Part shown: piece by piece, positions 1-64,000 of the stretch
Layout: each line of letters opens with the position of its first letter
Position numbering within the stretch: position 1 is the stretch's first letter
Source of the DNA: Gammaproteobacteria bacterium
GTDB lineage: Bacteria; Pseudomonadota; Gammaproteobacteria; Steroidobacterales; Rariloculaceae
Direction: 5' to 3'
Length of the DNA: 64,000 bases
Assembly: GCA_022820625.1 (NCBI GenBank)
Contig: JAJEFE010000169.1
Span: 1-64,000 of the forward strand
The notes under the pieces: generated by a model
Database searches by the model: none
What the model was told of the DNA's origin: nothing
The model's input: the letters and a program-made list of their open reading frames with translations, nothing else
Translations under genes and position numbers: made by a program

Positions 1-2
1 CA

Positions 3-536
3 GGCGCGGACCCCGGCCAGCGCGTCGGCGGCCGTTCGGCGGCGCTTGGCGCGGCCGAAGCCGGGGATGCGCGGGCGCTCCGGCTGCTCGGCGAGATCGG
101 GGCGGACATTCACGCCGCGCGGGAGGATTCGGGCGCGACCACGCTCGAGCTGGCCGTGGCCGGCGGCCATGACGGCGCCGCGGCCTTCCTGATCGCCGCC
201 GGCGCGCCGCTGGACCGGCGCAACACCTTCGGCGCGACCGCGCTGATGGTCGCGGCGGAAAAGAACCGCGCCGGCATCGCCAGGGAGCTCATCCGCGCCG
301 GCGCGGACCCGGGCATTCCCGACGGCACGGGCATGACGCCTCTTCACAAGGCCGCGAGCCTGGGCCGCCGGAGCCTAGCCAGGGCGCTGCTCCGCGCCGG
401 CGCGGATCCGGAGGCCAGGGACAACCGCGGCCGCACGCCGCTGGTCGCCGCCCACCGGGCCGGCCACCCGCGCTTGGTGGAGGACCTGCGCGCCGCGGGC
501 GCGACGGACCTGGTGAGTTCGGGACGCCGGCCCTGA
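3..536 (+). CDS. Ankyrin-repeat protein, C-terminal part (5' end outside window)
   Basis: The reading frame is open from the left edge to a TGA at 534-536, so only the C-terminal ~177 residues are present. The protein is built of ~33-residue ankyrin units. Visible hallmarks are repeated A-A-G-A-x-P/D turns, the G-x-T-A-L and G-M-T-P-L-H-K-A helix starts, and G-R-T-P-L near the end. A GTG at 156 could act as an internal start but the repeat pattern runs through it, so the gene begins upstream. Ankyrin repeats mediate protein-protein contacts; the partner cannot be told from sequence. No downstream gene on the same strand follows for 595 bases. Confidence 0.85.
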   Translation, partial: GADPGQRVGGRSAALGAAEAGDARALRLLGEIGADIHAAREDSGATTLELAVAGGHDGAAAFLIAAGAPLDRRNTFGATALMVAAEKNRAGIARELIRAGADPGIPDGTGMTPLHKAASLGRRSLARALLRAGADPEARDNRGRTPLVAAHRAGHPRLVEDLRAAGATDLVSSGRRP

Positions 537-1131
537 GAGCCAGCAGTTGTGACGCCGGCATAATGCACGATCGGTGTTCTTGCGGGTTCTCTGCGCCGGG
601 ACGTGGACCGGCCGCGCAATAGACCGGTCAACAAACGGCAGCCTAAAGCAATGCTGATTTGGTGGTGCAATGAGCAATGCGTGCGGAAGCTTGGGAATCG
701 GAGGTAAGTGTTCTGGGGCCGGGGGATGAAATGAGTTCTATCGCAAGTTGTGCAAGGAATTCGTGGAATTTTCGCAGGTATCGGCGTTGCGTCCCCCCCC
801 CCCCCCCCCGGGGAACGAACGCTTACAACCGGAGCGCATTGGCAGGAGCAATTGATTGTGAGCATTGTCCAGCATGCACCACATTCCAGATTATCCGCGG
901 GGCGCCGCACACGTACCCGAACACGCACCTCTGGCGCGTCCGGCATCGACAGGACCGGCACCAGCTTCCCGTGTTTACACAGTGTTGATTCGGTCAAGAA
1001 TACTGCTTGACAGAACTTGTAAGCCGACGAGAAAAAGGCCGTAATAACAATGCGTTACAGCATATGATTCGATTTTTACGACGAACTTGTATCCAAACTC
1101 TACTGCTTCGCCATCGATTGAGGTGCCCACG
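537..1131. other. Gene-poor stretch with a long C run
   Basis: About 595 bases lie between the ankyrin gene and the lectin-like gene. Short open frames exist on both strands (for example 677-988 plus) but they have no recognisable domains, overlap each other and cross the C17 run, so none is called. A TTGACA hexamer is at 1007-1012 but I see no convincing -10 box at the right spacing. The gene at 1132 has its own ribosome binding site (GAGGTG, seven bases upstream of the ATG). Confidence 0.5.
793..809. repeat. Homopolymeric C tract (17 C, then 4 G)
   Basis: Seventeen consecutive C are followed immediately by GGGG at 810-813. Runs of this length are rare in bacterial genomes and are prone to slippage during replication and miscounting during sequencing. 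The tract lies in a non-coding stretch about 320 bases upstream of the lectin-like gene. Confidence 0.95.
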
Positions 1132-1875
1132 ATGAGAACAATCCAACAGATGTTGGGGGTCCTGGTCATCGCCCTGACAGGTACCGGACTCGCGTTTGCC
1201 CAGGGCGCCAATGCCCCGGGTCCCGGATTGCCGGAATCCGACGACATACCATCCAGCCTGATGACGTTCTTCGTGACCAGCGAACCTGTCGGCGACGGGG
1301 GCAATCTCGGCGGCCTGGAAGGCGCCGACGCCCACTGCCAGGCGCTGGCCGCGGCCGTGGACCAGGGACACAAGACCTGGCGCGCCTATCTCAGCACTCA
1401 GGAACGTCCTGGCCAGCCCGCCGTGAACGCCCGCGACCGCATCGGCGACGGCCCCTGGTACCACTCCAAGGCCAGGATTCTCGACTACCTGAACCGGCGG
1501 CTGAATCGCCCGCTCATCAAGTCGCAAATCCACGGCGACACGCTGCTGGAGGCGCAGCGGGGCAGCAACATGTCCAAGCAGTTCGCGCTCACCGAACACG
1601 GCGAACTGGTCAACGGCATCGGCGATCCGCTGCCCACGCTCCATGCCATTCTGACCGGCTCCCGAACCGACGGCCGCGCCTTCCCTCCAGGCGAAGACCG
1701 GACGTGCAACAACTGGACCAGCAACGGCGAGGGCGCAGCCCAGTTCGGCCATTCCGACCGGATCGGCGGCGGCAATCAGTCGTGGAACTCCGCCGGAACG
1801 ACAACGGGCTGCAGCCAGGACGACCTGGTCAGCTCGGGCGGCGCGGGCCTGTTCTACTGCTTCGCGATCGACTAG
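1132..1875 (+). CDS. Secreted endostatin/C-type-lectin-like protein
   Basis: A 247-residue protein with an N-terminal signal peptide (hydrophobic LGVLVIALTGTGLAFA followed by Q-G). The start at 1132 is preferred over an in-frame ATG at 1087 because GAGGTG lies seven bases upstream and the signal peptide then begins at the N-terminus. The mature part matches the collagen XV/XVIII endostatin-like, C-type-lectin-fold family. Hallmarks are F-V-T-S followed by G-G-N-L-G-G-L-x-G-A-D-A-H-C, A-R-D-R-I-G-x-G-P-W-Y, C-N-N-W-T-S and the terminal G-G-A-G-L-F-Y-C-F-A. Four cysteines likely form disulfides. Ligand unknown; probably periplasmic or surface exposed. It stands alone and converges on the PQQ dehydrogenase gene. 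Confidence 0.75.
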   Translation: MRTIQQMLGVLVIALTGTGLAFAQGANAPGPGLPESDDIPSSLMTFFVTSEPVGDGGNLGGLEGADAHCQALAAAVDQGHKTWRAYLSTQERPGQPAVNARDRIGDGPWYHSKARILDYLNRRLNRPLIKSQIHGDTLLEAQRGSNMSKQFALTEHGELVNGIGDPLPTLHAILTGSRTDGRAFPPGEDRTCNNWTSNGEGAAQFGHSDRIGGGNQSWNSAGTTTGCSQDDLVSSGGAGLFYCFAID

Positions 1876-1894
1876 TCGCGAAAGTCTCCAGCAG

Positions 1895-3532
1895 TCAATC
1901 CCGCAACCCGAATACGAAAAGGCCGTTACCGGCGGCGACGGCCACGTACTGCGTGCCGTCTACTGCGTAACTGATCGGCCCGTTGGCGATATCGCCACCG
2001 AGATTGGTTCGCCACAGCAGATCCCCCGTCACCGCGTCCAGGGCGTGGAAGTAGCCCTCGCGTCCTCCGGTGAAGAGAACATCGGTTGCCGTCGTCAGGA
2101 TCCCGCTGGTGGTCACGTCGGTCATTTCGAACTTCCAGCGATGCTCACCGGTAACGGGATCGATGGCGATCACGGCACCCGTACCGACCGCCTCGGTCCA
2201 GTTGTTGATGCGGCTGCCACGCAGGCTCGGTATGTTGGGTCCCCCCGGTATGGGGGTGCCCGGAATGCCGCCCAGGAACCTCAGCCCCTCCTGGTACTCC
2301 TGCTCCTCCGGCCAGAAAACCGAGCCGTAATTCTCCCACACCGAAACGTAGAAGAGCCCGGTGCGAGGACTGTAGGACGGCGAGTACCAGTTGGTAGCCC
2401 CCTGCACGCCGGGATAGGTCGTCTCCCCCGGCGGTTGCGGTGTCTCGATGGGCCGGCCGCTCTCGCTCAGGCCGCTGGCCCAGTTGACTTCGGTGAACGG
2501 TTCGCCGCGGACGAATTCTCCGTTCGTCCTGTCCAGCACGTAGAAGAAGCCATTGCGGTTGGCCCAGAGCATCTGCCTCCCGCTGCTGAACGTCTCAAGG
2601 CCGATATCGGCCAGGACCGGGATCTGAACGGCGTCATAATCGTAATCGTCGTTCGGGGTGAACTGGAAATACCACTGGAGTTCGCCGGTGTCCGGATCCA
2701 GGGCCACCACGGCATCCGAATACAGGTTGTCGCCGGGTCGTTGCGCCGGATTCCAGTCCGGCCCGGGATTGCCGATGCCCCAGTAGGTCTGGTCGAGGTC
2801 CGGATCGTACGATCCCGTGAGCCAGACCGACGCCCCGCCGTGCTGCCAGGCGTCGGTGTCGCCCTCCCAGGTTTCGTGGCCCGGTTCGCCGGGTCCCGGA
2901 ATCGTGTAGAACTTCCAGGCCTCCTCGCCCGTCTCGGCGTCATAGGCCGAGATGAAGCCCCGGATTCCGAATTCCCCGCCGGCGACTCCGATGATCACCT
3001 TGTCCTTCACGACCAGCGGGGCCAGTGTCATGGCGTAGCCGGCGCTGGGATCGGCGACCGCATTGCGCCAGACGGGCTGCCCGTTGACGGCGTCGATGGC
3101 GATCAACTGGGCATCCAGTGTTGCCATGAACAGCGTGTCGCCCAGCATCGCCAGCCCGCGATTGACCCGGCCGCAGCAGGGGCGGGACAGGTTGGAAGGA
3201 TTGTGCCGGTAGTCCCAGAACACGCGCCCGCGCACCGCATCCAGGGCGACGGCCGTGTTCGGAGCCTCGGTGAGGTACATGATCCCGTCCACGACCAGCG
3301 GCGTGCTCTCGAACTTTTCCAGCGACTGGGCCTGAAAGACCCATTTCAGCTCCAGTTCGCCCACATTCGCGGGCGTGATCTGATCCAGAAGGCTGTACCG
3401 GGTGCTCGCGTAGGTACCGGAGTAGGTCAACCAGTTGTGAGGCTCCTCGCCGGCGTTCAGCAGCCGTTCGAAGCTCACCTGCGCTTGCAGGCCGAGGGGC
3501 GCCAACAGCAGCAATAGCGTGATCCGAGACAT
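1895..3532 (-). CDS. PQQ-dependent alcohol dehydrogenase-type quinoprotein
   Basis: A 545-residue periplasmic quinoprotein beginning with a signal peptide (SRITLLLLLAPLGLQAQ). It carries the features of the methanol/ethanol dehydrogenase family: a vicinal Cys-Cys pair (about residues 119-120) that packs on PQQ, G-E-F-G-I-R-G (Glu about 187), G-N-P-G-P-D-W-N (Asn about 255) and the D-Y-D-Y-D catalytic Asp segment (about 296-300). W-motif propeller blades end with G-L-F-V-F-G-L near the C-terminus. It has no haem-binding CxxCH of its own, so electrons probably pass to the diheme cytochrome encoded just upstream. Its ATG overlaps the cytochrome stop by one base (TGATG), indicating translational coupling. 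Substrate unknown. Confidence 0.9.
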   Translation of the reverse strand: MSRITLLLLLAPLGLQAQVSFERLLNAGEEPHNWLTYSGTYASTRYSLLDQITPANVGELELKWVFQAQSLEKFESTPLVVDGIMYLTEAPNTAVALDAVRGRVFWDYRHNPSNLSRPCCGRVNRGLAMLGDTLFMATLDAQLIAIDAVNGQPVWRNAVADPSAGYAMTLAPLVVKDKVIIGVAGGEFGIRGFISAYDAETGEEAWKFYTIPGPGEPGHETWEGDTDAWQHGGASVWLTGSYDPDLDQTYWGIGNPGPDWNPAQRPGDNLYSDAVVALDPDTGELQWYFQFTPNDDYDYDAVQIPVLADIGLETFSSGRQMLWANRNGFFYVLDRTNGEFVRGEPFTEVNWASGLSESGRPIETPQPPGETTYPGVQGATNWYSPSYSPRTGLFYVSVWENYGSVFWPEEQEYQEGLRFLGGIPGTPIPGGPNIPSLRGSRINNWTEAVGTGAVIAIDPVTGEHRWKFEMTDVTTSGILTTATDVLFTGGREGYFHALDAVTGDLLWRTNLGGDIANGPISYAVDGTQYVAVAAGNGLFVFGLRD

Positions 3533-4296
3533 CAGTTCATCCCCTTCAACGATCGCAGGTAGGCCAGCAAGTCGGCCACCTCCTCTTCTGAGAAAACGCC
3601 GGCGTAGGACGGCAGATCCCACGCCGCGAGAATCGTGTACTCGCGCAAGTCCGCCTTGTCCAGGGACAGCAGCCGCTCGTCTTGGGCGATGAGTTGCACG
3701 GAGTAGGTGTCCTCGTTGAGGCGCCGACCGTTGATCACCGTACCGTCCGCCGTGACCACGCGAACGGCGCGGTTCATGGGCAGGGTCGAGCCGTGCGGGT
3801 CCTCCAGGGCACGGCTCAGGACGGCCGCGCTGCGGACCGCGCCGATATCGCTCAGGTCCGGAGCGAACCGCGGACCCTGTCCGGCGACGCGGTGACAACT
3901 TCCGCAGTCGCCCCTGCCCTGGAACAACGCCTGACCGCTGGTTGCATCCCCCAATGCCACTCCGCCGATTTCGGTGTCCATGTTGCGGAGGTAGGCGACC
4001 AGCGCAACCAGTTCGGCATTCTCGTACGCGCCCGCCACCATAGCCGTGCCCGGAATCCCGTCGAGCAGAACACCCCTGAGATCACGGTCCGAGGCAGCGT
4101 GGCGGAACACGCCGCTGCGCAGGTTGACGCCCGGAAACAGGTCGCCGGATTCACCATGGCACACCACGCAATAGGTAGCGTACAGGGTTGAACCGTAGGC
4201 AATGTCGGCCTGTTCGTACTGCCCGACATGGGCCTGCGCCATGAGTTGACCGCCGGCAAAGAAACTCGCCAGCACACCGAACAGCAGTCTTGTCAC
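3532..4296 (-). CDS. Periplasmic diheme cytochrome c
   Basis: A 254-residue secreted protein with GTG start (GGGGA about ten bases upstream) and a signal peptide ending near AQA. Two c-type haem motifs are visible, CVVCH near residue 43 and CGSCH near residue 131, so there are two cytochrome c domains. A C-terminal segment (V-T-A-D-G-T-V-I-N-G-R followed by L-D-K-A-D-L-R-E-Y) resembles the small beta domain found in PVC-type haem-binding proteins. It sits directly upstream of the PQQ dehydrogenase and overlaps its start, so it is the likely electron acceptor of that enzyme. The last helix has an L-L-A-Y-L-R motif typical of cytochrome c C-termini. Confidence 0.88.
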   Translation of the reverse strand: MTRLLFGVLASFFAGGQLMAQAHVGQYEQADIAYGSTLYATYCVVCHGESGDLFPGVNLRSGVFRHAASDRDLRGVLLDGIPGTAMVAGAYENAELVALVAYLRNMDTEIGGVALGDATSGQALFQGRGDCGSCHRVAGQGPRFAPDLSDIGAVRSAAVLSRALEDPHGSTLPMNRAVRVVTADGTVINGRRLNEDTYSVQLIAQDERLLSLDKADLREYTILAAWDLPSYAGVFSEEEVADLLAYLRSLKGMN

Positions 4297-4322
4297 TGTC
4301 GTATCCCCATTTGAAAAATCGG

Positions 4323-5270
4323 TCAGTAGATCGCGGCCGGCGCCACCGTCGAGCCCGTCGCCCCGCGAATCTTCAGCGGCTGCATGACGAACGCGAACTC
4401 GTACACCTGCCGTGCCGCCAGTTCATCCAGCTTCATTCTCTCCAGCAGGTGGATCCCGTTGACCACCAGCATGATCTGGTGGACCGGCAGCGAGATGCCG
4501 GAATCCGGATTCGGCTGGATCTCCACGGGTTGATTGTCGGCGCCCACGAGCATCGGGTCCTGGGTCACCAGCCATTCAGCGGCGGCTATGCCGATACCCG
4601 GCGCCCGGCCGAGGAAACGTGGAACGTCGGTTTCCCAGAGTTGCCCCCATCCGGTATGGATGATCACAGCGTCGCCGGGCTCGAGCGACAGGTCTGCGTC
4701 GGCCAGCGCCTGCTGCAGGTCGTCCATCGTGATCTCGTAATCATCGGGAAGAATGTCGACGCCCTTGAGCCGGGCAATATCCAGCAGCACGCCCCGGGTC
4801 ATGAGCATGCCCACGTTTTCGATCCCGAGGTTCGTGAATCCCGACCGTGTCAGCGACTCGCTGACGCGAAAGCAGTTGTAGAGCGTGTCGCCGATGGTCT
4901 GGTGGCTGAAGCCGTCGAACTGCGTACCCACCTGGCCCAACTCGGTGACGACGATTTCCTCGTTGGACCCCCGCCGGTTGCTCTGGGGATTCATCCCCGT
5001 CGGCTTGAGATAGAGGTCGAAATGGCGGTTACCCAGAGGGATGGACTCATGCAGCTCATGCCCAAGTTCAACCACTTCGCCACGGTTGATCAGGCGCGCC
5101 GCCCGCAGCACGGTGGACGGTCCCATGTGGTTCGCCGAGCCCCGCTCGTCGCCCTCCCCCCACCTGGATGGGCAGCGGTCCTCTTCGGCGGGTGGCAGCC
5201 AGGATTGAGCATTGGCTGCGGGCAATGCCAGGCAGAGTATGGCCAGGACGGGAACGCTTCCTTGTTTCAT
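4323..5270 (-). CDS. Cyclase-family (kynurenine formamidase-like) metal hydrolase, secreted
   Basis: A 315-residue protein with a signal peptide (VPVLAILCLALPAANA) and a strong ribosome binding site (GAAGGAGA) before the ATG. It belongs to the putative cyclase family (PF04199). The family metal-site signature H-x-G-T-H-x-D-x-P-x-H appears as G-T-Q-F-D-G-F-S-H, with Gln in place of the first motif His, as in the subset of this family that reads G-T-Q-x-D-G. The later I-H-T-G-W-G segment also fits. The reaction is probably hydrolysis of an amide or lactone; substrate unknown. It lies 26 bases upstream of the cytochrome c/PQQ dehydrogenase pair on the same strand, so the three probably form one operon. 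Confidence 0.8.
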   Translation of the reverse strand: MKQGSVPVLAILCLALPAANAQSWLPPAEEDRCPSRWGEGDERGSANHMGPSTVLRAARLINRGEVVELGHELHESIPLGNRHFDLYLKPTGMNPQSNRRGSNEEIVVTELGQVGTQFDGFSHQTIGDTLYNCFRVSESLTRSGFTNLGIENVGMLMTRGVLLDIARLKGVDILPDDYEITMDDLQQALADADLSLEPGDAVIIHTGWGQLWETDVPRFLGRAPGIGIAAAEWLVTQDPMLVGADNQPVEIQPNPDSGISLPVHQIMLVVNGIHLLERMKLDELAARQVYEFAFVMQPLKIRGATGSTVAPAAIY

Positions 5271-5409
5271 TGCTCTCCTTCTTCGTTGATTCGTATCGGA
5301 GACTCTCGGTATCGAGCTTACCCGAAATTGCGTGCAACGTAGCGGCGTTAGCCTGCGACAAGGTATGCGGCATGTCCATCACGCTCTTTTCGCGCCTGCC
5401 GGTTGCGGT

Positions 5410-6618
5410 ATGCTTGCCGGCACCATGAGTGCTTCCATGATGACTGCCGGTGGATCAGCCACCGTGATGCTGCCCATGAACCGGCGCCCGGTGGGCATTG
5501 GTGTAATCGCCGGTATCGTGCTTGCCGTCTATCTCGCCCAGAGTTTCGGGTGGCGCCAGGGAGCGCTGTTCGTTGTCGGGTTCGGTGCCGGCATTGTCCT
5601 GTACCACGCGGCATTCGGCTTTACTTCGGCCTGGCGCCGTGCCATCCGGTCCGGCCGTTCGGCGGGATTGCGGGCGCAACTGCTGATGCTGGCTGTCACG
5701 GCGCTGGCGTTCCTGCCGTTGATTGCGGATGGCCAACTCTGGGGCATGGAACTGCGCGGCAATGTTCGGCCGCTGAGCCTGTCGGTCGCTGCGGGCGCGT
5801 TCCTGTTCGGCATCGGCATGCAACTGGGCGGCGGCTGCGCGTCGGGAACGCTGTTCACGGTTGGCGGCGGCAGTGTCCGCATGGTGGCCACGCTGGCTGC
5901 CTTCATTGCCGGTTCCGCGCTGGGCGCCTTTCACCGGCCGGCCTGGGAAGCCGCGGCGCCGAGCGCGGGTCCGGTCTCGCTTGAGGGACTCCTGGGCATG
6001 CCGGGGGCGCTGGCAGCGACGCTGGCCTTGCTCGCGGCGGCCTGGATCATCACCAACAGAATCGAGCGCCGGCGCCACGGAGACATTGCACCTGTGAGCG
6101 CCGCACCAACGCGGGCCGAGTGGCTGCGCGGACCCTGGCCGCTGATCGCCGGCGCGCTGGGACTGGCAGCGGTGAACGTCGCCACGCTGGCGCTGGCGGG
6201 AAGGCCGTGGGGCATCACATCCGGATTCGCCCTCTGGGGCTCGAAGGCATTGGCCGCGCTGGGTGTGGACGTCGCCTCCTGGCCGTACTGGCAGGGATCG
6301 GCCGCGCTGGAGGCAAGCGTCTTCAGCGACATCACCTCGGTCATGAACATGGGAATCCTGCTCGGGGCGCTGACGGCAGCGGGGCTGGCCGGGCGATTCT
6401 CCCCTGTCTGGCGGATTCCGGCCCGATCGCTGGCCGCCGCGGTACTCGGCGGACTGTTGCTGGGCTACGGCGCCCGCATCGCCTACGGGTGCAATATCGG
6501 GGCGTTCTTCAGCGGCGTCGCCTCGACCAGTCTGCATGGCTGGTTGTGGCTGGTGGCGGCCTTCGCGGGGAGTGTGCTGGGTATCCGCATGCGGCCCTGG
6601 TTCGGGCTTGCAAAATAG
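5410..6618 (+). CDS. YeeE/YedE-family sulfur-compound transporter
   Basis: A roughly 402-residue polytopic membrane protein with about nine hydrophobic segments. It has two related halves carrying the family signatures G-G-G-C-A-S-G near the middle and G-Y-G-A-R-I-A-Y-G-C-N-I-G-A near the C-terminus. The Cys residues in these motifs are those used by thiosulfate-transporting TsuA/YeeE proteins. The start is uncertain: ATGs at 5410 and 5425 are both possible and the frame is open further up. Transport of thiosulfate or a related reduced sulfur compound is inferred from family. The soxC/soxD-like genes 2-4 kb away make a sulfur role plausible. Confidence 0.82.
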   Translation: MLAGTMSASMMTAGGSATVMLPMNRRPVGIGVIAGIVLAVYLAQSFGWRQGALFVVGFGAGIVLYHAAFGFTSAWRRAIRSGRSAGLRAQLLMLAVTALAFLPLIADGQLWGMELRGNVRPLSLSVAAGAFLFGIGMQLGGGCASGTLFTVGGGSVRMVATLAAFIAGSALGAFHRPAWEAAAPSAGPVSLEGLLGMPGALAATLALLAAAWIITNRIERRRHGDIAPVSAAPTRAEWLRGPWPLIAGALGLAAVNVATLALAGRPWGITSGFALWGSKALAALGVDVASWPYWQGSAALEASVFSDITSVMNMGILLGALTAAGLAGRFSPVWRIPARSLAAAVLGGLLLGYGARIAYGCNIGAFFSGVASTSLHGWLWLVAAFAGSVLGIRMRPWFGLAK

Positions 6619-6694
6619 CAATGCGACTTCGCGTTTTTTTCAATTCAGGCGGCGATTGCGCCTGCTAGAATCGACACCATGACCATTTGACAGG

Positions 6695-7120
6695 GTGAAA
6701 CAAGTGAAAATGGACCATGCGCGCGTTTTCTCATCCCCCCTTCACGTGCTTGTTCCCTTGTTAGTCCTTTCGTTACCGGCATCAGGACACCATTCATTTT
6801 CGGTGCAGTACGACGACACCAGGCCGATCACCATCCAGGGGTGGCTGACCAAGGTCGAGTGGACCAATCCGCACGTGTACTTCTATCTGGATGTGGAGGG
6901 CAAGGAGAACGATGTCGAGAACTGGGCCTTCGAGATGGTGGCGCCCATCGTGCTCGAGCGCCGCGGCTGGACGCGCAACACGCTTCAGATCGGCGAAGAA
7001 ATCGAAGTCGATGGTTATCTTGCGAGGGACGGCAGCCGCCTGGCGAGTGCTGAAACGCTGCTCATCGTTCGTACCGGAGAACGGCACTCCGGCACCACCA
7101 CTCAGCTACTTTCGGAATAG
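6695..7120 (+). CDS. DUF6152 family secreted protein
   Basis: A small protein (141 residues from a GTG at 6695, or 136 from the ATG at 6710) with a signal peptide ending in L-P-A-S-G. The mature start H-H-S-F-S-x-x-Y-D followed by V-E-W-T-N-P-H-V-Y-F-Y-L-D-V is the diagnostic pattern of DUF6152. No catalytic residues are known for this family. It is followed 48 bases later by another secreted protein that often accompanies DUF6152 genes, so they probably work together. Confidence 0.8.
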   Translation: MKQVKMDHARVFSSPLHVLVPLLVLSLPASGHHSFSVQYDDTRPITIQGWLTKVEWTNPHVYFYLDVEGKENDVENWAFEMVAPIVLERRGWTRNTLQIGEEIEVDGYLARDGSRLASAETLLIVRTGERHSGTTTQLLSE

Positions 7121-7168
7121 TGTCGTCCGGAGCAGGCTCATCCGAAGGAACCAGCAGCGCGGTTGCCG

Positions 7169-7981
7169 ATGAAATTCCTAGCACGAACCGCCCTGCCCTG
7201 CCTGGCTGCGCTGGTCGTCCCCGGGGCAGCTTTGGCTCAGGCCAGTCCGGATAATCCGGGCGAATCGGCGCGACCGGTACCGCGACTGCCCGACGGCACC
7301 GTGAACCTGGGCCCTGCGCCGGGAGAGACAGGCCACTGGGATACGGGACGCGGCGGCGCTCTCATGGAAAACAACGTGGAACTGAACGGCTTCTTTCTCG
7401 TCGACCCGTCGGATGTGGACCGGGTGGCGCCGTTCAAGCCATGGGCGCGGGAACTGTTCCTGGCACGGCAGGCCAACCTCGGACTCCACGACCCGCATCC
7501 ACGATGCTCGGGGAATGGTGGACCACGCACCTTCGATACGCCCTACGGCATCGATTTCGTCCAGGATGCCAACCGGCAGCGCATCCTGATACTGGTCGGC
7601 TGGTCGCGGCGCTGGCGCGAAATCCACATGGACGGCCGTCCGCACCCGGACCTGGAGACCTTTACGCCCACCTTCTTCGGGCATTCCGTCGGTCATTGGC
7701 AGGGCGACACGCTGGTCATCGACTCGGTGGGATTCAACGAAAGGTTCTGGTTCACCCGAAAGCCCATGGGCATGGTGCATACCGAATCGCTGCACCTGGT
7801 GGAACGCATCTCCCGGCCCGATTACCGCACGCTGCGCTACGAGGTTACCGTGGACGATCCGGCGGCCTATACGCGTCCCTGGACAGCGAGTTGGGAATTG
7901 CCCTGGACGGAGTTTGAAATCGTCGAATACCTGTGCAACGAGAACAACCTGGACCCGGTGCACTTTGTCGGTCCGCAATAG
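7169..7981 (+). CDS. Secreted protein of unknown function, DUF6152 partner
   Basis: A 270-residue protein with a clear signal peptide (ARTALPCLAALVVPGAALAQ). The ATG at 7169 is preferred over a TTG two codons upstream. The mature part contains L-P-D-G-T-V-N-L-G-P-A-P-G, P-Y-G-I-D-F-V-Q-D and G-H-S-V-G-H-W-Q-G-D-T-L-V-I-D-S-V-G-F-N. I recognise this pattern from conserved uncharacterised periplasmic proteins next to DUF6152 genes, but no function is established. The regular aromatic beta-rich pattern suggests a ligand-binding or hydrolase fold. Downstream are 164 AT-richer bases before the next gene. Confidence 0.6.
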   Translation: MKFLARTALPCLAALVVPGAALAQASPDNPGESARPVPRLPDGTVNLGPAPGETGHWDTGRGGALMENNVELNGFFLVDPSDVDRVAPFKPWARELFLARQANLGLHDPHPRCSGNGGPRTFDTPYGIDFVQDANRQRILILVGWSRRWREIHMDGRPHPDLETFTPTFFGHSVGHWQGDTLVIDSVGFNERFWFTRKPMGMVHTESLHLVERISRPDYRTLRYEVTVDDPAAYTRPWTASWELPWTEFEIVEYLCNENNLDPVHFVGPQ

Positions 7982-8145
7982 ATTGGTGTGCGCCGGTCGC
8001 ACGATCAGCGACAGTACTACAACAAATGGCTTACACGCGATTGTTACTTGTGCTTCGATCTATCATATGTCGAATCTTCCCGAATAAACATACCTAAGTT
8101 AATGAATTTAAGAAATAATTCTTCATACGACAACAGGCGGTCACC

Positions 8146-8577
8146 ATGATCAGACTCATCATTGCAAGCTCAGCCGTAGTCATCCTCGCGTTCGCGCACC
8201 AGGGCCTCTCCCAGCAACCGCTCATGGAGCCGGAGATGGCGCTTTACAACTTCAGCGAGATGGAACCCCGCGGCAGGGAAGGTTTCAGTGCCCATTTCGT
8301 TTCCGCCGCGACCATTCGGATGCTTCGGGCCGAAGTCAGCGCCGGGACGTCCACCACTCACCACAACCACCCGGACGAGGAAATGGTCTACGTGGTAGAG
8401 GGTCGAATCCGTGTATTCAGCGGAGGCAACGAGGTGGAGCTGGGAGCGGGCGAACTCGTGGTGTTTCCGGCCTATGTCGACCACCACTATGAAGCGATCG
8501 TGGACTCGATGACGATCGAGGTATTTGGTCCGGGACGTACCTTCGGTGCCCCAGCGGGCATGGGCATGGGCGGCTAG
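8146..8577 (+). CDS. Secreted cupin-domain protein
   Basis: A 143-residue protein with a signal peptide (IIASSAVVILAFAHQGLS) and a single cupin_2 domain. The first cupin motif is seen as H-H-N-H-P-D-E-E-M-V-Y-V-V-E-G and the second as P-A-Y-V-D-H-H-Y-E-A, giving a His/Glu metal site. Function unknown; single-domain cupins bind small ligands or act as dioxygenases or isomerases. Its stop codon overlaps the stop of the convergent soxD-like gene by three bases. The upstream 164-base stretch is visibly AT-rich and contains the short inverted repeat AAGAA-ATAA-TTCTT. Confidence 0.8.
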   Translation: MIRLIIASSAVVILAFAHQGLSQQPLMEPEMALYNFSEMEPRGREGFSAHFVSAATIRMLRAEVSAGTSTTHHNHPDEEMVYVVEGRIRVFSGGNEVELGAGELVVFPAYVDHHYEAIVDSMTIEVFGPGRTFGAPAGMGMGG

Positions 8578-9086
8578 GGATACGCCAGAATGAAATTGTC
8601 GCGGTTCGGCATGACGACCGCGGGCAGCGCCTCCGCGTCCATCGCCTCGTCCTCGGCGATGATTCCGTTCAGGTACAGCAGGTAGGCCGTCAACGCGTAG
8701 ATCTCGTCATCGCTGAGCGTGCGGGGCGTCAGGTACGGCATGGAGCGGCGAATGTAGTCGAAGATCGTCGTCGCGTAGGGCCAGAAGCTGCCGATGGTCT
8801 TCACCGGGGCCGGGTTCGTCAGGGAGCCGTGGCCGCCCACCAGCACGTCGTTCAACTGGCCGTTGCCTTCCGGTCCGTGGCAGGTCAGGCACTGGATTGC
8901 ATAGACCGCCTCCCCCTCCAATGCCGTCCCGGCGCCGGCCGGCAGTCCGGCGCCGTCGGGCCCGATGTCGATGTCCCAGGCGGCGACCTCCTCCGGATCT
9001 GCGGGGACACCGAGATTCGGGCTTTCCTGGGCAAATGCCCCGCTGCACAGACCCGCGCACAGGATGATCGGCAGGCTACGAATCAT
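8574..9086 (-). CDS. soxD: Monoheme cytochrome c, SoxD-like subunit of sulfite dehydrogenase
   Basis: A 170-residue secreted cytochrome with one haem motif (CLTCH, followed by G-P-E-G-N-G) and a signal peptide from the ATG at 9086; the frame is open to 9143 but the signal then starts late. The segment L-Y-L-N-G-I-I near the C-terminus and the helix Y-A-T-T-I-F-D-Y-I-R-R-S-M-P are typical of SoxD/SorB cytochromes. It lies 102 bases downstream of the SoxC-like molybdenum subunit on the same strand, so it is probably the electron acceptor of that enzyme. It is shorter than classic two-haem SoxD and is therefore better described as SoxD/SorB-like. Confidence 0.75.
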   Translation of the reverse strand: MIRSLPIILCAGLCSGAFAQESPNLGVPADPEEVAAWDIDIGPDGAGLPAGAGTALEGEAVYAIQCLTCHGPEGNGQLNDVLVGGHGSLTNPAPVKTIGSFWPYATTIFDYIRRSMPYLTPRTLSDDEIYALTAYLLYLNGIIAEDEAMDAEALPAVVMPNRDNFILAYP

Positions 9087-9188
9087 CGGCGCCCATCGGA
9101 GAATCGACGAGCCAACAGCGGCCACTGGCGAACCAGGAGTCAACGCCGGCCGCCGGCTGACCCGGCATCAACGCCCGCCACCGGCCCG

Positions 9189-10478
9189 CTACACATGAAT
9201 GTTGACCACCTGTCCATCGGCGCCCACCCGCCAGGCCTGTATCCCGTTGTAGTGGTAGGCGAAATTCACGCCTTTTGCTGCGATGATCGCGTCCCGGGCC
9301 GGCTGCACGGCGCCGGTCTCGTCCACGGCCCGGCTCATGATCACGGCCGGCGCGCCGTTCCAGCGCCAGGCCATTCGGAAACGGGTAACCGCCTTGTCCA
9401 GTACCGGCTCGGTCAGCGCCGCTTCCGCCCAGCTCGTGCCTCCATCCGCGGAAACCTCGACCCTCGCGACCCGTCCCAATCCCGACCACGCCATGCCGGA
9501 GATCTGGTAGAGCCCGGGACCCGCCAGTTCCAGCCCCGGCGACGGCGACGTGATCACCGACTTGACATCCATGGGGAAGGTGAACATCAGCGATCGCCCG
9601 TCCGGCAGCAGGTCCGTGTACTTGGAGGTCTCCTCCCTCGTCATCATGGGCGCAGCGGTGACCTTGATGCGGCGCAGCCACTTCACGCTCATGTTGCCTT
9701 CGTAGCCCGGAAGGAACAGCCGCACCGGATAGCCGTTTTCCGGCCGCAGGCGCTCACCGTTCTGGTAGATCGCCAGCAGCGCATCGTCCATGGCCTTGGC
9801 CAGGGGCACGCTCCGGGTCATCGCGGCGGCATCGGCGCCCTCGGCGAGAATCCAGTGGGCAGAGGGATCAAGCCCCGCCTCATCGAGCAGGATGGACAAT
9901 GGCACGCCGGTCCACTCGCTGCAGGAGACAAGACCGTGCAACTCGCCGCAGGTGCCGCTGACCGGCTCCGGTGCGAGCCCGGTCAACCGGCTGTTGCCGG
10001 AACACTCGATGAACTGGATGCGCGAGACCATCGGGTAACGGGACAGCGCATCCATGTCGAAGAACAGCGCCTGGTCCACCAGACCGTGGATCAGCAGGCG
10101 ATGCGCATCGGGATCGATGTCCGGGACGCCGCTGTGGTGGCGCTCGAAGTGCAACCCGCTGGGCGTGATCATGCCCTCGAGCGCTTCCAGCGGCGTCCGG
10201 GATCCGCCGCTGCCATCGGTGCCGGGAGCCGAAGTGGTCAGCCGCTGGATGTGTTCCTCGTAACGCGCTCGGCGGCCGTGGCCCGTCATGGGTGCGCCGG
10301 GGATCCTCATCCATGGCGGCAACTCCTGTGCTCGCGCCGCCGTCAGCAGCCCGAGGGAACCGGCGCCGAGAGCCGCGGCGCCCCTGGTCAGAAACAGGCG
10401 CCGATGCAGCAGGCCGTTACCCGCGACCTGTTCAAGGTTGCGCGGTTTCCGCCCTGACGCCGATTTCCTGTTGGCCAT
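9189..10478 (-). CDS. soxC: SoxC-like sulfite/sulfane dehydrogenase, molybdenum subunit
   Basis: A 429-residue molybdopterin enzyme with an N-terminal Arg-Arg signal (H-R-R-L-F-L-T-R-G-A-A-A-L-G) suited to Tat export. SoxC hallmarks are I-T-P-S-G-L-H-F-E-R-H-H-S-G-V-P and Y-P-M-V-S-R-I-Q-F-I-E-C-S-G-N-S, the Cys of the latter being the expected Mo ligand. The C-terminal dimerisation domain (V-S-A-D-G-G-T-S-W) is also complete. The start at 10478 is chosen because the Arg-Arg signal then begins 24 residues in; an in-frame codon exists at 10493. In the Sox pathway SoxCD oxidises the protein-bound sulfane sulfur; alone it may act on sulfite. No soxXYZAB genes are in the window. Confidence 0.85.
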   Translation of the reverse strand: MANRKSASGRKPRNLEQVAGNGLLHRRLFLTRGAAALGAGSLGLLTAARAQELPPWMRIPGAPMTGHGRRARYEEHIQRLTTSAPGTDGSGGSRTPLEALEGMITPSGLHFERHHSGVPDIDPDAHRLLIHGLVDQALFFDMDALSRYPMVSRIQFIECSGNSRLTGLAPEPVSGTCGELHGLVSCSEWTGVPLSILLDEAGLDPSAHWILAEGADAAAMTRSVPLAKAMDDALLAIYQNGERLRPENGYPVRLFLPGYEGNMSVKWLRRIKVTAAPMMTREETSKYTDLLPDGRSLMFTFPMDVKSVITSPSPGLELAGPGLYQISGMAWSGLGRVARVEVSADGGTSWAEAALTEPVLDKAVTRFRMAWRWNGAPAVIMSRAVDETGAVQPARDAIIAAKGVNFAYHYNGIQAWRVGADGQVVNIHV

Positions 10479-10616
10479 GAATGCCCCCTGCATTCGCCCT
10501 GCTCAAGCCCGGCGAGCCAAGCCAGCCAGCGGCGAAGCCGGTCGGGACACGACCTGGCCGACCCGCCGTCTCGGCATGGCGTCCCCCAATGCGGCAGGAC
10601 CTTTGCCGCGCGCCAG

Positions 10617-13094
10617 CTAGAACTGGTAGGTGAGCTGCGCCCCCACCTCCCTCGGAAGCCTGGGCCTGATCCGGAAATTCCGCCGTCCGGGCCCTGTCGG
10701 GGCGATCGCGTTGTCGTTGGAAAAATCGATTCTTCGCGGCGTGGCATCGTCCGTAAGGTTGCTGCCATACAGGCGAATGGTCAGATCCCCGTTACGAAAC
10801 GCCAGCGACCCGTTGAAGGTAGTCGTCGCGGGCAACGCCATGATGTTGGATGCATCCACGAACCAGTCGCCCTCATAGCGCATGTCGAGCCGGGCCATCC
10901 ACGTCCAGTCGCTGGTACCGATGGGGTCTGATCGAAACGTGGGCGACAGGACCAGCGTCTGCTCCGGCTGCTCGATCAGCCGATTGCCGCCCACCTCGAC
11001 GCACGCCGTCGCGGCGCCGGTTGCGGCCGTATGCGTCGGCGGCAACCCGAGGTTCTGCACCGAGAGAGGATCGCAGAACTGACTGTATTCCAGGCTGGAG
11101 AGAGTCGCCGCGCCGCGCACGGTCCAGTTGTCCGTGGCCGCCCAGGTCGCCTCCAATTCGACACCGGACAAGTCCCCTGTGCCGGTGTTGATAAAGGTCC
11201 GCGCCATCACGAACGGGCCGTTGAAGACCGTGCCATCGGAGAACGAGCCGTCATTCCAATCCCCATCCCAACTCAGGGTGAAGGGATTGATCATCTTGTC
11301 CCATTCCATGACGTAGACCGCGGCCGCCAATTGAAGGCGGTTTTCCAGCGCGTTCGCCTTGAGGCCGACCTCGAAATTGGTCAACGACTCCTCCTCGAAC
11401 GTTAGGAACGTATTCTCGTCGAACGCCACGGCCCCTGCCCTGGCGGCAGCGGCGAGCGAGTCGATGCGCAACTGCTCCACAAAGGGCAGGTTGACCCCGG
11501 CCGGATTGGTGCCGCTGGAAACCTGGGCGTAGACCGAAACGTCCTCGTTGAGGTTGTGGTTCAGGCCGATACGCGGCTGGAAGCTGTCGGTCGTCAGGTT
11601 GAAGCTGGCCCCGGTGATGTTGTCGATGTTGGTCACGTCATCCCGCTGGAAGCGCCCCTCGAAGGACACCGTCGTCTGATCGGTGATGTCGTAGGTGACG
11701 TTTGCGTATACGCCCGTATTCGTCGACGTATCCGACAACACCAGGTTGGGAACGAACGGATTGCCCCGGTTGACTTCGTCTTCCAGCTCCAGAACCACGC
11801 CGGCGTACACCGACCATACATTCGTCAGGGACGAATAGTCGTACACAGAGGCGCCCACAAGCCAACGCAGCCGATCCTCGCCCGGCGACAGCCACCGCGC
11901 CTCGACGTAGTTCTCCTCGATGATATTGGGATTGGCCATGGAGCTGACACCCGCTACCATGAACATCCCCATGGGGAAGGAGACAACGGGATCGGCCCCG
12001 GACGTATCGGAGTCGTACCAGCGCCGAAGTTCATCCTCGGAATAGAACGCCAGGAGTTCCACGGTGCTGCCGCTCTCCATGTTGAAGTTGAGCTGGCTCT
12101 GAATGCGATTTCGCTCGACGCGCGACGACGGATCCAGCACGCTGTAGATCTGCGCGGCATAGTACTCCGGCGTACCCTCCTCGAAGATCAGCTCGGGCCT
12201 GTGGTTCCTGGGATAACCGCCCGCGGGAACAGCCACCTCGCAGTTGTAGGTGCCCTCGAAGTAGCGATTTCCCATTCCAAGCGTGATGTTCGAACAGGCG
12301 TCGCGTTCCGCCCGTGTGGGGAACCACTCGATGGGCGGCGTGTCGTCGATGTTCGAATGTATGAATCGCACGTAGCCGTCGAAGGCATCGTTGGGAGCAA
12401 ATGTCAGCTTGCCGGTGACGTAGGTCGTCTGCTGTCCGCCCAACTCGTAACCGTCGCTGGAAACCCACTCGTCCGCACCGCGGAATTCGTCGAAGTTCGC
12501 GTCCAGCGTGTACCCGAAGGTGTCGTTGATGGGGCCGCCGATCTCGAACTGGAGTTCGTTCCGGCCCAGGCTGCTCGTCGCGAGCCGCATGTCGCCGCTG
12601 AATTCGTCGCCCGGCGTACGCGAGACGTAGTTGATGGCGCCGGCAAAGGTGGCTCGCCCGAAGGCGGAACTCTGCGGTCCGCGCATGACCTCGACCCGGT
12701 CGACGCCGACGAACTGCAATCCGCCCTGCTGCCCCAGCAGCGGCATGCCGTCGAGGAAGGAAGTCACCTTCTGGCGTACCGGATTCTGCGCCGCGGTCTG
12801 TACGCCGCGTACCGACGGACGGCTGCCCTGGCGATCCTGGGCCTGCTCCCAGTTGATGCCCGGCGTCATTTCGAACAGGTCGTACGCGTCGCGGATGCCC
12901 GACTCGACCAGCAGGTCCGAGTTGATGACCGAAATCGACACGGGAACCTCCTGCAGGCTCTCCTCGCGCTTTCGGGCCGTGACGACGATTTCCTCCAGCA
13001 GGTCCTGGGCAATCACGGGTGGCGCGGCCAGCGCGGCACCCACCAGGGAGGCCAACAAATATCCGCGTGTACGATTTCTGGATTGTTTGTTCAC
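10617..13094 (-). CDS. TonB-dependent outer membrane receptor
   Basis: An 825-residue receptor. The GTG at 13094 is chosen because GGAG lies seven bases upstream and the signal peptide (GYLLASLVGAALAAPPVIAQ) follows; an open extension to 13160 is unlikely. The plug domain starts with L-L-E-E-I-V-V-T-A-R-K-R-E-E-S-L, a TonB-box-like sequence, followed by V-P-V-S-I-S-V and R-V-E-V-M-R-G-P-Q-S-S. The C-terminus ends in Q-L-T-Y-Q-F with the terminal Phe typical of outer membrane barrels. Ligand unknown. It is divergent from a bicupin gene followed by an MFS transporter, so all three may handle the same organic substrate. Confidence 0.9.
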   Translation of the reverse strand: MNKQSRNRTRGYLLASLVGAALAAPPVIAQDLLEEIVVTARKREESLQEVPVSISVINSDLLVESGIRDAYDLFEMTPGINWEQAQDRQGSRPSVRGVQTAAQNPVRQKVTSFLDGMPLLGQQGGLQFVGVDRVEVMRGPQSSAFGRATFAGAINYVSRTPGDEFSGDMRLATSSLGRNELQFEIGGPINDTFGYTLDANFDEFRGADEWVSSDGYELGGQQTTYVTGKLTFAPNDAFDGYVRFIHSNIDDTPPIEWFPTRAERDACSNITLGMGNRYFEGTYNCEVAVPAGGYPRNHRPELIFEEGTPEYYAAQIYSVLDPSSRVERNRIQSQLNFNMESGSTVELLAFYSEDELRRWYDSDTSGADPVVSFPMGMFMVAGVSSMANPNIIEENYVEARWLSPGEDRLRWLVGASVYDYSSLTNVWSVYAGVVLELEDEVNRGNPFVPNLVLSDTSTNTGVYANVTYDITDQTTVSFEGRFQRDDVTNIDNITGASFNLTTDSFQPRIGLNHNLNEDVSVYAQVSSGTNPAGVNLPFVEQLRIDSLAAAARAGAVAFDENTFLTFEEESLTNFEVGLKANALENRLQLAAAVYVMEWDKMINPFTLSWDGDWNDGSFSDGTVFNGPFVMARTFINTGTGDLSGVELEATWAATDNWTVRGAATLSSLEYSQFCDPLSVQNLGLPPTHTAATGAATACVEVGGNRLIEQPEQTLVLSPTFRSDPIGTSDWTWMARLDMRYEGDWFVDASNIMALPATTTFNGSLAFRNGDLTIRLYGSNLTDDATPRRIDFSNDNAIAPTGPGRRNFRIRPRLPREVGAQLTYQF

Positions 13095-13332
13095 GACTTC
13101 TCCGTTGTCACAACTTTCGTTGCACAGTCTAGTGTTGCAAGGGCACGCGCACTCGGGCATCGCTCAAGACTGACCGGATCGCCCTGGAAATTGCATGACC
13201 CTTGCACGCTCCCCAAGTGAGGCGCGCATAGTGTACGACGCACGCCACCGGGATTGAAGCAGAAATTCACCGGTTGAGACAAAATTGTTGTACATTCGCC
13301 ATGCGCCGCCGGACCCGAGAGGAACGAGACAT
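13095..13332. promoter_or_regulatory. Divergent intergenic region between TonB receptor and bicupin
   Basis: These 238 bases separate two genes reading outward and must hold both promoters. Near the bicupin side there is the AT-rich segment at about 13277-13300 (GACAAAATTGTTGTACATTC), which could contain a -10 element or an operator. I cannot assign a regulator. A good ribosome binding site (GAGAGGAACGAG) precedes the bicupin start. Confidence 0.4.
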
Positions 13333-14172
13333 ATGCCAGTGCTGTTCAACTTCGATGACGTGGATGCCATTCCCGTGACGCAGGGCGTGACCCGACGCGC
13401 GCTGATCACACCCGAGCGCGTGGGAAGCGACTGCATCGCGCTGGACCGCTGGGCCATGAATGCGGGCTCAAGGCTGGAGGTGAAGGTCAGGGAGACCGAT
13501 TTGGCGTGGTTTCAGTTGCTGGAAGGGTCTGCCGTTTTCGACGGCAGCGAGGGCCGTCATCGACTGGATACCTCGAATGTGGTCTTTCTTCCGCCTGGCT
13601 TCTGCGGCTCTCTGGCCAGCGAGTCGGGAGCGGCGGTTCTGTATGGGCGCGTGCCCGACGCGAAGCGCTACGACTCCGCATTCGAGGCGTCGCGACCCGG
13701 GTTCCGGTGTGTCGACTGGCGGGCCGAACCCATGCTCGACTCCGAGCACGACGCGCGCAAACGCATTTACCTGGTCACGCCCACGCTGTTCGGCACGCGG
13801 GCCGTCAAGGGCGAAATGATCATCTATCCGCCCGGTACGCAGGCCTCCAACCACCACCATGAGGGCGCGGAGCATTTCCAGTACATCATCAGCGGCAGGG
13901 GCACGGCGCTTCTGAGCGAGGAACCCCACCCGATTCGCGCGGGGGATACGCTGTACAACTACGAGTTCGAACGGCACAACTTCGTCAACGACGGCGACGA
14001 GGACCTGGTCTTTGTCGAGTACTTCGTTCCCGCGGAGTGCCGCACCGTGTGGGTCAACCCGGAGCTGGTCTGCGCGTGGCTGCCCACCGGCAAGAACATC
14101 GATGGCGGCACACCTTCAAGGGAGATCGTTGCGCACAGTTCTGCCGAGACAGTCAACCCCACCGGCGTATAG
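13333..14172 (+). CDS. Bicupin protein
   Basis: A 279-residue protein starting at the ATG at 13333, which has a ribosome binding site. It has two cupin domains. The second is metal-site competent, with N-H-H-H-E-G-A-E-H-F-Q-Y-I-I-S-G-R-G and a later R-H-N-F-V-N-D-G. The first domain (W-F-Q-L-L-E-G-S-A-V-F) lacks clustered His and is probably structural. Bicupins include gentisate-type dioxygenases and sugar or keto-acid isomerases; the exact reaction is unknown. No signal peptide, so cytoplasmic. It lies 95 bases upstream of an MFS transporter on the same strand and is divergent from a TonB receptor. Confidence 0.75.
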   Translation: MPVLFNFDDVDAIPVTQGVTRRALITPERVGSDCIALDRWAMNAGSRLEVKVRETDLAWFQLLEGSAVFDGSEGRHRLDTSNVVFLPPGFCGSLASESGAAVLYGRVPDAKRYDSAFEASRPGFRCVDWRAEPMLDSEHDARKRIYLVTPTLFGTRAVKGEMIIYPPGTQASNHHHEGAEHFQYIISGRGTALLSEEPHPIRAGDTLYNYEFERHNFVNDGDEDLVFVEYFVPAECRTVWVNPELVCAWLPTGKNIDGGTPSREIVAHSSAETVNPTGV

Positions 14173-14267
14173 CCGCCCGCGGCAGGCGCCCAGGCCTTAT
14201 ACTTGGGTCCGCCTCCGAATTACCCTGCCAGGGCGATTCACCAGAAAACCGGGAGCAAGATTTTCAT

Positions 14268-15617
14268 ATGAGCGACATTTACGCCAGCAACGCGCGCATG
14301 ATGGGATTCTCGCTGCCCGCTCTGGGGCTGAACTCCCTGTTGGTATCGGTCTTCGTATTCCTGCCGGCACTTTACGCCGAACAGCAGGGACTCGGCGCCG
14401 CCACGGTCGGGCTGGTCTTCCTGCTCGCCAAGGTGGTGGACATGATCGTGGCGCCGACCTGCGGCGTGTTGATGGACAGCTACACCACGCGCTGGGGACG
14501 GCGGCGGCCGTGGCTTGCCGCGTCGGTACCCATTCTGGTGCTGGCCGTGCTGCTGGTCTACAACCCGCCCGAGACGGCTTCGGTACTTTACCTGTTCTTC
14601 TCGCTCTCACTGCTCTACGTCGGCTTCAACGCCTGGTCGATCAGCCACACGTCGTGGGCGCTGGAGTTGTCCCGCGACTACGACCGCCGCTCCCGGATCA
14701 CCGGGCTGTTGCAGGTCATGGTCATGATCGGGGGCATCCTGATGAGCCTGGTGCCCGCCGTGCTGGAGCAATTCGGGGAATCGACCTACCAGGAGCTGGT
14801 CTGGTCGGTCGGGGTGTTCCTGATCATCCTGCTGCCGGTCACCGCGGTCATCAGCCTGTTCAGCCTGCCGGAACGCGAAACGCCCAACCGCCCCCACCTG
14901 GGCCTGAAGCGCGGCGCGGCCATCGTGTTCAAGAACATGGCGCTTCTGCGCCTGCTCATCGTCAATGCGCTGCTGACCTTCTCCACGTACTTCGTTCAGG
15001 GGCTGTTCGTATTCTTCGTCTCCTACTCGCTCGGCCTGGAAGACCGGATCGGCTTCATTCTGGCGTTCCTGATCGTCGGGGGCCTTCTCGGCCTGCCCGT
15101 GTGGCTGCACCTCGCCCAGGCATGGAACAAGCACCGTGCCATGCAGGTCGCGTTCACGACAGGCGCGCTGGCGCCGCTGGTGCTGCTGGCGCTGCCACCC
15201 GGCATGCTGTTCTGGACCGTGGCGGCATTCCTGGTGGTCGGCTTGAATACATCGGCCAACGAGTTCCTGCCCCGCACCATGATGGCCGATGTCTGCGACC
15301 AGGATCACGTAGAGAGCGGCTCCGAGCGCATGGGACTCTACTATTCGCTGCTGCAGCTATCGAGCAAACTGGCCTCCGGCACCGGCATCTTCATCGGGTT
15401 CTCGTTCCTCGCCGCGTTCGGATTCGATCCCGAGCTAGGAATGAACAACACCGAGGAAGCATTGCAGCGGCTCCGTTACCTGATCGTGGCGCTGCCGGTC
15501 CTGGCCTACTCCATCGTCGTCGCGCTCCTGTGGGGCTACCCTATCAGCCGGGAAAAACAGCAGGAGATGCGGGAGATCATCGAGGAACGGGAGGCGCTGG
15601 CGAGCGAGGCGAAGTAG
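14268..15617 (+). CDS. MFS transporter, GPH sugar:cation symporter type
   Basis: A 449-residue protein with 12 hydrophobic segments, starting at the ATG at 14268 with GGGAGCAAG upstream. The loop after the second helix reads G-V-L-M-D-S-Y-T-T-R-W-G-R-R-R-P-W, the signature of the glycoside-pentoside-hexuronide:cation symporter (MFS_2) group. Other members of this group carry lysolipids or unknown solutes, so the substrate is open. The frame runs upstream into the bicupin gene, which is a reading-frame shadow. The product would import a solute brought in by the nearby TonB receptor and processed by the bicupin; this is inferred from position only. Confidence 0.85.
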   Translation: MSDIYASNARMMGFSLPALGLNSLLVSVFVFLPALYAEQQGLGAATVGLVFLLAKVVDMIVAPTCGVLMDSYTTRWGRRRPWLAASVPILVLAVLLVYNPPETASVLYLFFSLSLLYVGFNAWSISHTSWALELSRDYDRRSRITGLLQVMVMIGGILMSLVPAVLEQFGESTYQELVWSVGVFLIILLPVTAVISLFSLPERETPNRPHLGLKRGAAIVFKNMALLRLLIVNALLTFSTYFVQGLFVFFVSYSLGLEDRIGFILAFLIVGGLLGLPVWLHLAQAWNKHRAMQVAFTTGALAPLVLLALPPGMLFWTVAAFLVVGLNTSANEFLPRTMMADVCDQDHVESGSERMGLYYSLLQLSSKLASGTGIFIGFSFLAAFGFDPELGMNNTEEALQRLRYLIVALPVLAYSIVVALLWGYPISREKQQEMREIIEEREALASEAK

Positions 15618-15749
15618 CCGGGGCGCCAGGGGCCCCATGCAATAGCCTGCCGCAGCCGCCTCAGCCCGCTTTCGCTGCCGAGGCCGCCAGCTTTTGCCGT
15701 CGCAGCGCCGCACACGTGACTTGATCCGAACGCAACGGAACCGGCGGCC

Positions 15750-16313
15750 ATGGAGCAACCAGACAGCCTTTGGAACTATTCCGTCCGCACCTATGGAAAG
15801 CCGGGCGTCGCCGACGCCTGCCTGGCATTGCAGGAACGGTACGGGCTGGATGTCAACGTACTGCTCTATTGTTGCTGGTTCGGGTGCACCCGCGGTGTGG
15901 TTGACGAACCCCTGTGGAACCGTGTCCTAGCCTTTTCCGAACCCTGGGCCGACAACGTGGTGCGCCCGCTGCGCGCCGTGCGAACCTGGATGAAACACAC
16001 CGGCTGCGCTCAGCCCACTGTATCGAATGAAGAGTGCGGTGCGCTGCGGGAACAAATAAAGCGAACCGAACTCAAGGCCGAGCAACTTCAGGAGAATACA
16101 CTGGAGGAGCTGGCCGGGAACTCGCCCCTCAAACTGTTAGATTCAGCTTCACAAATAACATGTAGTATTCTGAATTTAATCAATTACTTGAAACGATGCC
16201 GAGTCGAACCTGACTCTGCGTCCCGCGCCGATCTGGCGTGCATCGTCGCGGGCGCCATCAGCGGTGCAACTTTGGACGCGGTTACCGAGTCCATAAACAC
16301 GACGTTCCGGTAG
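15750..16313 (+). CDS. TIGR02444 family protein
   Basis: A 187-residue soluble protein. The N-terminal part (L-W-N-Y-S-V-R-T-Y-G-K-P-G-V-A-D-A-C-L and the segment D-V-N-V-L-L-Y-C-C-W) is the TIGR02444/DUF2390 pattern found in gammaproteobacteria. The middle has a charged helix rich in Glu and Lys (R-E-Q-I-K-R-T-E-L-K-A-E-Q) that could form a coiled coil. The last ~55 residues are less typical of the family, and the DNA there is more AT-rich. Function unknown. A 64-residue membrane protein follows 26 bases later. Confidence 0.75.
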   Translation: MEQPDSLWNYSVRTYGKPGVADACLALQERYGLDVNVLLYCCWFGCTRGVVDEPLWNRVLAFSEPWADNVVRPLRAVRTWMKHTGCAQPTVSNEECGALREQIKRTELKAEQLQENTLEELAGNSPLKLLDSASQITCSILNLINYLKRCRVEPDSASRADLACIVAGAISGATLDAVTESINTTFR

Positions 16314-16339
16314 AACCGAAACCCCGACAGGATTCTGCG

Positions 16340-16534
16340 ATGCAACACAAGGCCGTTCGGATCGGGCTGAAAATACTCGGTCACGTCATCGTGATCGCGC
16401 TGCTTTATCTCGTGTTCTCGTTCTCGCTGTTCCTCGGACTGCAGGTCCGGCCGCTATACGGGAATATCGGTCTCTTGATCACAGCATTGCTGGTGGCCGC
16501 CTACGTGTATTTCGGCTTCATACGAAAGCGCTGA
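16340..16534 (+). CDS. Small two-helix membrane protein
   Basis: A 64-residue protein starting at the ATG at 16340; the longer open frame from 16238 overlaps the preceding gene and is rejected. Two hydrophobic stretches (I-L-G-H-V-I-V-I-A-L-L-Y-L-V-F and N-I-G-L-L-I-T-A-L-L-V-A-A-Y-V-Y) are joined by a short loop, and the C-terminus is basic (F-I-R-K-R). I do not recognise the family. It may be co-transcribed with the TIGR02444 gene. Confidence 0.6.
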   Translation: MQHKAVRIGLKILGHVIVIALLYLVFSFSLFLGLQVRPLYGNIGLLITALLVAAYVYFGFIRKR

Positions 16535-16564
16535 ATTCCTCGATTCGCCGGCGATCGGAGCCCG

Positions 16565-16584
16565 ATACTGCCATCTGGTAGTAT
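16565..16584. terminator. Inverted repeat, possible terminator or regulatory hairpin
   Basis: ATACTGCC, a four-base ATCT loop, then GGTAGTAT: an eight-pair stem with one G-T pair. It lies 30 bases after the small membrane protein gene and 72 bases before the PstS-like gene. No T run follows, so rho-independent termination is uncertain. Confidence 0.35.
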
Positions 16585-16656
16585 TGATCCCGGAGAATCT
16601 CAGACGCGGGCAGAACTGACAAAATTCTCGATGACAATCATCCCCGATCCGACACG

Positions 16657-17631
16657 ATGCGGCGTTTCCTGATTTTCGGTATTGCGTTAACGCTTTTCGC
16701 GGCGAGTGGACACGCTCAGCTTGCAGGGTCGTTGACGAGCGTCGGCTCCGACACCATGAGAGAACTGATGGCCCTTTGGGTGGACGAATTCACCCAGGCT
16801 CATCCCGGCGTGACGTTTGAGATTCAGGCCAGGGGATCGGGTACCGCGGCAGAAGCATTGATTCGGCATCAGGGCAATCTCGCGCCGATGAGCCGCATGA
16901 TGACCCCGGAAGAAGTGGAGGCGTTTCGCCAATCTCACGGTTACGAACCCTCCCGGTATCGTGTCGCGCTGGATGCGCTCGCCCTCTTCGTGCACGTGGA
17001 CAACCCCGTACGCGGACTGTCGATGGACCAGGTCGATTCGATATTCTCGGAGGACCACAGTTGTCACCGGGGCTTTTTCTCCGACAGCGGCCGCATAGAC
17101 GACTGGAGCGACGTAACGTTCGACCGTTCGGGAACCATCGAACTCTACGGCAGGAACGAGCTTTCCGGAACTTACGACTTTTTCGTGGAAACGGCTTTGT
17201 GCAATGGCGAATTCAAGGACAGCATCGTCGAACTGGAAGACTCCCGCGCGATCGTGGATGCCGTGGCCGCCAATCCCAACGCGATCGGATATGCCGGCAT
17301 CGGTTACCGGACTGACGGCGTGAGGGCCGTGGCGCTCTCCCCGCAGGCTTCGAACTTCGAAGGCGCGTACTATTCCTACTACGTGGAGCAGTACAGCGAC
17401 GACCCCGATCTGGAGCGGCGCTACGGTTGGGTCGTCCGGGGCAGGTATCCGCTTTCCAGGTATCTGTATATCTACACGGACGAGGGCGACGATCACGCCG
17501 ACGCCACCGTTCGCGCCTTCATGGAGTTCGTGTTGTCCGACACGGGACAGAGGCTCGCCCACGACACGGGCTTCATCCCGCTGCCGGGGCGGGTGCTGGC
17601 ATCCGAGCGCGCGCTAATGGACGACGGGTAG
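16657..17631 (+). CDS. PstS-like phosphate-binding protein
   Basis: A 324-residue periplasmic substrate-binding protein with a signal peptide (FLIFGIALTLFAASGHAQ). The mature start L-A-G-S-L-T-S-V-G-S-D-T-M, then A-R-G-S-G-T-A-A-E-A-L and R-N-E-L-S-G-T-Y-D-F-F follow the PBP_like_2/PstS pattern, where these Ser/Thr/Arg loops coordinate phosphate. The usual ABC partners PstC, PstA and PstB are absent. Instead the stop is only seven bases from the start of a PiT-like permease, so the two are almost certainly one transcript. Confidence 0.8.
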   Translation: MRRFLIFGIALTLFAASGHAQLAGSLTSVGSDTMRELMALWVDEFTQAHPGVTFEIQARGSGTAAEALIRHQGNLAPMSRMMTPEEVEAFRQSHGYEPSRYRVALDALALFVHVDNPVRGLSMDQVDSIFSEDHSCHRGFFSDSGRIDDWSDVTFDRSGTIELYGRNELSGTYDFFVETALCNGEFKDSIVELEDSRAIVDAVAANPNAIGYAGIGYRTDGVRAVALSPQASNFEGAYYSYYVEQYSDDPDLERRYGWVVRGRYPLSRYLYIYTDEGDDHADATVRAFMEFVLSDTGQRLAHDTGFIPLPGRVLASERALMDDG

Positions 17632-17638
17632 CGGATCC

Positions 17639-18709
17639 ATGGCCGTCGGCGTTGCCGAAGTTCTTGTCTTCGTCGGATTCATTCTCGCGGCCTATTCCAT
17701 CGTGGCGAACGATGCGATTCAGACGCTCGGCACGTTTCTCAGCTCCAATTCGCATCGGCCGTGGTGGATTCTCTGGCTGTACGCCTGCTCGATTCTGGTC
17801 GCGGTGCTCCTGTACGGCTGGTTCGTCAACTTCGGGGACATCGCCTACGGGCGGCTCGAGAAATTTCCCGAGCCTGCCGGCGGATTGTCATGGATTCACG
17901 TCATACCGCCGATATTCATTCTGCTGCTGACGCGTTTCGGCGTCCCAGTCAGCACGACGTTCCTTGTCCTTACGGTATTTGCGCCAACCAACCTGGGGCA
18001 GATCCTGATGAAGTCGCTGGCGGGGTACGGCGTCGCGATCAGTGTGGGACTCCTCCTGTACCTGATTGTGGCAAAGATCGTGGAGTCGCGCTTCCTCGCG
18101 TCGAGGGACCGGCGTCCCGGAGTGCACTGGGTCGTGCTGCAGTGGTGCGCGACCGCCTTCCTGTGGAGCCAGTGGCTCATCCAGGACCTGGCCAACATCT
18201 TCGTCTACCTGCCGCGGACGCTGGGCCCGGGCTTCCTGATCTTCGCGATCGTCGTCATGCTGATCCTTCACGCGATCATCTTCAGGAACCGCGGCGGCCA
18301 GATACAGGGCATCGTCACCTCCAAGACCAACACGACGGACATCCGGGCGGCAACGATCATCGATTTCACCTACGCCCTGATCCTGCTCTATTTCAAGCAG
18401 TTATCGAACATCCCGATGAGCACAACCTGGGTGTTCCTCGGGCTGCTGGCGGGACGGGAGATCGCGCTCTCGATACTGCTGAGGCATCGCCCGCTCAAGG
18501 AAGCCGCGCTCATCGCCGGCAAGGACATCGGCAAGGCGGGCATCGGGCTTGCGGTCAGCGTTTCCCTGGCGCTCGGCCTGCCCCTCCTACTCTCGCGCGA
18601 GGCATCGGAGTCGGTGAGCGCGGCAGCAGGGGAAGACACTCCGGCACCGCTCACCGCAACGATCGCCGAACGGGACATTGACACCATGAACCGGCCGCAG
18701 TCGCCTTGA
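17639..18709 (+). CDS. PiT-like (inorganic phosphate transporter related) membrane protein
   Basis: A 356-residue protein with about ten hydrophobic segments. PiT-family sequence echoes occur in both halves. They include N-D-A-I-Q-T-L-G-T near residue 24 (compare the family G-A-N-D-x-A-N-x-x-G-T), F-G-V-P-V-S-T-T-F in the first half, and N-I-P-M-S-T-T-W-V-F-L-G-L-L-A-G-R-E in the second. It is divergent from standard PiT, lacking the Gly-Ala before Asn-Asp, so the transported anion needs testing. It is translationally close-coupled to the PstS-like gene (seven-base gap). The last 40 residues are a soluble tail. Confidence 0.7.
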   Translation: MAVGVAEVLVFVGFILAAYSIVANDAIQTLGTFLSSNSHRPWWILWLYACSILVAVLLYGWFVNFGDIAYGRLEKFPEPAGGLSWIHVIPPIFILLLTRFGVPVSTTFLVLTVFAPTNLGQILMKSLAGYGVAISVGLLLYLIVAKIVESRFLASRDRRPGVHWVVLQWCATAFLWSQWLIQDLANIFVYLPRTLGPGFLIFAIVVMLILHAIIFRNRGGQIQGIVTSKTNTTDIRAATIIDFTYALILLYFKQLSNIPMSTTWVFLGLLAGREIALSILLRHRPLKEAALIAGKDIGKAGIGLAVSVSLALGLPLLLSREASESVSAAAGEDTPAPLTATIAERDIDTMNRPQSP

Positions 18710-18738
18710 GCATCGCTCAGTGGAACACTGCCGGATCG

Positions 18739-18773
18739 GCCCGTCCCATCAAATAGGCGCTTCCCGGACGGGC
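18739..18773. terminator. GC-rich hairpin between convergent genes
   Basis: GCCCGTCC at 18739-18746 is perfectly complementary to GGACGGGC at 18766-18773 with a 19-base loop. It lies between the convergent PiT-like and RND genes and may terminate one or both transcripts. There is no T run on either side. Confidence 0.4.
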
Positions 18774-18786
18774 GATGCAGCGGGCA

Positions 18787-21700
18787 TTATCCGGCCCGGC
18801 CGGTGACGGGCAGTGCAACGTGCGCGTATTTTCTCCTTGAGAACACGGTGTAGAGGACGGGCAGGATAACGAGAGTCAGCAGCGTCGAAGAGACCAGTCC
18901 GCCCACAACCACCGTCGCCAGGGGCCGCTGAATTTCCGCTCCAACGCCCCTGGAGAGGAGCATCGGAATGAGCCCGAGAGCGGTCGTGGTGGCGGTCATC
19001 AGCACGGGCCGGAGCCTTGACATCGCCCCGTCGAACACCGCCCGTTCGGCGGTCATGCCGCTCTCTATGCGGTTATTGACTGCGTTTACCATGACCACGC
19101 CGTTGAGAACCGCCACCCCCAGCAGCGCGATGAATCCGATGGAACCGGGCACGGAGAGGTATTGACCGGAAAAGAACAGCGCCATGATGCCGCCAATGAG
19201 CGCCAACGGCACGTTGACCATGATCAGGAAGGCCTGCCCGACCGAGTGAAACGCAAAATACAGCAGCAGGAAAATCAGGCCCAGTGAAATCGGTACGACA
19301 ATCGCCAGTCGGGCCTGAGCGCGTTGCTGATTCTCGAACTGGCCGCCGAATACGACGCTGTAGCCCGGCGGCAGGTCTATATCCGCCGAGATTCGCTGGC
19401 GCAACTCGGTCACCAGCCCTCCCATGTCGCGCCCGACCACATTCGCCTGTATGACGACCCGCCGCTGAACGTCGTCGCGGCGGATCTGCGGCGGCCCGGA
19501 CTCGATCTGAACCTGCGCAACGTCTCCCACGCGCACCCAGGCCCCATTCGGAGCCTGCAGGACGAGTTGCCGGATGCTGTCCGCGTCGTCGCGCTGGGCC
19601 TGGTTCAGCCGTACGTAGATGTCATATCGTTCGTTGCCGCGAATGACCTGGCCGGCAGTCTGTCCGCCAATGGCGTCGGCCACCAGGGACATGACGCTGT
19701 CCACGGGTATGCCGAACCGGGCGAGCGCATCCCGGTCGGGACGGACAACCAGTTGGGCTTCTCCGGAAATCTGCTCCATGGCGACATCGCGCGCACCCTG
19801 AACGCCGGAGGCGAGCGCCTCGATTTCGGCGCCTTTCTCGGCGAGGACGTCCAGGTCCGGGCCGAACAGCTTGATGGCCAGTTGAGCCCTGACGCCCGAC
19901 AGGAGTTCGTCCACCCGGGTCGCGATGGGCTGAGAGAACGAGAACAACACGCCCGGCACGACCGACATCTCCTGCTCCATCAGCGCCTGCAGAGCGTATC
20001 GGTCGTCCGCCGAAGTCCATTCCCGCACCGGCCGCAGACCAACGAAAATCTCGATGTTCGAGATGGGTTCGGGATCGCCGCCGAGCTCGGGGCGGCCAAT
20101 ATGGCTGGCCGCATACAGCACTTCGGGAAATCTCATCAACCGGGCTTCCAGTTGCTCGGCGATCGCCAGCCCCGTGGTCATGTTGGATGAAGGCGCGAGC
20201 GTCACGCGAATGTTGAGAGTGCCCTCCTCCAGTTCCGGAACGAACTCGGTCCCGAGCCAGGGCGTGATCGCCAGCGCGCCGATCAACAGCGACGCGGCGC
20301 CGGCGACGATGGCCGGACGGTGTGCCAGCGACCACCGGAGCGTCCACTCGTAGGCACGGGTGAGCGGGGCGAGCAACACGCTGGTGCGATGGCGGGGCGT
20401 ACGCCGGAAGAAGTAGGCGGCCAGCGCGGGCGCGACGACGAGCGCGACGGCCAGGGCGGCCAGCATGGCGAACACGATCGAAAGCGCCATGGGTCGAAAC
20501 AGCTTGCCCTCGACGCCCTCGAGTGCGAACAGCGGCGCGAATACAATGATGACGATCATCACGGCGAAGAAAACCGGGCGGCCCACCTCGCTTGCGGCCT
20601 GCCGGATGCGCCCGGGCATGCCTTCCCCGCCACCGGCTGCGCTGTCAGTGTCCGCAGCGATCGCCTCCCCGGGTCGTGGGCCGTTTGCCGGCCCCTTCTC
20701 CTGGAGATGACGGATGATGTTCTCGATCATGACCACCGATCCGTCGACCATCATGCCGATCGCGATGGCGAGTCCGCCGAGGGACATCAGGTTGGCCGAC
20801 ACGTTCCAGTACGCCATGCCCATGAGCGCCAGCGCGATGGATATCGGCACGGATATCAGCACCAGCAGCATGGCACGCAGGTTCATCAGGAAGAGCGTGA
20901 GAATGACGGCGATCAGCACGAACGCCTGCAGCAGCGCGCGGGTAACGGTCCGGACCGCGCTGTCGACCAGTTCCGCCTGATCGTAGAAGGCCTCCAGCGT
21001 CACGCCTTCAGGCAACGCCTGCTGAATGATCGGCAGGCGCTCCTTGACGCCGTTGATGGTGGCGCGGGTATTCGCGCCGATACGCTTCAATACGATGCCC
21101 GAGACGATTTCTCCGAGATGCTCCGCGCGTCCGTCGCCGCCGCGCCGGGTCATGGTCACCGCACCCTGGCGAATTTCCGCGCCGAACGTGACGTCACCCA
21201 CATCCTGCACGCGCACGGTCACGCCGTCCTCTTCCTTGAGCGGCACGTTGGCGATGTCGGTGAGGCCCGCCTCGCCACTGCGGACCCAGCCCACGCCGCG
21301 TATCACCAGTTGTTCGGCGCCGCGGTCCATGTACCAGCCACCGGCATTTCGGTTGTTGGCCTGAATCGTCGAAGCCACATCCTGCGGCGTGAGCTGGTGG
21401 GCGAGAAGGCGCTGCGGGTCCAGGCGGACCTGGTACTGACGGACATCGCCCCCGAACGACAGCACGTTGGTCACGCCCTCCACCGGCATCAGCAGCAGCT
21501 TGATTACCCAGTCGTTCAGGCTCCGAAGGGTCATCGCGTCGTACTGCGACGGGTCGTCGGCACGAAGGTAATACTTGAAAATCTGACCGAGACCGGAGGT
21601 GTTCGGGCCCATTTCCGGGACGCCGACACCCTCCGGTATCTGCTCGCGGGCTTCCTGCAGGCGTTCGAATACCAGTTGGCGGGCAAAGTAGATATCGGTG

Positions 21701-21999
21701 CCCTCGTCGAATACGACGGTTATCACCGCCAGCCCGGTCGCGGAGATGGAACGGACCTCATCCACGTCCGGCAGCGAATACATGACCGCCTCGATGGGGA
21801 ACGTGATGAGCTGCTCGACCTCCTCCGCGGCGAGACCGGGCGCCTCGGCGTTCACCGTCACCTGGACGTTGGTGACATCGGGAAAGGCATCGAGGTTCAG
21901 CCGCGGCAGCAGCGTGGCGGCGCCCACACCCAGACCGGCGAGCGCCAGGACCACCAGCAGCCGGTTATGGACCGCCCAGGTGATGATGCGATTCAGCAT
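18787..21999 (-). CDS. Heavy-metal efflux RND pump, inner membrane subunit (CzcA/CusA family)
   Basis: A 1070-residue RND transporter of normal family length. It begins M-L-N-R-I-I-T-W-A-V-H-N-R and shows the family P-D-V-T-N-V-Q-V-T-V segment in the first periplasmic loop. The TM4 region reads G-G-L-A-I-A-I-G-M-M-V-D-G-S-V-V-M-I-E-N-I, whose charged residues carry protons. This TM4 form fits the broad HME-RND family but does not distinguish divalent (Zn/Co/Cd) from Cu/Ag pumps. It is the last gene of a czcCBA operon, 18 bases after the adaptor gene. A Glu-rich insertion around the cytoplasmic loop (after N-I-I-R-H-L-Q-E-K-G) is variable in the family. Confidence 0.92.
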   Translation of the reverse strand: MLNRIITWAVHNRLLVVLALAGLGVGAATLLPRLNLDAFPDVTNVQVTVNAEAPGLAAEEVEQLITFPIEAVMYSLPDVDEVRSISATGLAVITVVFDEGTDIYFARQLVFERLQEAREQIPEGVGVPEMGPNTSGLGQIFKYYLRADDPSQYDAMTLRSLNDWVIKLLLMPVEGVTNVLSFGGDVRQYQVRLDPQRLLAHQLTPQDVASTIQANNRNAGGWYMDRGAEQLVIRGVGWVRSGEAGLTDIANVPLKEEDGVTVRVQDVGDVTFGAEIRQGAVTMTRRGGDGRAEHLGEIVSGIVLKRIGANTRATINGVKERLPIIQQALPEGVTLEAFYDQAELVDSAVRTVTRALLQAFVLIAVILTLFLMNLRAMLLVLISVPISIALALMGMAYWNVSANLMSLGGLAIAIGMMVDGSVVMIENIIRHLQEKGPANGPRPGEAIAADTDSAAGGGEGMPGRIRQAASEVGRPVFFAVMIVIIVFAPLFALEGVEGKLFRPMALSIVFAMLAALAVALVVAPALAAYFFRRTPRHRTSVLLAPLTRAYEWTLRWSLAHRPAIVAGAASLLIGALAITPWLGTEFVPELEEGTLNIRVTLAPSSNMTTGLAIAEQLEARLMRFPEVLYAASHIGRPELGGDPEPISNIEIFVGLRPVREWTSADDRYALQALMEQEMSVVPGVLFSFSQPIATRVDELLSGVRAQLAIKLFGPDLDVLAEKGAEIEALASGVQGARDVAMEQISGEAQLVVRPDRDALARFGIPVDSVMSLVADAIGGQTAGQVIRGNERYDIYVRLNQAQRDDADSIRQLVLQAPNGAWVRVGDVAQVQIESGPPQIRRDDVQRRVVIQANVVGRDMGGLVTELRQRISADIDLPPGYSVVFGGQFENQQRAQARLAIVVPISLGLIFLLLYFAFHSVGQAFLIMVNVPLALIGGIMALFFSGQYLSVPGSIGFIALLGVAVLNGVVMVNAVNNRIESGMTAERAVFDGAMSRLRPVLMTATTTALGLIPMLLSRGVGAEIQRPLATVVVGGLVSSTLLTLVILPVLYTVFSRRKYAHVALPVTGRAG

Positions 22000-22017
22000 G
22001 ACGGCCCGGCCGCGCGA

Positions 22018-23259
22018 TCAGTGGTTGTGGATGCTGAAGCCGGACTTGGCGTACTCGGATTGGAGAAAGAACCCGCCCTCGGTCACGACGCGCGTTCCGG
22101 GCGCCACGCCGTCAATCACCGCGAAACCGGCGGTTGTGCGCTCGACCGTCACTTCAACGGGTTCGAACTCGTCCCCGTCCTCGCCGGCGACGACAAACAC
22201 CTGCCAGTCGCCGTCGGCACTGCGCAGAACGGCCGTCTCCGGGACGGCCAGCACGGGCTGGCTGTCCTCGTTCAGGATGAGGACGTCAACGAACATTCCC
22301 GGATGGAGTTCGTCCTCGGGATTGGGCACCTGGACGCGGACCGGCAATGTGCGGGTACTCTCGTCCAGCGCGTGATAGGCTTGGATCACATGGCCGTCGG
22401 TCCAATGTCCCGCAATGCCCACGCGCGCGGGGCTTCCCACGCTGAAGGCGGCGGCCTCCTGGGCGGGCAGGCGGGCTTCCACCCAGAGCGTGGACTCGTC
22501 CGTGATCTCGAACATCATGCGTCCGGGTTCGATGGACTCGCCGACCAGGAAGTCATCGCGCACGATCGTACCCGCAGCGGGTGCGGTGAGGGTAAACTCG
22601 CCCTGGGCGAGACTTGCGTCGCCGCCGCCGACCAGGGATTCAATCTGCTCGTCCGCCATGCCGAAGGCCAGGACGCGCGCCCGTGCCTGTTGAGCGGTGA
22701 CCTGGGCTTCAATGTAGCGCCGGTCGGAAACGACCTCCCGGCCAAGCTCCCTCACCCGGCTCCATTCGCGCTCGGCCACCACGAGCGTCCCCTGTGCTTC
22801 GGCCATTTCGACGCTCGACATCGTTACGAGCGGCTGACCCGCGACCACGGGGTCTCCCAGTTGAGCGTGCCGCTCGACGACCTGGGCGCGGATGCGCGGC
22901 GTCACCCGGAATGTCGCGTAGGCGTTGAGCCGCACCTCGCCCGGCGCGCGCAGCGCGACTTCCAGCCTGCGGGGCTGAAGGATCTCGCTGCGGATGCCCG
23001 CCGCCTCCTGCTGCGAAGGTTCGAGGTGGACGGCCGCCGCGGGCTGGAGCTCATCCTCGTGATCGGCTGCGTGGCCCCCTTCGTGGCCGTCGTCCGTTAC
23101 GGCGTCCTGCAATTCCGGGCTGCCGGCGGCCGCGGCCATTGTCGGCGCGTCACCGGCGGACTGCGGCGATTCGCAGCCGATCAGGATCCAGACCGCCGCG
23201 ATCGTCCCCGCCGCCATACTGCATGAACGCACACGTGCCATCGATATCAACGACCTCAT
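22018..23259 (-). CDS. RND efflux periplasmic adaptor lipoprotein (CzcB/CusB family)
   Basis: A 413-residue membrane fusion protein. A lipobox (W-I-L-I-G-C-E-S) near residue 29 predicts a lipoprotein anchored to the membrane. It is followed by a His/Asp/Glu-rich stretch (D-G-H-E-G-G-H-A-A-D-H-E-D-E) likely to bind metal. Next come the barrel-sandwich hybrid (L-R-A-P-G-E-V-R-L-N), a helical hairpin and the lipoyl half-motif (L-T-A-P-A-A-G-T-I-V). The ATG overlaps the stop of the outer membrane factor gene (ATGA), so the two are translationally coupled. Confidence 0.9.
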   Translation of the reverse strand: MRSLISMARVRSCSMAAGTIAAVWILIGCESPQSAGDAPTMAAAAGSPELQDAVTDDGHEGGHAADHEDELQPAAAVHLEPSQQEAAGIRSEILQPRRLEVALRAPGEVRLNAYATFRVTPRIRAQVVERHAQLGDPVVAGQPLVTMSSVEMAEAQGTLVVAEREWSRVRELGREVVSDRRYIEAQVTAQQARARVLAFGMADEQIESLVGGGDASLAQGEFTLTAPAAGTIVRDDFLVGESIEPGRMMFEITDESTLWVEARLPAQEAAAFSVGSPARVGIAGHWTDGHVIQAYHALDESTRTLPVRVQVPNPEDELHPGMFVDVLILNEDSQPVLAVPETAVLRSADGDWQVFVVAGEDGDEFEPVEVTVERTTAGFAVIDGVAPGTRVVTEGGFFLQSEYAKSGFSIHNH

Positions 23260-24533
23260 CGCTCCACCCCCGTATCAAGTCCAAGCCATGCGTCGGTCTG
23301 TCCCGACGCGTCCAGCCACTCGAACCACGACCGCCAGAACTCGCGCCTGAGCTCGAGCGCGTTCATGGCCGCGTCGAGCGTCTGGTTCAGTTGCACCAGG
23401 TAGTCCGTGGTGCTGAGTTCACCCGCCAGCACCAGCCGCTCCAGCAGTTCGGCCTGCCCCGCCAGGCTCGGCTCGCCGGATTGCCGCCAGGCGATCCACG
23501 CCTCGCGCGTCAGCCGGTAGCGTTCGCGGGCCGCCAAAAGCCGCTGGCGCGCCCGAACTTCGGTGTTTTCCGCTTCCCGCTCGGACATCGTCTGTACGGC
23601 CCTCGCGGCCGCGACTTCCTGGACATACCGGTTGCGGATGTTGAGAGGCATGGAGACATTGAACGCGACGAAACTCTCGTCGTCCTCTTCGCCGATCCCC
23701 AGGCTCAGGACCGGATTGGCGCGGCGCTCGCGTACGCGCAGTTCGACCGCCGCCTCGGCCATGGCGGCTTCGGCGCGCCGGGTGCGGATTTCCGGAAGCC
23801 CGGCCAGCAACCGTTCCAGCACAGGCCCGTCAACGGTTATCGGCTGCAGTTCGATCGGCAGCGCCGGCCAGGAGGCCGGCGGCGGGGCCGCCGCAACGGC
23901 GCGGAGCGCCTGGTCCGCTGCCGTAAGGGCCGATTCGGCGGTGGCATGCGCGATTTCCGCCTGGGCGTAGGCCAGGTTCGCGCTGTTCAACTCCACCTGC
24001 GTCAGGTCGCCGGCCTGGCGGCGCCGCAGCGTCAGGTCCGCAAACGAGCGCATGAGGCCGATTCTGGTCTCGGCCAGTTCATCTTGGGACGCCGCAGTCC
24101 AGTAGTCGCCGAGCAGGTGCAGGAACTCGCCGGCGATGCGGCGGCTCACGCCCGTCAACTGCGACGCCGCGCGTTCGCTTTCCTGCGCGGCCACGCCGAC
24201 GCGCGCGCCGCGCTGTCCTGCGATATCGACGGTTTGATGAATGGCCAGGATTCGCGTTTCGTGATGGAGCCGGTCTTCAAATTCGATGCCGATCTCCGGA
24301 TTGTACAGGGGCCGCTCGGCGGCGCTCCGGAATGCACCGCTCGCATCGACGGCGGCCCGGGCCGCCAATACCTCGGGATGCCGGTAGACGGTCTGGCGCG
24401 CCAGTTCCAGCAGTTCCGGCGACTCGACGCGCTGGGTGACCGAAGGGCTCTGCGGCGACGCCGGCGCCGCCACCAGGAGGGTGCCGCAAGCGGCTGCGAG
24501 GGCTGCTCGGGTAGTGCCTTTCCGCATCATCAT
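23256..24533 (-). CDS. RND efflux outer membrane factor (CzcC/CusC, TolC family)
   Basis: A 425-residue outer membrane efflux protein and first gene of the czcCBA operon. Three consecutive ATGs lie right after GGAGAAG; the first (24533) is used here and the second or third may be preferred for spacing. A signal peptide follows (R-A-A-L-A-A-A-C-G-T-L-L-V-A-A-P-A). The paired TolC-type repeats are visible as long Ala/Glu/Arg-rich helices, with Y-N-P-E-I-G-I-E-F-E and its second-half counterpart A-N-P-V-L-S-L-G-I-G. The open frame extends to 24710, overlapping nothing, but without a better start. Confidence 0.88.
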   Translation of the reverse strand: MMMRKGTTRAALAAACGTLLVAAPASPQSPSVTQRVESPELLELARQTVYRHPEVLAARAAVDASGAFRSAAERPLYNPEIGIEFEDRLHHETRILAIHQTVDIAGQRGARVGVAAQESERAASQLTGVSRRIAGEFLHLLGDYWTAASQDELAETRIGLMRSFADLTLRRRQAGDLTQVELNSANLAYAQAEIAHATAESALTAADQALRAVAAAPPPASWPALPIELQPITVDGPVLERLLAGLPEIRTRRAEAAMAEAAVELRVRERRANPVLSLGIGEEDDESFVAFNVSMPLNIRNRYVQEVAAARAVQTMSEREAENTEVRARQRLLAARERYRLTREAWIAWRQSGEPSLAGQAELLERLVLAGELSTTDYLVQLNQTLDAAMNALELRREFWRSWFEWLDASGQTDAWLGLDTGVER

Positions 24534-24603
24534 CTTCTCCGGGCTCACGGCGCCTTCAGGTGACGCATGCCGCATGGATTCGGGAATCCCCCCGTGGCCA
24601 CGC

Positions 24604-25419
24604 CTACGTCGGCGGCCGCGCCGACAGGCCATCGAATCCCCGCCGCAGCAGGAAGAGTAAAGCAAAGAACAGCGATGCAACAATAACGATCGCGGGGCCG
24701 GCCGGGACATCGGCAGTCAATGACAGGGACATGCCAAGGGCCACTGAAGCGGCCGCCAGCAGGGCCGACTTGAGCGCCATGCCCTCCGGCGTGGCCGAAA
24801 TCATCCGCGCCGCGGCCGGAGGGATTACCAGCAGCGACACGATCAGGAGGATTCCGACCACCTTCATCCCGACCGCCACCAGCAGGGCCAGCATCAGCAT
24901 CAGCGCGACTCTCGCCGCAGCCGCGCGCACCCCTTCCACGCGAGCCAGTTCCTCGTCGACGGTGACCGACAGCAGCGGCCGCCAGAGGGTCACGATCCCG
25001 ACCCCCAGCGCAAATCCGATCGCCGCAATCACCCGGATGTCGCCCCAGCCGATCGCAAGGACATCGCCGAACAGATAACCCATCAGGTCCACGCGCACGC
25101 CGGGCATCAACGCGATCGCCGCCACTCCGTACGCAAGCGCACTGTGCGCCAGTATGCCCATGACCGTATCGCTGGCCAGCAGGCGCCCGCTCTCCATGAA
25201 GACGACGACCAGCGCGATCGCGATGCATACCGCAATGGTGCCCGCGGTCGGGTCGGCTCCAACGGCGATGCCGAGCGCCGCGCCCAGCAGCGCGGAATGC
25301 GACATCGTGGCGCCGAAGTAAGCCATTCTCCGCCACACTACAAAGCATCCGAGCGGGCCCGCGATCACCGCCACCGACGTGCCGCCGATCAAGGCCCGGA
25401 GAATGAAGTCCTCCATCAT
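24604..25419 (-). CDS. znuB: Zinc/manganese ABC transporter permease ZnuB
   Basis: A 271-residue permease of the ABC-3 family with about eight hydrophobic segments. Family marks include G-C-F-V-V-W-R-R-M-A-Y-F-G near the N-terminus, S-H-S-A-L-L-G-A-A-L-G, and M-K-V-V-G-I-L-L-I-V-S-L-L-V-I-P-P-A-A-A in the second half. The start is one of two adjacent ATGs (25419 or 25416); the first overlaps the znuC stop as ATGA. The longer open frame to 25689 is a shadow of znuC. Together with ZnuC and the divergent ZnuA it imports zinc, or possibly manganese. Confidence 0.88.
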   Translation of the reverse strand: MMEDFILRALIGGTSVAVIAGPLGCFVVWRRMAYFGATMSHSALLGAALGIAVGADPTAGTIAVCIAIALVVVFMESGRLLASDTVMGILAHSALAYGVAAIALMPGVRVDLMGYLFGDVLAIGWGDIRVIAAIGFALGVGIVTLWRPLLSVTVDEELARVEGVRAAAARVALMLMLALLVAVGMKVVGILLIVSLLVIPPAAARMISATPEGMALKSALLAAASVALGMSLSLTADVPAGPAIVIVASLFFALLFLLRRGFDGLSARPPT

Positions 25420-26252
25420 GCGCCGCCGTTGCCCGGCGCCGGCGGGCGAACATCCCGATCGCCGGGTTCGGAAACTACCCGTCCGGAGGCATCGTGCGAA
25501 TGGTCGTGTTGGTGCACGTACAGGGCCAGGGACTCCGCCAGCCGCCGGCCGAACAGGGCCACGAACTCGGGATTGCCGATCACCTCCCTGGGCCGTCCGG
25601 AGCAACAGACGTGATGATTCAGGCAAACCACCGTGTTGGTCGCGGAAATGACTAGGTGCAAATCGTGGGACACCATCAACACGCCGCATCCGCGGCGCCG
25701 GCGAATCGATTCGATGAGTTCGTACAGCCTGACCTGCCCGACGTAGTCCACGCTGCTCAACGGCTCGTCCAGGACCAGGATGTCGGGATCGCGCAGCAGC
25801 GCGCGAGCCAGCGCGACCCGGTTGAATTCTCCGCCCGAAAGCTTCGACATCTGCGCGTGCAGCGTACCGTTCAACTCGACTTCGTCCAGCGCGGCGGCCA
25901 GGCGGCCGTCATCGTAGCGCCCGCCCAGTCTCAGGAACCGCGCCACCGTCATCGGCATGACCGGGTCCATTTTCATGCGCTGCGGCGTGTACCCGATCCG
26001 CAGCCCGGGACGGTGCCACACCGCTCCGGAGTCGACTCGCGTCAGCCCCAGCAGGGCGCGTACCAGGGTGGATTTGCCGCAGCCGTTCAGGCCGACGACG
26101 GTCACCACTTCGCCCCTGTCGACACCGATATCGACATGGTCCAGAATCTGCCGGCCATTGTAGGCCAGACACAGCCCGGTACCGCGCAGCAGCGCATCGT
26201 TGCGCATTGGCGGCCGTTCAGTCCGTTCCGACGGTGCTGGAGGCTTGTCCAT
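25416..26252 (-). CDS. znuC: Zinc ABC transporter ATP-binding protein ZnuC
   Basis: A 278-residue ATPase. Motifs visible in order are Walker A (G-L-N-G-C-G-K-S-T), Q-loop (Y-T-P-Q-R), signature (L-S-G-G-E-F), Walker B (I-L-V-L-D-E-P) and H-loop (V-S-H-D). A His-rich tail (H-Q-H-D-H-S-H-D) near the C-terminus is common in ZnuC and may sense or bind zinc. The start at 26252 gives a ~23-residue N-terminal extension; an internal ATG at 26207 is the alternative. The gene is divergent from znuA and overlaps znuB. Confidence 0.9.
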   Translation of the reverse strand: MDKPPAPSERTERPPMRNDALLRGTGLCLAYNGRQILDHVDIGVDRGEVVTVVGLNGCGKSTLVRALLGLTRVDSGAVWHRPGLRIGYTPQRMKMDPVMPMTVARFLRLGGRYDDGRLAAALDEVELNGTLHAQMSKLSGGEFNRVALARALLRDPDILVLDEPLSSVDYVGQVRLYELIESIRRRRGCGVLMVSHDLHLVISATNTVVCLNHHVCCSGRPREVIGNPEFVALFGRRLAESLALYVHQHDHSHDASGRVVSEPGDRDVRPPAPGNGGA

Positions 26253-26421
26253 TCGCAAGCAGTATACGAAATCCCGATGCCAGGGGCTGCTTGAGCCGGC
26301 GATTGCGCGACCCGCGGTATTGGCTTCTCTTATGGCTCCCACAGGAAATCGGTACTGGTAGAGGAAACGTAGCGGTGGTAGGTTGCCGAATGGGAATGGA
26401 TGCCGTGGGAGCCTCGGCGAC
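26253..26421. promoter_or_regulatory. znuC/znuA divergent control region
   Basis: These 169 bases separate the divergent znuCB and znuA transcripts. In most proteobacteria a Zur operator lies here. I looked for the AT-rich Zur palindrome (GTTATA-type half sites) and did not find a convincing one, so the regulator remains unassigned. Confidence 0.4.
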
Positions 26422-27360
26422 ATGAGAAGGGCGTGCATGACTTCAGTACTGGCGCTGGGCCTTTCGGCGGTGGCGGGCGTGCCCGCGTCGGAGCCGCCCG
26501 CCGTGGTGGCCAGCATACGGCCGATCCACTCGCTCGCGGCCGGCGTGATGGGCGATCTCGGCGCGCCCGCCCTGATCGTGCGCGGTTACGGCTCGCCCCA
26601 CTTCTACCAGATGCGTCCATCGGAGGCGCGGGCGCTCGCGGGCGCCGACGTGGTTCTGTGGATCGGCGAGCCGCTGGAGACCTTCCTGGCCGGCCCGATC
26701 CGCAACCTGGGCGGAGACGCACGCGTCCTGTCGCTGCTCCAGGCCGACGGTCTGGAGCTGCATCCGGCGCGCACGAGCACCCTCTGGGAAAGCGGGCACG
26801 AGCATGAGCACGATAGCGGGTCGGCGGATCCGCATATCTGGCTGGCGCCCGGGAATGCGAAGGCGATGGTCGATGCGATCGCGCGGGTCCTCGGCGAAGT
26901 CGACCCCGAGCGCGCCGAAATATACGCCGCAAACGGCGCGGCAATGAAATCCAGAATCGATGCGATGACCGCGGACATGGAGGCGCGCCTTTCGCCCGTG
27001 GCCGGCGTCCCGTTCGTCGCGATGCACGATTCGATGCACTATTTCGAGAGCGCATTCAGCCTGCATTCGGTCGGCGCGGTCACGCTGGATCCCGATCGCC
27101 AGCCCAGCGCGGGCAGCGTGCGCGAGTTGAGGGAGCACCTGAGCGCGGGGGGCGTCGTGTGCATGGTAACGGAACCGCAATTCACCCCTGCGCTGATCGA
27201 GGCGCTGGCGTCCGAAAGCCGGCTGACGAGTGCGGAGTTCGATCCGATCGGAGTCGATTCCGATGCGGCCTGGGACAGCTACTTTGCGATGATGACGGGC
27301 AACGCCGACAACCTGGCCCGGTGCCTGGAGCAAGGCCACGGCACGACCGCAGCGTGGTAG
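26422..27360 (+). CDS. znuA: Zinc-binding periplasmic protein ZnuA
   Basis: A 312-residue metal-binding protein (cluster A-I) with an N-terminal signal peptide (S-V-L-A-L-G-L-S-A-V-A-G-V-P-A-S-E). The metal-site residues include the first His in R-P-I-H-S-L-A, G-S-P-H-F-Y-Q-M, D-P-H-I-W-L and the C-terminal E-F-D-P-I-G-V. The His-rich flexible loop is short (H-E-H-E-H-D). The ATG at 26422 is used; the frame opens at 26383. The next gene, encoding a metal permease-SPFH fusion, starts 12 bases after the stop, so znuA is probably the first gene of that operon as well as part of the ZnuABC importer. Confidence 0.88.
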   Translation: MRRACMTSVLALGLSAVAGVPASEPPAVVASIRPIHSLAAGVMGDLGAPALIVRGYGSPHFYQMRPSEARALAGADVVLWIGEPLETFLAGPIRNLGGDARVLSLLQADGLELHPARTSTLWESGHEHEHDSGSADPHIWLAPGNAKAMVDAIARVLGEVDPERAEIYAANGAAMKSRIDAMTADMEARLSPVAGVPFVAMHDSMHYFESAFSLHSVGAVTLDPDRQPSAGSVRELREHLSAGGVVCMVTEPQFTPALIEALASESRLTSAEFDPIGVDSDAAWDSYFAMMTGNADNLARCLEQGHGTTAAW

Positions 27361-27372
27361 TATGACGACAGG

Positions 27373-29736
27373 ATGAATTGGGGAGCGCAATTCGGATCCC
27401 GCCTCGTCGAGGCTGCGGGCCTGTTCCTCGATTTTCTCTGGTTGTCGTTCCTGCTACTGGCGCCCATGCTGCTGCTCGGACTGTTTCTTTCCGGGCTCAT
27501 TCACGTGTTCATTTCCCGGCAAGCGGTCCTGCGCTGGCTCAGGCACGAAAGCCTCAAGTCGGTGACCACCGCTGCGGCGGTCGGCGTGCCGATCCCGCTG
27601 TGCAGTTGCTCGGTCGTGCCGGTGGTCGCGGAAATGCGCCGCAAGGGCGCGTCGCGGTCGTCGTGCATGTCGTTCCTGATCACGGCCCCGGAAACCGGCG
27701 CGGACTCCATCCTGGTAACAAACGCCTTCTTCGGCTGGATCGTCGCGGTCGTGCGGCCGATCGTCAGCTTCATTACCGCGGTTGTCGCAGGCATCTTCTG
27801 CATCGGACTGATACGCGACGACCGCGACGCCGCCGCAGCGCCGGCGGAGGGGGACGGGCACGGGCACGATCATTCCCATGACCATTCCCACGACCACGAT
27901 CACGGCCACGATCACGGCCACGACCACCAGCACAAGAACCTGTTTCCCGGTTCCGAGGACTGTTTCGTCAGCTTCGCTCAATTGAAGGAGATGGCCGCGA
28001 GATGGTTCAGGCGCAGCGCGGCGGCGGTCGGCCAGTGGAGAGCCGTCACCTGGCTGAGGCCGGATTTCTATTACGCCGAGCGCCGCGGGCGCGCGGCGCC
28101 GGAATCCGGCGGCGCCGCATCCGATCCCGCGGAAACGTCCGAACCGGACATCCGGACCGTGGCCCGGCATGTCCTGCGGTACGGGTTCGTCGAGATCGCC
28201 GACGACATCCTGTTCGCGCTGCTGGTGGGCATCCTGATCGGGGGCGTGCTCTACCTGGCCATTCCCAGCGACCTGATGGCCAACGAGTATGCCCGCTGGC
28301 TTGCCTACCCGGTGATGGTGCTGGTCGGCATCCCGCTCTACATCTGCGCCTCCGCCAGCACGCCGATCGCCGCCGCGCTGGTGGCGAAGGGCTTCAGTCC
28401 GGGGGCCGCGCTGGTGTTCCTGATGACCGGCCCGGCCACGAACACCGGCACGATCGCGATCATGCTGAGCCAGTTCGGCGCCCGGTTCGCCTCCGTCTAC
28501 GTCGGCTCGGTCATTCTCGTCACGGTCGTCCTCGGAATCCTCATCGACTCGCTGCTGCTGGCCGGCGGCATTTCGATCTTCGTCAATCTCGGCGCCTCCG
28601 AGTCGCCGGCCATCCTCGCCCTCCAGTACGGCGGCGCAGCGGGCCTGTTCGCGCTCATCGTGTGGCGGTTCCGCGCCGGGGCCATGAAGAGCGGATACGA
28701 GGATCTGATGAGCAACATCCGCCCCCTTTCCCTGCCGTGGCGGCGCGCCTGGAGCCAAATGACCCTGGGACGCCCCCTGGCGGGCGTCTTCTCGCCCGGG
28801 ACGCCGATGGGCAAGACGCTGTGCGCCGTGGTCCTGATCGCGGTCCTGCTCAGCGGCTTCGCCATCGTGCCGCCGCAGTCCGTGGGTTACAGCCGGGTGT
28901 TCGGCAAGGTGGTGAGGCGGGATCTGCCGCCCGGCCTCTACTGGCTCGGCCCACCGCCCATCGTGCAGGTGGACAAGTGGCCGGTACGTGAAATCAAGTC
29001 CTTCCGCACGGCGATCGACAACGAATTCGTCTCCGGAGACCTCAACGTCGCGGTCATCGGACTCGATGTGCAGTACCGGGTCGACGATCCGTACCTGTAT
29101 CACTACCAGACGAATGACGCCGAGGCGGTCCTGAAGGGCGTCGTTCGGGACCGGCTGCGCCAGTTTGTGGGCGCCCGCGGCCTTGAGGACCTGTTCGTGA
29201 CGCAACGCGGGGCGGTCGAGGACTACATCGCGGCGGCGTTCCCGTACGGCGGGCACAGCGAACCGCCGCCGGAGGACGCCGAGCACGAGGAAGTCCTGCA
29301 GGCGGTCGATATCGTGAAGGTGAACCTTCGCTTCATCCGGCCCGCCGCGGAGACCGTGGCCGCCTTCCGCGACGTGTCGAGCGCCCAGGAGGACCGGGAG
29401 CGCGTCATCGTCAATGCGCAGAGTTTCATGGCCCGGCTGGTTCCGCAGGCGCACGGCAATGCGTTCTACGAAGTGCGCCAGGCGGATGGCGACGCCTACG
29501 GGAGAACGATCGCCGCCGGCGCTCAGGCCGGGGCGCTGATGGTCGTTTCCGATGCGGTGAGCGGCGCGCCCTATGTCCTGAGGACCATGTTGTGGCGGGA
29601 GAAGCTGGAAAGCGCCCTGGCAGACAACCCCAAGATCATCGTGCCGAACGGGGACAGCCTGGAGAAGGTGGCGCTATGGAAGAACAGGACGCCGGCGCCC
29701 GCCGGCGCGGCACACGCCGGGGAGAATCGCCCGTGA
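27373..29736 (+). CDS. SO_0444-like metal permease fused to an SPFH/HflK-like domain
   Basis: A 787-residue two-part protein. Residues 1-440 are an SO_0444-like/DUF318 permease. There are two four-helix halves, a Cys signature P-L-C-S-C-S-V-V-P-V near 75-84, C-A-S-A-S-T-P near 325 and G-P-A-T-N-T near 353. A His-rich cytoplasmic loop (residues about 162-187, alternating His/Asp/Gly) joins the halves. After a linker, one more helix (481-500) leads into an SPFH/prohibitin domain (501-about 700: P-P-G-L-Y-W-L-G-P-P, D-V-Q-Y-R-V-D-D-P) with the HflK-type segment V-D-I-V-K-V-N-L-R-F. I know of no characterised protein with this architecture. Permeases of this type are linked to Cu/Zn efflux. It follows znuA by 12 bases and overlaps the next gene by four (GTGA). 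Confidence 0.85.
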   Translation: MNWGAQFGSRLVEAAGLFLDFLWLSFLLLAPMLLLGLFLSGLIHVFISRQAVLRWLRHESLKSVTTAAAVGVPIPLCSCSVVPVVAEMRRKGASRSSCMSFLITAPETGADSILVTNAFFGWIVAVVRPIVSFITAVVAGIFCIGLIRDDRDAAAAPAEGDGHGHDHSHDHSHDHDHGHDHGHDHQHKNLFPGSEDCFVSFAQLKEMAARWFRRSAAAVGQWRAVTWLRPDFYYAERRGRAAPESGGAASDPAETSEPDIRTVARHVLRYGFVEIADDILFALLVGILIGGVLYLAIPSDLMANEYARWLAYPVMVLVGIPLYICASASTPIAAALVAKGFSPGAALVFLMTGPATNTGTIAIMLSQFGARFASVYVGSVILVTVVLGILIDSLLLAGGISIFVNLGASESPAILALQYGGAAGLFALIVWRFRAGAMKSGYEDLMSNIRPLSLPWRRAWSQMTLGRPLAGVFSPGTPMGKTLCAVVLIAVLLSGFAIVPPQSVGYSRVFGKVVRRDLPPGLYWLGPPPIVQVDKWPVREIKSFRTAIDNEFVSGDLNVAVIGLDVQYRVDDPYLYHYQTNDAEAVLKGVVRDRLRQFVGARGLEDLFVTQRGAVEDYIAAAFPYGGHSEPPPEDAEHEEVLQAVDIVKVNLRFIRPAAETVAAFRDVSSAQEDRERVIVNAQSFMARLVPQAHGNAFYEVRQADGDAYGRTIAAGAQAGALMVVSDAVSGAPYVLRTMLWREKLESALADNPKIIVPNGDSLEKVALWKNRTPAPAGAAHAGENRP
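27856..27933 (+). repeat. His-rich tract encoding the metal-binding loop
   Basis: Tandem CAC/CAT-GAC/GAT codons encode alternating His-Asp/Gly/Ser over about 26 residues. It is degenerate at the DNA level (repeats of about six bases) and lies within the permease half of the fusion gene. Such loops bind Zn, Ni or Co in many transporters. Confidence 0.85.
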
Positions 29737-30623
29737 AGAACAAACTTGTCGCCGCGGTTGCCGCGGCCGTCCTGGGTTGGCTGGCCTGGGACAGTTTCTA
29801 CATCATCAACGAGACCGAACGGGGCGTACTGACGCATTTCGGCAGGATCGCGCCGCCCGAACGGCCGCCCGGATTTCATCTCAAGTGGCCCCGGCCGATC
29901 TCCACGATCTACAAGGTGGACTACCGTGTGCAGACCATGGGCAATCTGCCCCACGAACTGATCACGGAAGACCAGAAGAGCGTCCGGGTGGACGGCTACC
30001 TCATGTGGCAGGTGATCGACCCGATCCTGTACGTCGAGGCGATCCGTACCGACGAAAGCGCCCTGGCAAAGCTCCACGACCTGTACCTGTCGGCATTCGG
30101 CGTGGTCATCAGCAACCGGAGCCAGGAAGCGTTCATCAGCCTCGGGCTCGAACACGAGGACGTGGACGAGGCCAGCGAGGAGATACTTGCGCGAATCGCC
30201 CCGATCGCCCGCGACAACTACGGCATCGAGGTGCTCCGGGCCGGCATCGTGGAGTACACGCTGCCTGCGGAGAACCGGCCGAGCATCATTCAGCGCATGA
30301 TTTCCGAGCGGGCGCGCATCGCCACGAAATACCGCAGCGAGGGCGAAGAGGCGGCTATACGGATCGAGGCGCTGGCGATCGAGGAACACGACCGGATCAT
30401 GGCCGACGCCCACGCCGAAGCCACGGTCATTCTGGGCGAGGCCGAAGCCGAGGCGATGGCGCTGCTGGGTCAGGCCTACAGCGACGATCCGGACTTCTAC
30501 ACTTTCATTCGCGCGCTGGACAGCTACGACCTGATCATCGACCGGAACACCACCCTCATGCTGCCGGCGGACAACGAGTTGTTCAGGTACCTGGACAGCA
30601 ACGAAATCCCGGAGCCGGAGTGA
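29733..30623 (+). CDS. HflC-like SPFH membrane protein
   Basis: A 296-residue protein starting at a GTG that overlaps the fusion gene stop (GTGA), with GGGGAGAA upstream. One N-terminal transmembrane helix (V-A-A-V-A-A-A-V-L-G-W-L-A-W) is followed by the SPFH domain (E-T-E-R-G-V-L-T-H-F-G-R, P-P-G-F-H-L-K-W-P). The HflC-type helix I-S-E-R-A-R-I-A-T-K-Y-R-S-E-G-E-E and a C-terminal F-Y-T-F-I-R-A-L-D-S-Y motif complete it. Canonical HflKC caps the FtsH protease. No ftsH, hfq or hflX lies nearby, so this is probably a specialised paralogue acting with the permease fusion. Confidence 0.85.
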   Translation: MKNKLVAAVAAAVLGWLAWDSFYIINETERGVLTHFGRIAPPERPPGFHLKWPRPISTIYKVDYRVQTMGNLPHELITEDQKSVRVDGYLMWQVIDPILYVEAIRTDESALAKLHDLYLSAFGVVISNRSQEAFISLGLEHEDVDEASEEILARIAPIARDNYGIEVLRAGIVEYTLPAENRPSIIQRMISERARIATKYRSEGEEAAIRIEALAIEEHDRIMADAHAEATVILGEAEAEAMALLGQAYSDDPDFYTFIRALDSYDLIIDRNTTLMLPADNELFRYLDSNEIPEPE

Positions 30624-30639
30624 TGCCGGAGATACGCTC

Positions 30640-32070
30640 ATGACGGATCGGCCGGAAGACGGGCGCGGCGGCGGGACGGAGAGCCTGCCGTCCAGCACAC
30701 GGGCGATTTACGCCATCTTCGACTACGTGGCGGCCCACCGGCTGCGCATTGCCTGGGCGGCCGTGGCGGTCGTGGCCGCCGCCATCGTGCTCAACGGGTT
30801 TTACGTGGTCAAGAAGGAAGAGGAGGCCCTGAGAACGCGGTTCGGCCGGGTCGTGGAAGAGAACATCGCCCCGGGCCTGCACTACCGCATCCCGGTGATC
30901 GAGCGGGCCTGGATTCGCCCGGTGCATCGCATCGCCGAACATTCGGTGTCCAGCCGCCGGGACGGCCAGGAAATGTTCACCATCCTGTCGGGCGACCAGA
31001 ACCTGCTGGAGGTGACCGTCGCCATCCAGTACCGCATCGACCATCTGCGCAATTACCTGTTCGCGACGCCCGATCCCATAGGCCACCTGACCAAGTTGAC
31101 CCGGCAGGAACTGGTGAGCATCCTCGGCCAGAATTTCATCGACCTGATCCTCAGCCTCAACCGGAACATCATCCAGGATCATCTTTTCGACGAAATAACC
31201 GAGTCGCTGGAGTTGCACGATGTCGGCGTGGAGCTCGTGGCGCTGAATATTGTCGACGTACGCCCCATCGACGAAACGCGCGCGGCGTTCCGCGACGTCA
31301 CCGACGCGATTTCCGAGCGCAACGAGGCCATCAGCAACGCCAATCTCCGGTCGGAGCGAATGCTCTCCCGGTCGCGCGGCCAGGCCGAAGCGGTGGTTCG
31401 CGAAGCCCAGGCCAGGGCGCACGAGCGCGTGGCTCAGGCCGGCAGCAGCGCCAGCGCCTTCCTGATGCTCCTGGATGAATACAACCGGGACCGGGAGCAG
31501 GTCGCGATCACCCGCTACTGGCAGCGCATGCGCACGATCTTCAACGAAGCCAGCCTCGCCGCAGTCAATCCCGCGGCCGACTCGGTCATCGACGTCAACA
31601 TGATCGATGGCGTCGCCGCCGTGCCGCCGTTGAGCATGCCAGCGCCAGCCCCCTTTGCGGCCAGCGGGGCGCCGTCCAGGCCGTTGACCGCGTTCACGGC
31701 GCCCGAGACCGCGCACGCCATGGAATCGGCGGATGTCGACCGCTTCCTGTCGCTCGGGGCCTGGCACGAACGCACGGCCGAGCGCGACGACCTGATGGCG
31801 GGCCGTCCGCGGTCGCTAATATTCGACACGCCCGCGATCTTCGCTCATGGGGAAGTGGTGCCGAGCGGCGCCGTCGCCGCCCAGCAGCAGGTGCTGCAGC
31901 CGATGGTCGACACGCTCGCGGAAGACATGGACGCCGAAACGCCGGCGTCGGAGCCTGTCGCGGTTCCGGCGACGGCCGGGACCGATTCAGGGGTACCCGC
32001 CGCCGCGCCGAGCCCGCCCGCTGCGGCGCCGGACCCGCCCGCCGCAGCGGAAGCGCCGGCTGACGAGTAG
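30640..32070 (+). CDS. HflK-like SPFH membrane protein with Pro/Ala-rich tail
   Basis: A 476-residue protein, 16 bases after the HflC-like gene. A short cytoplasmic N-terminus and one transmembrane helix (about 38-58) are followed by the SPFH domain (E-E-E-A-L-R-T-R-F-G-R-V, A-P-G-L-H-Y-R-I-P). The HflK marks are V-T-V-A-I-Q-Y-R-I, F-R-D-V-T-D-A-I-S-E-R-N-E-A and R-G-Q-A-E-A-V-V-R-E-A-Q-A-R-A. Residues after about 330 form a low-complexity Ala/Pro/Glu tail not present in ordinary HflK (about 420 residues). The same operon has an HflC-like partner and an SPFH domain on the permease, so up to three SPFH subunits could co-assemble. Confidence 0.85.
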   Translation: MTDRPEDGRGGGTESLPSSTRAIYAIFDYVAAHRLRIAWAAVAVVAAAIVLNGFYVVKKEEEALRTRFGRVVEENIAPGLHYRIPVIERAWIRPVHRIAEHSVSSRRDGQEMFTILSGDQNLLEVTVAIQYRIDHLRNYLFATPDPIGHLTKLTRQELVSILGQNFIDLILSLNRNIIQDHLFDEITESLELHDVGVELVALNIVDVRPIDETRAAFRDVTDAISERNEAISNANLRSERMLSRSRGQAEAVVREAQARAHERVAQAGSSASAFLMLLDEYNRDREQVAITRYWQRMRTIFNEASLAAVNPAADSVIDVNMIDGVAAVPPLSMPAPAPFAASGAPSRPLTAFTAPETAHAMESADVDRFLSLGAWHERTAERDDLMAGRPRSLIFDTPAIFAHGEVVPSGAVAAQQQVLQPMVDTLAEDMDAETPASEPVAVPATAGTDSGVPAAAPSPPAAAPDPPAAAEAPADE

Positions 32071-32083
32071 GGGGGAAACCGGC

Positions 32084-33220
32084 ATGAACAGAATGGTTGC
32101 ACTGATTGTGCTCACCTCGTCGTCATTGCTTGCCAACGCCACCGGCGTGCACGACGACCGGATCGTGTTCGGCCAGAGCGCGGTATTCTCCGGTCCGAAC
32201 CGCAACCTGGGGCTGCAATACCGGGCGGGCCTGCTGGCCGCCTTCGCGGAGCGCAACGCCACGGGCGGCGTGGCCGGCAGGGCGCTGGAAGTGATCAGCC
32301 TGGACGACGGTTACGAACCCGACCAGGCCGCCGCCAACGCGGAGCGATTCGTTGCGGGAAACGACGTGTTCGCAGTGATCGGCGCAGTCGGCACACCGAC
32401 TTCCCGCCGCATCGCGCCGATCCTGCGCACCGCCGAAATTCCCTTCGTGGGGCCCTTCACGGGCACGGATTTCCTGCGCGATACTGCACGTTATCCGTAC
32501 ATCGTCAACCTGCGAACCGGCTACCTGCAGGAAATCGAGGTACTGGTCGACCACATGCTGCTCGATCGCGGCGTGACGCGTTTCGGCGTCATCTACCAGG
32601 ACGATGCCTTCGGCCGCACGGTGCTCGCCAACTACAAGACGGTCCTGGACCGGCACGATATACCGATACTCGCCAAGGCGTCGTACACGCGCAACTCGCA
32701 CGCCGTGCACTCGGCGCTCTTCTCGCTGGAAAAGGCGGATCTTGAAGCGATCCTGATCGTCGGTTCCTATGCCGCCGGCGCGGAGATCATCAACCTGGCG
32801 AATTCGCTCGGGCACACCTACATCATGGCAAGCCTTTCGTTCGCCCCCTCGCACGAATTGACCCGGGAGATCGCGGAACCGAGTCCGCGGATCATCATGA
32901 CCGAGGTGATGCCAAGCGTGCGCGATCCGGACCTTGAGTTGGTCAGGAGCTTTCATGGCGCGATGGCGGCGATGCCCGGCGATGCGCTCGAAGGCCAGAC
33001 GCCGCACGAAGTCGCCCTGGAAGGCTATATTCTGGGCCGCTTCGTCATTTCCGTGCTCGAGCGCATGGAGGACGAGTGGACGCGCGACGCCTTCGTGGCC
33101 ACGGCGCTTTCGGCGGAACCGGTGCGGATCGACGATTGGGAACTCGTATTCGAACCGGGGTCGAGCACGGGCACCGACTTCATTCGGCTCATCGATTTCG
33201 GTTCGATCGGGGAAGAGTAG
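32084..33220 (+). CDS. Periplasmic ligand-binding protein (Peripla_BP_6, Leu/Ile/Val-binding type)
   Basis: A 378-residue secreted protein with a signal peptide (M-V-A-L-I-V-L-T-S-S-S-L-L-A-N-A) and GGGGGAAACC before the ATG. The type I fold is visible from I-V-F-G-Q-S-A-V-F-S-G, then G-R-A-L-E-V-I-S-L-D-D-G-Y-E-P and F-V-A-G-N-D-V-F-A-V-I-G-A-V-G-T-P-T-S, followed by R-F-G-V-I-Y-Q-D-D-A-F-G-R. No LivHMGF-type transporter genes are present, so it is orphaned. It lies 13 bases after the HflK-like gene. It may act as a sensor for the membrane complex rather than a transport receptor. Ligand unknown. Confidence 0.8.
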   Translation: MNRMVALIVLTSSSLLANATGVHDDRIVFGQSAVFSGPNRNLGLQYRAGLLAAFAERNATGGVAGRALEVISLDDGYEPDQAAANAERFVAGNDVFAVIGAVGTPTSRRIAPILRTAEIPFVGPFTGTDFLRDTARYPYIVNLRTGYLQEIEVLVDHMLLDRGVTRFGVIYQDDAFGRTVLANYKTVLDRHDIPILAKASYTRNSHAVHSALFSLEKADLEAILIVGSYAAGAEIINLANSLGHTYIMASLSFAPSHELTREIAEPSPRIIMTEVMPSVRDPDLELVRSFHGAMAAMPGDALEGQTPHEVALEGYILGRFVISVLERMEDEWTRDAFVATALSAEPVRIDDWELVFEPGSSTGTDFIRLIDFGSIGEE

Positions 33221-33223
33221 CTC

Positions 33224-33712
33224 TTGAAAAAGGTAGACCAGTTTTCCAGGGAAGAGACCGGCGAGGAGTGGTTGCGGGAGCTCTACAAGGTCGTCGCCCG
33301 GCGGCGCGGCGTGATGTTCCGCCTGATCGATCAGTCCGCAAGGATGCTGCTGATCGGGAACGCCGGCGGTGCGGCGCTGATCGTCGGATTCATGAGCGCG
33401 GCCCCCGGTAGCCAGGACACCCCGTATCACTGGTTCGCACTGGCCATCCTGGCGATCTTCGGTACGGGAATACTGACCTCGTCCCTGACCACCGTGCTGG
33501 TCGCCCTGATCGCCGTCAAGGAAGCGCATGGCGCCGAGACCGGCCTCAAACAGTTCGTCGATGGCGAAATAGACCGGTCGGAAGTGCTGTTCGTGGTGGA
33601 TGAGCAGGGCTTTCGCCTGGCCGACTTCGCCACGTTGCTGGGGGCAGTGAGCGTGGGAACATTCCTGGCTGGCGGACTGGCGAGCATCGTGATGCTGATG
33701 CTCTTCTTCTGA
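33224..33712 (+). CDS. Three-helix membrane protein, last gene of the permease-SPFH operon
   Basis: A 162-residue protein starting at a TTG three bases after the previous stop, with GGGGAAGAG upstream inside that gene. It has a charged cytoplasmic N-terminus (residues 1-40), two helices (about 42-58 and 68-97), a polar segment with V-D-G-E-I-D-R-S-E-V-L-F-V-V-D-E, and a third helix (about 137-160). I do not recognise a family. Its position and tight spacing tie it to the upstream binding protein and SPFH genes. Confidence 0.7.
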   Translation: MKKVDQFSREETGEEWLRELYKVVARRRGVMFRLIDQSARMLLIGNAGGAALIVGFMSAAPGSQDTPYHWFALAILAIFGTGILTSSLTTVLVALIAVKEAHGAETGLKQFVDGEIDRSEVLFVVDEQGFRLADFATLLGAVSVGTFLAGGLASIVMLMLFF

Positions 33713-33820
33713 CCGGAACGGCTATCGAATCCGTTGGCTCGATCGCGGATCAGTGCGCTGTCCGTACAGAAATCGAGCATGTGATAGTGGCTGTTCAAGC
33801 CCAATTCAAGGAGATGTCCC

Positions 33821-35068
33821 ATGAGCAAGCCGGTGGCGGGTTTCGTACCAAAACCGATGAAGATAAGCGTACTGACAGCGGCGTTGCAGGAACTGACGCC
33901 CCGTGAAAAGCGCGATCCCGACCCGGACCTGGCGGTCGAGGAGTGGCTGCAGTTCTCCAGGGATATCGGGTCGCCCTACATCGAGTTGTCGACGGCGCTT
34001 CACCCGAGCGTCAGCGACGTCCCGGCCGAAGCCATGCTGGACCCGGTCGCCAACACGCTGGACCTGCGGGAGCCCTTCGACGGCAGAAGAGCCGCGCGCG
34101 TAAAGGCGGCGATGAGGGAAACCGGTGTCGGGCTGTCGGACCTGGCCTATTTCGACAACATGCTGGTCGCCGACGACGGAGCCCGCCGTGTCAAGCACGA
34201 ATTCATGCTGCGCGTATTCGATGCGGCCGTGCTGCTGGAGACCGACGCGGTGTGCGGATTCGTCGGCCGCAACTACGACCTTGAGATGGATCCCAATCTC
34301 GAGATGTTCGAGCAGGTATTCATCCCGCTGCTGAAGGAGGCGAAGGCGCGTGGGCTGACGTACCGTGTGGAGCAATGCCCGATGCCGGGATGGACGCCCC
34401 TGGACCGGTGGCACAACAACATTGCCTACGCGCCGGGACCGTGGATTGCGCTGCACCGCATCTGCGAGAAACACGGCGTGGGCGATCAGTTCCGGATTCA
34501 CTACGATCCGTCCCACTCCGTCCTGATGGGGCAGGATACGCGCTCGATGTTCCAGTACCTCAAGGACGAGGGCTACAACTTTCTGATCGACGCCTTTCAC
34601 GTGAAAGGACAAGTGGTCGATTCCGTAGGCGTGTCCGCTTGGGGATACGGGGGGCAAACGATGCAACGCGGCGACTGGACAGGCGATGCCCCGTCGGACA
34701 ACCCGGCAGACCAGCTCAACGCCTGGAAGAAGCAGGTCACCCTGTGCGAGCACGAACTGCCGGGTACCGCGCGGCACGATCCGCTGGCGTACCTGCAGAA
34801 CCGCACCGTCGACTGGCTCGATCACCAGTTGGCGGCCCGCGAGCTGCTCGATATCGATCCGGCCGAAACCTACTTGGTGGTGGAGCACGAGTATCCGCCT
34901 GCCAGGATCCAGGACAAGGACGAACTGGCGCCGATTCTCGAAGGCTCCGTCGCCTTTACCAAAGCCATCGACGAGGCTGCGGCCGCCATGTACGCGCTGC
35001 AGAACGAGGTGATGGCGTCTCAGGGAATTCCCGTACAGGGTGTCGGACGGGAAGCGTACCGGTCTTAG
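33821..35068 (+). CDS. Sugar phosphate isomerase/epimerase-like TIM-barrel protein
   Basis: A 415-residue cytoplasmic protein with a strong ribosome binding site (AAGGAGATGTCCC). It fits the AP-endonuclease-2/xylose-isomerase-like family. The metal-site pattern is spread through the segments [21 protein letters not shown] and D-A-F-H-V-K-G. It is longer than the usual 280-300 residues owing to inserts and a C-terminal helical region. It sits at the edge of a sugar-oxidation cluster and converges on a second isomerase gene, one base apart. Such enzymes isomerise or epimerise keto-sugars. Confidence 0.8.
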
Positions 35069-35069
35069 G

Positions 35070-35900
35070 TCACGCCCGATTCAGCATCTGCTCCAGGGCG
35101 GCATAACTGCGCCGGATCGTCGTTTCCGGGTCCGGCGAGTCGTCGCGTTCGACAAAGGCGTAACGAACGCCGGTGTCGTCACGGTCGAGAAGCGCCGCGA
35201 AGTCGATGACGCCATCGCCCACGTCGGCCATCTCGCCCCGGGTATCCATGTCCTTGACATGCCATAGCGTAAACCGGCCGGGATAGCGCTCGAAGTATTC
35301 CAGTTCCGAACGCCCCCCGGCGCGAATCCAGTACAGATCGAGCTCGAACTCCACGAGCGCCGGGTCCGTCTCGTCCAGCAGCACGTCGTACGGAACGCCG
35401 CCGTCGGTCAATGCGAACTCGAAATCGTGATTATGGTAGGCGAACCGCAGGCCGGCCCGATCGCAGACCTCGCCAAAGGCGTTTAACTGCTCGGCCAGAC
35501 GATGGTAGCCATCCAGGGTGGCGCGTGATTCTGGAGCGAGCCAGGGCACGACAAGGTATCGATGTCCCAGGGTCAACGCCGACTCGATAGCGGCGTCCGG
35601 ATTATCCGACATGGCCTCCAGAGAAACGTGCGCGGCCGGCGCCGCGAGGCCCATGTCGTCGAGCATGAGCCTCAACTCTCCGGCCGGACGGCCGAAGTAG
35701 CCCGCGAACTCGACGTGCCGGTAACCGGCGTCGGCGACGAGCGCCAGCGCCGAGGGCACATCGTCCTGCATCAGCTGGCGGATCGTGTAAAGCTGAAGCC
35801 CCGGGCTGAGTCCGGAGCCGCCGTTGTCCTGAGCCCGCAACGGCAGGGCGCCTCCAAGACCGGCCGCCAGCGCACCTGCAACAAAACCCCTCCGATTCAT
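35070..35900 (-). CDS. Periplasmic sugar isomerase/epimerase-like protein with Tat-type signal
   Basis: A 276-residue protein beginning M-N-R-R-G-F-V-A-G-A-L-A-A-G-L-G-G, an Arg-Arg export signal. The mature part is a TIM-barrel of the AP-endonuclease-2 family: L-Q-L-Y-T-I-R-Q-L-M, G-Y-R-H-V-E-F-A-G-Y-F-G, F-A-Y-H-N-H-D-F-E-F and D-L-Y-W-I-R-A-G-G. The H-N-H-D-F-E segment and later W-H-V-K-D-M-D supply metal ligands. The final helix (Y-A-A-L-E-Q-M-L) is standard. It could process keto-sugars made in the periplasm. Confidence 0.82.
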   Translation of the reverse strand: MNRRGFVAGALAAGLGGALPLRAQDNGGSGLSPGLQLYTIRQLMQDDVPSALALVADAGYRHVEFAGYFGRPAGELRLMLDDMGLAAPAAHVSLEAMSDNPDAAIESALTLGHRYLVVPWLAPESRATLDGYHRLAEQLNAFGEVCDRAGLRFAYHNHDFEFALTDGGVPYDVLLDETDPALVEFELDLYWIRAGGRSELEYFERYPGRFTLWHVKDMDTRGEMADVGDGVIDFAALLDRDDTGVRYAFVERDDSPDPETTIRRSYAALEQMLNRA

Positions 35901-36023
35901 TCTCCTGCTCCTTGTTCGGTCAACCTGGCCAATCTACCGAATTTTCGACCCGAAGAATATGCGGGCCTCTTCGGCGACTCGCCGCCCGGCGATCAGCGCG
36001 ATGACACCGATCCAGAATTGCGA

Positions 36024-37193
36024 TCAATCCCGCGACACTCTTGTCCACTTCTCGCAGCTGTGGTCGTTGCGAAGGATCGCGTCGATGAATGCGAGTCCCG
36101 AGACACCCTCCCTGATCGTCGGATAATCGAGGAGCGCGTCATGCGGCTCGCCGGCCGCGTGTGCGCGGATGGCGTGTGCAAAGTTGCGGTAGATGTTGGC
36201 GAAGGCCTCGAAATAGCCCTCCGGATGGCCGCTCGGGGTGCGCATGTGGGCCTGAGCCGCCGCACTCAAGTAGCCCTGGTCGACCCCGGCGCGCAGTCGG
36301 CGCGCGGGCTCGCCCTGGCGCTTCAGCCACAGCGTGTTCGGCTCCTGCTGGCGCCATTCCAACCCGCCCGATTCGCCGTACAGGCGAATATTGAGGTTGT
36401 TCTCCTCGCCGCTGCACACCTGGCTTGCGGTCAGCACACCCCTGGCGCCGCCCGCCATTCGGATCAGCACGGAGCCGTCGTCGTCGAGCCTGCGGCCCTC
36501 GACGAAGATCGTAAGGTCCGCGCACACCTCGTCGATGAGGTCGCCGCTGATGTATTCGGCCAGCGTCGCGGCGTGTGTGCCGATATCACCCATGCAGCCC
36601 GACGGGCCCGAACGTTCCGGATCGGTTCGCCAGTCGGCCTGCTTCTGCCCCGTCGCTTCCAGCAATGTCGACAACCAGCCCTGCGGGTATTCGACGTAGA
36701 TCTTTCTGAGTTTGCCCAACTCGCCCCTTGCAACCTGATCGCGCGCTTCCTTGACGAGCGGGTAGCCCAGGTAGGTGTGTGTCAGCGCATAGAGCCCATC
36801 CGCCGACTCTATGGCCGACTTCAGCTCGAGGGCCTCGGCCAGGTCCCGCGTCGCGGGCTTGTCGGAAATCACGTGGAAGCCTGCCTCCAGCGCCGCCCGG
36901 GCGACCGGCAGGTGGACGTCGTTCGGCGTGACGATGCAGACCAGCTCCATGCGCCGTTCCGCGGGCAGTTGAAGCTCCCTGTCGAGCATCTCCTGCCAGG
37001 ATCCGTATGCCCGTTCCGGATTCAGGAACAGCGATTCGCCCGTCGCCCTGGAATTTTCCGCGGAACGGCTGAAGGCGCCGCACACGAGCTCGACCTGCCC
37101 GTCCAGCGCCGCGGCCCTGCGGTGCACGTCGCCAATGAATGCGCCTGCGCCACCGCCGACCATACCCATGCGGATTCTCTCGCTCATGGCCAT
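36024..37193 (-). CDS. Gfo/Idh/MocA-family oxidoreductase
   Basis: A 389-residue NAD(P)-dependent enzyme. The N-terminal Rossmann motif G-M-V-G-G-G-A-G-A-F-I-G and the G-x-H-V-I-S-D-K-P-A-T segment (catalytic Lys) are family signatures. The G-D-I-G-T-H-A segment holds the active-site His. It starts at 37193 or at the ATG two codons later. It is the downstream partner of the hydroxypyruvate-isomerase-like gene (18-base gap). Family members oxidise or reduce sugars and inositols; here a role on 3-keto-sugars is inferred from neighbours. Confidence 0.88.
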   Translation of the reverse strand: MAMSERIRMGMVGGGAGAFIGDVHRRAAALDGQVELVCGAFSRSAENSRATGESLFLNPERAYGSWQEMLDRELQLPAERRMELVCIVTPNDVHLPVARAALEAGFHVISDKPATRDLAEALELKSAIESADGLYALTHTYLGYPLVKEARDQVARGELGKLRKIYVEYPQGWLSTLLEATGQKQADWRTDPERSGPSGCMGDIGTHAATLAEYISGDLIDEVCADLTIFVEGRRLDDDGSVLIRMAGGARGVLTASQVCSGEENNLNIRLYGESGGLEWRQQEPNTLWLKRQGEPARRLRAGVDQGYLSAAAQAHMRTPSGHPEGYFEAFANIYRNFAHAIRAHAAGEPHDALLDYPTIREGVSGLAFIDAILRNDHSCEKWTRVSRD

Positions 37194-37211
37194 CGCTCTC
37201 TCATTCGCCGA

Positions 37212-38123
37212 CTACGCGGGATCGACCTGGCGATACGCGGCGATCACATCCCAAACCTCCTGTTCCGTCGTCGAGCGCCACGGCAGATGTTCCATGCCGA
37301 GCACCATGTTCTCGTCCTTCGCCTTGATGTGCTCGAAGATGTTGCGGTAGTTCATCTCCCCGGTCGTCGGCGCCCCCCGGCCGGGATTGTCGCCGACCTG
37401 GAAGTACGCGATGTGCTCCCACGCCAGGTCGATGTTCGGGATGATGTTCCCTTCGGTGATCTGCTGGTGGTACATGTCGAAGAGGATCCTGCAGGCGGGG
37501 CTGTCCACTGCTACACACAGTTCGTACGCCTGGTGGATATGAGTGAGGAATGCGTGCGGGTGATCGGTATGCCGGTTCAGCGGCTCCAGTACCATGACCA
37601 GGCCGTGCGGCTCGAATATATCGGCGCCGCGCCGCAGTGCCTCCACCACGTTGGCCATCTGGTACCCGTACGGGAGCTTGAGGTCGTAAGCGCCGGGCGC
37701 CACGGTCATCCAGGTCGCATTGGCGCGCCGGGCAACGTCGACCGCCTCGCTGATTTCCGCAAGAAACGTTTCCAGTTCCGCACTGTCTCCGGAAGCAAGC
37801 GTCACCCTGTCAAGGCTGCCCGAGGCGACGAACACGCCCATGGTCATGCCCAGATCGGCCATCCTCTGCCCGTAGCGCTCCTGCTCCGCCACGTCGCGAG
37901 CGCCGAACCCGTTGTCCTCCCAGGCGTGAAACCCCTGCTCCGCCGCAAATTCCAGTTGCGCGATGTAATCCTCGCCGGCGACGCCCGCGAACAATCCGGG
38001 GTGCGGGGCAAATTTCATTCCGAATCGTTCCGGCCGGCCCTGCGCCCCCGGCACACCCGGCAAGGCGGCCCCGGCCGCCAGCGCGGCGCCGCCGATTACC
38101 CATTGCCGTCGGGAAATCGTCAC
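37212..38123 (-). CDS. Hydroxypyruvate-isomerase-like TIM-barrel protein, Tat-type signal
   Basis: A 303-residue protein beginning S-R-R-Q-W-V-I-G-G-A-A-L-A-A-G-A-A, a Tat-like signal. Motifs typical of hydroxypyruvate isomerase-like enzymes are F-A-P-H-P-G-L-F, L-V-M-V-L-E-P-L-N-R-H-T-D, R-I-L-F-D-M-Y-H-Q-Q and F-Q-V-G-D-N-P-G-R. These supply Glu, Asp and His metal ligands. It is four bases downstream of the DUF1080 gene and upstream of the Gfo/Idh gene, all minus strand, so it is one operon. Confidence 0.82.
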   Translation of the reverse strand: MTISRRQWVIGGAALAAGAALPGVPGAQGRPERFGMKFAPHPGLFAGVAGEDYIAQLEFAAEQGFHAWEDNGFGARDVAEQERYGQRMADLGMTMGVFVASGSLDRVTLASGDSAELETFLAEISEAVDVARRANATWMTVAPGAYDLKLPYGYQMANVVEALRRGADIFEPHGLVMVLEPLNRHTDHPHAFLTHIHQAYELCVAVDSPACRILFDMYHQQITEGNIIPNIDLAWEHIAYFQVGDNPGRGAPTTGEMNYRNIFEHIKAKDENMVLGMEHLPWRSTTEQEVWDVIAAYRQVDPA

Positions 38124-38127
38124 GAAG

Positions 38128-38880
38128 TCAAAGCTCGCGTATCCAGATATTGCGGAAACTCACCGGGTTGGCATGATCCTGTATTTGCAGCGGCTGTTCG
38201 AGCGGGTGCGCCTCGTAGGACGGCTCGCCGATGAAACGCGTCGGACCCGCGAGCTCGACGTCGTTGTGTACCAGGACACCGTTGTGCACGACGGTCATGT
38301 GGGCCGGCGCGGTCAGAGTGCCGTCTTCCGCAAAACGGGGCGCCGTGAAGAAAATGTCGTACGACTGCCATTCCCCGGGCGGGCGGCTCGCGTTGACCTG
38401 CGGTATGTGCTGCTTGTAGATGCTCGCCGCCTGGCCGTTGGAATAGGTGCGGTTTTCCCAGGAATCGAGCACCTGGACCTCGTAGCGCTGCTGAATGATG
38501 ATGCCGCTGTTGCCGCGCCCCTGCCCTTCCCCTTCGATGACCGCAGGGGTCCTCCATTCCACGTGCAGCTGGATGTCGCCGAACGACTCCCTGGTGAAGA
38601 TGTCGCCCATACCGCGCACGACCGTGACCGCGCCATCCGCAAGCGACCATTGGACGTCGCCGCCGTCCCGGTGCCGCCATTGGTCGAGATCGGAGCCGTC
38701 GAAGAGCACGATCGCGTCGGACGGTGGCGCGCCGCCGGTCCCCGGGGTCACCGCGACCGGTTCGGGTTCCCAGATTTCAGTATCCGCGGGATCGCCGCGA
38801 GGGGCCTCCTGGGCAAAGGCAAGCGCGGCCACCCCGAGCCAGAACGCCGCGCTGCCTGTCCGGTAAGCGAGAGTGGTCAT
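38128..38880 (-). CDS. DUF1080 (3-keto-disaccharide hydrolase type) secreted protein
   Basis: A 250-residue protein with a signal peptide (T-G-S-A-A-F-W-L-G-V-A-A-L-A-F-A-Q). The concanavalin-like DUF1080 fold is shown by L-F-D-G-S-D-L-D-Q-W, L-H-V-E-W-R-T-P, G-N-S-G-I-I-I-Q-Q-R-Y-E-V-Q-V-L-D-S and the C-terminal Q-I-Q-D-H-A-N-P-V-S-F-R-N-I-W-I-R. Members act on 3-keto-glycosides, cleaving glycosidic bonds after oxidation at C3. It is the first gene of a minus-strand operon and divergent from a GMC oxidoreductase that could make the 3-keto group. Confidence 0.85.
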   Translation of the reverse strand: MTTLAYRTGSAAFWLGVAALAFAQEAPRGDPADTEIWEPEPVAVTPGTGGAPPSDAIVLFDGSDLDQWRHRDGGDVQWSLADGAVTVVRGMGDIFTRESFGDIQLHVEWRTPAVIEGEGQGRGNSGIIIQQRYEVQVLDSWENRTYSNGQAASIYKQHIPQVNASRPPGEWQSYDIFFTAPRFAEDGTLTAPAHMTVVHNGVLVHNDVELAGPTRFIGEPSYEAHPLEQPLQIQDHANPVSFRNIWIREL

Positions 38881-39005
38881 GGCGCTTTCCCTGAAATGGT
38901 TGTTCCGCTACATGCGGTTCCGAATGTTCGTTTCGATTGGCATGCCGTCGCCCGGTGGAAATATACTACGTCCGACCCCTACAGGTGGCGAGGTTACCGG
39001 AAAAC
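38881..39005. promoter_or_regulatory. Divergent region between DUF1080 and GMC oxidoreductase genes
   Basis: About 125 bases separate the divergent start codons. The extent on the right depends on which start the GMC gene uses. No recognisable operator was seen. Confidence 0.35.
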
Positions 39006-40676
39006 GTGGAGTTCGATGCAATCGTAATCGGTTCGGGCGCAACCGGGGGGTGGGCCGCCAGGGAGCTGTGCGAAGCCGGCCTCGATACCCTCATGCTCGA
39101 TCGCGGCCGAATGGTCGAGCACCGGCAGGACTACCCGACCGAGGGACTCGGCGACTTCGAGTTGCCGTACCGGAACAGGTGGGCGCCCGGCCTGCAGCAG
39201 CAGTACAGCCGAAATTACACGGCAGGCCCGGACAACCACATGTTCTACGCGACGGATGACGAACATCCGTACGTATACGACGAGAACAAGCCGTTCGACT
39301 GGGTGCGTCCGTCGGCCGTCGGCGGCAAGTCGCTTGTCTGGGGACGCCAGAGCTACCGCTGGTCGAGGCAGGACTTCGAGGCCAACCGGGCGGACGGGCA
39401 CGGCATCGACTGGCCCATCCGCTACGAAGATGTAGAGCCCTGGTACGGCTACGTCGAGAAGACCGTCGGCATCAGCGGTGAGGCGCTTGGACTCGAGCAG
39501 CTTCCCGACAGCGAGTTTCAGCCGCCGATGCCGCTCAACATCGCCGAACAGCGGTTACGCGATGTGCTCGCCCGCGAGTTCGACGGCCGCGTGCTTACGA
39601 TCGGCCGCGTGGCGAACCTGACTCAGGACATGCCGGAACAGGGCCGCACGCGCTGCCAGTTCCGCAATCGATGCCATCGCGGGTGCTCGTACGGCGCCTA
39701 TTTCTCGACCCAGGCTGTCACTCTGCCCATGGCCCGGGCCACGGGAAACCTTACCCTGCAAGACTCGAGCGTGGTGGAATCGCTCGAGTATGACGCGGCG
39801 GAGCAGCGGGTAACCGGCGTGCGGGTTGTCGATGCGCGTACGCGTGAGCGTTCGGTCTATCGGGCCCGGATCGTCTTTCTGTGCGCGTCGTGCATTCCCA
39901 CCACCCAGATACTCCTGAACTCGAGAAGCGAGGCCATGCCAAACGGCCTCGGCAACAACCATGACGTCCTCGGGCGCTACATCATCGACCATATCTTCTC
40001 GGTTGGCGCAAACGGTACCCTGCACGGGCAGTTCGAGGAGTACGTCCAGTACGGGCGCCGGCCCAACGGCATCTACATTCCGAGGTTTCGCAATCTTCCC
40101 GGCGAGGAATCCGCGCTGGATTTCGTGCGCGGCTACGGCTACCAGGGCGGAGCGGGACGCAGCCCGCCCCAGGACAGCGGCGGTTTCGGGGCCGATCTGA
40201 AGCAGCGCCTGCGCGTACCGGGCCCCTGGCGAGCCTCCCTCTACGGATTCGGTGAAGTTCTGCCCTATCGAGACAACCGCATGCGGCTGTCGGAGACGGC
40301 CGTCGATCGCTTCGGTATCCCGCAGATGCAGTTCGATGTCCAATGGCGGGAGAACGAAGCCCGCATGATGGCGGATATCGCGGCGCAGGCCGTCGCGATG
40401 CTACAGGCGGCGGGAGCGGCCGACATTCAGCAGGATGTTGTTCCGGGGGCGCCCGGGAGCGGCATCCACGAAATGGGCGGCGCCTGCATGGGCGAAGACC
40501 CCACGCAATCCGTCGTCAACCGCTGGAACCAGCTTCACGTGGCGCCCAACGTCTTCGTCACCGACGGTGCGGCGATGTCTTCCGGCAGTTGCGTCAACCC
40601 GACGTTGACGTTCATGGCCATGACGGCCCGGGCGGCCGATCATGCCATCGACCTGGTCAGGAACGACGCGATCTAG
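39006..40676 (+). CDS. GMC-family FAD oxidoreductase (glucoside 3-dehydrogenase type)
   Basis: A 556-residue flavoprotein from the GTG at 39006; the frame is open to 38937 with other weak starts (TTG 38937, GTG 38955, GTG 38985). The short N-terminus before the FAD motif I-G-S-G-A-T-G-G-W matches homologues. The C-terminus has the catalytic pair S-G-I-H-E-M-G-G-A-C-M-G and C-V-N-P-T-L-T, the His and Asn of GMC enzymes. The paired small subunit gene follows. This GMC plus gluconate_2-dh3 layout matches LacA/LacC glucoside 3-dehydrogenase, which oxidises C3 of sugars and passes electrons to a cytochrome. Confidence 0.85.
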   Translation: MEFDAIVIGSGATGGWAARELCEAGLDTLMLDRGRMVEHRQDYPTEGLGDFELPYRNRWAPGLQQQYSRNYTAGPDNHMFYATDDEHPYVYDENKPFDWVRPSAVGGKSLVWGRQSYRWSRQDFEANRADGHGIDWPIRYEDVEPWYGYVEKTVGISGEALGLEQLPDSEFQPPMPLNIAEQRLRDVLAREFDGRVLTIGRVANLTQDMPEQGRTRCQFRNRCHRGCSYGAYFSTQAVTLPMARATGNLTLQDSSVVESLEYDAAEQRVTGVRVVDARTRERSVYRARIVFLCASCIPTTQILLNSRSEAMPNGLGNNHDVLGRYIIDHIFSVGANGTLHGQFEEYVQYGRRPNGIYIPRFRNLPGEESALDFVRGYGYQGGAGRSPPQDSGGFGADLKQRLRVPGPWRASLYGFGEVLPYRDNRMRLSETAVDRFGIPQMQFDVQWRENEARMMADIAAQAVAMLQAAGAADIQQDVVPGAPGSGIHEMGGACMGEDPTQSVVNRWNQLHVAPNVFVTDGAAMSSGSCVNPTLTFMAMTARAADHAIDLVRNDAI

Positions 40677-40694
40677 CGCCGGGTGGAACGAAGC

Positions 40695-41258
40695 ATGCTC
40701 ACGACACAAATCGACCGGCGCGAGGCGCTTGGCGGGATCGCGGCCATCTTCGGCGCCGCGCTGATACCGCCGTTGCAACGCGCCGTTGCCCAGGACGCGG
40801 ACCCGGGCATGGGGCCGCAGAGCGTCATCTTTTCCGATACTCAGCGCGCGCTGGTGGATGCGCTTGTCGAACGCATCATCCCGACGACGGATACGCCGGG
40901 GGCGATGCAAGCCGGTGTCACCAGCTATATCGAGATGATCGTCGACGAGTTTTACGCGCCGGACGAACGCGAAGGATTTCTGCGCGACCTGCAGGCCGCC
41001 GACGATTACGCCGGGGAACGGTACGGTGCACCGTTTGCCGGCCTGGAGCCGGACCAACAGGACACGATCGTCTCCCTGGCGCAGCAGCAGCAACTTGACG
41101 GCGCCGAAGACACCTTCTTCGACACCATCAAACAGCTCACGGTTACCGGGTACTACACGTCCGAAATCGGCATGACGGTCGAGCGGGTTTACCTGCCGGT
41201 TCCCGGACGCTACGACGGAGCGTATCCCTACGCAGACGGTGACAGACTGTTCTCTTGA
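40695..41258 (+). CDS. Gluconate 2-dehydrogenase subunit 3-like small subunit
   Basis: A 187-residue protein from the ATG at 40695 (frame open from a GTG at 40683), with an Arg-Arg signal region (D-R-R-E-A-L-G-G-I-A-A-I-F-G-A-A-L). The motifs R-I-I-P-T-T-D-T-P-G-A and Q-L-T-V-T-G-Y-Y-T-S-E-I-G-M define the gluconate_2-dh3 family. In related enzymes this subunit carries the flavoprotein across the membrane by a hitch-hiker route. It follows the GMC gene by 18 bases, so they form a heterodimer. No cytochrome subunit is seen in this cluster. Confidence 0.88.
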   Translation: MLTTQIDRREALGGIAAIFGAALIPPLQRAVAQDADPGMGPQSVIFSDTQRALVDALVERIIPTTDTPGAMQAGVTSYIEMIVDEFYAPDEREGFLRDLQAADDYAGERYGAPFAGLEPDQQDTIVSLAQQQQLDGAEDTFFDTIKQLTVTGYYTSEIGMTVERVYLPVPGRYDGAYPYADGDRLFS

Positions 41259-41340
41259 GGAGCTGTGCCGTTCCCGCCCCCCCGGCCCGAATCAGGGTTG
41301 CGACGACCGGACAGGCTCCCCGGCGGTTGCCGATTCCACG

Positions 41341-42246
41341 CTAATCCGGTGCAGTGGCGTGCTCGTCCGAGCATACATCCAATTCGATCTGGACGGTGAC
41401 GTGGCTGATGTCGAAGCGGCTGGCCAGGCGGGATTGAATCGCCGCAATCGCCGAATCCGGATGGGCGTTCTCCAGGATGCGGGCATGCAGCGTCAGCAGC
41501 GCATGTTCCTGGGACAGCGACCAGGCATGCACGTGATGGACGTCCTCGACCACGTCAAGATTTGAAACCAGGTCCCGGCCGATTTCGCGGACATCCAGTT
41601 CCCCCGGGACGCCTTCCAGCAGCACATGTGCGGCGTCCTTGAGCAGGAACCACGCGCTGCGCAATACCAGCAGGCCGACGAAGACCGAGAGCAGCGGATC
41701 GATGGGTGTCCAGCCGCTGGTCATGATGACGATCGCTGCACTGACGGCCGCCGCCGAGCCCAGCATGTCGCCGAGTACGTGCAGAAGAGCGCCCCGGACA
41801 TTGAGGTTTTGCCGGTCGGCGCCGTGAAGTACCGCGAACGCCGCGATGTTGACGAGCAGACCCAGCACAGCCACCGTCAGCATCGGTCCGGCAAGGATCG
41901 GCGTGGGGCTGAAAAACCTTTCGACGGCCTCGAAGAATATCCAACCGACGACGATGACGAGGAAGACGCCGTTTGTGTAGGCCACCAGCACCGGGAAACG
42001 ATGGTAACCGTAGGTGCGCGCGCGGTCGGCCGGCCGCCGGCTCAACTTGAATCCGACCCAGGCGAACAGCAGCGACACCGTGTCGACGAACATGTGCGCG
42101 GCGTCGGCCAGCAGCGCCAGGGAACCCGAGATGATCCCCCCGATCACCTCGACCACCGTGAAGCCGCCGATCAGCACCAGCGCCCAGAAGATTCTCCGGA
42201 CATTCCTGCCGTGTGCGTCGGGCTTGAGTGAAACGGGCGCGCCCAT
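41341..42246 (-). CDS. CDF-family cation (zinc) exporter
   Basis: A 301-residue cation diffusion facilitator with six transmembrane helices. The metal-site residues are seen in TM2 (L-A-D-A-A-H-M-F-V-D) and TM5 (H-V-L-G-D-M-L-G-S), giving an HD-HD type site that usually prefers zinc. A C-terminal cytoplasmic ferredoxin-like domain (V-H-H-V-H-A-W-S-L-S and D-I-S-H-V-T-V-Q-I-E) is complete. It lies downstream of a ZnuD-like receptor on the same strand, separated by hairpins, and so may be regulated independently. Confidence 0.9.
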   Translation of the reverse strand: MGAPVSLKPDAHGRNVRRIFWALVLIGGFTVVEVIGGIISGSLALLADAAHMFVDTVSLLFAWVGFKLSRRPADRARTYGYHRFPVLVAYTNGVFLVIVVGWIFFEAVERFFSPTPILAGPMLTVAVLGLLVNIAAFAVLHGADRQNLNVRGALLHVLGDMLGSAAAVSAAIVIMTSGWTPIDPLLSVFVGLLVLRSAWFLLKDAAHVLLEGVPGELDVREIGRDLVSNLDVVEDVHHVHAWSLSQEHALLTLHARILENAHPDSAIAAIQSRLASRFDISHVTVQIELDVCSDEHATAPD

Positions 42247-42318
42247 GGAGCCAGTTTAATTTCGGATCAATTGCCTGTCTGTACGGACTGCGTCCCTGGC
42301 CTTGCCGTATTGCAAGGT

Positions 42319-42352
42319 GGGCTGCGACCCGGGCGTTGCCGGATCGCAGCCC
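42319..42352. terminator. Hairpin downstream of the ZnuD-like receptor gene
   Basis: GGGCTGCGA at 42319-42327 is perfectly complementary to TCGCAGCCC at 42344-42352 with a 16-base loop. It begins nine bases after the ZnuD-like stop on the minus strand, so it is the likely transcript end. A second, weaker inverted repeat (CCTTGC/GCAAGG at 42300-42317) adjoins. No clear T run. Confidence 0.55.
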
Positions 42353-42360
42353 GAAGCCTA

Positions 42361-44610
42361 TCAGAAGTGCGAACGGAACCCGGCGGTCAGATTCCGTCCC
42401 GGCAGCGGCACCGTATCCTTCACGAACGAGGTGTGCCTGCGCGCATCTTCGTCCAACAGGTTGGAGCCGGTCAGGAATATTTCGAACGCCGTGCCGCCCG
42501 GTGTCGTCACTGTCCAGTTGAGGTCGGCGTTGACCATCGTGTAGCCCGCCGTGGGCGTTTCGGCGGCGGCGGTCCTGTCCTGACCGTCGTAATCGGTCAC
42601 TTCAAGCCCCGCGAGCAACCGGTCGTCGTGGTACTGGACCCGGAATCCATAGCGCAGCGGCGGCATTCTGGGCAGGTTCTCGCCGTTACCCAGTTCGCCG
42701 CTGACGTAGTCGGCAAAGATGCGCAGGTCGATTTCGGACTCTCCGCGCACAAAGACGGGCGTGAACAGTTCGGCTTCGATCCCCGAGAAATCAGCGTCTT
42801 CCTGCGAGAACAGAAAGATTCCCAACTCGTCCTCTTCGTCGAGCTGGCCGGTATTGGCAAGATAAATGAAATCCGCGTAGCTGGTGACGAACGCCGTCAG
42901 ACTCCAGCTCGTCTCTCCGTCGCTGCTGCGAAGGCCGACGTCCAGGTGCCGGGATGTCTCCACGCCGATGTTGGGATCGCCGATCTCTATGGATTGGGTC
43001 GCGAGGTGCGGCCCGTCCGCGTAGAGTTCCTCGGCGACCGGCATCCGTTGCGCCAGTGCCGCGTTGACGACGAAGGAATAGCCGTCGTCCAGGTTACGGA
43101 TGCCTGCCAGCGACAGGCTCGTGGCCGTATCGCTCACCGTGGGCAAATCGCCGGACGGATCCTGCTGCTGGTACTCCAGTCTCGCACCGACTGACACCTG
43201 CCACTCCTGCAGATCGCGCTGCTCGATGATGAAGGCGCCGTAGCTCGACGTATCCACCGGGGGGACGAAGGCTTCCGCGCCGATAGCCGAGAACTGCCGT
43301 TGGCTGACCTGGAATCCGTAGGCGCCGTCCCAGGCGCCCCACGGCGCGTGCATGAACTCCAGCCTGCCTTCCCAGGCATCGTTTTCGAAGAGCGTGCCGA
43401 TCTCATCGCCTTCAAGTTCCACGTGCTCATAGTCGTTGATGCCGAACCGCAGGTTGATCGCCTCGAACGGCCCTTCAAGGCCAACCCAACCGCCCTTCAG
43501 GTCGATCCGGGTCTGTTTCATGTCGAGGCGGACGGGCACTTCCTCCTCATCGTGGCCTTCTTCCTCGTCATGGCCCTCGTCCTCGTCGTCATCGTGTCCC
43601 TCCTCCTCGTCTTCGTCGTGGTCCTCCTCCTCGTCCTCATCGTGGCCTTCTTCCTCGTCTTCGTCGTGGTGCTCGCCCTCATCCTCGTGATGATGACCCG
43701 GAATGCCGTAGTTGGTGTCGAAGCTGCTTACGGATACACCGAAGAAGCCGTTCTCGCGCAACCAGCTACCGCCCAGCGAGAAGGCCTGGCCGGTCATGCT
43801 GCTGTTCTCCACAAAACCGGGAATGTCGTCCGCGGTGTGATCATCCTCCTCTTCCTCGTCGTGATCCTCTTCCTCTTCGCCCTCCTCGTCGTCGTGATCC
43901 TCCTCTTCCTCCTCGTGGTCGTCCTCGCCGGCCAGGATGTCGGAGTATCCGGGAATTTCGTAGTCGTCCGTTTCCCGGCTGACGTAGTCGAAGTGCCACG
44001 CAAAGTCCTCACCGCCGCCGTCCAGCGCGATGACCCCGCTGCGGGCGCTGGCCGCCGTGTCCCCCCTGAGCTCGACCACGCCTTCGAATCCACCCTCCGG
44101 CGCATACTCGGGGATGCGGGTCGTCACCGTGTTGACCACTCCGCCCACGGCGCCGCTGCCGTACAGCAGGGTCGTCGGACCGCGGAAGATCTCGATCTGC
44201 CGGGCAATTTGCGGATCGATGCTGACGGCATGATCCACGCTCACCGTGGAGACGTCCATGGAGTCGAGCCCGTCCTCCATGGTTCGGACGCGCGCGCCCG
44301 CCAGCCCACGAATGATCGGCCGGGACGAGCCGGCGGCGAAATAGGACGCATTGACGCCGAGTTGGCCGGCGAGCGTCTCGCCCAGGGTGGCGCGGACAAT
44401 CCGCTCGAGGGTCTGTTCCCGAATGACCGAGATCGACTGGGCCAGTTCGTCCGCAGAGCGTTCGCGAAGCACGCCCGTGACGTGGATTTCCTCCAGATAA
44501 TGAACACCGGTATCGTCGTTGTCCTGCTCTTGCGCCTGCTGCGCGGCGACGCCGAAGGGAAATGCCAGCGACGATGCCGCCAGCAATGGAAGGGATCTTG
44601 AAAATCGCAT
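42361..44610 (-). CDS. TonB-dependent receptor, ZnuD-like, with His/Asp/Glu-rich loops
   Basis: A 749-residue receptor with a signal peptide (R-F-S-R-S-L-P-L-L-A-A-S-S-L-A-F-P-F-G) and ribosome binding site GGAG. The plug shows E-E-I-H-V-T-G-V-L, R-P-I-I-R-G-L-A-G-A-R-V-R-T-M-E-D-G and E-I-F-R-G-P-T-T-L-L-Y-G-S-G-A-V-G-G. Two long extracellular-loop-like tracts are almost purely His, Asp and Glu. The barrel ends in N-L-T-A-G-F-R-S-H-F. ZnuD-type receptors import zinc across the outer membrane, and their His/acid loops capture the ion. The CDF gene downstream and the small CxxC gene upstream support a metal role. Confidence 0.88.
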   Translation of the reverse strand: MRFSRSLPLLAASSLAFPFGVAAQQAQEQDNDDTGVHYLEEIHVTGVLRERSADELAQSISVIREQTLERIVRATLGETLAGQLGVNASYFAAGSSRPIIRGLAGARVRTMEDGLDSMDVSTVSVDHAVSIDPQIARQIEIFRGPTTLLYGSGAVGGVVNTVTTRIPEYAPEGGFEGVVELRGDTAASARSGVIALDGGGEDFAWHFDYVSRETDDYEIPGYSDILAGEDDHEEEEEDHDDEEGEEEEDHDEEEEDDHTADDIPGFVENSSMTGQAFSLGGSWLRENGFFGVSVSSFDTNYGIPGHHHEDEGEHHDEDEEEGHDEDEEEDHDEDEEEGHDDDEDEGHDEEEGHDEEEVPVRLDMKQTRIDLKGGWVGLEGPFEAINLRFGINDYEHVELEGDEIGTLFENDAWEGRLEFMHAPWGAWDGAYGFQVSQRQFSAIGAEAFVPPVDTSSYGAFIIEQRDLQEWQVSVGARLEYQQQDPSGDLPTVSDTATSLSLAGIRNLDDGYSFVVNAALAQRMPVAEELYADGPHLATQSIEIGDPNIGVETSRHLDVGLRSSDGETSWSLTAFVTSYADFIYLANTGQLDEEDELGIFLFSQEDADFSGIEAELFTPVFVRGESEIDLRIFADYVSGELGNGENLPRMPPLRYGFRVQYHDDRLLAGLEVTDYDGQDRTAAAETPTAGYTMVNADLNWTVTTPGGTAFEIFLTGSNLLDEDARRHTSFVKDTVPLPGRNLTAGFRSHF
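43542..43696 (-). repeat. Acidic/His low-complexity tract in the ZnuD-like receptor (second)
   Basis: Repeats of about 12-18 bases encode G-H-D-E-D-E-E-E-D-H units (about 50 residues, between H-H-H-E-D-E-G and E-E-E-V). The DNA shows strings of TCCTC and CGTCGT on the plus strand. It is likely length-variable among strains. Confidence 0.9.
43830..43930 (-). repeat. Acidic/His low-complexity tract in the ZnuD-like receptor (first)
   Basis: About 34 residues of E, D, H (D-D-H-E-E-E-E-E-D-H-D-D-E-E-G) lie between G-Y-S-D-I-L-A-G and T-A-D-D-I-P-G. It is separated from the second tract by about 45 structured residues. Confidence 0.9.
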
Positions 44611-44625
44611 TGTCTGCTCCAGAAC

Positions 44626-44645
44626 TCAAATGACGTCAAATGACG
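44626..44645. repeat. Two tandem 10-base direct repeats upstream of the ZnuD-like gene
   Basis: TCAAATGACG occurs twice in tandem. It starts 16 bases upstream of the receptor ATG on the minus strand and contains a partial CGTCATTTGA motif on that strand. It could be an operator or chance. Confidence 0.6.
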
Positions 44646-44694
44646 AATAACCCGCGGACTCGGTGGTCCCGGCGCCGCGGGTCTGCAACGAGTT

Positions 44695-44994
44695 TCAGGA
44701 GACAGTCGGCGGTGCGCGTGCGAAGTGGTATCGTAGGGGAACGTTGGAGTGTACGCGGTGGACAGCATCGGGGATGCGGAGCGAAACGCTGACGAGAACG
44801 GCGGTTGGGGTGTCGCCGACATTCGCGCCCGCAAGGCCCGCACCGGTGACACAGAATTCGCAGGCGCTGTCCGGCGTATGATTCTCGGGCGCCAGATCAT
44901 GATTGAGCACGGCCACCTGGGCGGCGATCAGCGCCACCATGGCGAGCGTCGCCACCGACGCGCGCGAGACAACCGCTTTCTTGAGCATCTTCAT
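44695..44994 (-). CDS. Small His/CxxC protein preceding the ZnuD-like receptor
   Basis: A 99-residue protein starting at the ATG at 44994; the longer frame to 45126 is judged a non-coding extension. It has one N-terminal hydrophobic helix (V-A-T-L-A-M-V-A-L-I-A-A-Q-V-A-V-L). The H-D-L-A-P-E-N-H-T-P-D-S-A-C-E-F-C segment follows, then a short helix and the tail F-A-R-A-P-P. I recognise this H-x(n)-C-x-x-C plus R-A-P-P pattern from small proteins next to metal-related TonB receptors, but no function is established. It probably binds metal in the periplasm. It is the first gene upstream of the receptor (84-base gap). Confidence 0.65.
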   Translation of the reverse strand: MKMLKKAVVSRASVATLAMVALIAAQVAVLNHDLAPENHTPDSACEFCVTGAGLAGANVGDTPTAVLVSVSLRIPDAVHRVHSNVPLRYHFARAPPTVS

Positions 44995-45152
44995 GATCCG
45001 GCAGGAAAAATATACAGCAGGGCGGCGGTTGCCACAACGACGATCGACGTGACGAGCACCTGGAATGCGTGCCCGAGCCGTAAAGCCGCAGGCGCCAGCG
45101 AAGCCGGACATGTCATTCACTTTCACGCCGCCGTCTACACGGACGTTCGAAG

Positions 45153-46412
45153 TTGACTGACGTATACATCGCCGGGATCGGACAAACGCCGGTTACCCGG
45201 GGACGGCAACGGAGCGTCGCTCAAATGGCGGGCGATGCGGTCACCCGCGCCATCGAAGATGCCGGCGTCGAGGCAGCAGCCGTTTCGGCGCTCTACCTGG
45301 GCAACATGACGGCGGGGGTGATGGAACGCCAGCAGCAACTGGCCTCGCTGTGTGCGCACGCCTGCAGCCTGACGTGTGCGGAGGCTTTCACGCTGGAGGC
45401 CAGCAGCGCATCGGGCGCCGCTGCGCTTCGGACGGGGTACATGGCGGTCGCGGGCGGGTTCCACGATGTGGTCGTTGTCTGCGGGGCGGAGCGGCTGTCC
45501 CACGCGCCCCGCGAGGCGTCCACCCAGGCCCTGACTGCGGCCCTGGACGGAGACGATGCGAAGCGGCACGGAGAGTCTTTCCTGACGCTCAACGCGGCCC
45601 TGATGCGCCGCTACCTCGACGCCTACCATCTGAGCCCCGAGGACCTTGCGCCGTTTGCCATCAACGCCCATCGCAACGGCTGGAACAACCCGAACGCGGT
45701 GCTGCGCAAACCGCTGGACCTTGATCGCTACCTGTCCTCAAGGATGCTGCTCGAACCGCTCCGCCTCATGGATGCACCGCCGATCTGCGACGGCGCCGCC
45801 GCGGTGGTCCTGGCCAGCGGCCGAGTGGCTGTAGGTCTTGCCGGGGACGGCCTTGCCGGCGGCGGTTTTGCCGAAGACAGTCGTGCTGCGGGCGACTTTG
45901 CCAAGGGCGATCTCGCCGCGGGTGGTCCGGCCACTGGAGCAAGACCGCGGGTGAAGATTCTCGCCTCAGCCGTGGCATCCGGCTCCCTGAAGGCGACGAA
46001 CTTCATCACGGATCTGAAAATTTCCACCGCAGAGGCATCCAGCCGGCGGGCCTTCCGGCAGGCCGGGATGCGTCACGACGACATCGACCTGTTCGAACTG
46101 CACGATGCCTATACGGTGATCACGGCGCTGAGTCTGGAGTCCAACGGCTTTGCCGCGCCCGGGGAGGCCGTGCGCCTGGGCAAGGACGGCGCTCTCGCGC
46201 TGAATGGCCGCCTGCCCATTTCCACCATGGGCGGGCTCAAGTCGCGGGGCCACCCCGTGGGCGCCACGGGCATATACCAGGTGGTCGAAGCCGTCCAGCA
46301 GTTGCGGGGCGCCGCAGGCGCCAACCAGGTCCGGAACGCGGCAGTCGCCATGACCCAGAATCTCGGAGGCATGGGCGCGACCGCCATCACCCACGTACTT
46401 GAGGCCACATAG
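45153..46412 (+). CDS. Thiolase-family protein (SCP-x type) without the usual nucleophilic Cys
   Basis: A 419-residue thiolase starting at a TTG (the next candidates cut into the fold). Fold markers are D-V-Y-I-A-G-I-G-Q-T-P-V, E-L-H-D-A-Y-T-V-I, G-G-L-K-S-R-G-H-P-V-G-A-T-G and a terminal N-L-G-G-M-G-A-T-A. The segment that normally reads E-A-x-C-A-S-G here reads E-A-S-S-A-S-G, so Ser85 replaces the nucleophile (codon AGC at 45405-45407). The C-terminal Cys of biosynthetic thiolases is also absent, as in SCP-x relatives. A repeat insert (residues 228-262) interrupts the loop before V-K-I-L-A-S-A. The enzyme may be inactive as a thiolase or use a different chemistry. Confidence 0.8.
   Translation: MTDVYIAGIGQTPVTRGRQRSVAQMAGDAVTRAIEDAGVEAAAVSALYLGNMTAGVMERQQQLASLCAHACSLTCAEAFTLEASSASGAAALRTGYMAVAGGFHDVVVVCGAERLSHAPREASTQALTAALDGDDAKRHGESFLTLNAALMRRYLDAYHLSPEDLAPFAINAHRNGWNNPNAVLRKPLDLDRYLSSRMLLEPLRLMDAPPICDGAAAVVLASGRVAVGLAGDGLAGGGFAEDSRAAGDFAKGDLAAGGPATGARPRVKILASAVASGSLKATNFITDLKISTAEASSRRAFRQAGMRHDDIDLFELHDAYTVITALSLESNGFAAPGEAVRLGKDGALALNGRLPISTMGGLKSRGHPVGATGIYQVVEAVQQLRGAAGANQVRNAAVAMTQNLGGMGATAITHVLEAT
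45834..45938 (+). repeat. Seven 15-base repeats inserted in the thiolase gene
   Basis: Seven consecutive pentapeptide units (G-L-A-G-D, G-L-A-G-G, G-F-A-E-D, S-R-A-A-G, D-F-A-K-G, D-L-A-A-G, G-P-A-T-G) have Ala fixed at the third position and a bulky residue usually before it. They occupy a loop that is short in other thiolases. The DNA period is 15 bases, so the reading frame is preserved on expansion. Confidence 0.85.
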
Positions 46413-46488
46413 GCCCAAGTCATTTATACTTCGCGCCGGGGAATGTTCTCCCCCCAAACTTTCCAATTTCAAAACACAAGGATGTCCC

Positions 46489-49011
<2,523 letters not shown>

Positions 49012-49126
49012 ACGGCGGCGATCTGGTAGATGGTCTGTAGTCCGCACATGTGCGGACTACGACGATCTTTGCGCACTCTCTGAGGTAGGAGACTGCTCTC
49101 GCCCGTGTTCGCGCGCGGGCTATGCG

Positions 49127-50320
49127 CTACAGTACATTCTCCGCCAGCCAGCCGTGGATGTACTCGGCGATTTCCTTGCTGTTGAGTTCCAGCATCATCA
49201 TGTGGCCGTTGCCCGCGAGGCCAACGTCTTCCATGCGCACGTACTCGGTCTCGACGCCGGCCTGGTTGAGCCAGTTGGCGAGGCAGTGATCGAAGATGCG
49301 GTGATAACCGCCGTCGGCGTTCATGAACAGCACCGGGATGTCCGTCAGGTTGACCAGTTGCCGGGCCGGCTCGACCTGGCGGTAACACGGCACCAGGTCC
49401 GGGCCTTCGGGCTCCGGCTGCAACTCGACTTCGAGCTCGGACGCGTCGCTGACCGGCGGATCGTAGGTGATCGGCGTGTTGCCGACGCCCCAGGCCAACC
49501 CGCCCGACTCGCGGTAGGTAACGTTGGTCGTATCCACGCCGCGGATCGGCGGGGCCGCCGGTTCCAGCGTGACAATGGCGTGCACCAGGTCCGGGCGCTC
49601 GTCGGCGATATTCCAGCCGAACCATCCGCCCTGGGAGTGCGTCAGCAGGATCACCGGTGTGCCTATCATGTCCAGCAGCGCCACGTTGGCGTCAATGGTG
49701 AGCTGGGCCTGGCGACCGCCGATGAACTCCACCTGGGTCTTCATGAAGTAGTCGGCCACGGGGTCGCCCATCAGGCCGGTGCCCGGAAACTGGGTGTGCT
49801 TGTCCGCCTGGGGGAAATCCGCGGTGGCGGCGGAAGCAGTGAAGATCTGTTCCAACTGGGGTCCGTTGCGGATGTTGATGTTGCCGTCGACTTCCGGCAC
49901 GTACTGGGAGCGGCCGCGCGCGGGGAAGTCCTGCACGTAGACCACGTAGCCCATGTCGATGAAGTCGTAGGCCCAGCCGGGACGTCCGTCGGGGGTCTGC
50001 AGGTAGTCCACGCCGGTCTGGCCCGCGCCGTGGAGGAACACGATGGGATAGTCCTGCCGGATCTCGTGCGGGACCATCACCTCCACGTACATGGCGCCGC
50101 CCATGGTGACGTCGTTGCCGTATTCCACGTATTCGCCGCCGGCGTAGAGGAAGCCGTGGTAGGCCACGTTGTCCATGGACATCATGGCGATTTCATCGGG
50201 TGGTTGCTGCGCCTGGGCTGCGCCGGCCAGCGCAACAAGCGCCGCCGAACCTGCCAACCCCGTCAGTGCCCTGCGCGCTATCGGGGCGGTCGGCCCGTGG
50301 TTTCTATTCTGCTTTCTCAT
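49127..50320 (-). CDS. Secreted alpha/beta hydrolase, paralogue 1
   Basis: A 397-residue protein with ribosome binding site GGAGGAATT and signal peptide (A-G-S-A-A-L-V-A-L-A-G-A-A-Q-A-Q). The nucleophile elbow is L-L-T-H-S-Q-G-G-W-F-G (Ser), and the C-terminal G-N-G-H-M-M-M-L-E supplies the His. The oxyanion region reads F-L-H-G-A-G-Q-T-G-V-D-Y. It closely resembles the hydrolase at 51755-53020 in order and spacing (for example F-P-G-T-G-L-M-G-D-P-V-A-D-Y-F-M-K-T-Q-V against P-G-E-G-K-P-G-D-P-I-F-D-N-F-I-K-T-Q-V). Substrate unknown. Confidence 0.85.
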   Translation of the reverse strand: MRKQNRNHGPTAPIARRALTGLAGSAALVALAGAAQAQQPPDEIAMMSMDNVAYHGFLYAGGEYVEYGNDVTMGGAMYVEVMVPHEIRQDYPIVFLHGAGQTGVDYLQTPDGRPGWAYDFIDMGYVVYVQDFPARGRSQYVPEVDGNINIRNGPQLEQIFTASAATADFPQADKHTQFPGTGLMGDPVADYFMKTQVEFIGGRQAQLTIDANVALLDMIGTPVILLTHSQGGWFGWNIADERPDLVHAIVTLEPAAPPIRGVDTTNVTYRESGGLAWGVGNTPITYDPPVSDASELEVELQPEPEGPDLVPCYRQVEPARQLVNLTDIPVLFMNADGGYHRIFDHCLANWLNQAGVETEYVRMEDVGLAGNGHMMMLELNSKEIAEYIHGWLAENVL

Positions 50321-50406
50321 TCGTCAATTCCTCCGCGTTGATCCGGCCCGAACTTCGGGTCCGGCCGTTCGCCGGGATGATTCATCGTTGTTCAAATTCT
50401 CGTTTT

Positions 50407-51732
50407 CTACTCCCAAGCCGCGTAGACCGGCCTGCCCACCATTGTCTCGGGGCGCGCGCCGGGCCTGGGAACGAACTTCTGGACCCGGCCGTTGCCGACT
50501 TCGGCGATGTAGAAGTTGCCTTCCTGGTCGACGCTCAGCCCATGGGTGCCCCATTGGCCGCCCGGAAATTCTCCGAAGACGCCCCAGGAGTACAGGAAGT
50601 TGCCCTCCAGGTCGTAGCCGAGGATCTTGGTGGTGGCCCGGTCCGCCGCCCACAGCACGTTGTCCGCGCCGATGTAGAACAGGTGGATGTCGGTGGGCTC
50701 GGGGCCGAAACTCCACTCGTCCAGGTATTCGCCGTTCTCGGTGAAGATCTGCACGCGGTTGTTGGCTCGATCATTGACGAATACGCGGCGGGTCTGCACG
50801 TCGACGGCCACGCCGTGGACGTTGTTCATGTAGCCGGGGCGGGTCTCGTTGGGCGCATCGCCCGCCTCGCCCCAGGACATGAGGTAGTTGCCGTCGCTGT
50901 CGAACTTCACGACCCGGGTGTTGGCGTAACCGTCGGCGACGAAGAACGAGTCGTCGAGGAACGCCATGAAGGTCGGGCGGAAGAAGTGCGACTCGTCAGC
51001 GCCGCTCTCATTGGGCGTACCCAAAGTCTGGACCAGCTCCGAACCGTCATTGGTGAACTTGAAGATGGCGTGGCGATAGTCGTCCACCACCCAGACGTGT
51101 TTCTCCGGATCGTAAGGGTTGATGGTCACGTAGTGCGGGCGGCGGAACAGCGAATCCCACTGCGTCCAGGTTTCGATGATCTCGCCTTCGCGGTTCACCA
51201 CCACCAGGCAGTACTGCCAGAGGTGGTCGACGCCCGATTCGCCGCGGTCGGTATCGTCGCCGTCCAGGGCGCCCGGCAGGCTGGAGCGAATGCCTACCGA
51301 GGCATTGCGGAACGGAAGCTGCGCGACCGGGAAGGACAGGGCCGGCCCGACGTCAGCGTATACGGCCGCCTGGGGCCGCTCGATATTGGGCAGTGTGCCT
51401 CGGTGCAGGAGGTAGATGCGGTCGGGCGATTCGGCGAAGACGCTCTGCCCCGCGCCCCAGGTCCAACCCTCGTTGCCGGGCAGCTCGGAAATATCCTGAG
51501 GCCAGTCCGCCACCACCTCGTACGGCCCGAACATATCCTGGCCGCCCTTCTGGCCCGGGATGGCGGAAATCCCCTGGGCGACCACCTCCATGTCCCGGTC
51601 CCCGTTCCTGTCGCCATTCCCGTCGCCGTCCCTGCCGCCGTTCCTGTCTCCGTCCCCGGAGATCACGTACGCGACGCCGGCGCCGGCCACGGCGCCAACC
51701 ACGGCTGCGATAATCAGATTTCGAATATCCAT
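50407..51732 (-). CDS. NHL-repeat beta-propeller protein with membrane-anchor helix
   Basis: A 441-residue protein. The ATG at 51732 has GGGAG seven bases upstream; a TTG two codons earlier is less likely. An uncleaved-looking helix (N-L-I-I-A-A-V-V-G-A-V-A-G-A-G-V-A-Y-V-I) is followed by a Gly/Asp/Arg/Asn-rich linker. The propeller blades have NHL patterns, for example F-F-V-A-D-G-Y-A-N-T-R-V-V-K-F, V-F-V-N-D-R-A-N-N-R-V-Q-I-F and F-Y-I-A-E-V-G-N-G-R-V-Q-K-F. The family includes peptidyl-alpha-hydroxyglycine lyase-like and smp-30-like members, but no catalytic residues are assigned. It lies between two alpha/beta hydrolase paralogues on the same strand and is likely part of their operon. Confidence 0.82.
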   Translation of the reverse strand: MDIRNLIIAAVVGAVAGAGVAYVISGDGDRNGGRDGDGNGDRNGDRDMEVVAQGISAIPGQKGGQDMFGPYEVVADWPQDISELPGNEGWTWGAGQSVFAESPDRIYLLHRGTLPNIERPQAAVYADVGPALSFPVAQLPFRNASVGIRSSLPGALDGDDTDRGESGVDHLWQYCLVVVNREGEIIETWTQWDSLFRRPHYVTINPYDPEKHVWVVDDYRHAIFKFTNDGSELVQTLGTPNESGADESHFFRPTFMAFLDDSFFVADGYANTRVVKFDSDGNYLMSWGEAGDAPNETRPGYMNNVHGVAVDVQTRRVFVNDRANNRVQIFTENGEYLDEWSFGPEPTDIHLFYIGADNVLWAADRATTKILGYDLEGNFLYSWGVFGEFPGGQWGTHGLSVDQEGNFYIAEVGNGRVQKFVPRPGARPETMVGRPVYAAWE

Positions 51733-51754
51733 GAACAAACTCCCTCGGATTTCC

Positions 51755-53020
51755 TTATTCGACGTTGTCCTGAATCCACTCGTGGATGTAGGCGATGATG
51801 TCGTCGCTGTTGAGTTCCAGCATCATCATGTGGCCGTTGCCGCTGATGCCGACGTCCTCGAGGCGCACGAAGTCGGTCCTGACGCCCGCCTGGTTCAGCC
51901 ACTTGGGGATGCAGGCGTCGAAGACGCGGTGATAGGTGCCGTCCGCCGAGATCGACAGCACGGGCACGTCGGCCATGTTGACCAGTTGGCGGGCCGGCTC
52001 CTCCTGCAGGTAGCAGGGGACCTCGCCGGGTTGATCGCCCTCCTCTTCCAGGTAGGTCACCAGTTCGGAGGGATCGCTTACCGGCGGATCGTAAGTCAGC
52101 GGGTAATTGACCGGACCCCACGAGTTGGCCGGCGCGCCTGTGTAGGCAACCTCGGCGTTATTGACGCGCCCGATCTGCGGGCCGCCCGGCTCCACCGTGA
52201 TGAGGGCCTCGACCAGGTGCGGGACCGCGTCGGTGACACCGAAGCCGACGCCGCCGCCCTGCGAGTGGGTCAACAGGACCACCGGGCCGATCTGCTCAAG
52301 CAGTTCGATGGCAGCGTAGCGGGCCAGCGTCGTGCTCTGGCCTGCGAACTGCACCTGGGTCTTGATGAAGTTGTCGAAGATCGGGTCGCCCGGCTTACCT
52401 TCGCCCGGCCACTGGGTGTGGTTCTGGTCGAGGGGGAAGTCGCCCATCTCGTCGACGTTGGTCCAGATGGTCTGGAGCTGCGCCGCCGTGCGGATGCCGA
52501 GATCACCGTGCTCACCGCGGGGGAGGTAGGCGGAACGGCCGCGGGCCGGGTAGTCCACCATGTAGAGCACGTAGCCCTGCTCCAGCATGTAGTAGGCCCA
52601 GCCCGGGCGCCCGTCCGGCGTCTGCTGCCAGTCCACGCCGGTCTGGCCGTTGCCGTGGAAGAACACCACGGGCCAGGGCTGGGTGATTTCAGCGGGCTCC
52701 CAGACATCAACGTACATCTGCCCGCCCATCACCGGCGGGTCGCCGACGTAGTCGCCGCCCACGTAGTAGGAGCTCTTGCGTGCGAGGTGCTCGGTGGAGA
52801 ACACGGGGATGGTGTCCGGGGGCATGGCCGGGGACATTTCCGAGGCGGCGGCCGTCTCGGCGGGCTCTGGTGCGGCGGCCGACATGGCCTCGTCGCTCTC
52901 CGGCGCCATGGCCTCGCCGGCGCTGTCTGCGTCCGTTCCGGGCTGACAGGCGGCCAACGCCAACGTAACCGCGATTCCCAATACGCTTGTGTAACGCGAA
53001 TCCGACAGGATTGGGTTCAT
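51755..53020 (-). CDS. Lipoprotein alpha/beta hydrolase, paralogue 2
   Basis: A 421-residue protein with a lipobox-like L-A-L-A-A-C near residue 24 and an Ala/Glu/Ser-rich linker. The hydrolase core repeats the pattern of the paralogue at 49127-50320: F-F-H-G-N-G-Q-T-G-V-D-W, L-L-T-H-S-Q-G-G-G-V-G (Ser) and G-N-G-H-M-M-M-L-E (His). The first gene of the cluster, it starts after GGGG-AAACAACA and is divergent from the hisC-like gene. The NHL protein follows 22 bases downstream. The substrate is unknown; esterase or amidase activity is plausible. Confidence 0.84.
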   Translation of the reverse strand: MNPILSDSRYTSVLGIAVTLALAACQPGTDADSAGEAMAPESDEAMSAAAPEPAETAAASEMSPAMPPDTIPVFSTEHLARKSSYYVGGDYVGDPPVMGGQMYVDVWEPAEITQPWPVVFFHGNGQTGVDWQQTPDGRPGWAYYMLEQGYVLYMVDYPARGRSAYLPRGEHGDLGIRTAAQLQTIWTNVDEMGDFPLDQNHTQWPGEGKPGDPIFDNFIKTQVQFAGQSTTLARYAAIELLEQIGPVVLLTHSQGGGVGFGVTDAVPHLVEALITVEPGGPQIGRVNNAEVAYTGAPANSWGPVNYPLTYDPPVSDPSELVTYLEEEGDQPGEVPCYLQEEPARQLVNMADVPVLSISADGTYHRVFDACIPKWLNQAGVRTDFVRLEDVGISGNGHMMMLELNSDDIIAYIHEWIQDNVE

Positions 53021-53133
53021 TGTTGTTTCCCCTCAGGCTGGATTTGCTGAACGGTCATTCTGTATGCACAGGGGCAGGATAACAATTTCAAGTTTGTAAT
53101 GTAGCGACCGGGCGGTCTGTATCCTAGGGCGCC

Positions 53134-54219
53134 ATGACAAACGTTACGCCACACCCTGGAGTGCTTCGAATTCGCCCGTACATGGTCCTGGAGGACGCGG
53201 GCGGCGGGACGCACATCGAAATCAACCTAGCTTCCAACGAAAGCGCCTACGGCGCGAGCCCGGCGGCGATCGCTGCCGGCATCGAGGCCATGCGGGGTAT
53301 CGAGCGATATTCCGAGCATGCGGAGAAGACGCTTGCGGATGCGATTGCCAAACACTCCGATCTGAATCCCGACGGTGTCGTCTGCGGTTTCGGTTCCGAT
53401 GACCTGCTGGCGCGAACGGCCCGCATCTTTCTCTCGCCCGGGGACGAGTTGATCCACAGCGCCAACGGCTACCAGAAAATCCCAAACTACGCCTACGCCA
53501 ACGGCGCCGAGGCCGTCTCTGCGCCGGACAGGGCATTCACCGCGGACATCGACTCGATACTGAGCTGCATCACCGACCGTACTCGCGCCGTAATGATCGC
53601 CAACCCTGACAATCCCACTGGCTCGTATGTGTCTGGCAAGGAAATCAGGCGGTTACACGCAAGTTTGCCGGACAACGTGGTGCTCGTGCTGGATTCGGCC
53701 TATCTCGAATACGTCGAAGCGGAGGACTACGAGAACCCGGCTGGACTGGTTGAAGAGACGGACAATGTCATCATGACCCGGACGTTTTCGAAAATTTACG
53801 GATTGGCCGGCCTTCGTCTGGGATGGGCCTACGCGCCCCCTGCCATCGCCGACCTGCTGCGCCGCGTCGGAATCACGTTTCCGGTGTCCGGGCCGGCGTA
53901 TTGCAGCGGGCTTGCCGCGTTGCAGGATACGGCGCACACCGCCCGAGTGTACGCCGAGACGGTCAGGGTACGGCGCTGGTTCGGCGAAGCGCTGACCGAG
54001 AACGGGATAATCGTGCATCCCAGCCAGGCCAACTTCGTGCTGGCGACGTTTCCCGATCCGGGCCGATCCGCCCGTATGGCCTATGACTACCTGCTGGAAA
54101 ACGGCATCGCAGCCAGACGATTCCCTATGCCGAACTTCTCTGACTGCGTGCGCTTCACGATCGGATTCGATCACGAAATGGCGCGTACCGCCGAAGTGAT
54201 GCGCGAGTTCTTTCGCTGA
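53134..54219 (+). CDS. HisC-like PLP aminotransferase
   Basis: A 361-residue class I/II aminotransferase. Motifs include the N-terminal I-R-P-Y (HisC-type), N-L-A-S-N-E-S-A-Y-G, N-P-D-N-P-T-G (substrate/PLP), and T-F-S-K-I-Y-G-L-A-G-L-R-L-G-W with the PLP Lys and Arg. It resembles histidinol-phosphate aminotransferase (HisC). No other his genes are adjacent, so it could be HisC or a related aromatic or amino-alkyl aminotransferase. It is divergent from the hydrolase operon. Confidence 0.85.
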   Translation: MTNVTPHPGVLRIRPYMVLEDAGGGTHIEINLASNESAYGASPAAIAAGIEAMRGIERYSEHAEKTLADAIAKHSDLNPDGVVCGFGSDDLLARTARIFLSPGDELIHSANGYQKIPNYAYANGAEAVSAPDRAFTADIDSILSCITDRTRAVMIANPDNPTGSYVSGKEIRRLHASLPDNVVLVLDSAYLEYVEAEDYENPAGLVEETDNVIMTRTFSKIYGLAGLRLGWAYAPPAIADLLRRVGITFPVSGPAYCSGLAALQDTAHTARVYAETVRVRRWFGEALTENGIIVHPSQANFVLATFPDPGRSARMAYDYLLENGIAARRFPMPNFSDCVRFTIGFDHEMARTAEVMREFFR

Positions 54220-54229
54220 GCGATCCCGT

Positions 54230-54865
54230 CTAAAGCACCTCGTCCGAACTGGAAAACAGGCTCGGCAGTTTCGCGCCCGGCGGCTCGTAGAACCCGTAGT
54301 GCATGCGCAGGGTCTTGACCTTGCCGAACCACGGGATGGTGACGATGTAGATGTCGTCGTAGTCGTCCGGGCCGAACGTCGGGATGTTCTTGCTGCCGTG
54401 AAGTTCCTCCACCAGGGGCGCGAGCGCGTCGCCCAGGGTGACGACCAGGACGATGTCGCCCTTGTGCTGGCGGAGCACCTGCGCCATGAAGGGCACGACT
54501 TCGTAGGGATCCCTGATGGATACGTCCAGTTCCAGGCGTCCGGCGACGGTGGCGGCGGTCTCCTGGGTGTGGCGGTGCTGGCTTGCGTAGATGGCGTCGA
54601 CGCCGGCGACGACGTCGATGTCCTGGATGACGTCGGCGAGCAGTTCGGCGCGCTGCTGGCCGAGGCGGCTCAAGGGCGCATCCGCACCGGCATCGACCAC
54701 CGTATCGGCATGGCGTACGAAGATGATCGTGGTCGTCGCCTGCTGCTCGAAGAACCAGGCAAGCCCCACGCAGACCAGCACGAATCCCGTGACCGGCACC
54801 AGCCTCGACCTGCGCCGCTGCACCCGCCGCACCGGCGCCCTGCGTCTTTTCCTGCGCCAGAACAT
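54230..54865 (-). CDS. Membrane-anchored histidine phosphatase relative lacking the second catalytic His
   Basis: A 211-residue protein. After a very basic N-terminus (residues 4-21) one helix (V-P-V-T-G-F-V-L-V-C-V-G-L-A-W-F-F) anchors it. The phosphatase N-terminal motif F-V-R-H-A-D-T (residues 49-55) and Q-E-T-A are present. The second signature, normally V-V-G/S-H, reads L-V-V-T-L-G-D-A (Leu144), so the acid/second His of the family is missing. The usual substrate class is small phosphates. It may be a regulatory pseudo-enzyme. It ends just after the convergent hisC-like gene and follows the next gene by six bases. Confidence 0.8.
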   Translation of the reverse strand: MFWRRKRRRAPVRRVQRRRSRLVPVTGFVLVCVGLAWFFEQQATTTIIFVRHADTVVDAGADAPLSRLGQQRAELLADVIQDIDVVAGVDAIYASQHRHTQETAATVAGRLELDVSIRDPYEVVPFMAQVLRQHKGDIVLVVTLGDALAPLVEELHGSKNIPTFGPDDYDDIYIVTIPWFGKVKTLRMHYGFYEPPGAKLPSLFSSSDEVL

Positions 54866-54871
54866 GTTCGG

Positions 54872-55168
54872 TCAATTGCGGTCCTGATCGCGGACCGTGC
54901 GCTCCTCGACTACGGTGTATTCGACTTCGACGATTTCTCCCGGCGGATCCCCTCCTCCCCGTCCTCGCGGGCCCGGCCGACGCTGCCGGAGCTGGCGTCG
55001 CATCCACCAGAGCCGAACGTACAGGATCAGCCCCGCGATGACCGCGAAGCCGAGGATGAAGGCCAGCACGACCGCGCCCAGGAGAACGGCGCCCACCGCG
55101 ACGACGGCGCCGACGACCAGACCGGCCAGTTGGAGCAGCGGGTTTCTGGAGACCGTGAGTCGGTTCAT
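54872..55168 (-). CDS. Small membrane protein of unknown function
   Basis: A 98-residue protein with two close hydrophobic stretches (L-A-G-L-V-V-G-A-V-V-A-V-G-A-V and L-A-F-I-L-G-F-A-V-I-A-G-L-I-L), then a basic segment (R-R-Q-L-R-Q-R-R) and an acidic tail (V-E-V-E-Y-T-V-V-E-E). It is upstream of, and almost touching, the phosphatase-like gene. No family assigned. Confidence 0.6.
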   Translation of the reverse strand: MNRLTVSRNPLLQLAGLVVGAVVAVGAVLLGAVVLAFILGFAVIAGLILYVRLWWMRRQLRQRRPGPRGRGGGDPPGEIVEVEYTVVEERTVRDQDRN

Positions 55169-55276
55169 AGTGCGGTCATTCTACCCCTACGGTGATGGGA
55201 GCGCCTATTGGGGGATGTGTTATCGGACAGCGCGCACCTTGCGTCGGTTCAATGTCCCCACGACAATGGCACGCAA

Positions 55277-55363
55277 GGAGAGGTGGCAGAGTGGTCGAAT
55301 GCGGCGGTCTTGAAAACCGTTGTCCGTTTGCGCGGACCGGGGGTTCGAATCCCTCCCTCTCCG
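55277..55363 (+). tRNA. tRNA-Ser (anticodon UGA)
   Basis: Complete 87-base cloverleaf: acceptor GGAGAGG (55277-55283) pairs with CCTCTCC (55356-55362), discriminator G. The D arm (GGCAGAGTGGTCGAATGC), anticodon loop CTTGAAA at 55309-55315 with TGA at 55311-55313, long serine-type variable arm (GTCCGTTTGCGCGGAC) and T arm GGTTCGAATCC are all in place. No CCA is encoded. The 3' end of such a gene is a typical integration site, and the genes that follow look accessory. Confidence 0.95.
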
Positions 55364-55444
55364 AAACTCACAGATGGAAAAGCGCCTTGGTTTTGGTGAC
55401 GCACTCGATGTATTCTGACCGTATAGTCATTAGAATATGTCCAA

Positions 55445-55984
55445 ATGGTTAATCCGATTCCCGTGCCTCATCCAGGTCCCCTCCTTGTTGAGGAGTCCGA
55501 AGGCCGCGTAGGTGTCGATGCCCGCGGGCTGTCTGTCGAACGCGATGCCACGGCGCTGGACCGGTCAGTCGTTGCCATGCTGACGTCGGGCACGGCGGCG
55601 GAGCCCAATGCGCAGTCCAGGGGCATCCTGGACCTGATACGCGGCGGGTTGCCATTCGCTGCTCTGGAGAACCTGGTTCAAGCTGTGGGTGCGCCCCAGG
55701 GGGAAGTCGCCACGGTGGTTGGAATGCCGGCCACGACTCTCGGCCGGCGCCGCAAGAACGGGCGTCTCACGCCGACGGAGTCGGACCACGTGGTGCGGGT
55801 CGCGCGCCTTGCTGCATTGGCGCGTGAACTGATGGCTGGAGACCCCAGCGCCGCGCGCGACTGGATGACTACGCCACACCGGCTGCTGGGCGGCGAATCA
55901 CCGCTCCGCCACGCTTCCACTGAAGCCGGCGGCCGCGAGGTGGAGCAACTCATCGGCCAGCTTCGTCACGGCGTATTCAGCTAG
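55445..55984 (+). CDS. Xre/MbcA/ParS-type antitoxin
   Basis: A 179-residue protein with the DUF2384-type arrangement. The central region (A-L-E-N-L-V-Q-A-V-G and V-G-M-P-A-T-T-L-G-R-R-R-K-N-G-R-L) and the C-terminal toxin-binding part (L-A-A-L-A-R-E-L-M-A-G-D-P, D-W-M-T-T-P-H-R-L-L-G-G-E-S-P-L) match the family. The stop overlaps the GTG of the RES gene (TAGTG), the expected antitoxin-toxin order. The protein probably represses its own promoter and blocks the RES toxin. It begins 81 bases after tRNA-Ser. Confidence 0.85.
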   Translation: MVNPIPVPHPGPLLVEESEGRVGVDARGLSVERDATALDRSVVAMLTSGTAAEPNAQSRGILDLIRGGLPFAALENLVQAVGAPQGEVATVVGMPATTLGRRRKNGRLTPTESDHVVRVARLAALARELMAGDPSAARDWMTTPHRLLGGESPLRHASTEAGGREVEQLIGQLRHGVFS

Positions 55985-56451
55985 TGCTTGTCGCCTGGCG
56001 CCTGGCTGCGCCGCAATTCGCTCAAAGTGAGGACGAGTTGCTGTCCGGCGAGGGCGCAAGCCTGTACGGGGGCCGCTGGAACAGTCCGGGAAGGCCCGCA
56101 GTGTATCTCGGCGACAGTCTCGCACTCGCAGCCATGGAATTGCTCGTCCACCTGCGGAACGTGGACGTTTTGGAAACCTACCGCAAGATGGCAGTCTACA
56201 TCCCCGAGGACCTTGTCATGCACATCGAACCCGGCGAACTGCCTGCCGGATGGGAAACAGGATCGAGAATCACGACACGCGAGATCGGCGACCGCTGGCT
56301 TGCCGGAAGACGGTCCGTCGCGCTACAGGTGCCAAGTGCAGTGGTCCATGGAGATAGCAATCTGATCCTCAATCCGACCCATCGCGACATGGCTCTCATC
56401 GAGGTCGGGCCCGTTTCCGATTTCCGGTTCGACCGGAGGCTTGGCCGTTAG
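55984..56451 (+). CDS. RES-domain toxin
   Basis: A 155-residue protein starting at a GTG overlapping the antitoxin stop. The RES domain marks are V-A-W-R-L (conserved Arg), G-A-S-L-Y-G-G-R-W-N-S-P-G-R-P-A-V-Y-L, and L-A-A-M-E-L-L-V-H-L (conserved Glu). Characterised RES toxins deplete NAD+ or ADP-ribosylate targets. Together with the preceding gene this is a type II toxin-antitoxin pair and may stabilise the island. Confidence 0.88.
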   Translation: MLVAWRLAAPQFAQSEDELLSGEGASLYGGRWNSPGRPAVYLGDSLALAAMELLVHLRNVDVLETYRKMAVYIPEDLVMHIEPGELPAGWETGSRITTREIGDRWLAGRRSVALQVPSAVVHGDSNLILNPTHRDMALIEVGPVSDFRFDRRLGR

Positions 56452-56562
56452 ACCGTAGCCCGGGATGAGGCGCTCAAATCGCCATTGCGGGGGTAACCGC
56501 GCTCGGATACTCTGCGCACTTCTGGACACTCAGTTCCACCTGAGATTCTCGAGGAAAAACCG

Positions 56563-58308
56563 ATGAGCCATCCGATACGTTTGGCTGCGCTGCTGCTCCC
56601 GGTCTGTTTCGTTCAGCCCGTGCTTGCTCAAGAGCGTTCGGCTGACCCCGTGACCGATGCGATGCTGCGGGATCCCGACCCCGCCGACTGGCTCATGTGG
56701 CGGCGCACGCTCGATAGCTGGGCGCACAGCCCGCTCGATCAGATCGACGCGGACAATGTCGGCGAACTCGAACTGGTATGGTCCCGGTCGCTGCATCCGG
56801 GCAGGCAGGAAGGCACGCCGCTGGTGTACGGCGGGGTAATGTTCTTCCCTAACCCCGGCGATGTCGTTCAGGCTCTGGATGCAGCTACGGGGGAGTTTTT
56901 CTGGGAGTACGTCCGCGCCCTGCCGACCGACCTGAGCGAGTACTTTTCCGTGTCGGACACCAACCGCAACCTGGCGATCTACGAGAACAAGATCATTGAC
57001 TCCGGTGCCGATGACTATCTCTACGCGCTCGACATGGCCACCGGCGAACTGGTCTGGGAGCATATGATCATGGATTATCGTGTCGGAGGACTGCAGTCTT
57101 CGGGCCCGATCATTGCGGATGGGAAGATCATTTCCGGGCGCAGTTGCCTGCCCGTGAGCGGTCCGGACGCCTGCATTATCATGGCGCACGACGGCTCCAG
57201 CGGGGAAGAGCTGTGGCGGACGCGGACCATTGCGGCCCCGGGCGAGCCCGGCGGCGACACATGGGGAGATGTTCCTTACGGGGAGCGCTGGCACGTGGGT
57301 ACGTGGATGGTACCGAGCTACGACCCGGTACTTGAGCGCGTCTTCATCGGCACATCGGTGACCGCGCCGGCGCCGAAGTTCATGCTGGGTGGCAACGATC
57401 ACGAGTACCTGTATCACAATTCCACGCTGGCGCTCGACGCCGTCACCGGAGAAATCGTCTGGTATTACCAGCACCTGGTGGATCACTGGGATCTTGACCA
57501 TCCGTTCGAGCGGTTGCTGGTGGATACGGCGGTGGCGCCGAATCCCGACGCGGTCAGATGGATCAATCCCGGTCTGGAGTCCGGCGAAGTTCGCAAAGTG
57601 GTCACCGGCATCCCCGGCAAGACCGGTATCGTGTATACGCTCGATCGTGAGACGGGCGAATTCTTGTGGGCGACCCCCACTGTGGTGCAAAACGTCATCG
57701 AAAGCATCGACGGCGCGACAGGCGCGGTACGGGGCGCCGAGGATGTGCAGTTCACCGGTGCGGAACAGACGCGTTTCGTTTGTCCATCGCTGATCGGCGG
57801 CAAGAACTGGCCGGCCGGCGCCTACAGTCCGACCACCAACACGATGTACATGCCGCTGCAGAACACCTGCATGAGCGCACGGTCCACGGCGGAAGTGCCT
57901 GATCCTGACGACCTGTACGCACTCGAAAACACTGACGAGATTACGCCCGGTGAGGAAAACGTCGGCGCGATTCACGCCATATCCGCCGAAACCGGTGTGA
58001 CTTCCTGGATCTACGAACAACCCGCGGGTGTGGCCTCGCTGGTGGTCACCGACGGGGGGTTGCTCTTTGGAGGCGATGCGGCCGGCCGATTCAGGGCGCT
58101 GGACCTGACGACGGGCGAGGTACTTTGGGAGACGGATCTCGGGGCGCAGGTGTCAGGGTACCCGGTGACCTACGCGGTGGGCGGCAGACAGTATGTTGCC
58201 GTCAGTACCGGATCCTCGTTTGCTCTGGGGGAGCTCAACAGCCTGGTATCGGAGGAATTACAGGCCGGCGTCGACACCAACCTGTTCATCTTCGCGTTGC
58301 CGGACTGA
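56563..58308 (+). CDS. PQQ-binding quinoprotein (second, atypical)
   Basis: A 581-residue secreted protein (signal: L-A-A-L-L-L-P-V-C-F-V-Q-P-V-L-A-Q). Propeller blades show W-motif patterns such as A-L-D-A-A-T-G-E-F-F-W-E and A-L-D-L-T-T-G-E-V-L-W-E. The D-H-W-D-L-D-H Asp segment is present. The vicinal Cys-Cys and G-E-x-G-x-R-G of the first quinoprotein are not; the corresponding part reads S-G-R-S-C-L-P-V-S-G-P-D-A-C. It belongs to another branch of the PQQ family. No cytochrome gene is adjacent. It lies 111 bases after the RES toxin. Confidence 0.85.
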   Translation: MSHPIRLAALLLPVCFVQPVLAQERSADPVTDAMLRDPDPADWLMWRRTLDSWAHSPLDQIDADNVGELELVWSRSLHPGRQEGTPLVYGGVMFFPNPGDVVQALDAATGEFFWEYVRALPTDLSEYFSVSDTNRNLAIYENKIIDSGADDYLYALDMATGELVWEHMIMDYRVGGLQSSGPIIADGKIISGRSCLPVSGPDACIIMAHDGSSGEELWRTRTIAAPGEPGGDTWGDVPYGERWHVGTWMVPSYDPVLERVFIGTSVTAPAPKFMLGGNDHEYLYHNSTLALDAVTGEIVWYYQHLVDHWDLDHPFERLLVDTAVAPNPDAVRWINPGLESGEVRKVVTGIPGKTGIVYTLDRETGEFLWATPTVVQNVIESIDGATGAVRGAEDVQFTGAEQTRFVCPSLIGGKNWPAGAYSPTTNTMYMPLQNTCMSARSTAEVPDPDDLYALENTDEITPGEENVGAIHAISAETGVTSWIYEQPAGVASLVVTDGGLLFGGDAAGRFRALDLTTGEVLWETDLGAQVSGYPVTYAVGGRQYVAVSTGSSFALGELNSLVSEELQAGVDTNLFIFALPD

Positions 58309-58450
58309 TCGCGGGGTCGGGCGCCCGCCGTGCTTTGCGCACGGAGCGTTCGGTCTCTTCCAGGACCGCCAGCAACCGGCCGATCATCGTAAGGTGACAG
58401 GTCGACGGTTCCTGCGCACGAATTGAGAGTAATCAAGGAGGCGATTAGTC

Positions 58451-58738
58451 GTGACTAGACAGAGAAAAATGAGTCCCGAAGGCGCTGAGCTTCTCGAGGC
58501 CGTCGAGCAGATGAAGGCGGGGAAGAAGGGGCGTGTCTACACACCCGAGCAGTTGTTGGCGATTTCAGCACGCCAGTCGGTCAGCTTGACGCAGAAGGAA
58601 TTCGCGCGCTTGCTCAACGTGTCGGTCGATTCGGTTCAGGATTGGGAGCAGGGTCGCCGCTCGCCGAGAGGAGCAGCCAAGACACTACTTAATGTCGCCA
58701 GGATTCATCCTGGAGTATTGGAGAAATTGGCTTCGTAG
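58451..58738 (+). CDS. HTH-type antitoxin-like protein (HigA/NadS class)
   Basis: A 95-residue protein with GTG start and strong ribosome binding site (AAGGAGG, nine bases upstream). The helix-turn-helix is S-L-T-Q-K-E-F-A-R-L-L-N-V-S-V-D-S-V-Q-D-W-E-Q-G-R-R-S-P. The C-terminus (A-A-K-T-L-L-N-V-A-R-I-H-P) fits antitoxins of RelE/HigB-type toxins. No toxin gene is found in the 142 bases upstream or downstream, so it looks orphaned. Confidence 0.78.
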   Translation: MTRQRKMSPEGAELLEAVEQMKAGKKGRVYTPEQLLAISARQSVSLTQKEFARLLNVSVDSVQDWEQGRRSPRGAAKTLLNVARIHPGVLEKLAS

Positions 58739-59122
58739 ATGGGTCGCGCATGCGGCGCGCTACCCCTACTATCCCTTTACGTAGATAGCCCTCAACCGAG
58801 GGAAAGTCCCACATTTTTACTACACCCAGACATGCGATCTGGATGAGCAGATCGACAATTTCAATCATGTACCGACGCATCAGGGTAAAATGCGCAGCGG
58901 CAAAACGCCGATGCAGACACCGCATTATGAAAAACGATCCTGGAAGGAGAAGAATCTAATCTAGCTCTTCCCTGGCAGCCGCCGCCTCAAAATCGGTAAC
59001 TGTCAGCCAGGGTCTGAACTCCCAAGCATGATCACCGGTGAGCTGAAGTCCAAGGTCGACCGAATCTTGAACACCATGTGGTCGGGCGGCTCCTCGAATT
59101 CACTCTCAGTTAACTAACTCCA
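58739..59122. other. 384-base intergenic stretch holding a transposase remnant
   Basis: No full gene is called. Positions 58785-58964 hold a transposase C-terminal fragment (separate entry). The remaining bases, 58965-59122, show no recognisable coding or RNA content. The stretch is visibly more AT-rich than the neighbouring housekeeping-like genes. Confidence 0.5.
58785..58964 (+). pseudogene. C-terminal remnant of an IS481-type transposase
   Basis: In one frame, open from just after a TAG at 58782 to TAG at 58962, the translation includes D-L-D-E-Q-I-D-N-F-N-H and T-H-Q-G-K-M-R-S-G-K-T-P-M-Q-T, ending K-R-S-W-K-E-K-N-L-I. The order D-x-D followed by T-H-Q-G-K-M and G-K/R-T-P-M, then W-x-E-K, is the known tail of IS481-family transposases. 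Upstream parts with the DDE residues are missing, and no inverted repeats were found. Confidence 0.65.
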
Positions 59123-59980
59123 ATGCCGCTGCTATACCACTGGGTGGGGAAAAACTATCGGCGCGACCTGGACTGGGGTGCCGGTTATCACCTGAACCAA
59201 TCGAATCCGCTTCTACACGAAATATACGTCGGTGACAGCCTCTGGGCTTTCACGAGAACGACTACTGGGAAGTACGTCCTCGCGATGGAGCTTGTCGTCC
59301 GCGCCAAAACAAGAAATCCAAACGGATTTCGTTACGGGTCGTATCGGATCTGGGGCGACCTCAAGCGGTCGCGATACTTCCGCACCGAAGGCCAGCCCGA
59401 CATTTCTGAGCTAATCAGACGACTCTCCGTCAAGGCCAACTCCCCGGTGATTGGGCGCTCATTTCAGGGTCACGCAGCTGTAAGACGGTTGACCCCAGCT
59501 GACCATCGGCTGCTCGTGGATTACGCTCGGCACATACCGCTTGAACCGCGGGCTCGCCTGCTGCCGGAGGAGGAACTAGAGGCCCGAATCCTCCTCGGCG
59601 ATCCGGATGCTGTAAGCAATCTCATCACCACCGAAGCCCCCGGCATCGCAGATGAGCGCCGCCAATACTTGTTCGATCAAACACCACGGCGCAACCCACG
59701 GCATGTTCAAGAGCTAAGGGAGCTGTACGGAGGCATGTGCCAGCTTTGCGGATGGAACCCCAAATCCCAGTACCGACGGAATCTCTGTGAAGCGCACCAC
59801 GTACACTGGCTGAGTCGGGGCGGTGATGATGCGTTGCACAATATGGTGCTCATCTGTCCGAACCACCATCGTGCTATACATCGAACCGACGCACCCTTCG
59901 ACTGGGCGGATGCGAGCTTTCTGTTTCCGAAGAATCGGGAATCCCTGCAGATCTCCCGCCACACGCTCCAGGCAACGTGA
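59123..59980 (+). CDS. HNH endonuclease with EVE-like N-terminal domain
   Basis: A 285-residue protein. The C-terminal HNH/McrA-type domain has the Cys pair C-Q-L-C (206-209), E-A-H-H-V-H-W-L (223-230), then D-D-A-L-H-N-M-V-L-I-C-P-N-H-H (235-249), giving the catalytic His-Asn-His and zinc ligands. The N-terminal 80 residues (Y-H-W-V-G-K, V-G-D-S-L-W-A-F-T-R and Y-R-I-W-G-D-L) look like an EVE/PUA-type domain, which in other nucleases reads modified bases. This suggests a modification-dependent restriction role. The gene stands alone on the plus strand of the island. Confidence 0.72.
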   Translation: MPLLYHWVGKNYRRDLDWGAGYHLNQSNPLLHEIYVGDSLWAFTRTTTGKYVLAMELVVRAKTRNPNGFRYGSYRIWGDLKRSRYFRTEGQPDISELIRRLSVKANSPVIGRSFQGHAAVRRLTPADHRLLVDYARHIPLEPRARLLPEEELEARILLGDPDAVSNLITTEAPGIADERRQYLFDQTPRRNPRHVQELRELYGGMCQLCGWNPKSQYRRNLCEAHHVHWLSRGGDDALHNMVLICPNHHRAIHRTDAPFDWADASFLFPKNRESLQISRHTLQAT

Positions 59981-60122
59981 CAACTGCAAAATGACGTCCC
60001 CGCTGATCTCGTATGGAGCGGGTGGGCGTGCACCTCAAGGTTCACGCCGTCTGCTAACAGGAAACCTCCGGGCGTAAACTGGCCGCCGTAGAAATGCAAC
60101 GGCTCTGTACTCTGGGCACGGT

Positions 60123-61781
60123 ATGACGGTCGCACTTGAAGACGAAATCTGGACCGATCCGTCTGACGGATACACCATCCGCGTCGTACGATTCCCCTAC
60201 AACGTCGTGCCAGAGGGCGGCGGACTCCTGATGGGATTCAGCTTCCACACCGGAGAGCTCTGGTGTGAGATTCCCGGTCAGGACGATCGCGATGGGCGGC
60301 CCAAAGAGGTTCACATCGGGCCGCTCGTAAGGACCCACACCGAATTTCCCGCTGCGCTCCTCGAACGAGGCTTCGGCCCCGATTCGCACTACCTGCTCGG
60401 CCGCCGACGCGGCGGCTTCCCACTGCGCGCCGGCAGCCGACCGGCGGTCGAGGCTCTATTGGCCGAACTCAAGGCAGAGTGGCGGAAACACCGGCGCGCG
60501 AGCAACCCAGAGTACCGCATCAAGGGGCTTCGCGCTATTCGTCGTGCACGCGCGGCCAATGACTCCGCAAGACTTGCGGCGCTGAAAAAACGCTATCCCG
60601 ACGCCGCCGCCTATGTTCGGCGGGAACATCTGACCAAGGCCACGCGCATGGCGTCATCGGTCGCGGGATCGCTTCGATCTGCTCCGAAGAAGTCATCGAG
60701 CGCCGCCCGCGAGGCGGCCGGGAAACTGGCGACCGAATCCAGGAAGGCAGTCAACAGGGCGGCGGTCGGTTCCAGGAAGGCCGTTGACAAGGTGACAACC
60801 GGGTCCAGGACGGTAGCCGACAAGGGGACAACCGGCGCCAGGAAGGTCGTCGGAATGGTGGTCGCTGGCTCCCGAAAAGCCATCGAGTCGGCGATTCCCC
60901 TTGCGAACGGGTTGTTGGGTACGACCCAGGGGATGTTGGCCAGCGCGCTGTCCACGGACCTGAACGCGTTGGTCCAGAACATGGTCAAGGGACCCGCGAC
61001 CATTTACGACAAGGCGATGGACGCCAAGTACCTCGAAACGTACATCGGCGGCGCGAATCACCGGATGTTCGATGGCGGGCACACCATCCTGGGAGCGATC
61101 AGGGCGATCCGCGATGCGTCGCCCGATGACACCGTCATCCAGGAGGCGATGGGATTCGTCGAAAGCATGTTCCGGGACATGTCCACGCCCAAGGGCCTGC
61201 CGTTGGTGAACTGGGACACGGCGACGTACAACCAGGTGGCCGAGTTCCTGAAGTCCAACTTCGGCATTCCAAAGGAGTACTTCTACGATCTCAATAGCTA
61301 CCGAACGACCGAATTGATTGGAGGCGTCATAGGCGTCGTGGCCACCGCGCTCTGCTGGAACCGGGCCGACACGGAGGAGTTCGCAAAGCTCGTTGGCGGG
61401 ATGGGTGTTTCCGCCGTCATGGGCGCGAACCCATTGCTGTTGGTCGTCACGGTAGTCGCTCTCGCCAGAGCGTTCCACAAGGCCCATCGCGCAGGAGAAT
61501 ATGCGGAATTCGCCGATGGCCACATCAAGGGCGGCATCACCTCAGTGGCCTCGCTAGCCGCCGTGGCACAGGTTGGGGTAGTAGGCGGCCCTGCTGGTCT
61601 GGCTCTGCTGGTCGGTCTTTCGGCTGGCATTCTCGTCAACAAGGCGACGGAAAGGGTGAGCGTTCGCCAGATCGGGCAATTCGCCGCTGAACGAGCGAAG
61701 ATTGCCGCGGCTGAAACCAAGAATCTGGCAGACCGTTACGTAAGAAGTGCCGAAGTCAGTCCCGGGAGCGGCCTTGGCTAG
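60123..61781 (+). CDS. 552-residue protein with 11-residue repeats and hydrophobic C-terminus, unknown function
   Basis: Three parts are visible. Residues 1-120 are a soluble domain with W-T-D-P-S-D-G-Y, then G-L-L-M-G-F-S-F-H and R-T-H-T-E-F-P-A-A. Residues about 203-257 are a tandem 11-residue repeat of G-S-R-K-A-V-D-K-V-type units. The remainder is an aromatic region (M-F-D-G-G-H-T-I-L-G-A) and a Gly/Ala/Val-rich C-terminus with several likely membrane helices (I-G-G-V-I-G-V-V-A-T-A-L, A-N-P-L-L-L-V-V-T-V-V-A-L). I do not recognise a characterised family. It could be membrane-active, but this is speculation. Confidence 0.6.
   Translation: MTVALEDEIWTDPSDGYTIRVVRFPYNVVPEGGGLLMGFSFHTGELWCEIPGQDDRDGRPKEVHIGPLVRTHTEFPAALLERGFGPDSHYLLGRRRGGFPLRAGSRPAVEALLAELKAEWRKHRRASNPEYRIKGLRAIRRARAANDSARLAALKKRYPDAAAYVRREHLTKATRMASSVAGSLRSAPKKSSSAAREAAGKLATESRKAVNRAAVGSRKAVDKVTTGSRTVADKGTTGARKVVGMVVAGSRKAIESAIPLANGLLGTTQGMLASALSTDLNALVQNMVKGPATIYDKAMDAKYLETYIGGANHRMFDGGHTILGAIRAIRDASPDDTVIQEAMGFVESMFRDMSTPKGLPLVNWDTATYNQVAEFLKSNFGIPKEYFYDLNSYRTTELIGGVIGVVATALCWNRADTEEFAKLVGGMGVSAVMGANPLLLVVTVVALARAFHKAHRAGEYAEFADGHIKGGITSVASLAAVAQVGVVGGPAGLALLVGLSAGILVNKATERVSVRQIGQFAAERAKIAAAETKNLADRYVRSAEVSPGSGLG
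60729..60893 (+). repeat. Five 33-base tandem repeats encoding 11-residue units
   Basis: Five consecutive 33-base units encode A/V-T-x-S/G-R-K-A-V-x-x-x (for example A-V-G-S-R-K-A-V-D-K-V). The unit is conserved at the DNA level around TCCAGGAAGGC. A frame-preserving repeat of this kind would form a long helix or coiled coil with a strip of Arg/Lys. Confidence 0.85.
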
Positions 61782-61832
61782 GCTGTTCGTTCGCTACCAT
61801 CGCAATGAGGATTTTTCGGAGCAAGTGGCCAG

Positions 61833-62618
61833 TCACGAGTAATCTCGAATAGTCTCTCTGTCGAGTTCCTTCGCGGGCACGAGCCGATAGTGCCTCTCCT
61901 CAACCACCCTTATCTCGCCCCGTTGTTCAGTTAGCTCAAACAGCGCGACGATTTCCTCGTCCATGAACTGAGCCGCGATGGCCCTGCACCGCATTCCCTC
62001 AAATCTCTCCTGGACAAAGCGGATATCCTGAGCAGCTTGAACCGTGCCGATCCGGTCATTTCCACCTTTTGCCTGTACTGGAATTACGTAGTGCCTTCCC
62101 CGCTTGTCGATGCCCACATAGAGTTCATCGATCTCAATCTGACCGACTCCCCTGACGGCCGTTCGAAGGTGGTTCTGTAGGCTGTACGTTGTTAGGCCTA
62201 GGAACGTGTCGATGAGGCGGTTGTAACGCACGATTGCCAGCAGGGCCTGTTCGTCGTCCAGCTTGTATACGCGGATCAGCTCCGGCGTTGCGTCTGGAAT
62301 ATCTATGGCGACCTAGTCGCTGCGGGGGACGATCCGGACGATCCTGCCCAACTTGAAGCGGTATCGTCCTGTGCCGGCAAGTTCGATGACCCATTCCATC
62401 CCGTCCGGCTGCGTCGCGATGACCGACTTGGGCAAGTCCTTGCGGAATCGGTACGAATAGATCACATCGCCCAGATTTTTCGGGAGTTCGATACCGAGGG
62501 ACTCCGCTGCCGGTTCCAATTCGGTTCTCTCGAACTCGAATTCGCTCTCGCCCTCGCGAAAATGATCGAAGAAAATGGATTCGATCAGCGCATCGTAGCG
62601 GTTGCCCTCTTCAGCCAT
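61833..62618 (-). pseudogene. Restriction endonuclease-like gene interrupted by one in-frame TAG
   Basis: The frame from the ATG at 62618 runs 101 codons to a TAG at 62315-62313, then continues in the same frame for 159 further codons to a stop at 61833. The part after the TAG (V-A-I-D-I-P-D-A-T-P-E-L) continues smoothly to N-R-L-I-D-T-F-L-G. It carries a likely PD-(D/E)xK nuclease site (I-D-E-L-Y-V-G-I-D then V-P-Q-like P-V-Q-A-K-G-G). It overlaps the Dcm-type methyltransferase gene by eight bases, so this is a restriction-modification pair. The nuclease is truncated unless the TAG is suppressed or is a sequencing error. Confidence 0.75.
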
Positions 62619-63942
62619 GGAACCCTGCTGCCGCCAAGCGCTCCGCCTCGATATCCACCTGCCTGCGCTTTGTCGCCCCGCTCTTTCGATCTCGCCGGTT
62701 CGGGAGCGGGTCCACTCCAAAGTAAGCGGCCGCTCCCGAAACATCGAGTTTCAAAAGACCCGGGTCGCCAAGGTCGATCGCACCACGCGGTCGCGTTGGC
62801 GTTATCTCCAGGGCTTTCGCTATCTCGGCCGCGATCGCCCTGGCCAGCGGCGGGGGTACAGCATTTCCAATCTGTCGGGCACCATGCCACTTGGTCGCGT
62901 GCAGGCGGAACCAGTCGGGGAAACCGTGCAGCCTCGCCATCTCCCGCACGGTGATGCAGCGGTCGTAGCGGTAGTGGATCGGCCGGGGGCTGGTGAATGC
63001 CCCTCGCGCTCCGTCGGTGCCTGCGCGCAACGTGTTGGACACGCCGTCTTCGTGCAGTTTGAAAAACCGGCTGATCGGTTCCACGGTGCCGGATTGCGTT
63101 TCGGCGAACCGGCGCTGCGAAATCTCCGTATGGCGGGTCCTAGCGCTAGATGTGAGTACGGTTCGTTCCCAATTCCTCACGTAGCCGAAATGCCACGCGC
63201 TGTTGGACAGGCACCGCATCTCGTTCGCGTATGCCGACGGCTTGCCGTACGCGCCGGTTGCGGCTTCATCGTCCAGCAGGAGTTCGGGCAAGCCATCAGC
63301 GTCAGGCAGGTCTCCAAGCGCATCGCCGCATGTAGGACAGTCCGGCAATCCGACAAGATCCTTCTGGCGCCCGGCGATTCCGGTTGTCGGTTCAGGATAA
63401 CCGGGGACGGGCACACCACCGCGCGCACCCATGACGATCAAGCGTTGCCGCGACTGCGGCGTTCCGTAGTTCGCGGCATTGAGCACCTTCCAGGGCAGCC
63501 GTACCGCGTACCCCGCGCCCTCGAATTCCGCCACCAACTCTTCGAGAAACGATCTGTGCCTGCCGACCGTGAGGCCCTTGACGTTTTCGAACACAAAAGT
63601 CCTGGGCCGCAATTCCGCCACGAGGCGCACGAAGTGACGCACCAACCCGTTGCGCGGATCGTCCAGCGCGCGATGGCCGATCATGGAGAATCCCTGGCAC
63701 GGGGCGCCGCCGAACACGCAGTCCACGGCCCGATCACCTATGGAGGCCGCGTCCCTGATCTCGACCGCCGACAGCTTGTCGACCGAACGCGGTATGACAG
63801 TCGTGTCGGGGAAATTGAAATGGTGAACGGCGCAATGGACCGGATCGACATCCACGGCCGCGGCGATGTCGAATCCGGCCTGCTCGAAGCCGAGGCTCAG
63901 CCCGCCCGCACCTGCAAATAGATCGATTCCGATGGGCCGCAT
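62611..63942 (-). CDS. DNA (cytosine-5-)-methyltransferase (Dcm type)
   Basis: A 443-residue m5C methyltransferase. Motif I is D-L-F-A-G-A-G-G-L-S-L-G-F, motif IV P-C-Q-G-F-S (catalytic Cys82), motif VI E-N-V-K-G (119-123), motif VIII Q-S-R-Q-R-L-I, and the late motifs R-E-M-A-R-L-H-G-F-P and Q-I-G-N-A-V-P-P. All are intact, so the enzyme should be active. A target-recognition region of about 100 residues lies between motifs VIII and IX. The downstream nuclease gene overlaps by eight bases. Recognition sequence unknown. Confidence 0.93.
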   Translation of the reverse strand: MRPIGIDLFAGAGGLSLGFEQAGFDIAAAVDVDPVHCAVHHFNFPDTTVIPRSVDKLSAVEIRDAASIGDRAVDCVFGGAPCQGFSMIGHRALDDPRNGLVRHFVRLVAELRPRTFVFENVKGLTVGRHRSFLEELVAEFEGAGYAVRLPWKVLNAANYGTPQSRQRLIVMGARGGVPVPGYPEPTTGIAGRQKDLVGLPDCPTCGDALGDLPDADGLPELLLDDEAATGAYGKPSAYANEMRCLSNSAWHFGYVRNWERTVLTSSARTRHTEISQRRFAETQSGTVEPISRFFKLHEDGVSNTLRAGTDGARGAFTSPRPIHYRYDRCITVREMARLHGFPDWFRLHATKWHGARQIGNAVPPPLARAIAAEIAKALEITPTRPRGAIDLGDPGLLKLDVSGAAAYFGVDPLPNRRDRKSGATKRRQVDIEAERLAAAGFHG

Positions 63943-64000
63943 ACCCGCCTTGTACCTCGTTTCGGTCGTTGATCCGCGTCCCGGACGCTATCGGATGTTA

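Follow-up and report, generated by a model that had tools for sequence, protein, structure and literature searches.

The clients of bacterial SPFH rings are still largely an open matter; deleting the genes has weak effects, and the principal client established by structural work is FtsH. In the window analyzed here, a stretch of 64,000 nucleotides of gammaproteobacterial DNA, a single reading frame joins a metal permease to an SPFH domain and is followed by two more SPFH genes. The locus raises the question of whether such a fusion is a genuine and recurrent protein, and what a transporter that forms part of an SPFH subunit would do.

Architecture of the fusion gene and its operon

The fusion gene (27373..29736, + strand) encodes 787 residues with no internal stop, and Pfam and NCBIfam agree with the initial annotation, which had read this frame as an SO_0444-type permease followed by an HflK-like SPFH domain; a conserved-domain search of the protein returned ArsP_1, Band_7 and the SO_0444 family. 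The SO_0444/ArsP_1 permease domain (residues 27-391; 27451..28545, +; PF03773, E 4.5e-49) passes the curated cut-off of NF033936, the SO_0444 Cu/Zn efflux family, with 325.4 bits against 300. The motifs PLCSCSVVP, YICASASTP and GPATNT are invariant in an alignment of seven sequences, and a His/Asp-rich loop at about residues 157-191 (27841..27945, +), which was delimited by sequence, alignment and low pLDDT and is probably cytoplasmic, is His-rich in 7/7 aligned relatives; the CSCS, GPATNT and His-rich features that had been pointed out earlier are present here and also kept in relatives. A K/R-rich linker precedes an extra transmembrane helix (residues 482-500; 28816..28872, +; from hydropathy and charge, with a helix at 478-493 in the structure model), which is predicted to place the SPFH domain in the periplasm. 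The SPFH domain (residues 498-683; 28864..29421, +; PF01145 Band_7, E 1.3e-13) is followed by a long helix that extends to about residue 749. Against the hflK profile TIGR01933 the protein scores 114.3 bits, under the cut-off of 159.4. The structure model, for which one row from a plasmid record was left out of the input, is of moderate quality (pLDDT 75.7, pTM 0.55); it is closest to HflK 7vhq_E (Foldseek E 6.8e-11) and suggests the HflK-type plan, that is, a single transmembrane helix, the SPFH fold and a long C-terminal helix.

The four downstream genes fit the HflC-like, HflK-like, orphan periplasmic and three-helix proteins originally described. The gene for the HflC-like protein (HflC2; 29733..30623, +; GTG start) overlaps the fusion gene by 4 nt, and its product scores 156.4 bits with the HflC profile TIGR01932, above the cut-off of 134.4, although the trees do not place it among the canonical HflC rows. 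The HflK-like protein (HflK2; 30640..32070, +), recognized by TIGR01933 (144.3 bits, under the cut-off of 159.4) and by alignment, has a long C-terminal tail with a conserved RSLIF motif, and with it the operon carries three consecutive SPFH genes in the order HflK-like, HflC-like, HflK-like. These are followed by an orphan Peripla_BP_6 periplasmic binding protein of the Leu/Ile/Val type (32084..33220, +; PF13458, E 1.6e-44), whose closest solved chains are 4kv7 and 3lop, and by TM3, a membrane protein of 162 aa with three helices and a TTG start (33224..33712, +). TM3 is conserved at all loci of the system; it had no match in the family search of Pfam, NCBIfam and PHROG, nor in the fold search at E<=0.001.

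In the phylogenetic tree, the fusion (FUS), HflC2 and HflK2 each form a clade with 100/100 support, distinct from the canonical HflK and HflC proteins; the genome of the window retains canonical hflK and hflC genes elsewhere (C3).

Recurrence and origin of the fusion

The initial annotation had suggested testing whether the five-gene order recurs, and a conserved neighbourhood, with HflC and HflK partners dedicated to the fusion, was found: the complete order is present at 15 loci in 14 genomes, with two more loci truncated by contig ends, and it spans two separate bacterial groups, one of which includes MAGs named Alphaproteobacteria. The fusion is retained at every complete locus (15/15), down to an identity of about 55-58%. 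Besides the copy in the window there are 14 full-length fused copies in independent assemblies, one of them on a 3.1-Mb contig. Because the five-gene order recurs in this way, including on the 3.1-Mb contig, and the same junction is found in the 14 independent copies, an assembly error joining two genes near 28813 is refuted for practical purposes; no support for such an artefact was found at this position.

The 15 fused permeases form one clade (support 100/98) whose sister is an unfused permease of 419 aa in genome G939 that ends at the junction, a topology that fits a single fusion event. This unfused gene (L087) lies near rnc-era-recO with no SPFH gene adjoining. The pattern named beforehand as adverse, separate permease and SPFH genes with no conserved neighbourhood, was not seen. 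A 703-aa open frame in G158 was considered as a further fusion and rejected, given that it corresponds to a permease of 397 aa.

Zinc-uptake genes and putative Zur sites

The znuABC neighbourhood of the fusion was absent from the initial annotation. A znuA-like gene (26422..27360, +; PF01297, E 7.7e-62; start codon inferred), whose zinc-binding product carries a His-rich loop, stops 12 nt short of the start of the fusion gene. Diverging from the operon are a znuC-like gene for a zinc ABC ATPase (25416..26207, −), whose best NCBIfam match is ZnuC at 276.3 bits, under its cut-off of 306, and a znuB-like gene for a zinc ABC permease (24604..25419, −; PF00950, E 6.5e-62), whose best NCBIfam match is ZnuB at 224.9 bits, under its cut-off of 284. 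The znuABC genes adjoin the five-gene set at 11/15 loci, in three arrangements; within the fetched flanks of the other four, no znu gene was found.

Of the 8 loci tested in the alphaproteobacterial group, all have Zur-like palindromes upstream of znuA, and 7 have them upstream of the fusion as well. No Zur-like site was detected in the window, including a Zur box in its znuA/znuC intergenic region, or in the other gammaproteobacterial loci. The genome of the window (95% complete) carries one FUR-family gene, located beside bamE- and recN-like genes. These are the usual neighbours of fur, so that no Zur protein was found in this genome.

Other operons with three SPFH genes and a metal transporter

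A second fusion, of an unrelated transporter family, was found in the Aquibium oceanicum plasmid and in the gammaproteobacteria G104 and G221; here, a zinc-type CDF transporter (PF01545) is joined to SPFH and followed by HflC and HflK. The independent CDF-SPFH fusions keep both HxxxD metal-site motifs, and the A. oceanicum plasmid also carries a P1B ATPase and copper chaperones. Given this second fusion, the permease-SPFH arrangement is not a one-off. A literature search for CDF, SPFH and HflK together returned no paper, most subscription journals being outside the search.

The three-SPFH gene order of the window is also present at L061, L147, L148 and L185-L187. Some bacterial triads combine a polytopic-SPFH protein with a P1B-type ATPase, and named plasmids and a Planctomycetota MAG carry a layout with three SPFH genes and a P-type ATPase; a zinc ABC transporter lies near one of the P-type-ATPase triads. 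No P-type ATPase was matched in the window or in the loci of the system, which have the fused permease instead. A single branch (support 99/90, and 92/81 with more triads) separates the HflCs of all triads from the rest, in trees that include no P. aeruginosa sequence. On Vibrio and Paracoccus plasmids, HflKC paralogues occur as gene pairs near NhaA; these were set aside as another type.

The layout with three SPFH genes and a P-type ATPase is that of the hmtA operon of Pseudomonas aeruginosa (PA2439-PA2434), which encodes three SPFH proteins and a Zn/Cu-importing ATPase, is induced by zinc depletion and has a promoter bound by Zur (PMC4542158, PMC8531726, PMC11761036). From the locus numbering, it is probably the locus of paFlo5-7 (PA14_33070/33080/33110). 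The initial statement that no system of this form had been described is not supported, since in the hmtA operon a metal importer is already combined with three SPFH proteins (PMC4542158, PMC8531726, PMC11761036). It was partly right, given that the SPFH proteins of that operon are unexplained and a fusion is not mentioned there.

Discussion

The explanation that best accounts for these observations, to which we assign a probability of about 0.6, is that the operon encodes a zinc-linked unit whose transporter is covalently built into an HflKC-like ring and works in zinc homeostasis when the metal is limiting, as a variant of the three-SPFH metal-transport operons. The SO_0444-type permease would be the N-terminal part of an HflK-like subunit, and the fusion, HflC2 and HflK2 would co-assemble into an HflKC-like periplasmic ring; we infer this assembly, as well as the substrate and the direction of transport. 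Copies of the permease would sit at or inside the base of the ring, which would keep them away from free lipid and perhaps FtsH and would enclose a small chamber in the periplasm where zinc is presented to the permease, while the cytoplasmic His-rich loop would buffer the ion or hand it over. The Peripla_BP_6 protein and TM3 could be accessory, acting as sensors or gates. Under zinc scarcity the unit would be co-expressed with ZnuABC, and it would most likely aid zinc uptake or retention. A caged transporter is plausible, and the human stomatin dome solved around aquaporin-1 and UT-B (PMC12407830) helps this idea; the transporter may be enclosed in a membrane microdomain, as initially suggested. 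Weighing against this explanation are the scores of the fusion and HflK2, both under the HflK cut-off, the moderate quality of the fusion model, the lack of Zur-like sites in the gammaproteobacterial loci and of a Zur protein in the genome of the window, and the lack of znu genes in the fetched flanks of four loci.

Of these steps, the direction of transport is the least certain, given that the member of the family that has been studied, an unfused protein, is a Cu/Zn exporter. It is conceivable, albeit unlikely, that the permease keeps the SO_0444 function of zinc or copper export, and that the SPFH ring confines an exporter acting as a safety valve or returning the metal to a periplasmic pool close to ZnuA. 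The score over the SO_0444 cut-off and the intact motifs agree with this, as do the requirement of S. oneidensis SO_0444 in Zn or Cu stress (PMC3219624) and the fact that CDF, the second fusion partner, is also usually an exporter. However, the linkage to znuABC and the alphaproteobacterial Zur-like sites common with znuA point to expression in zinc starvation, and hmtA, the best characterised triad, goes with an importer. A slightly less probable alternative is that the SPFH proteins are HflKC paralogues controlling FtsH proteolysis, the fusion being a tether through which zinc status would decide between protection and degradation of the permease. All three are members of the HflK/HflC group, which in E. 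coli forms a cage around FtsH (PMC12005517), and FtsH is a zinc enzyme in its own right (PMC9020784); nevertheless, they stand well apart from canonical HflK and HflC, both of which the genome retains, and none of the genes in the operon was recognised as ftsH. An ordinary fusion of neighbouring genes with little functional consequence, which the existence of unfused permease domains might suggest, is already disfavoured and very improbable in view of its retention at all complete loci despite the divergence and of an unrelated metal-transporter family fused at the same position in the same operon type.

A transporter contained within an SPFH subunit removes the doubt about at least one SPFH client, and the fusion with two unrelated families of metal transporters suggests a rule, namely that metal transporters are housed in SPFH cages. 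The chances are about even that there is a general bacterial class of SPFH-caged metal transporters, in which one three-SPFH scaffold took on an SO_0444 permease, a CDF and a P1B ATPase, at least two of them by fusion to the first SPFH subunit, resulting in a covalent chamber for zinc or copper transport. The fusion also suggests how the SPFH genes of the Zur-regulated hmtA operon of P. aeruginosa, so far unexplained, might be understood, and the system provides structural and transport studies with a defined complex.

Comparison with known systems

The hmtA operon resembles that of the window in that a Zn/Cu transporter of the inner membrane is combined with three SPFH proteins of the HflK/HflC type, and differs in that the transporter is a separate P-type ATPase; in this comparison, made by published description, the hmtA papers list no SO_0444 permease, TM3 or Peripla_BP_6 protein. 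The CDF-SPFH operons share a first gene that combines a metal transporter with an HflK-like SPFH domain, followed by HflC and HflK, whereas their transporter family is unrelated, and no TM3 or Peripla_BP_6 protein was seen in them. With the SO_0444 family (NF033936), the permease domain shares the Cys motifs and a score over the curated cut-off. The studied member, SO_0444 of S. oneidensis, an exporter required when Zn or Cu is in excess as shown by mutant fitness only (PMC3219624), is encoded by a stand-alone gene under a ZntR-like regulator, in contrast to the SPFH-fused and zinc-uptake-linked form described here. HflK-HflC, which acts with FtsH, has in common with the fusion the SPFH domain, the N-terminal transmembrane helix and a long helical C-terminal part, but the clades are distinct, and the operon of the window has three SPFH genes instead of two and a transporter fused to one of them. 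The dome of human stomatin, an SPFH protein, has been solved around aquaporin-1 and UT-B (PMC12407830) and, like the cage that we propose, is an SPFH ring around a transporter in a membrane patch; it is, however, eukaryotic and non-covalent, and its transporters are unrelated. Finally, in the flotillin-associated rhodopsin clusters a transporter-type membrane protein is also consistently encoded beside an SPFH gene, although the genes are separate, the SPFH protein is a flotillin and not of the HflK type, and there is no link to metals (PMC10308929).

The permease and the SPFH domain share one reading frame

In the window, a stop-free frame at 27373-29736 of the forward strand encodes a protein of 787 residues, and the permease-SPFH fusion described in the initial annotation is confirmed on firmer footing than was claimed there. 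Residues 27-391 match ArsP_1 (PF03773) and pass the cut-off for the SO_0444 Cu/Zn transporter; residues 498-683 match PF01145, with HflK as the closest family, under the HflK equivalog cut-off. The operon continues with genes for an HflC-like protein above the HflC cut-off (HflC2), an HflK-like protein below the HflK cut-off (HflK2), a Peripla_BP_6 family protein and a three-helix protein (TM3) that matched none of the families searched; the five genes are spaced by a 4-nt overlap and then by 16, 13 and 3 nt. The zinc ABC importer genes, absent from the initial annotation, lie on the other side: znuA stops 12 nt short of the fusion gene, from which znuC and znuB diverge. Past the operon, two sugar-isomerase/epimerase-like ORFs recognized by eye (33821-35068, forward; 35070-35900, reverse) are probably unrelated to it.

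For the fusion, an AlphaFold model (pLDDT 75.7, pTM 0.55) has HflK as its best match (E 6.8e-11), and TM3 gave no fold match at E 0.001 or less. From the K/R-rich linker and the helix at 482-500, the SPFH domain is predicted to face the periplasm, as in HflK.

Distribution and origin of the fusion

The fusion is carried by 5 of 196 genomes of the window's order, its own included, and by none of 368 other genomes drawn from the class; a GTDB contig scan yielded three further carriers, titled Alphaproteobacteria, Pseudomonadales and Defluviicoccus. The five-gene order pointed out initially recurs unchanged at 15/15 complete loci, found in 14 genomes, and two more loci are cut by contig ends; the lowest identities to the window's fusion protein are 57-58%. 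An assembly error is excluded by the 14 full-length fused copies besides the window's own, one of which lies within a 3.1-Mb contig (G424). One MAG, G940, holds two complete copies of the fusion and a third that is contig-truncated (L088, L089, L090). Within the system, conservation of the Peripla_BP_6 protein and of TM3 is strict, and TM3 is an excellent marker, being present in 1 of 398 genomes drawn from the phylum (the window's own), 5/396 of the window's order, 4/11 of the family of genome G938 and 5/27 of the order of G940.

In the permease tree all 15 fused proteins form one clade (support 100/98), whose sister is an unfused permease of 419 residues in genome G939, which stops at the junction and is situated near rnc-era-recO; the simplest reading is a single fusion event. 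A tree of 106 SPFH domains places the fused domain, HflC2 and HflK2 in three clades of their own, each with 100/100 support and each separate from canonical HflK and HflC; the window's genome keeps a canonical pair on its sequence C3.

Linkage to the zinc importer genes

Of the 15 complete loci, 11 have znu genes adjoining the operon, arranged in three ways. In the window and L064, znuA precedes the operon on its strand and znuCB diverge; in L088, L089, L091, L105, L106 and L108, znu genes lie downstream and convergent; in L092, L093 and L094, znuA is upstream and divergent, L092 also having convergent znuCB on the downstream side and only znuA being seen in the other two. Since this linkage outlasts rearrangement, it points to a shared function of the operon and the znu genes.

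Using a Zur-like motif picked from prior knowledge, and with gene starts that are approximate, palindromes were found in the alphaproteobacterial group upstream of znuA at 8/8 loci (shuffle P at most 0.04) and, at 7/8 loci, upstream of the fusion (P at most 0.023); the same test gave no site at the window or the other gammaproteobacterial loci. The only FUR-family gene of the window's genome adjoins bamE- and recN-like genes, the usual neighbours of fur, so that control by Zur is unsupported in this organism.

Three-SPFH operons with other transporters

Further three-SPFH operons came to light through a plasmid search with HflC2 as query. One, on an Aquibium oceanicum plasmid, begins with a gene that fuses a CDF transporter (PF01545, residues 8-198) to an HflK-like SPFH domain (residues 243-414); behind it come HflC, HflK, a peptidylprolyl isomerase, a heavy-metal P-type ATPase and copper chaperones. 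The same CDF-SPFH/HflC/HflK set occurs in two gammaproteobacteria, G104 and G221. The three fusion genes lie at L147:7367-8914, L140:7866-9722 and L139:27-1847, and all three CDF domains keep HxxxD at both metal-site helices. Our literature search found no paper describing a CDF-SPFH fusion.

In operons of the HmtA type, the genes after an initial HflK-like SPFH gene encode HflC, a third SPFH protein and a P-type ATPase; these operons were found on plasmids of Rhizobium, Klebsiella aerogenes, Burkholderia ubonensis and Paraburkholderia sprentiae (L148, L185, L186, L187) and in a Planctomycetota MAG (L061:7050-13049). The first SPFH gene, examined in L148 (Rhizobium) and L061, has a polytopic N-terminal region in both, which in L148 matched no Pfam family; the third SPFH protein of L061 has a very His-rich N-terminus, and a zinc ABC transporter lies 3-6 kb upstream of the Paraburkholderia operon. 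Across all the three-SPFH operons, fused or not, the HflC members cluster in both of two trees (support 99/90 in one and 92/81 in the other), which makes common ancestry likely, short of proof. On Vibrio and Paracoccus plasmids (L150, L155), HflKC paralogues occur as gene pairs next to an NhaA antiporter, with HflCs in a separate clade.

Discussion

Our hypotheses concern caging, substrate and transport direction. In E. coli, FtsH is enclosed by a cage of 12 HflKC heterodimers (PMC12005517), and a dome of human stomatin encloses aquaporin-1 or UT-B (PMC12407830); the fusion, HflC2 and HflK2 may form a similar ring, which would place the permeases at its base or within it. Zinc is the likeliest substrate. 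As to direction, the znu linkage and HmtA speak for uptake or retention, and SO_0444 of S. oneidensis speaks for export (PMC3219624).

The permease-SPFH operon is a new form of a known, so far unexplained kind of operon, and its notable part is the covalent transporter-SPFH link, seen in two transporter families. The known example is PA2439-PA2434 of P. aeruginosa, where genes for HflK, HflC and an HflC-family protein stand together with that for the Zn/Cu-importing ATPase HmtA. Zinc depletion induces this operon (PMC4542158) and raises the levels of its proteins (PMC11761036), and its promoter is bound by Zur (PMC8531726). The three-SPFH operon paFlo5-7 of strain PA14 in a 2026 survey (PMC13086221) is, by its numbering, probably the same locus. 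Compared by annotation rather than by sequence, PA2439-PA2434 resembles the triads found here in combining three SPFH proteins with a metal transporter.
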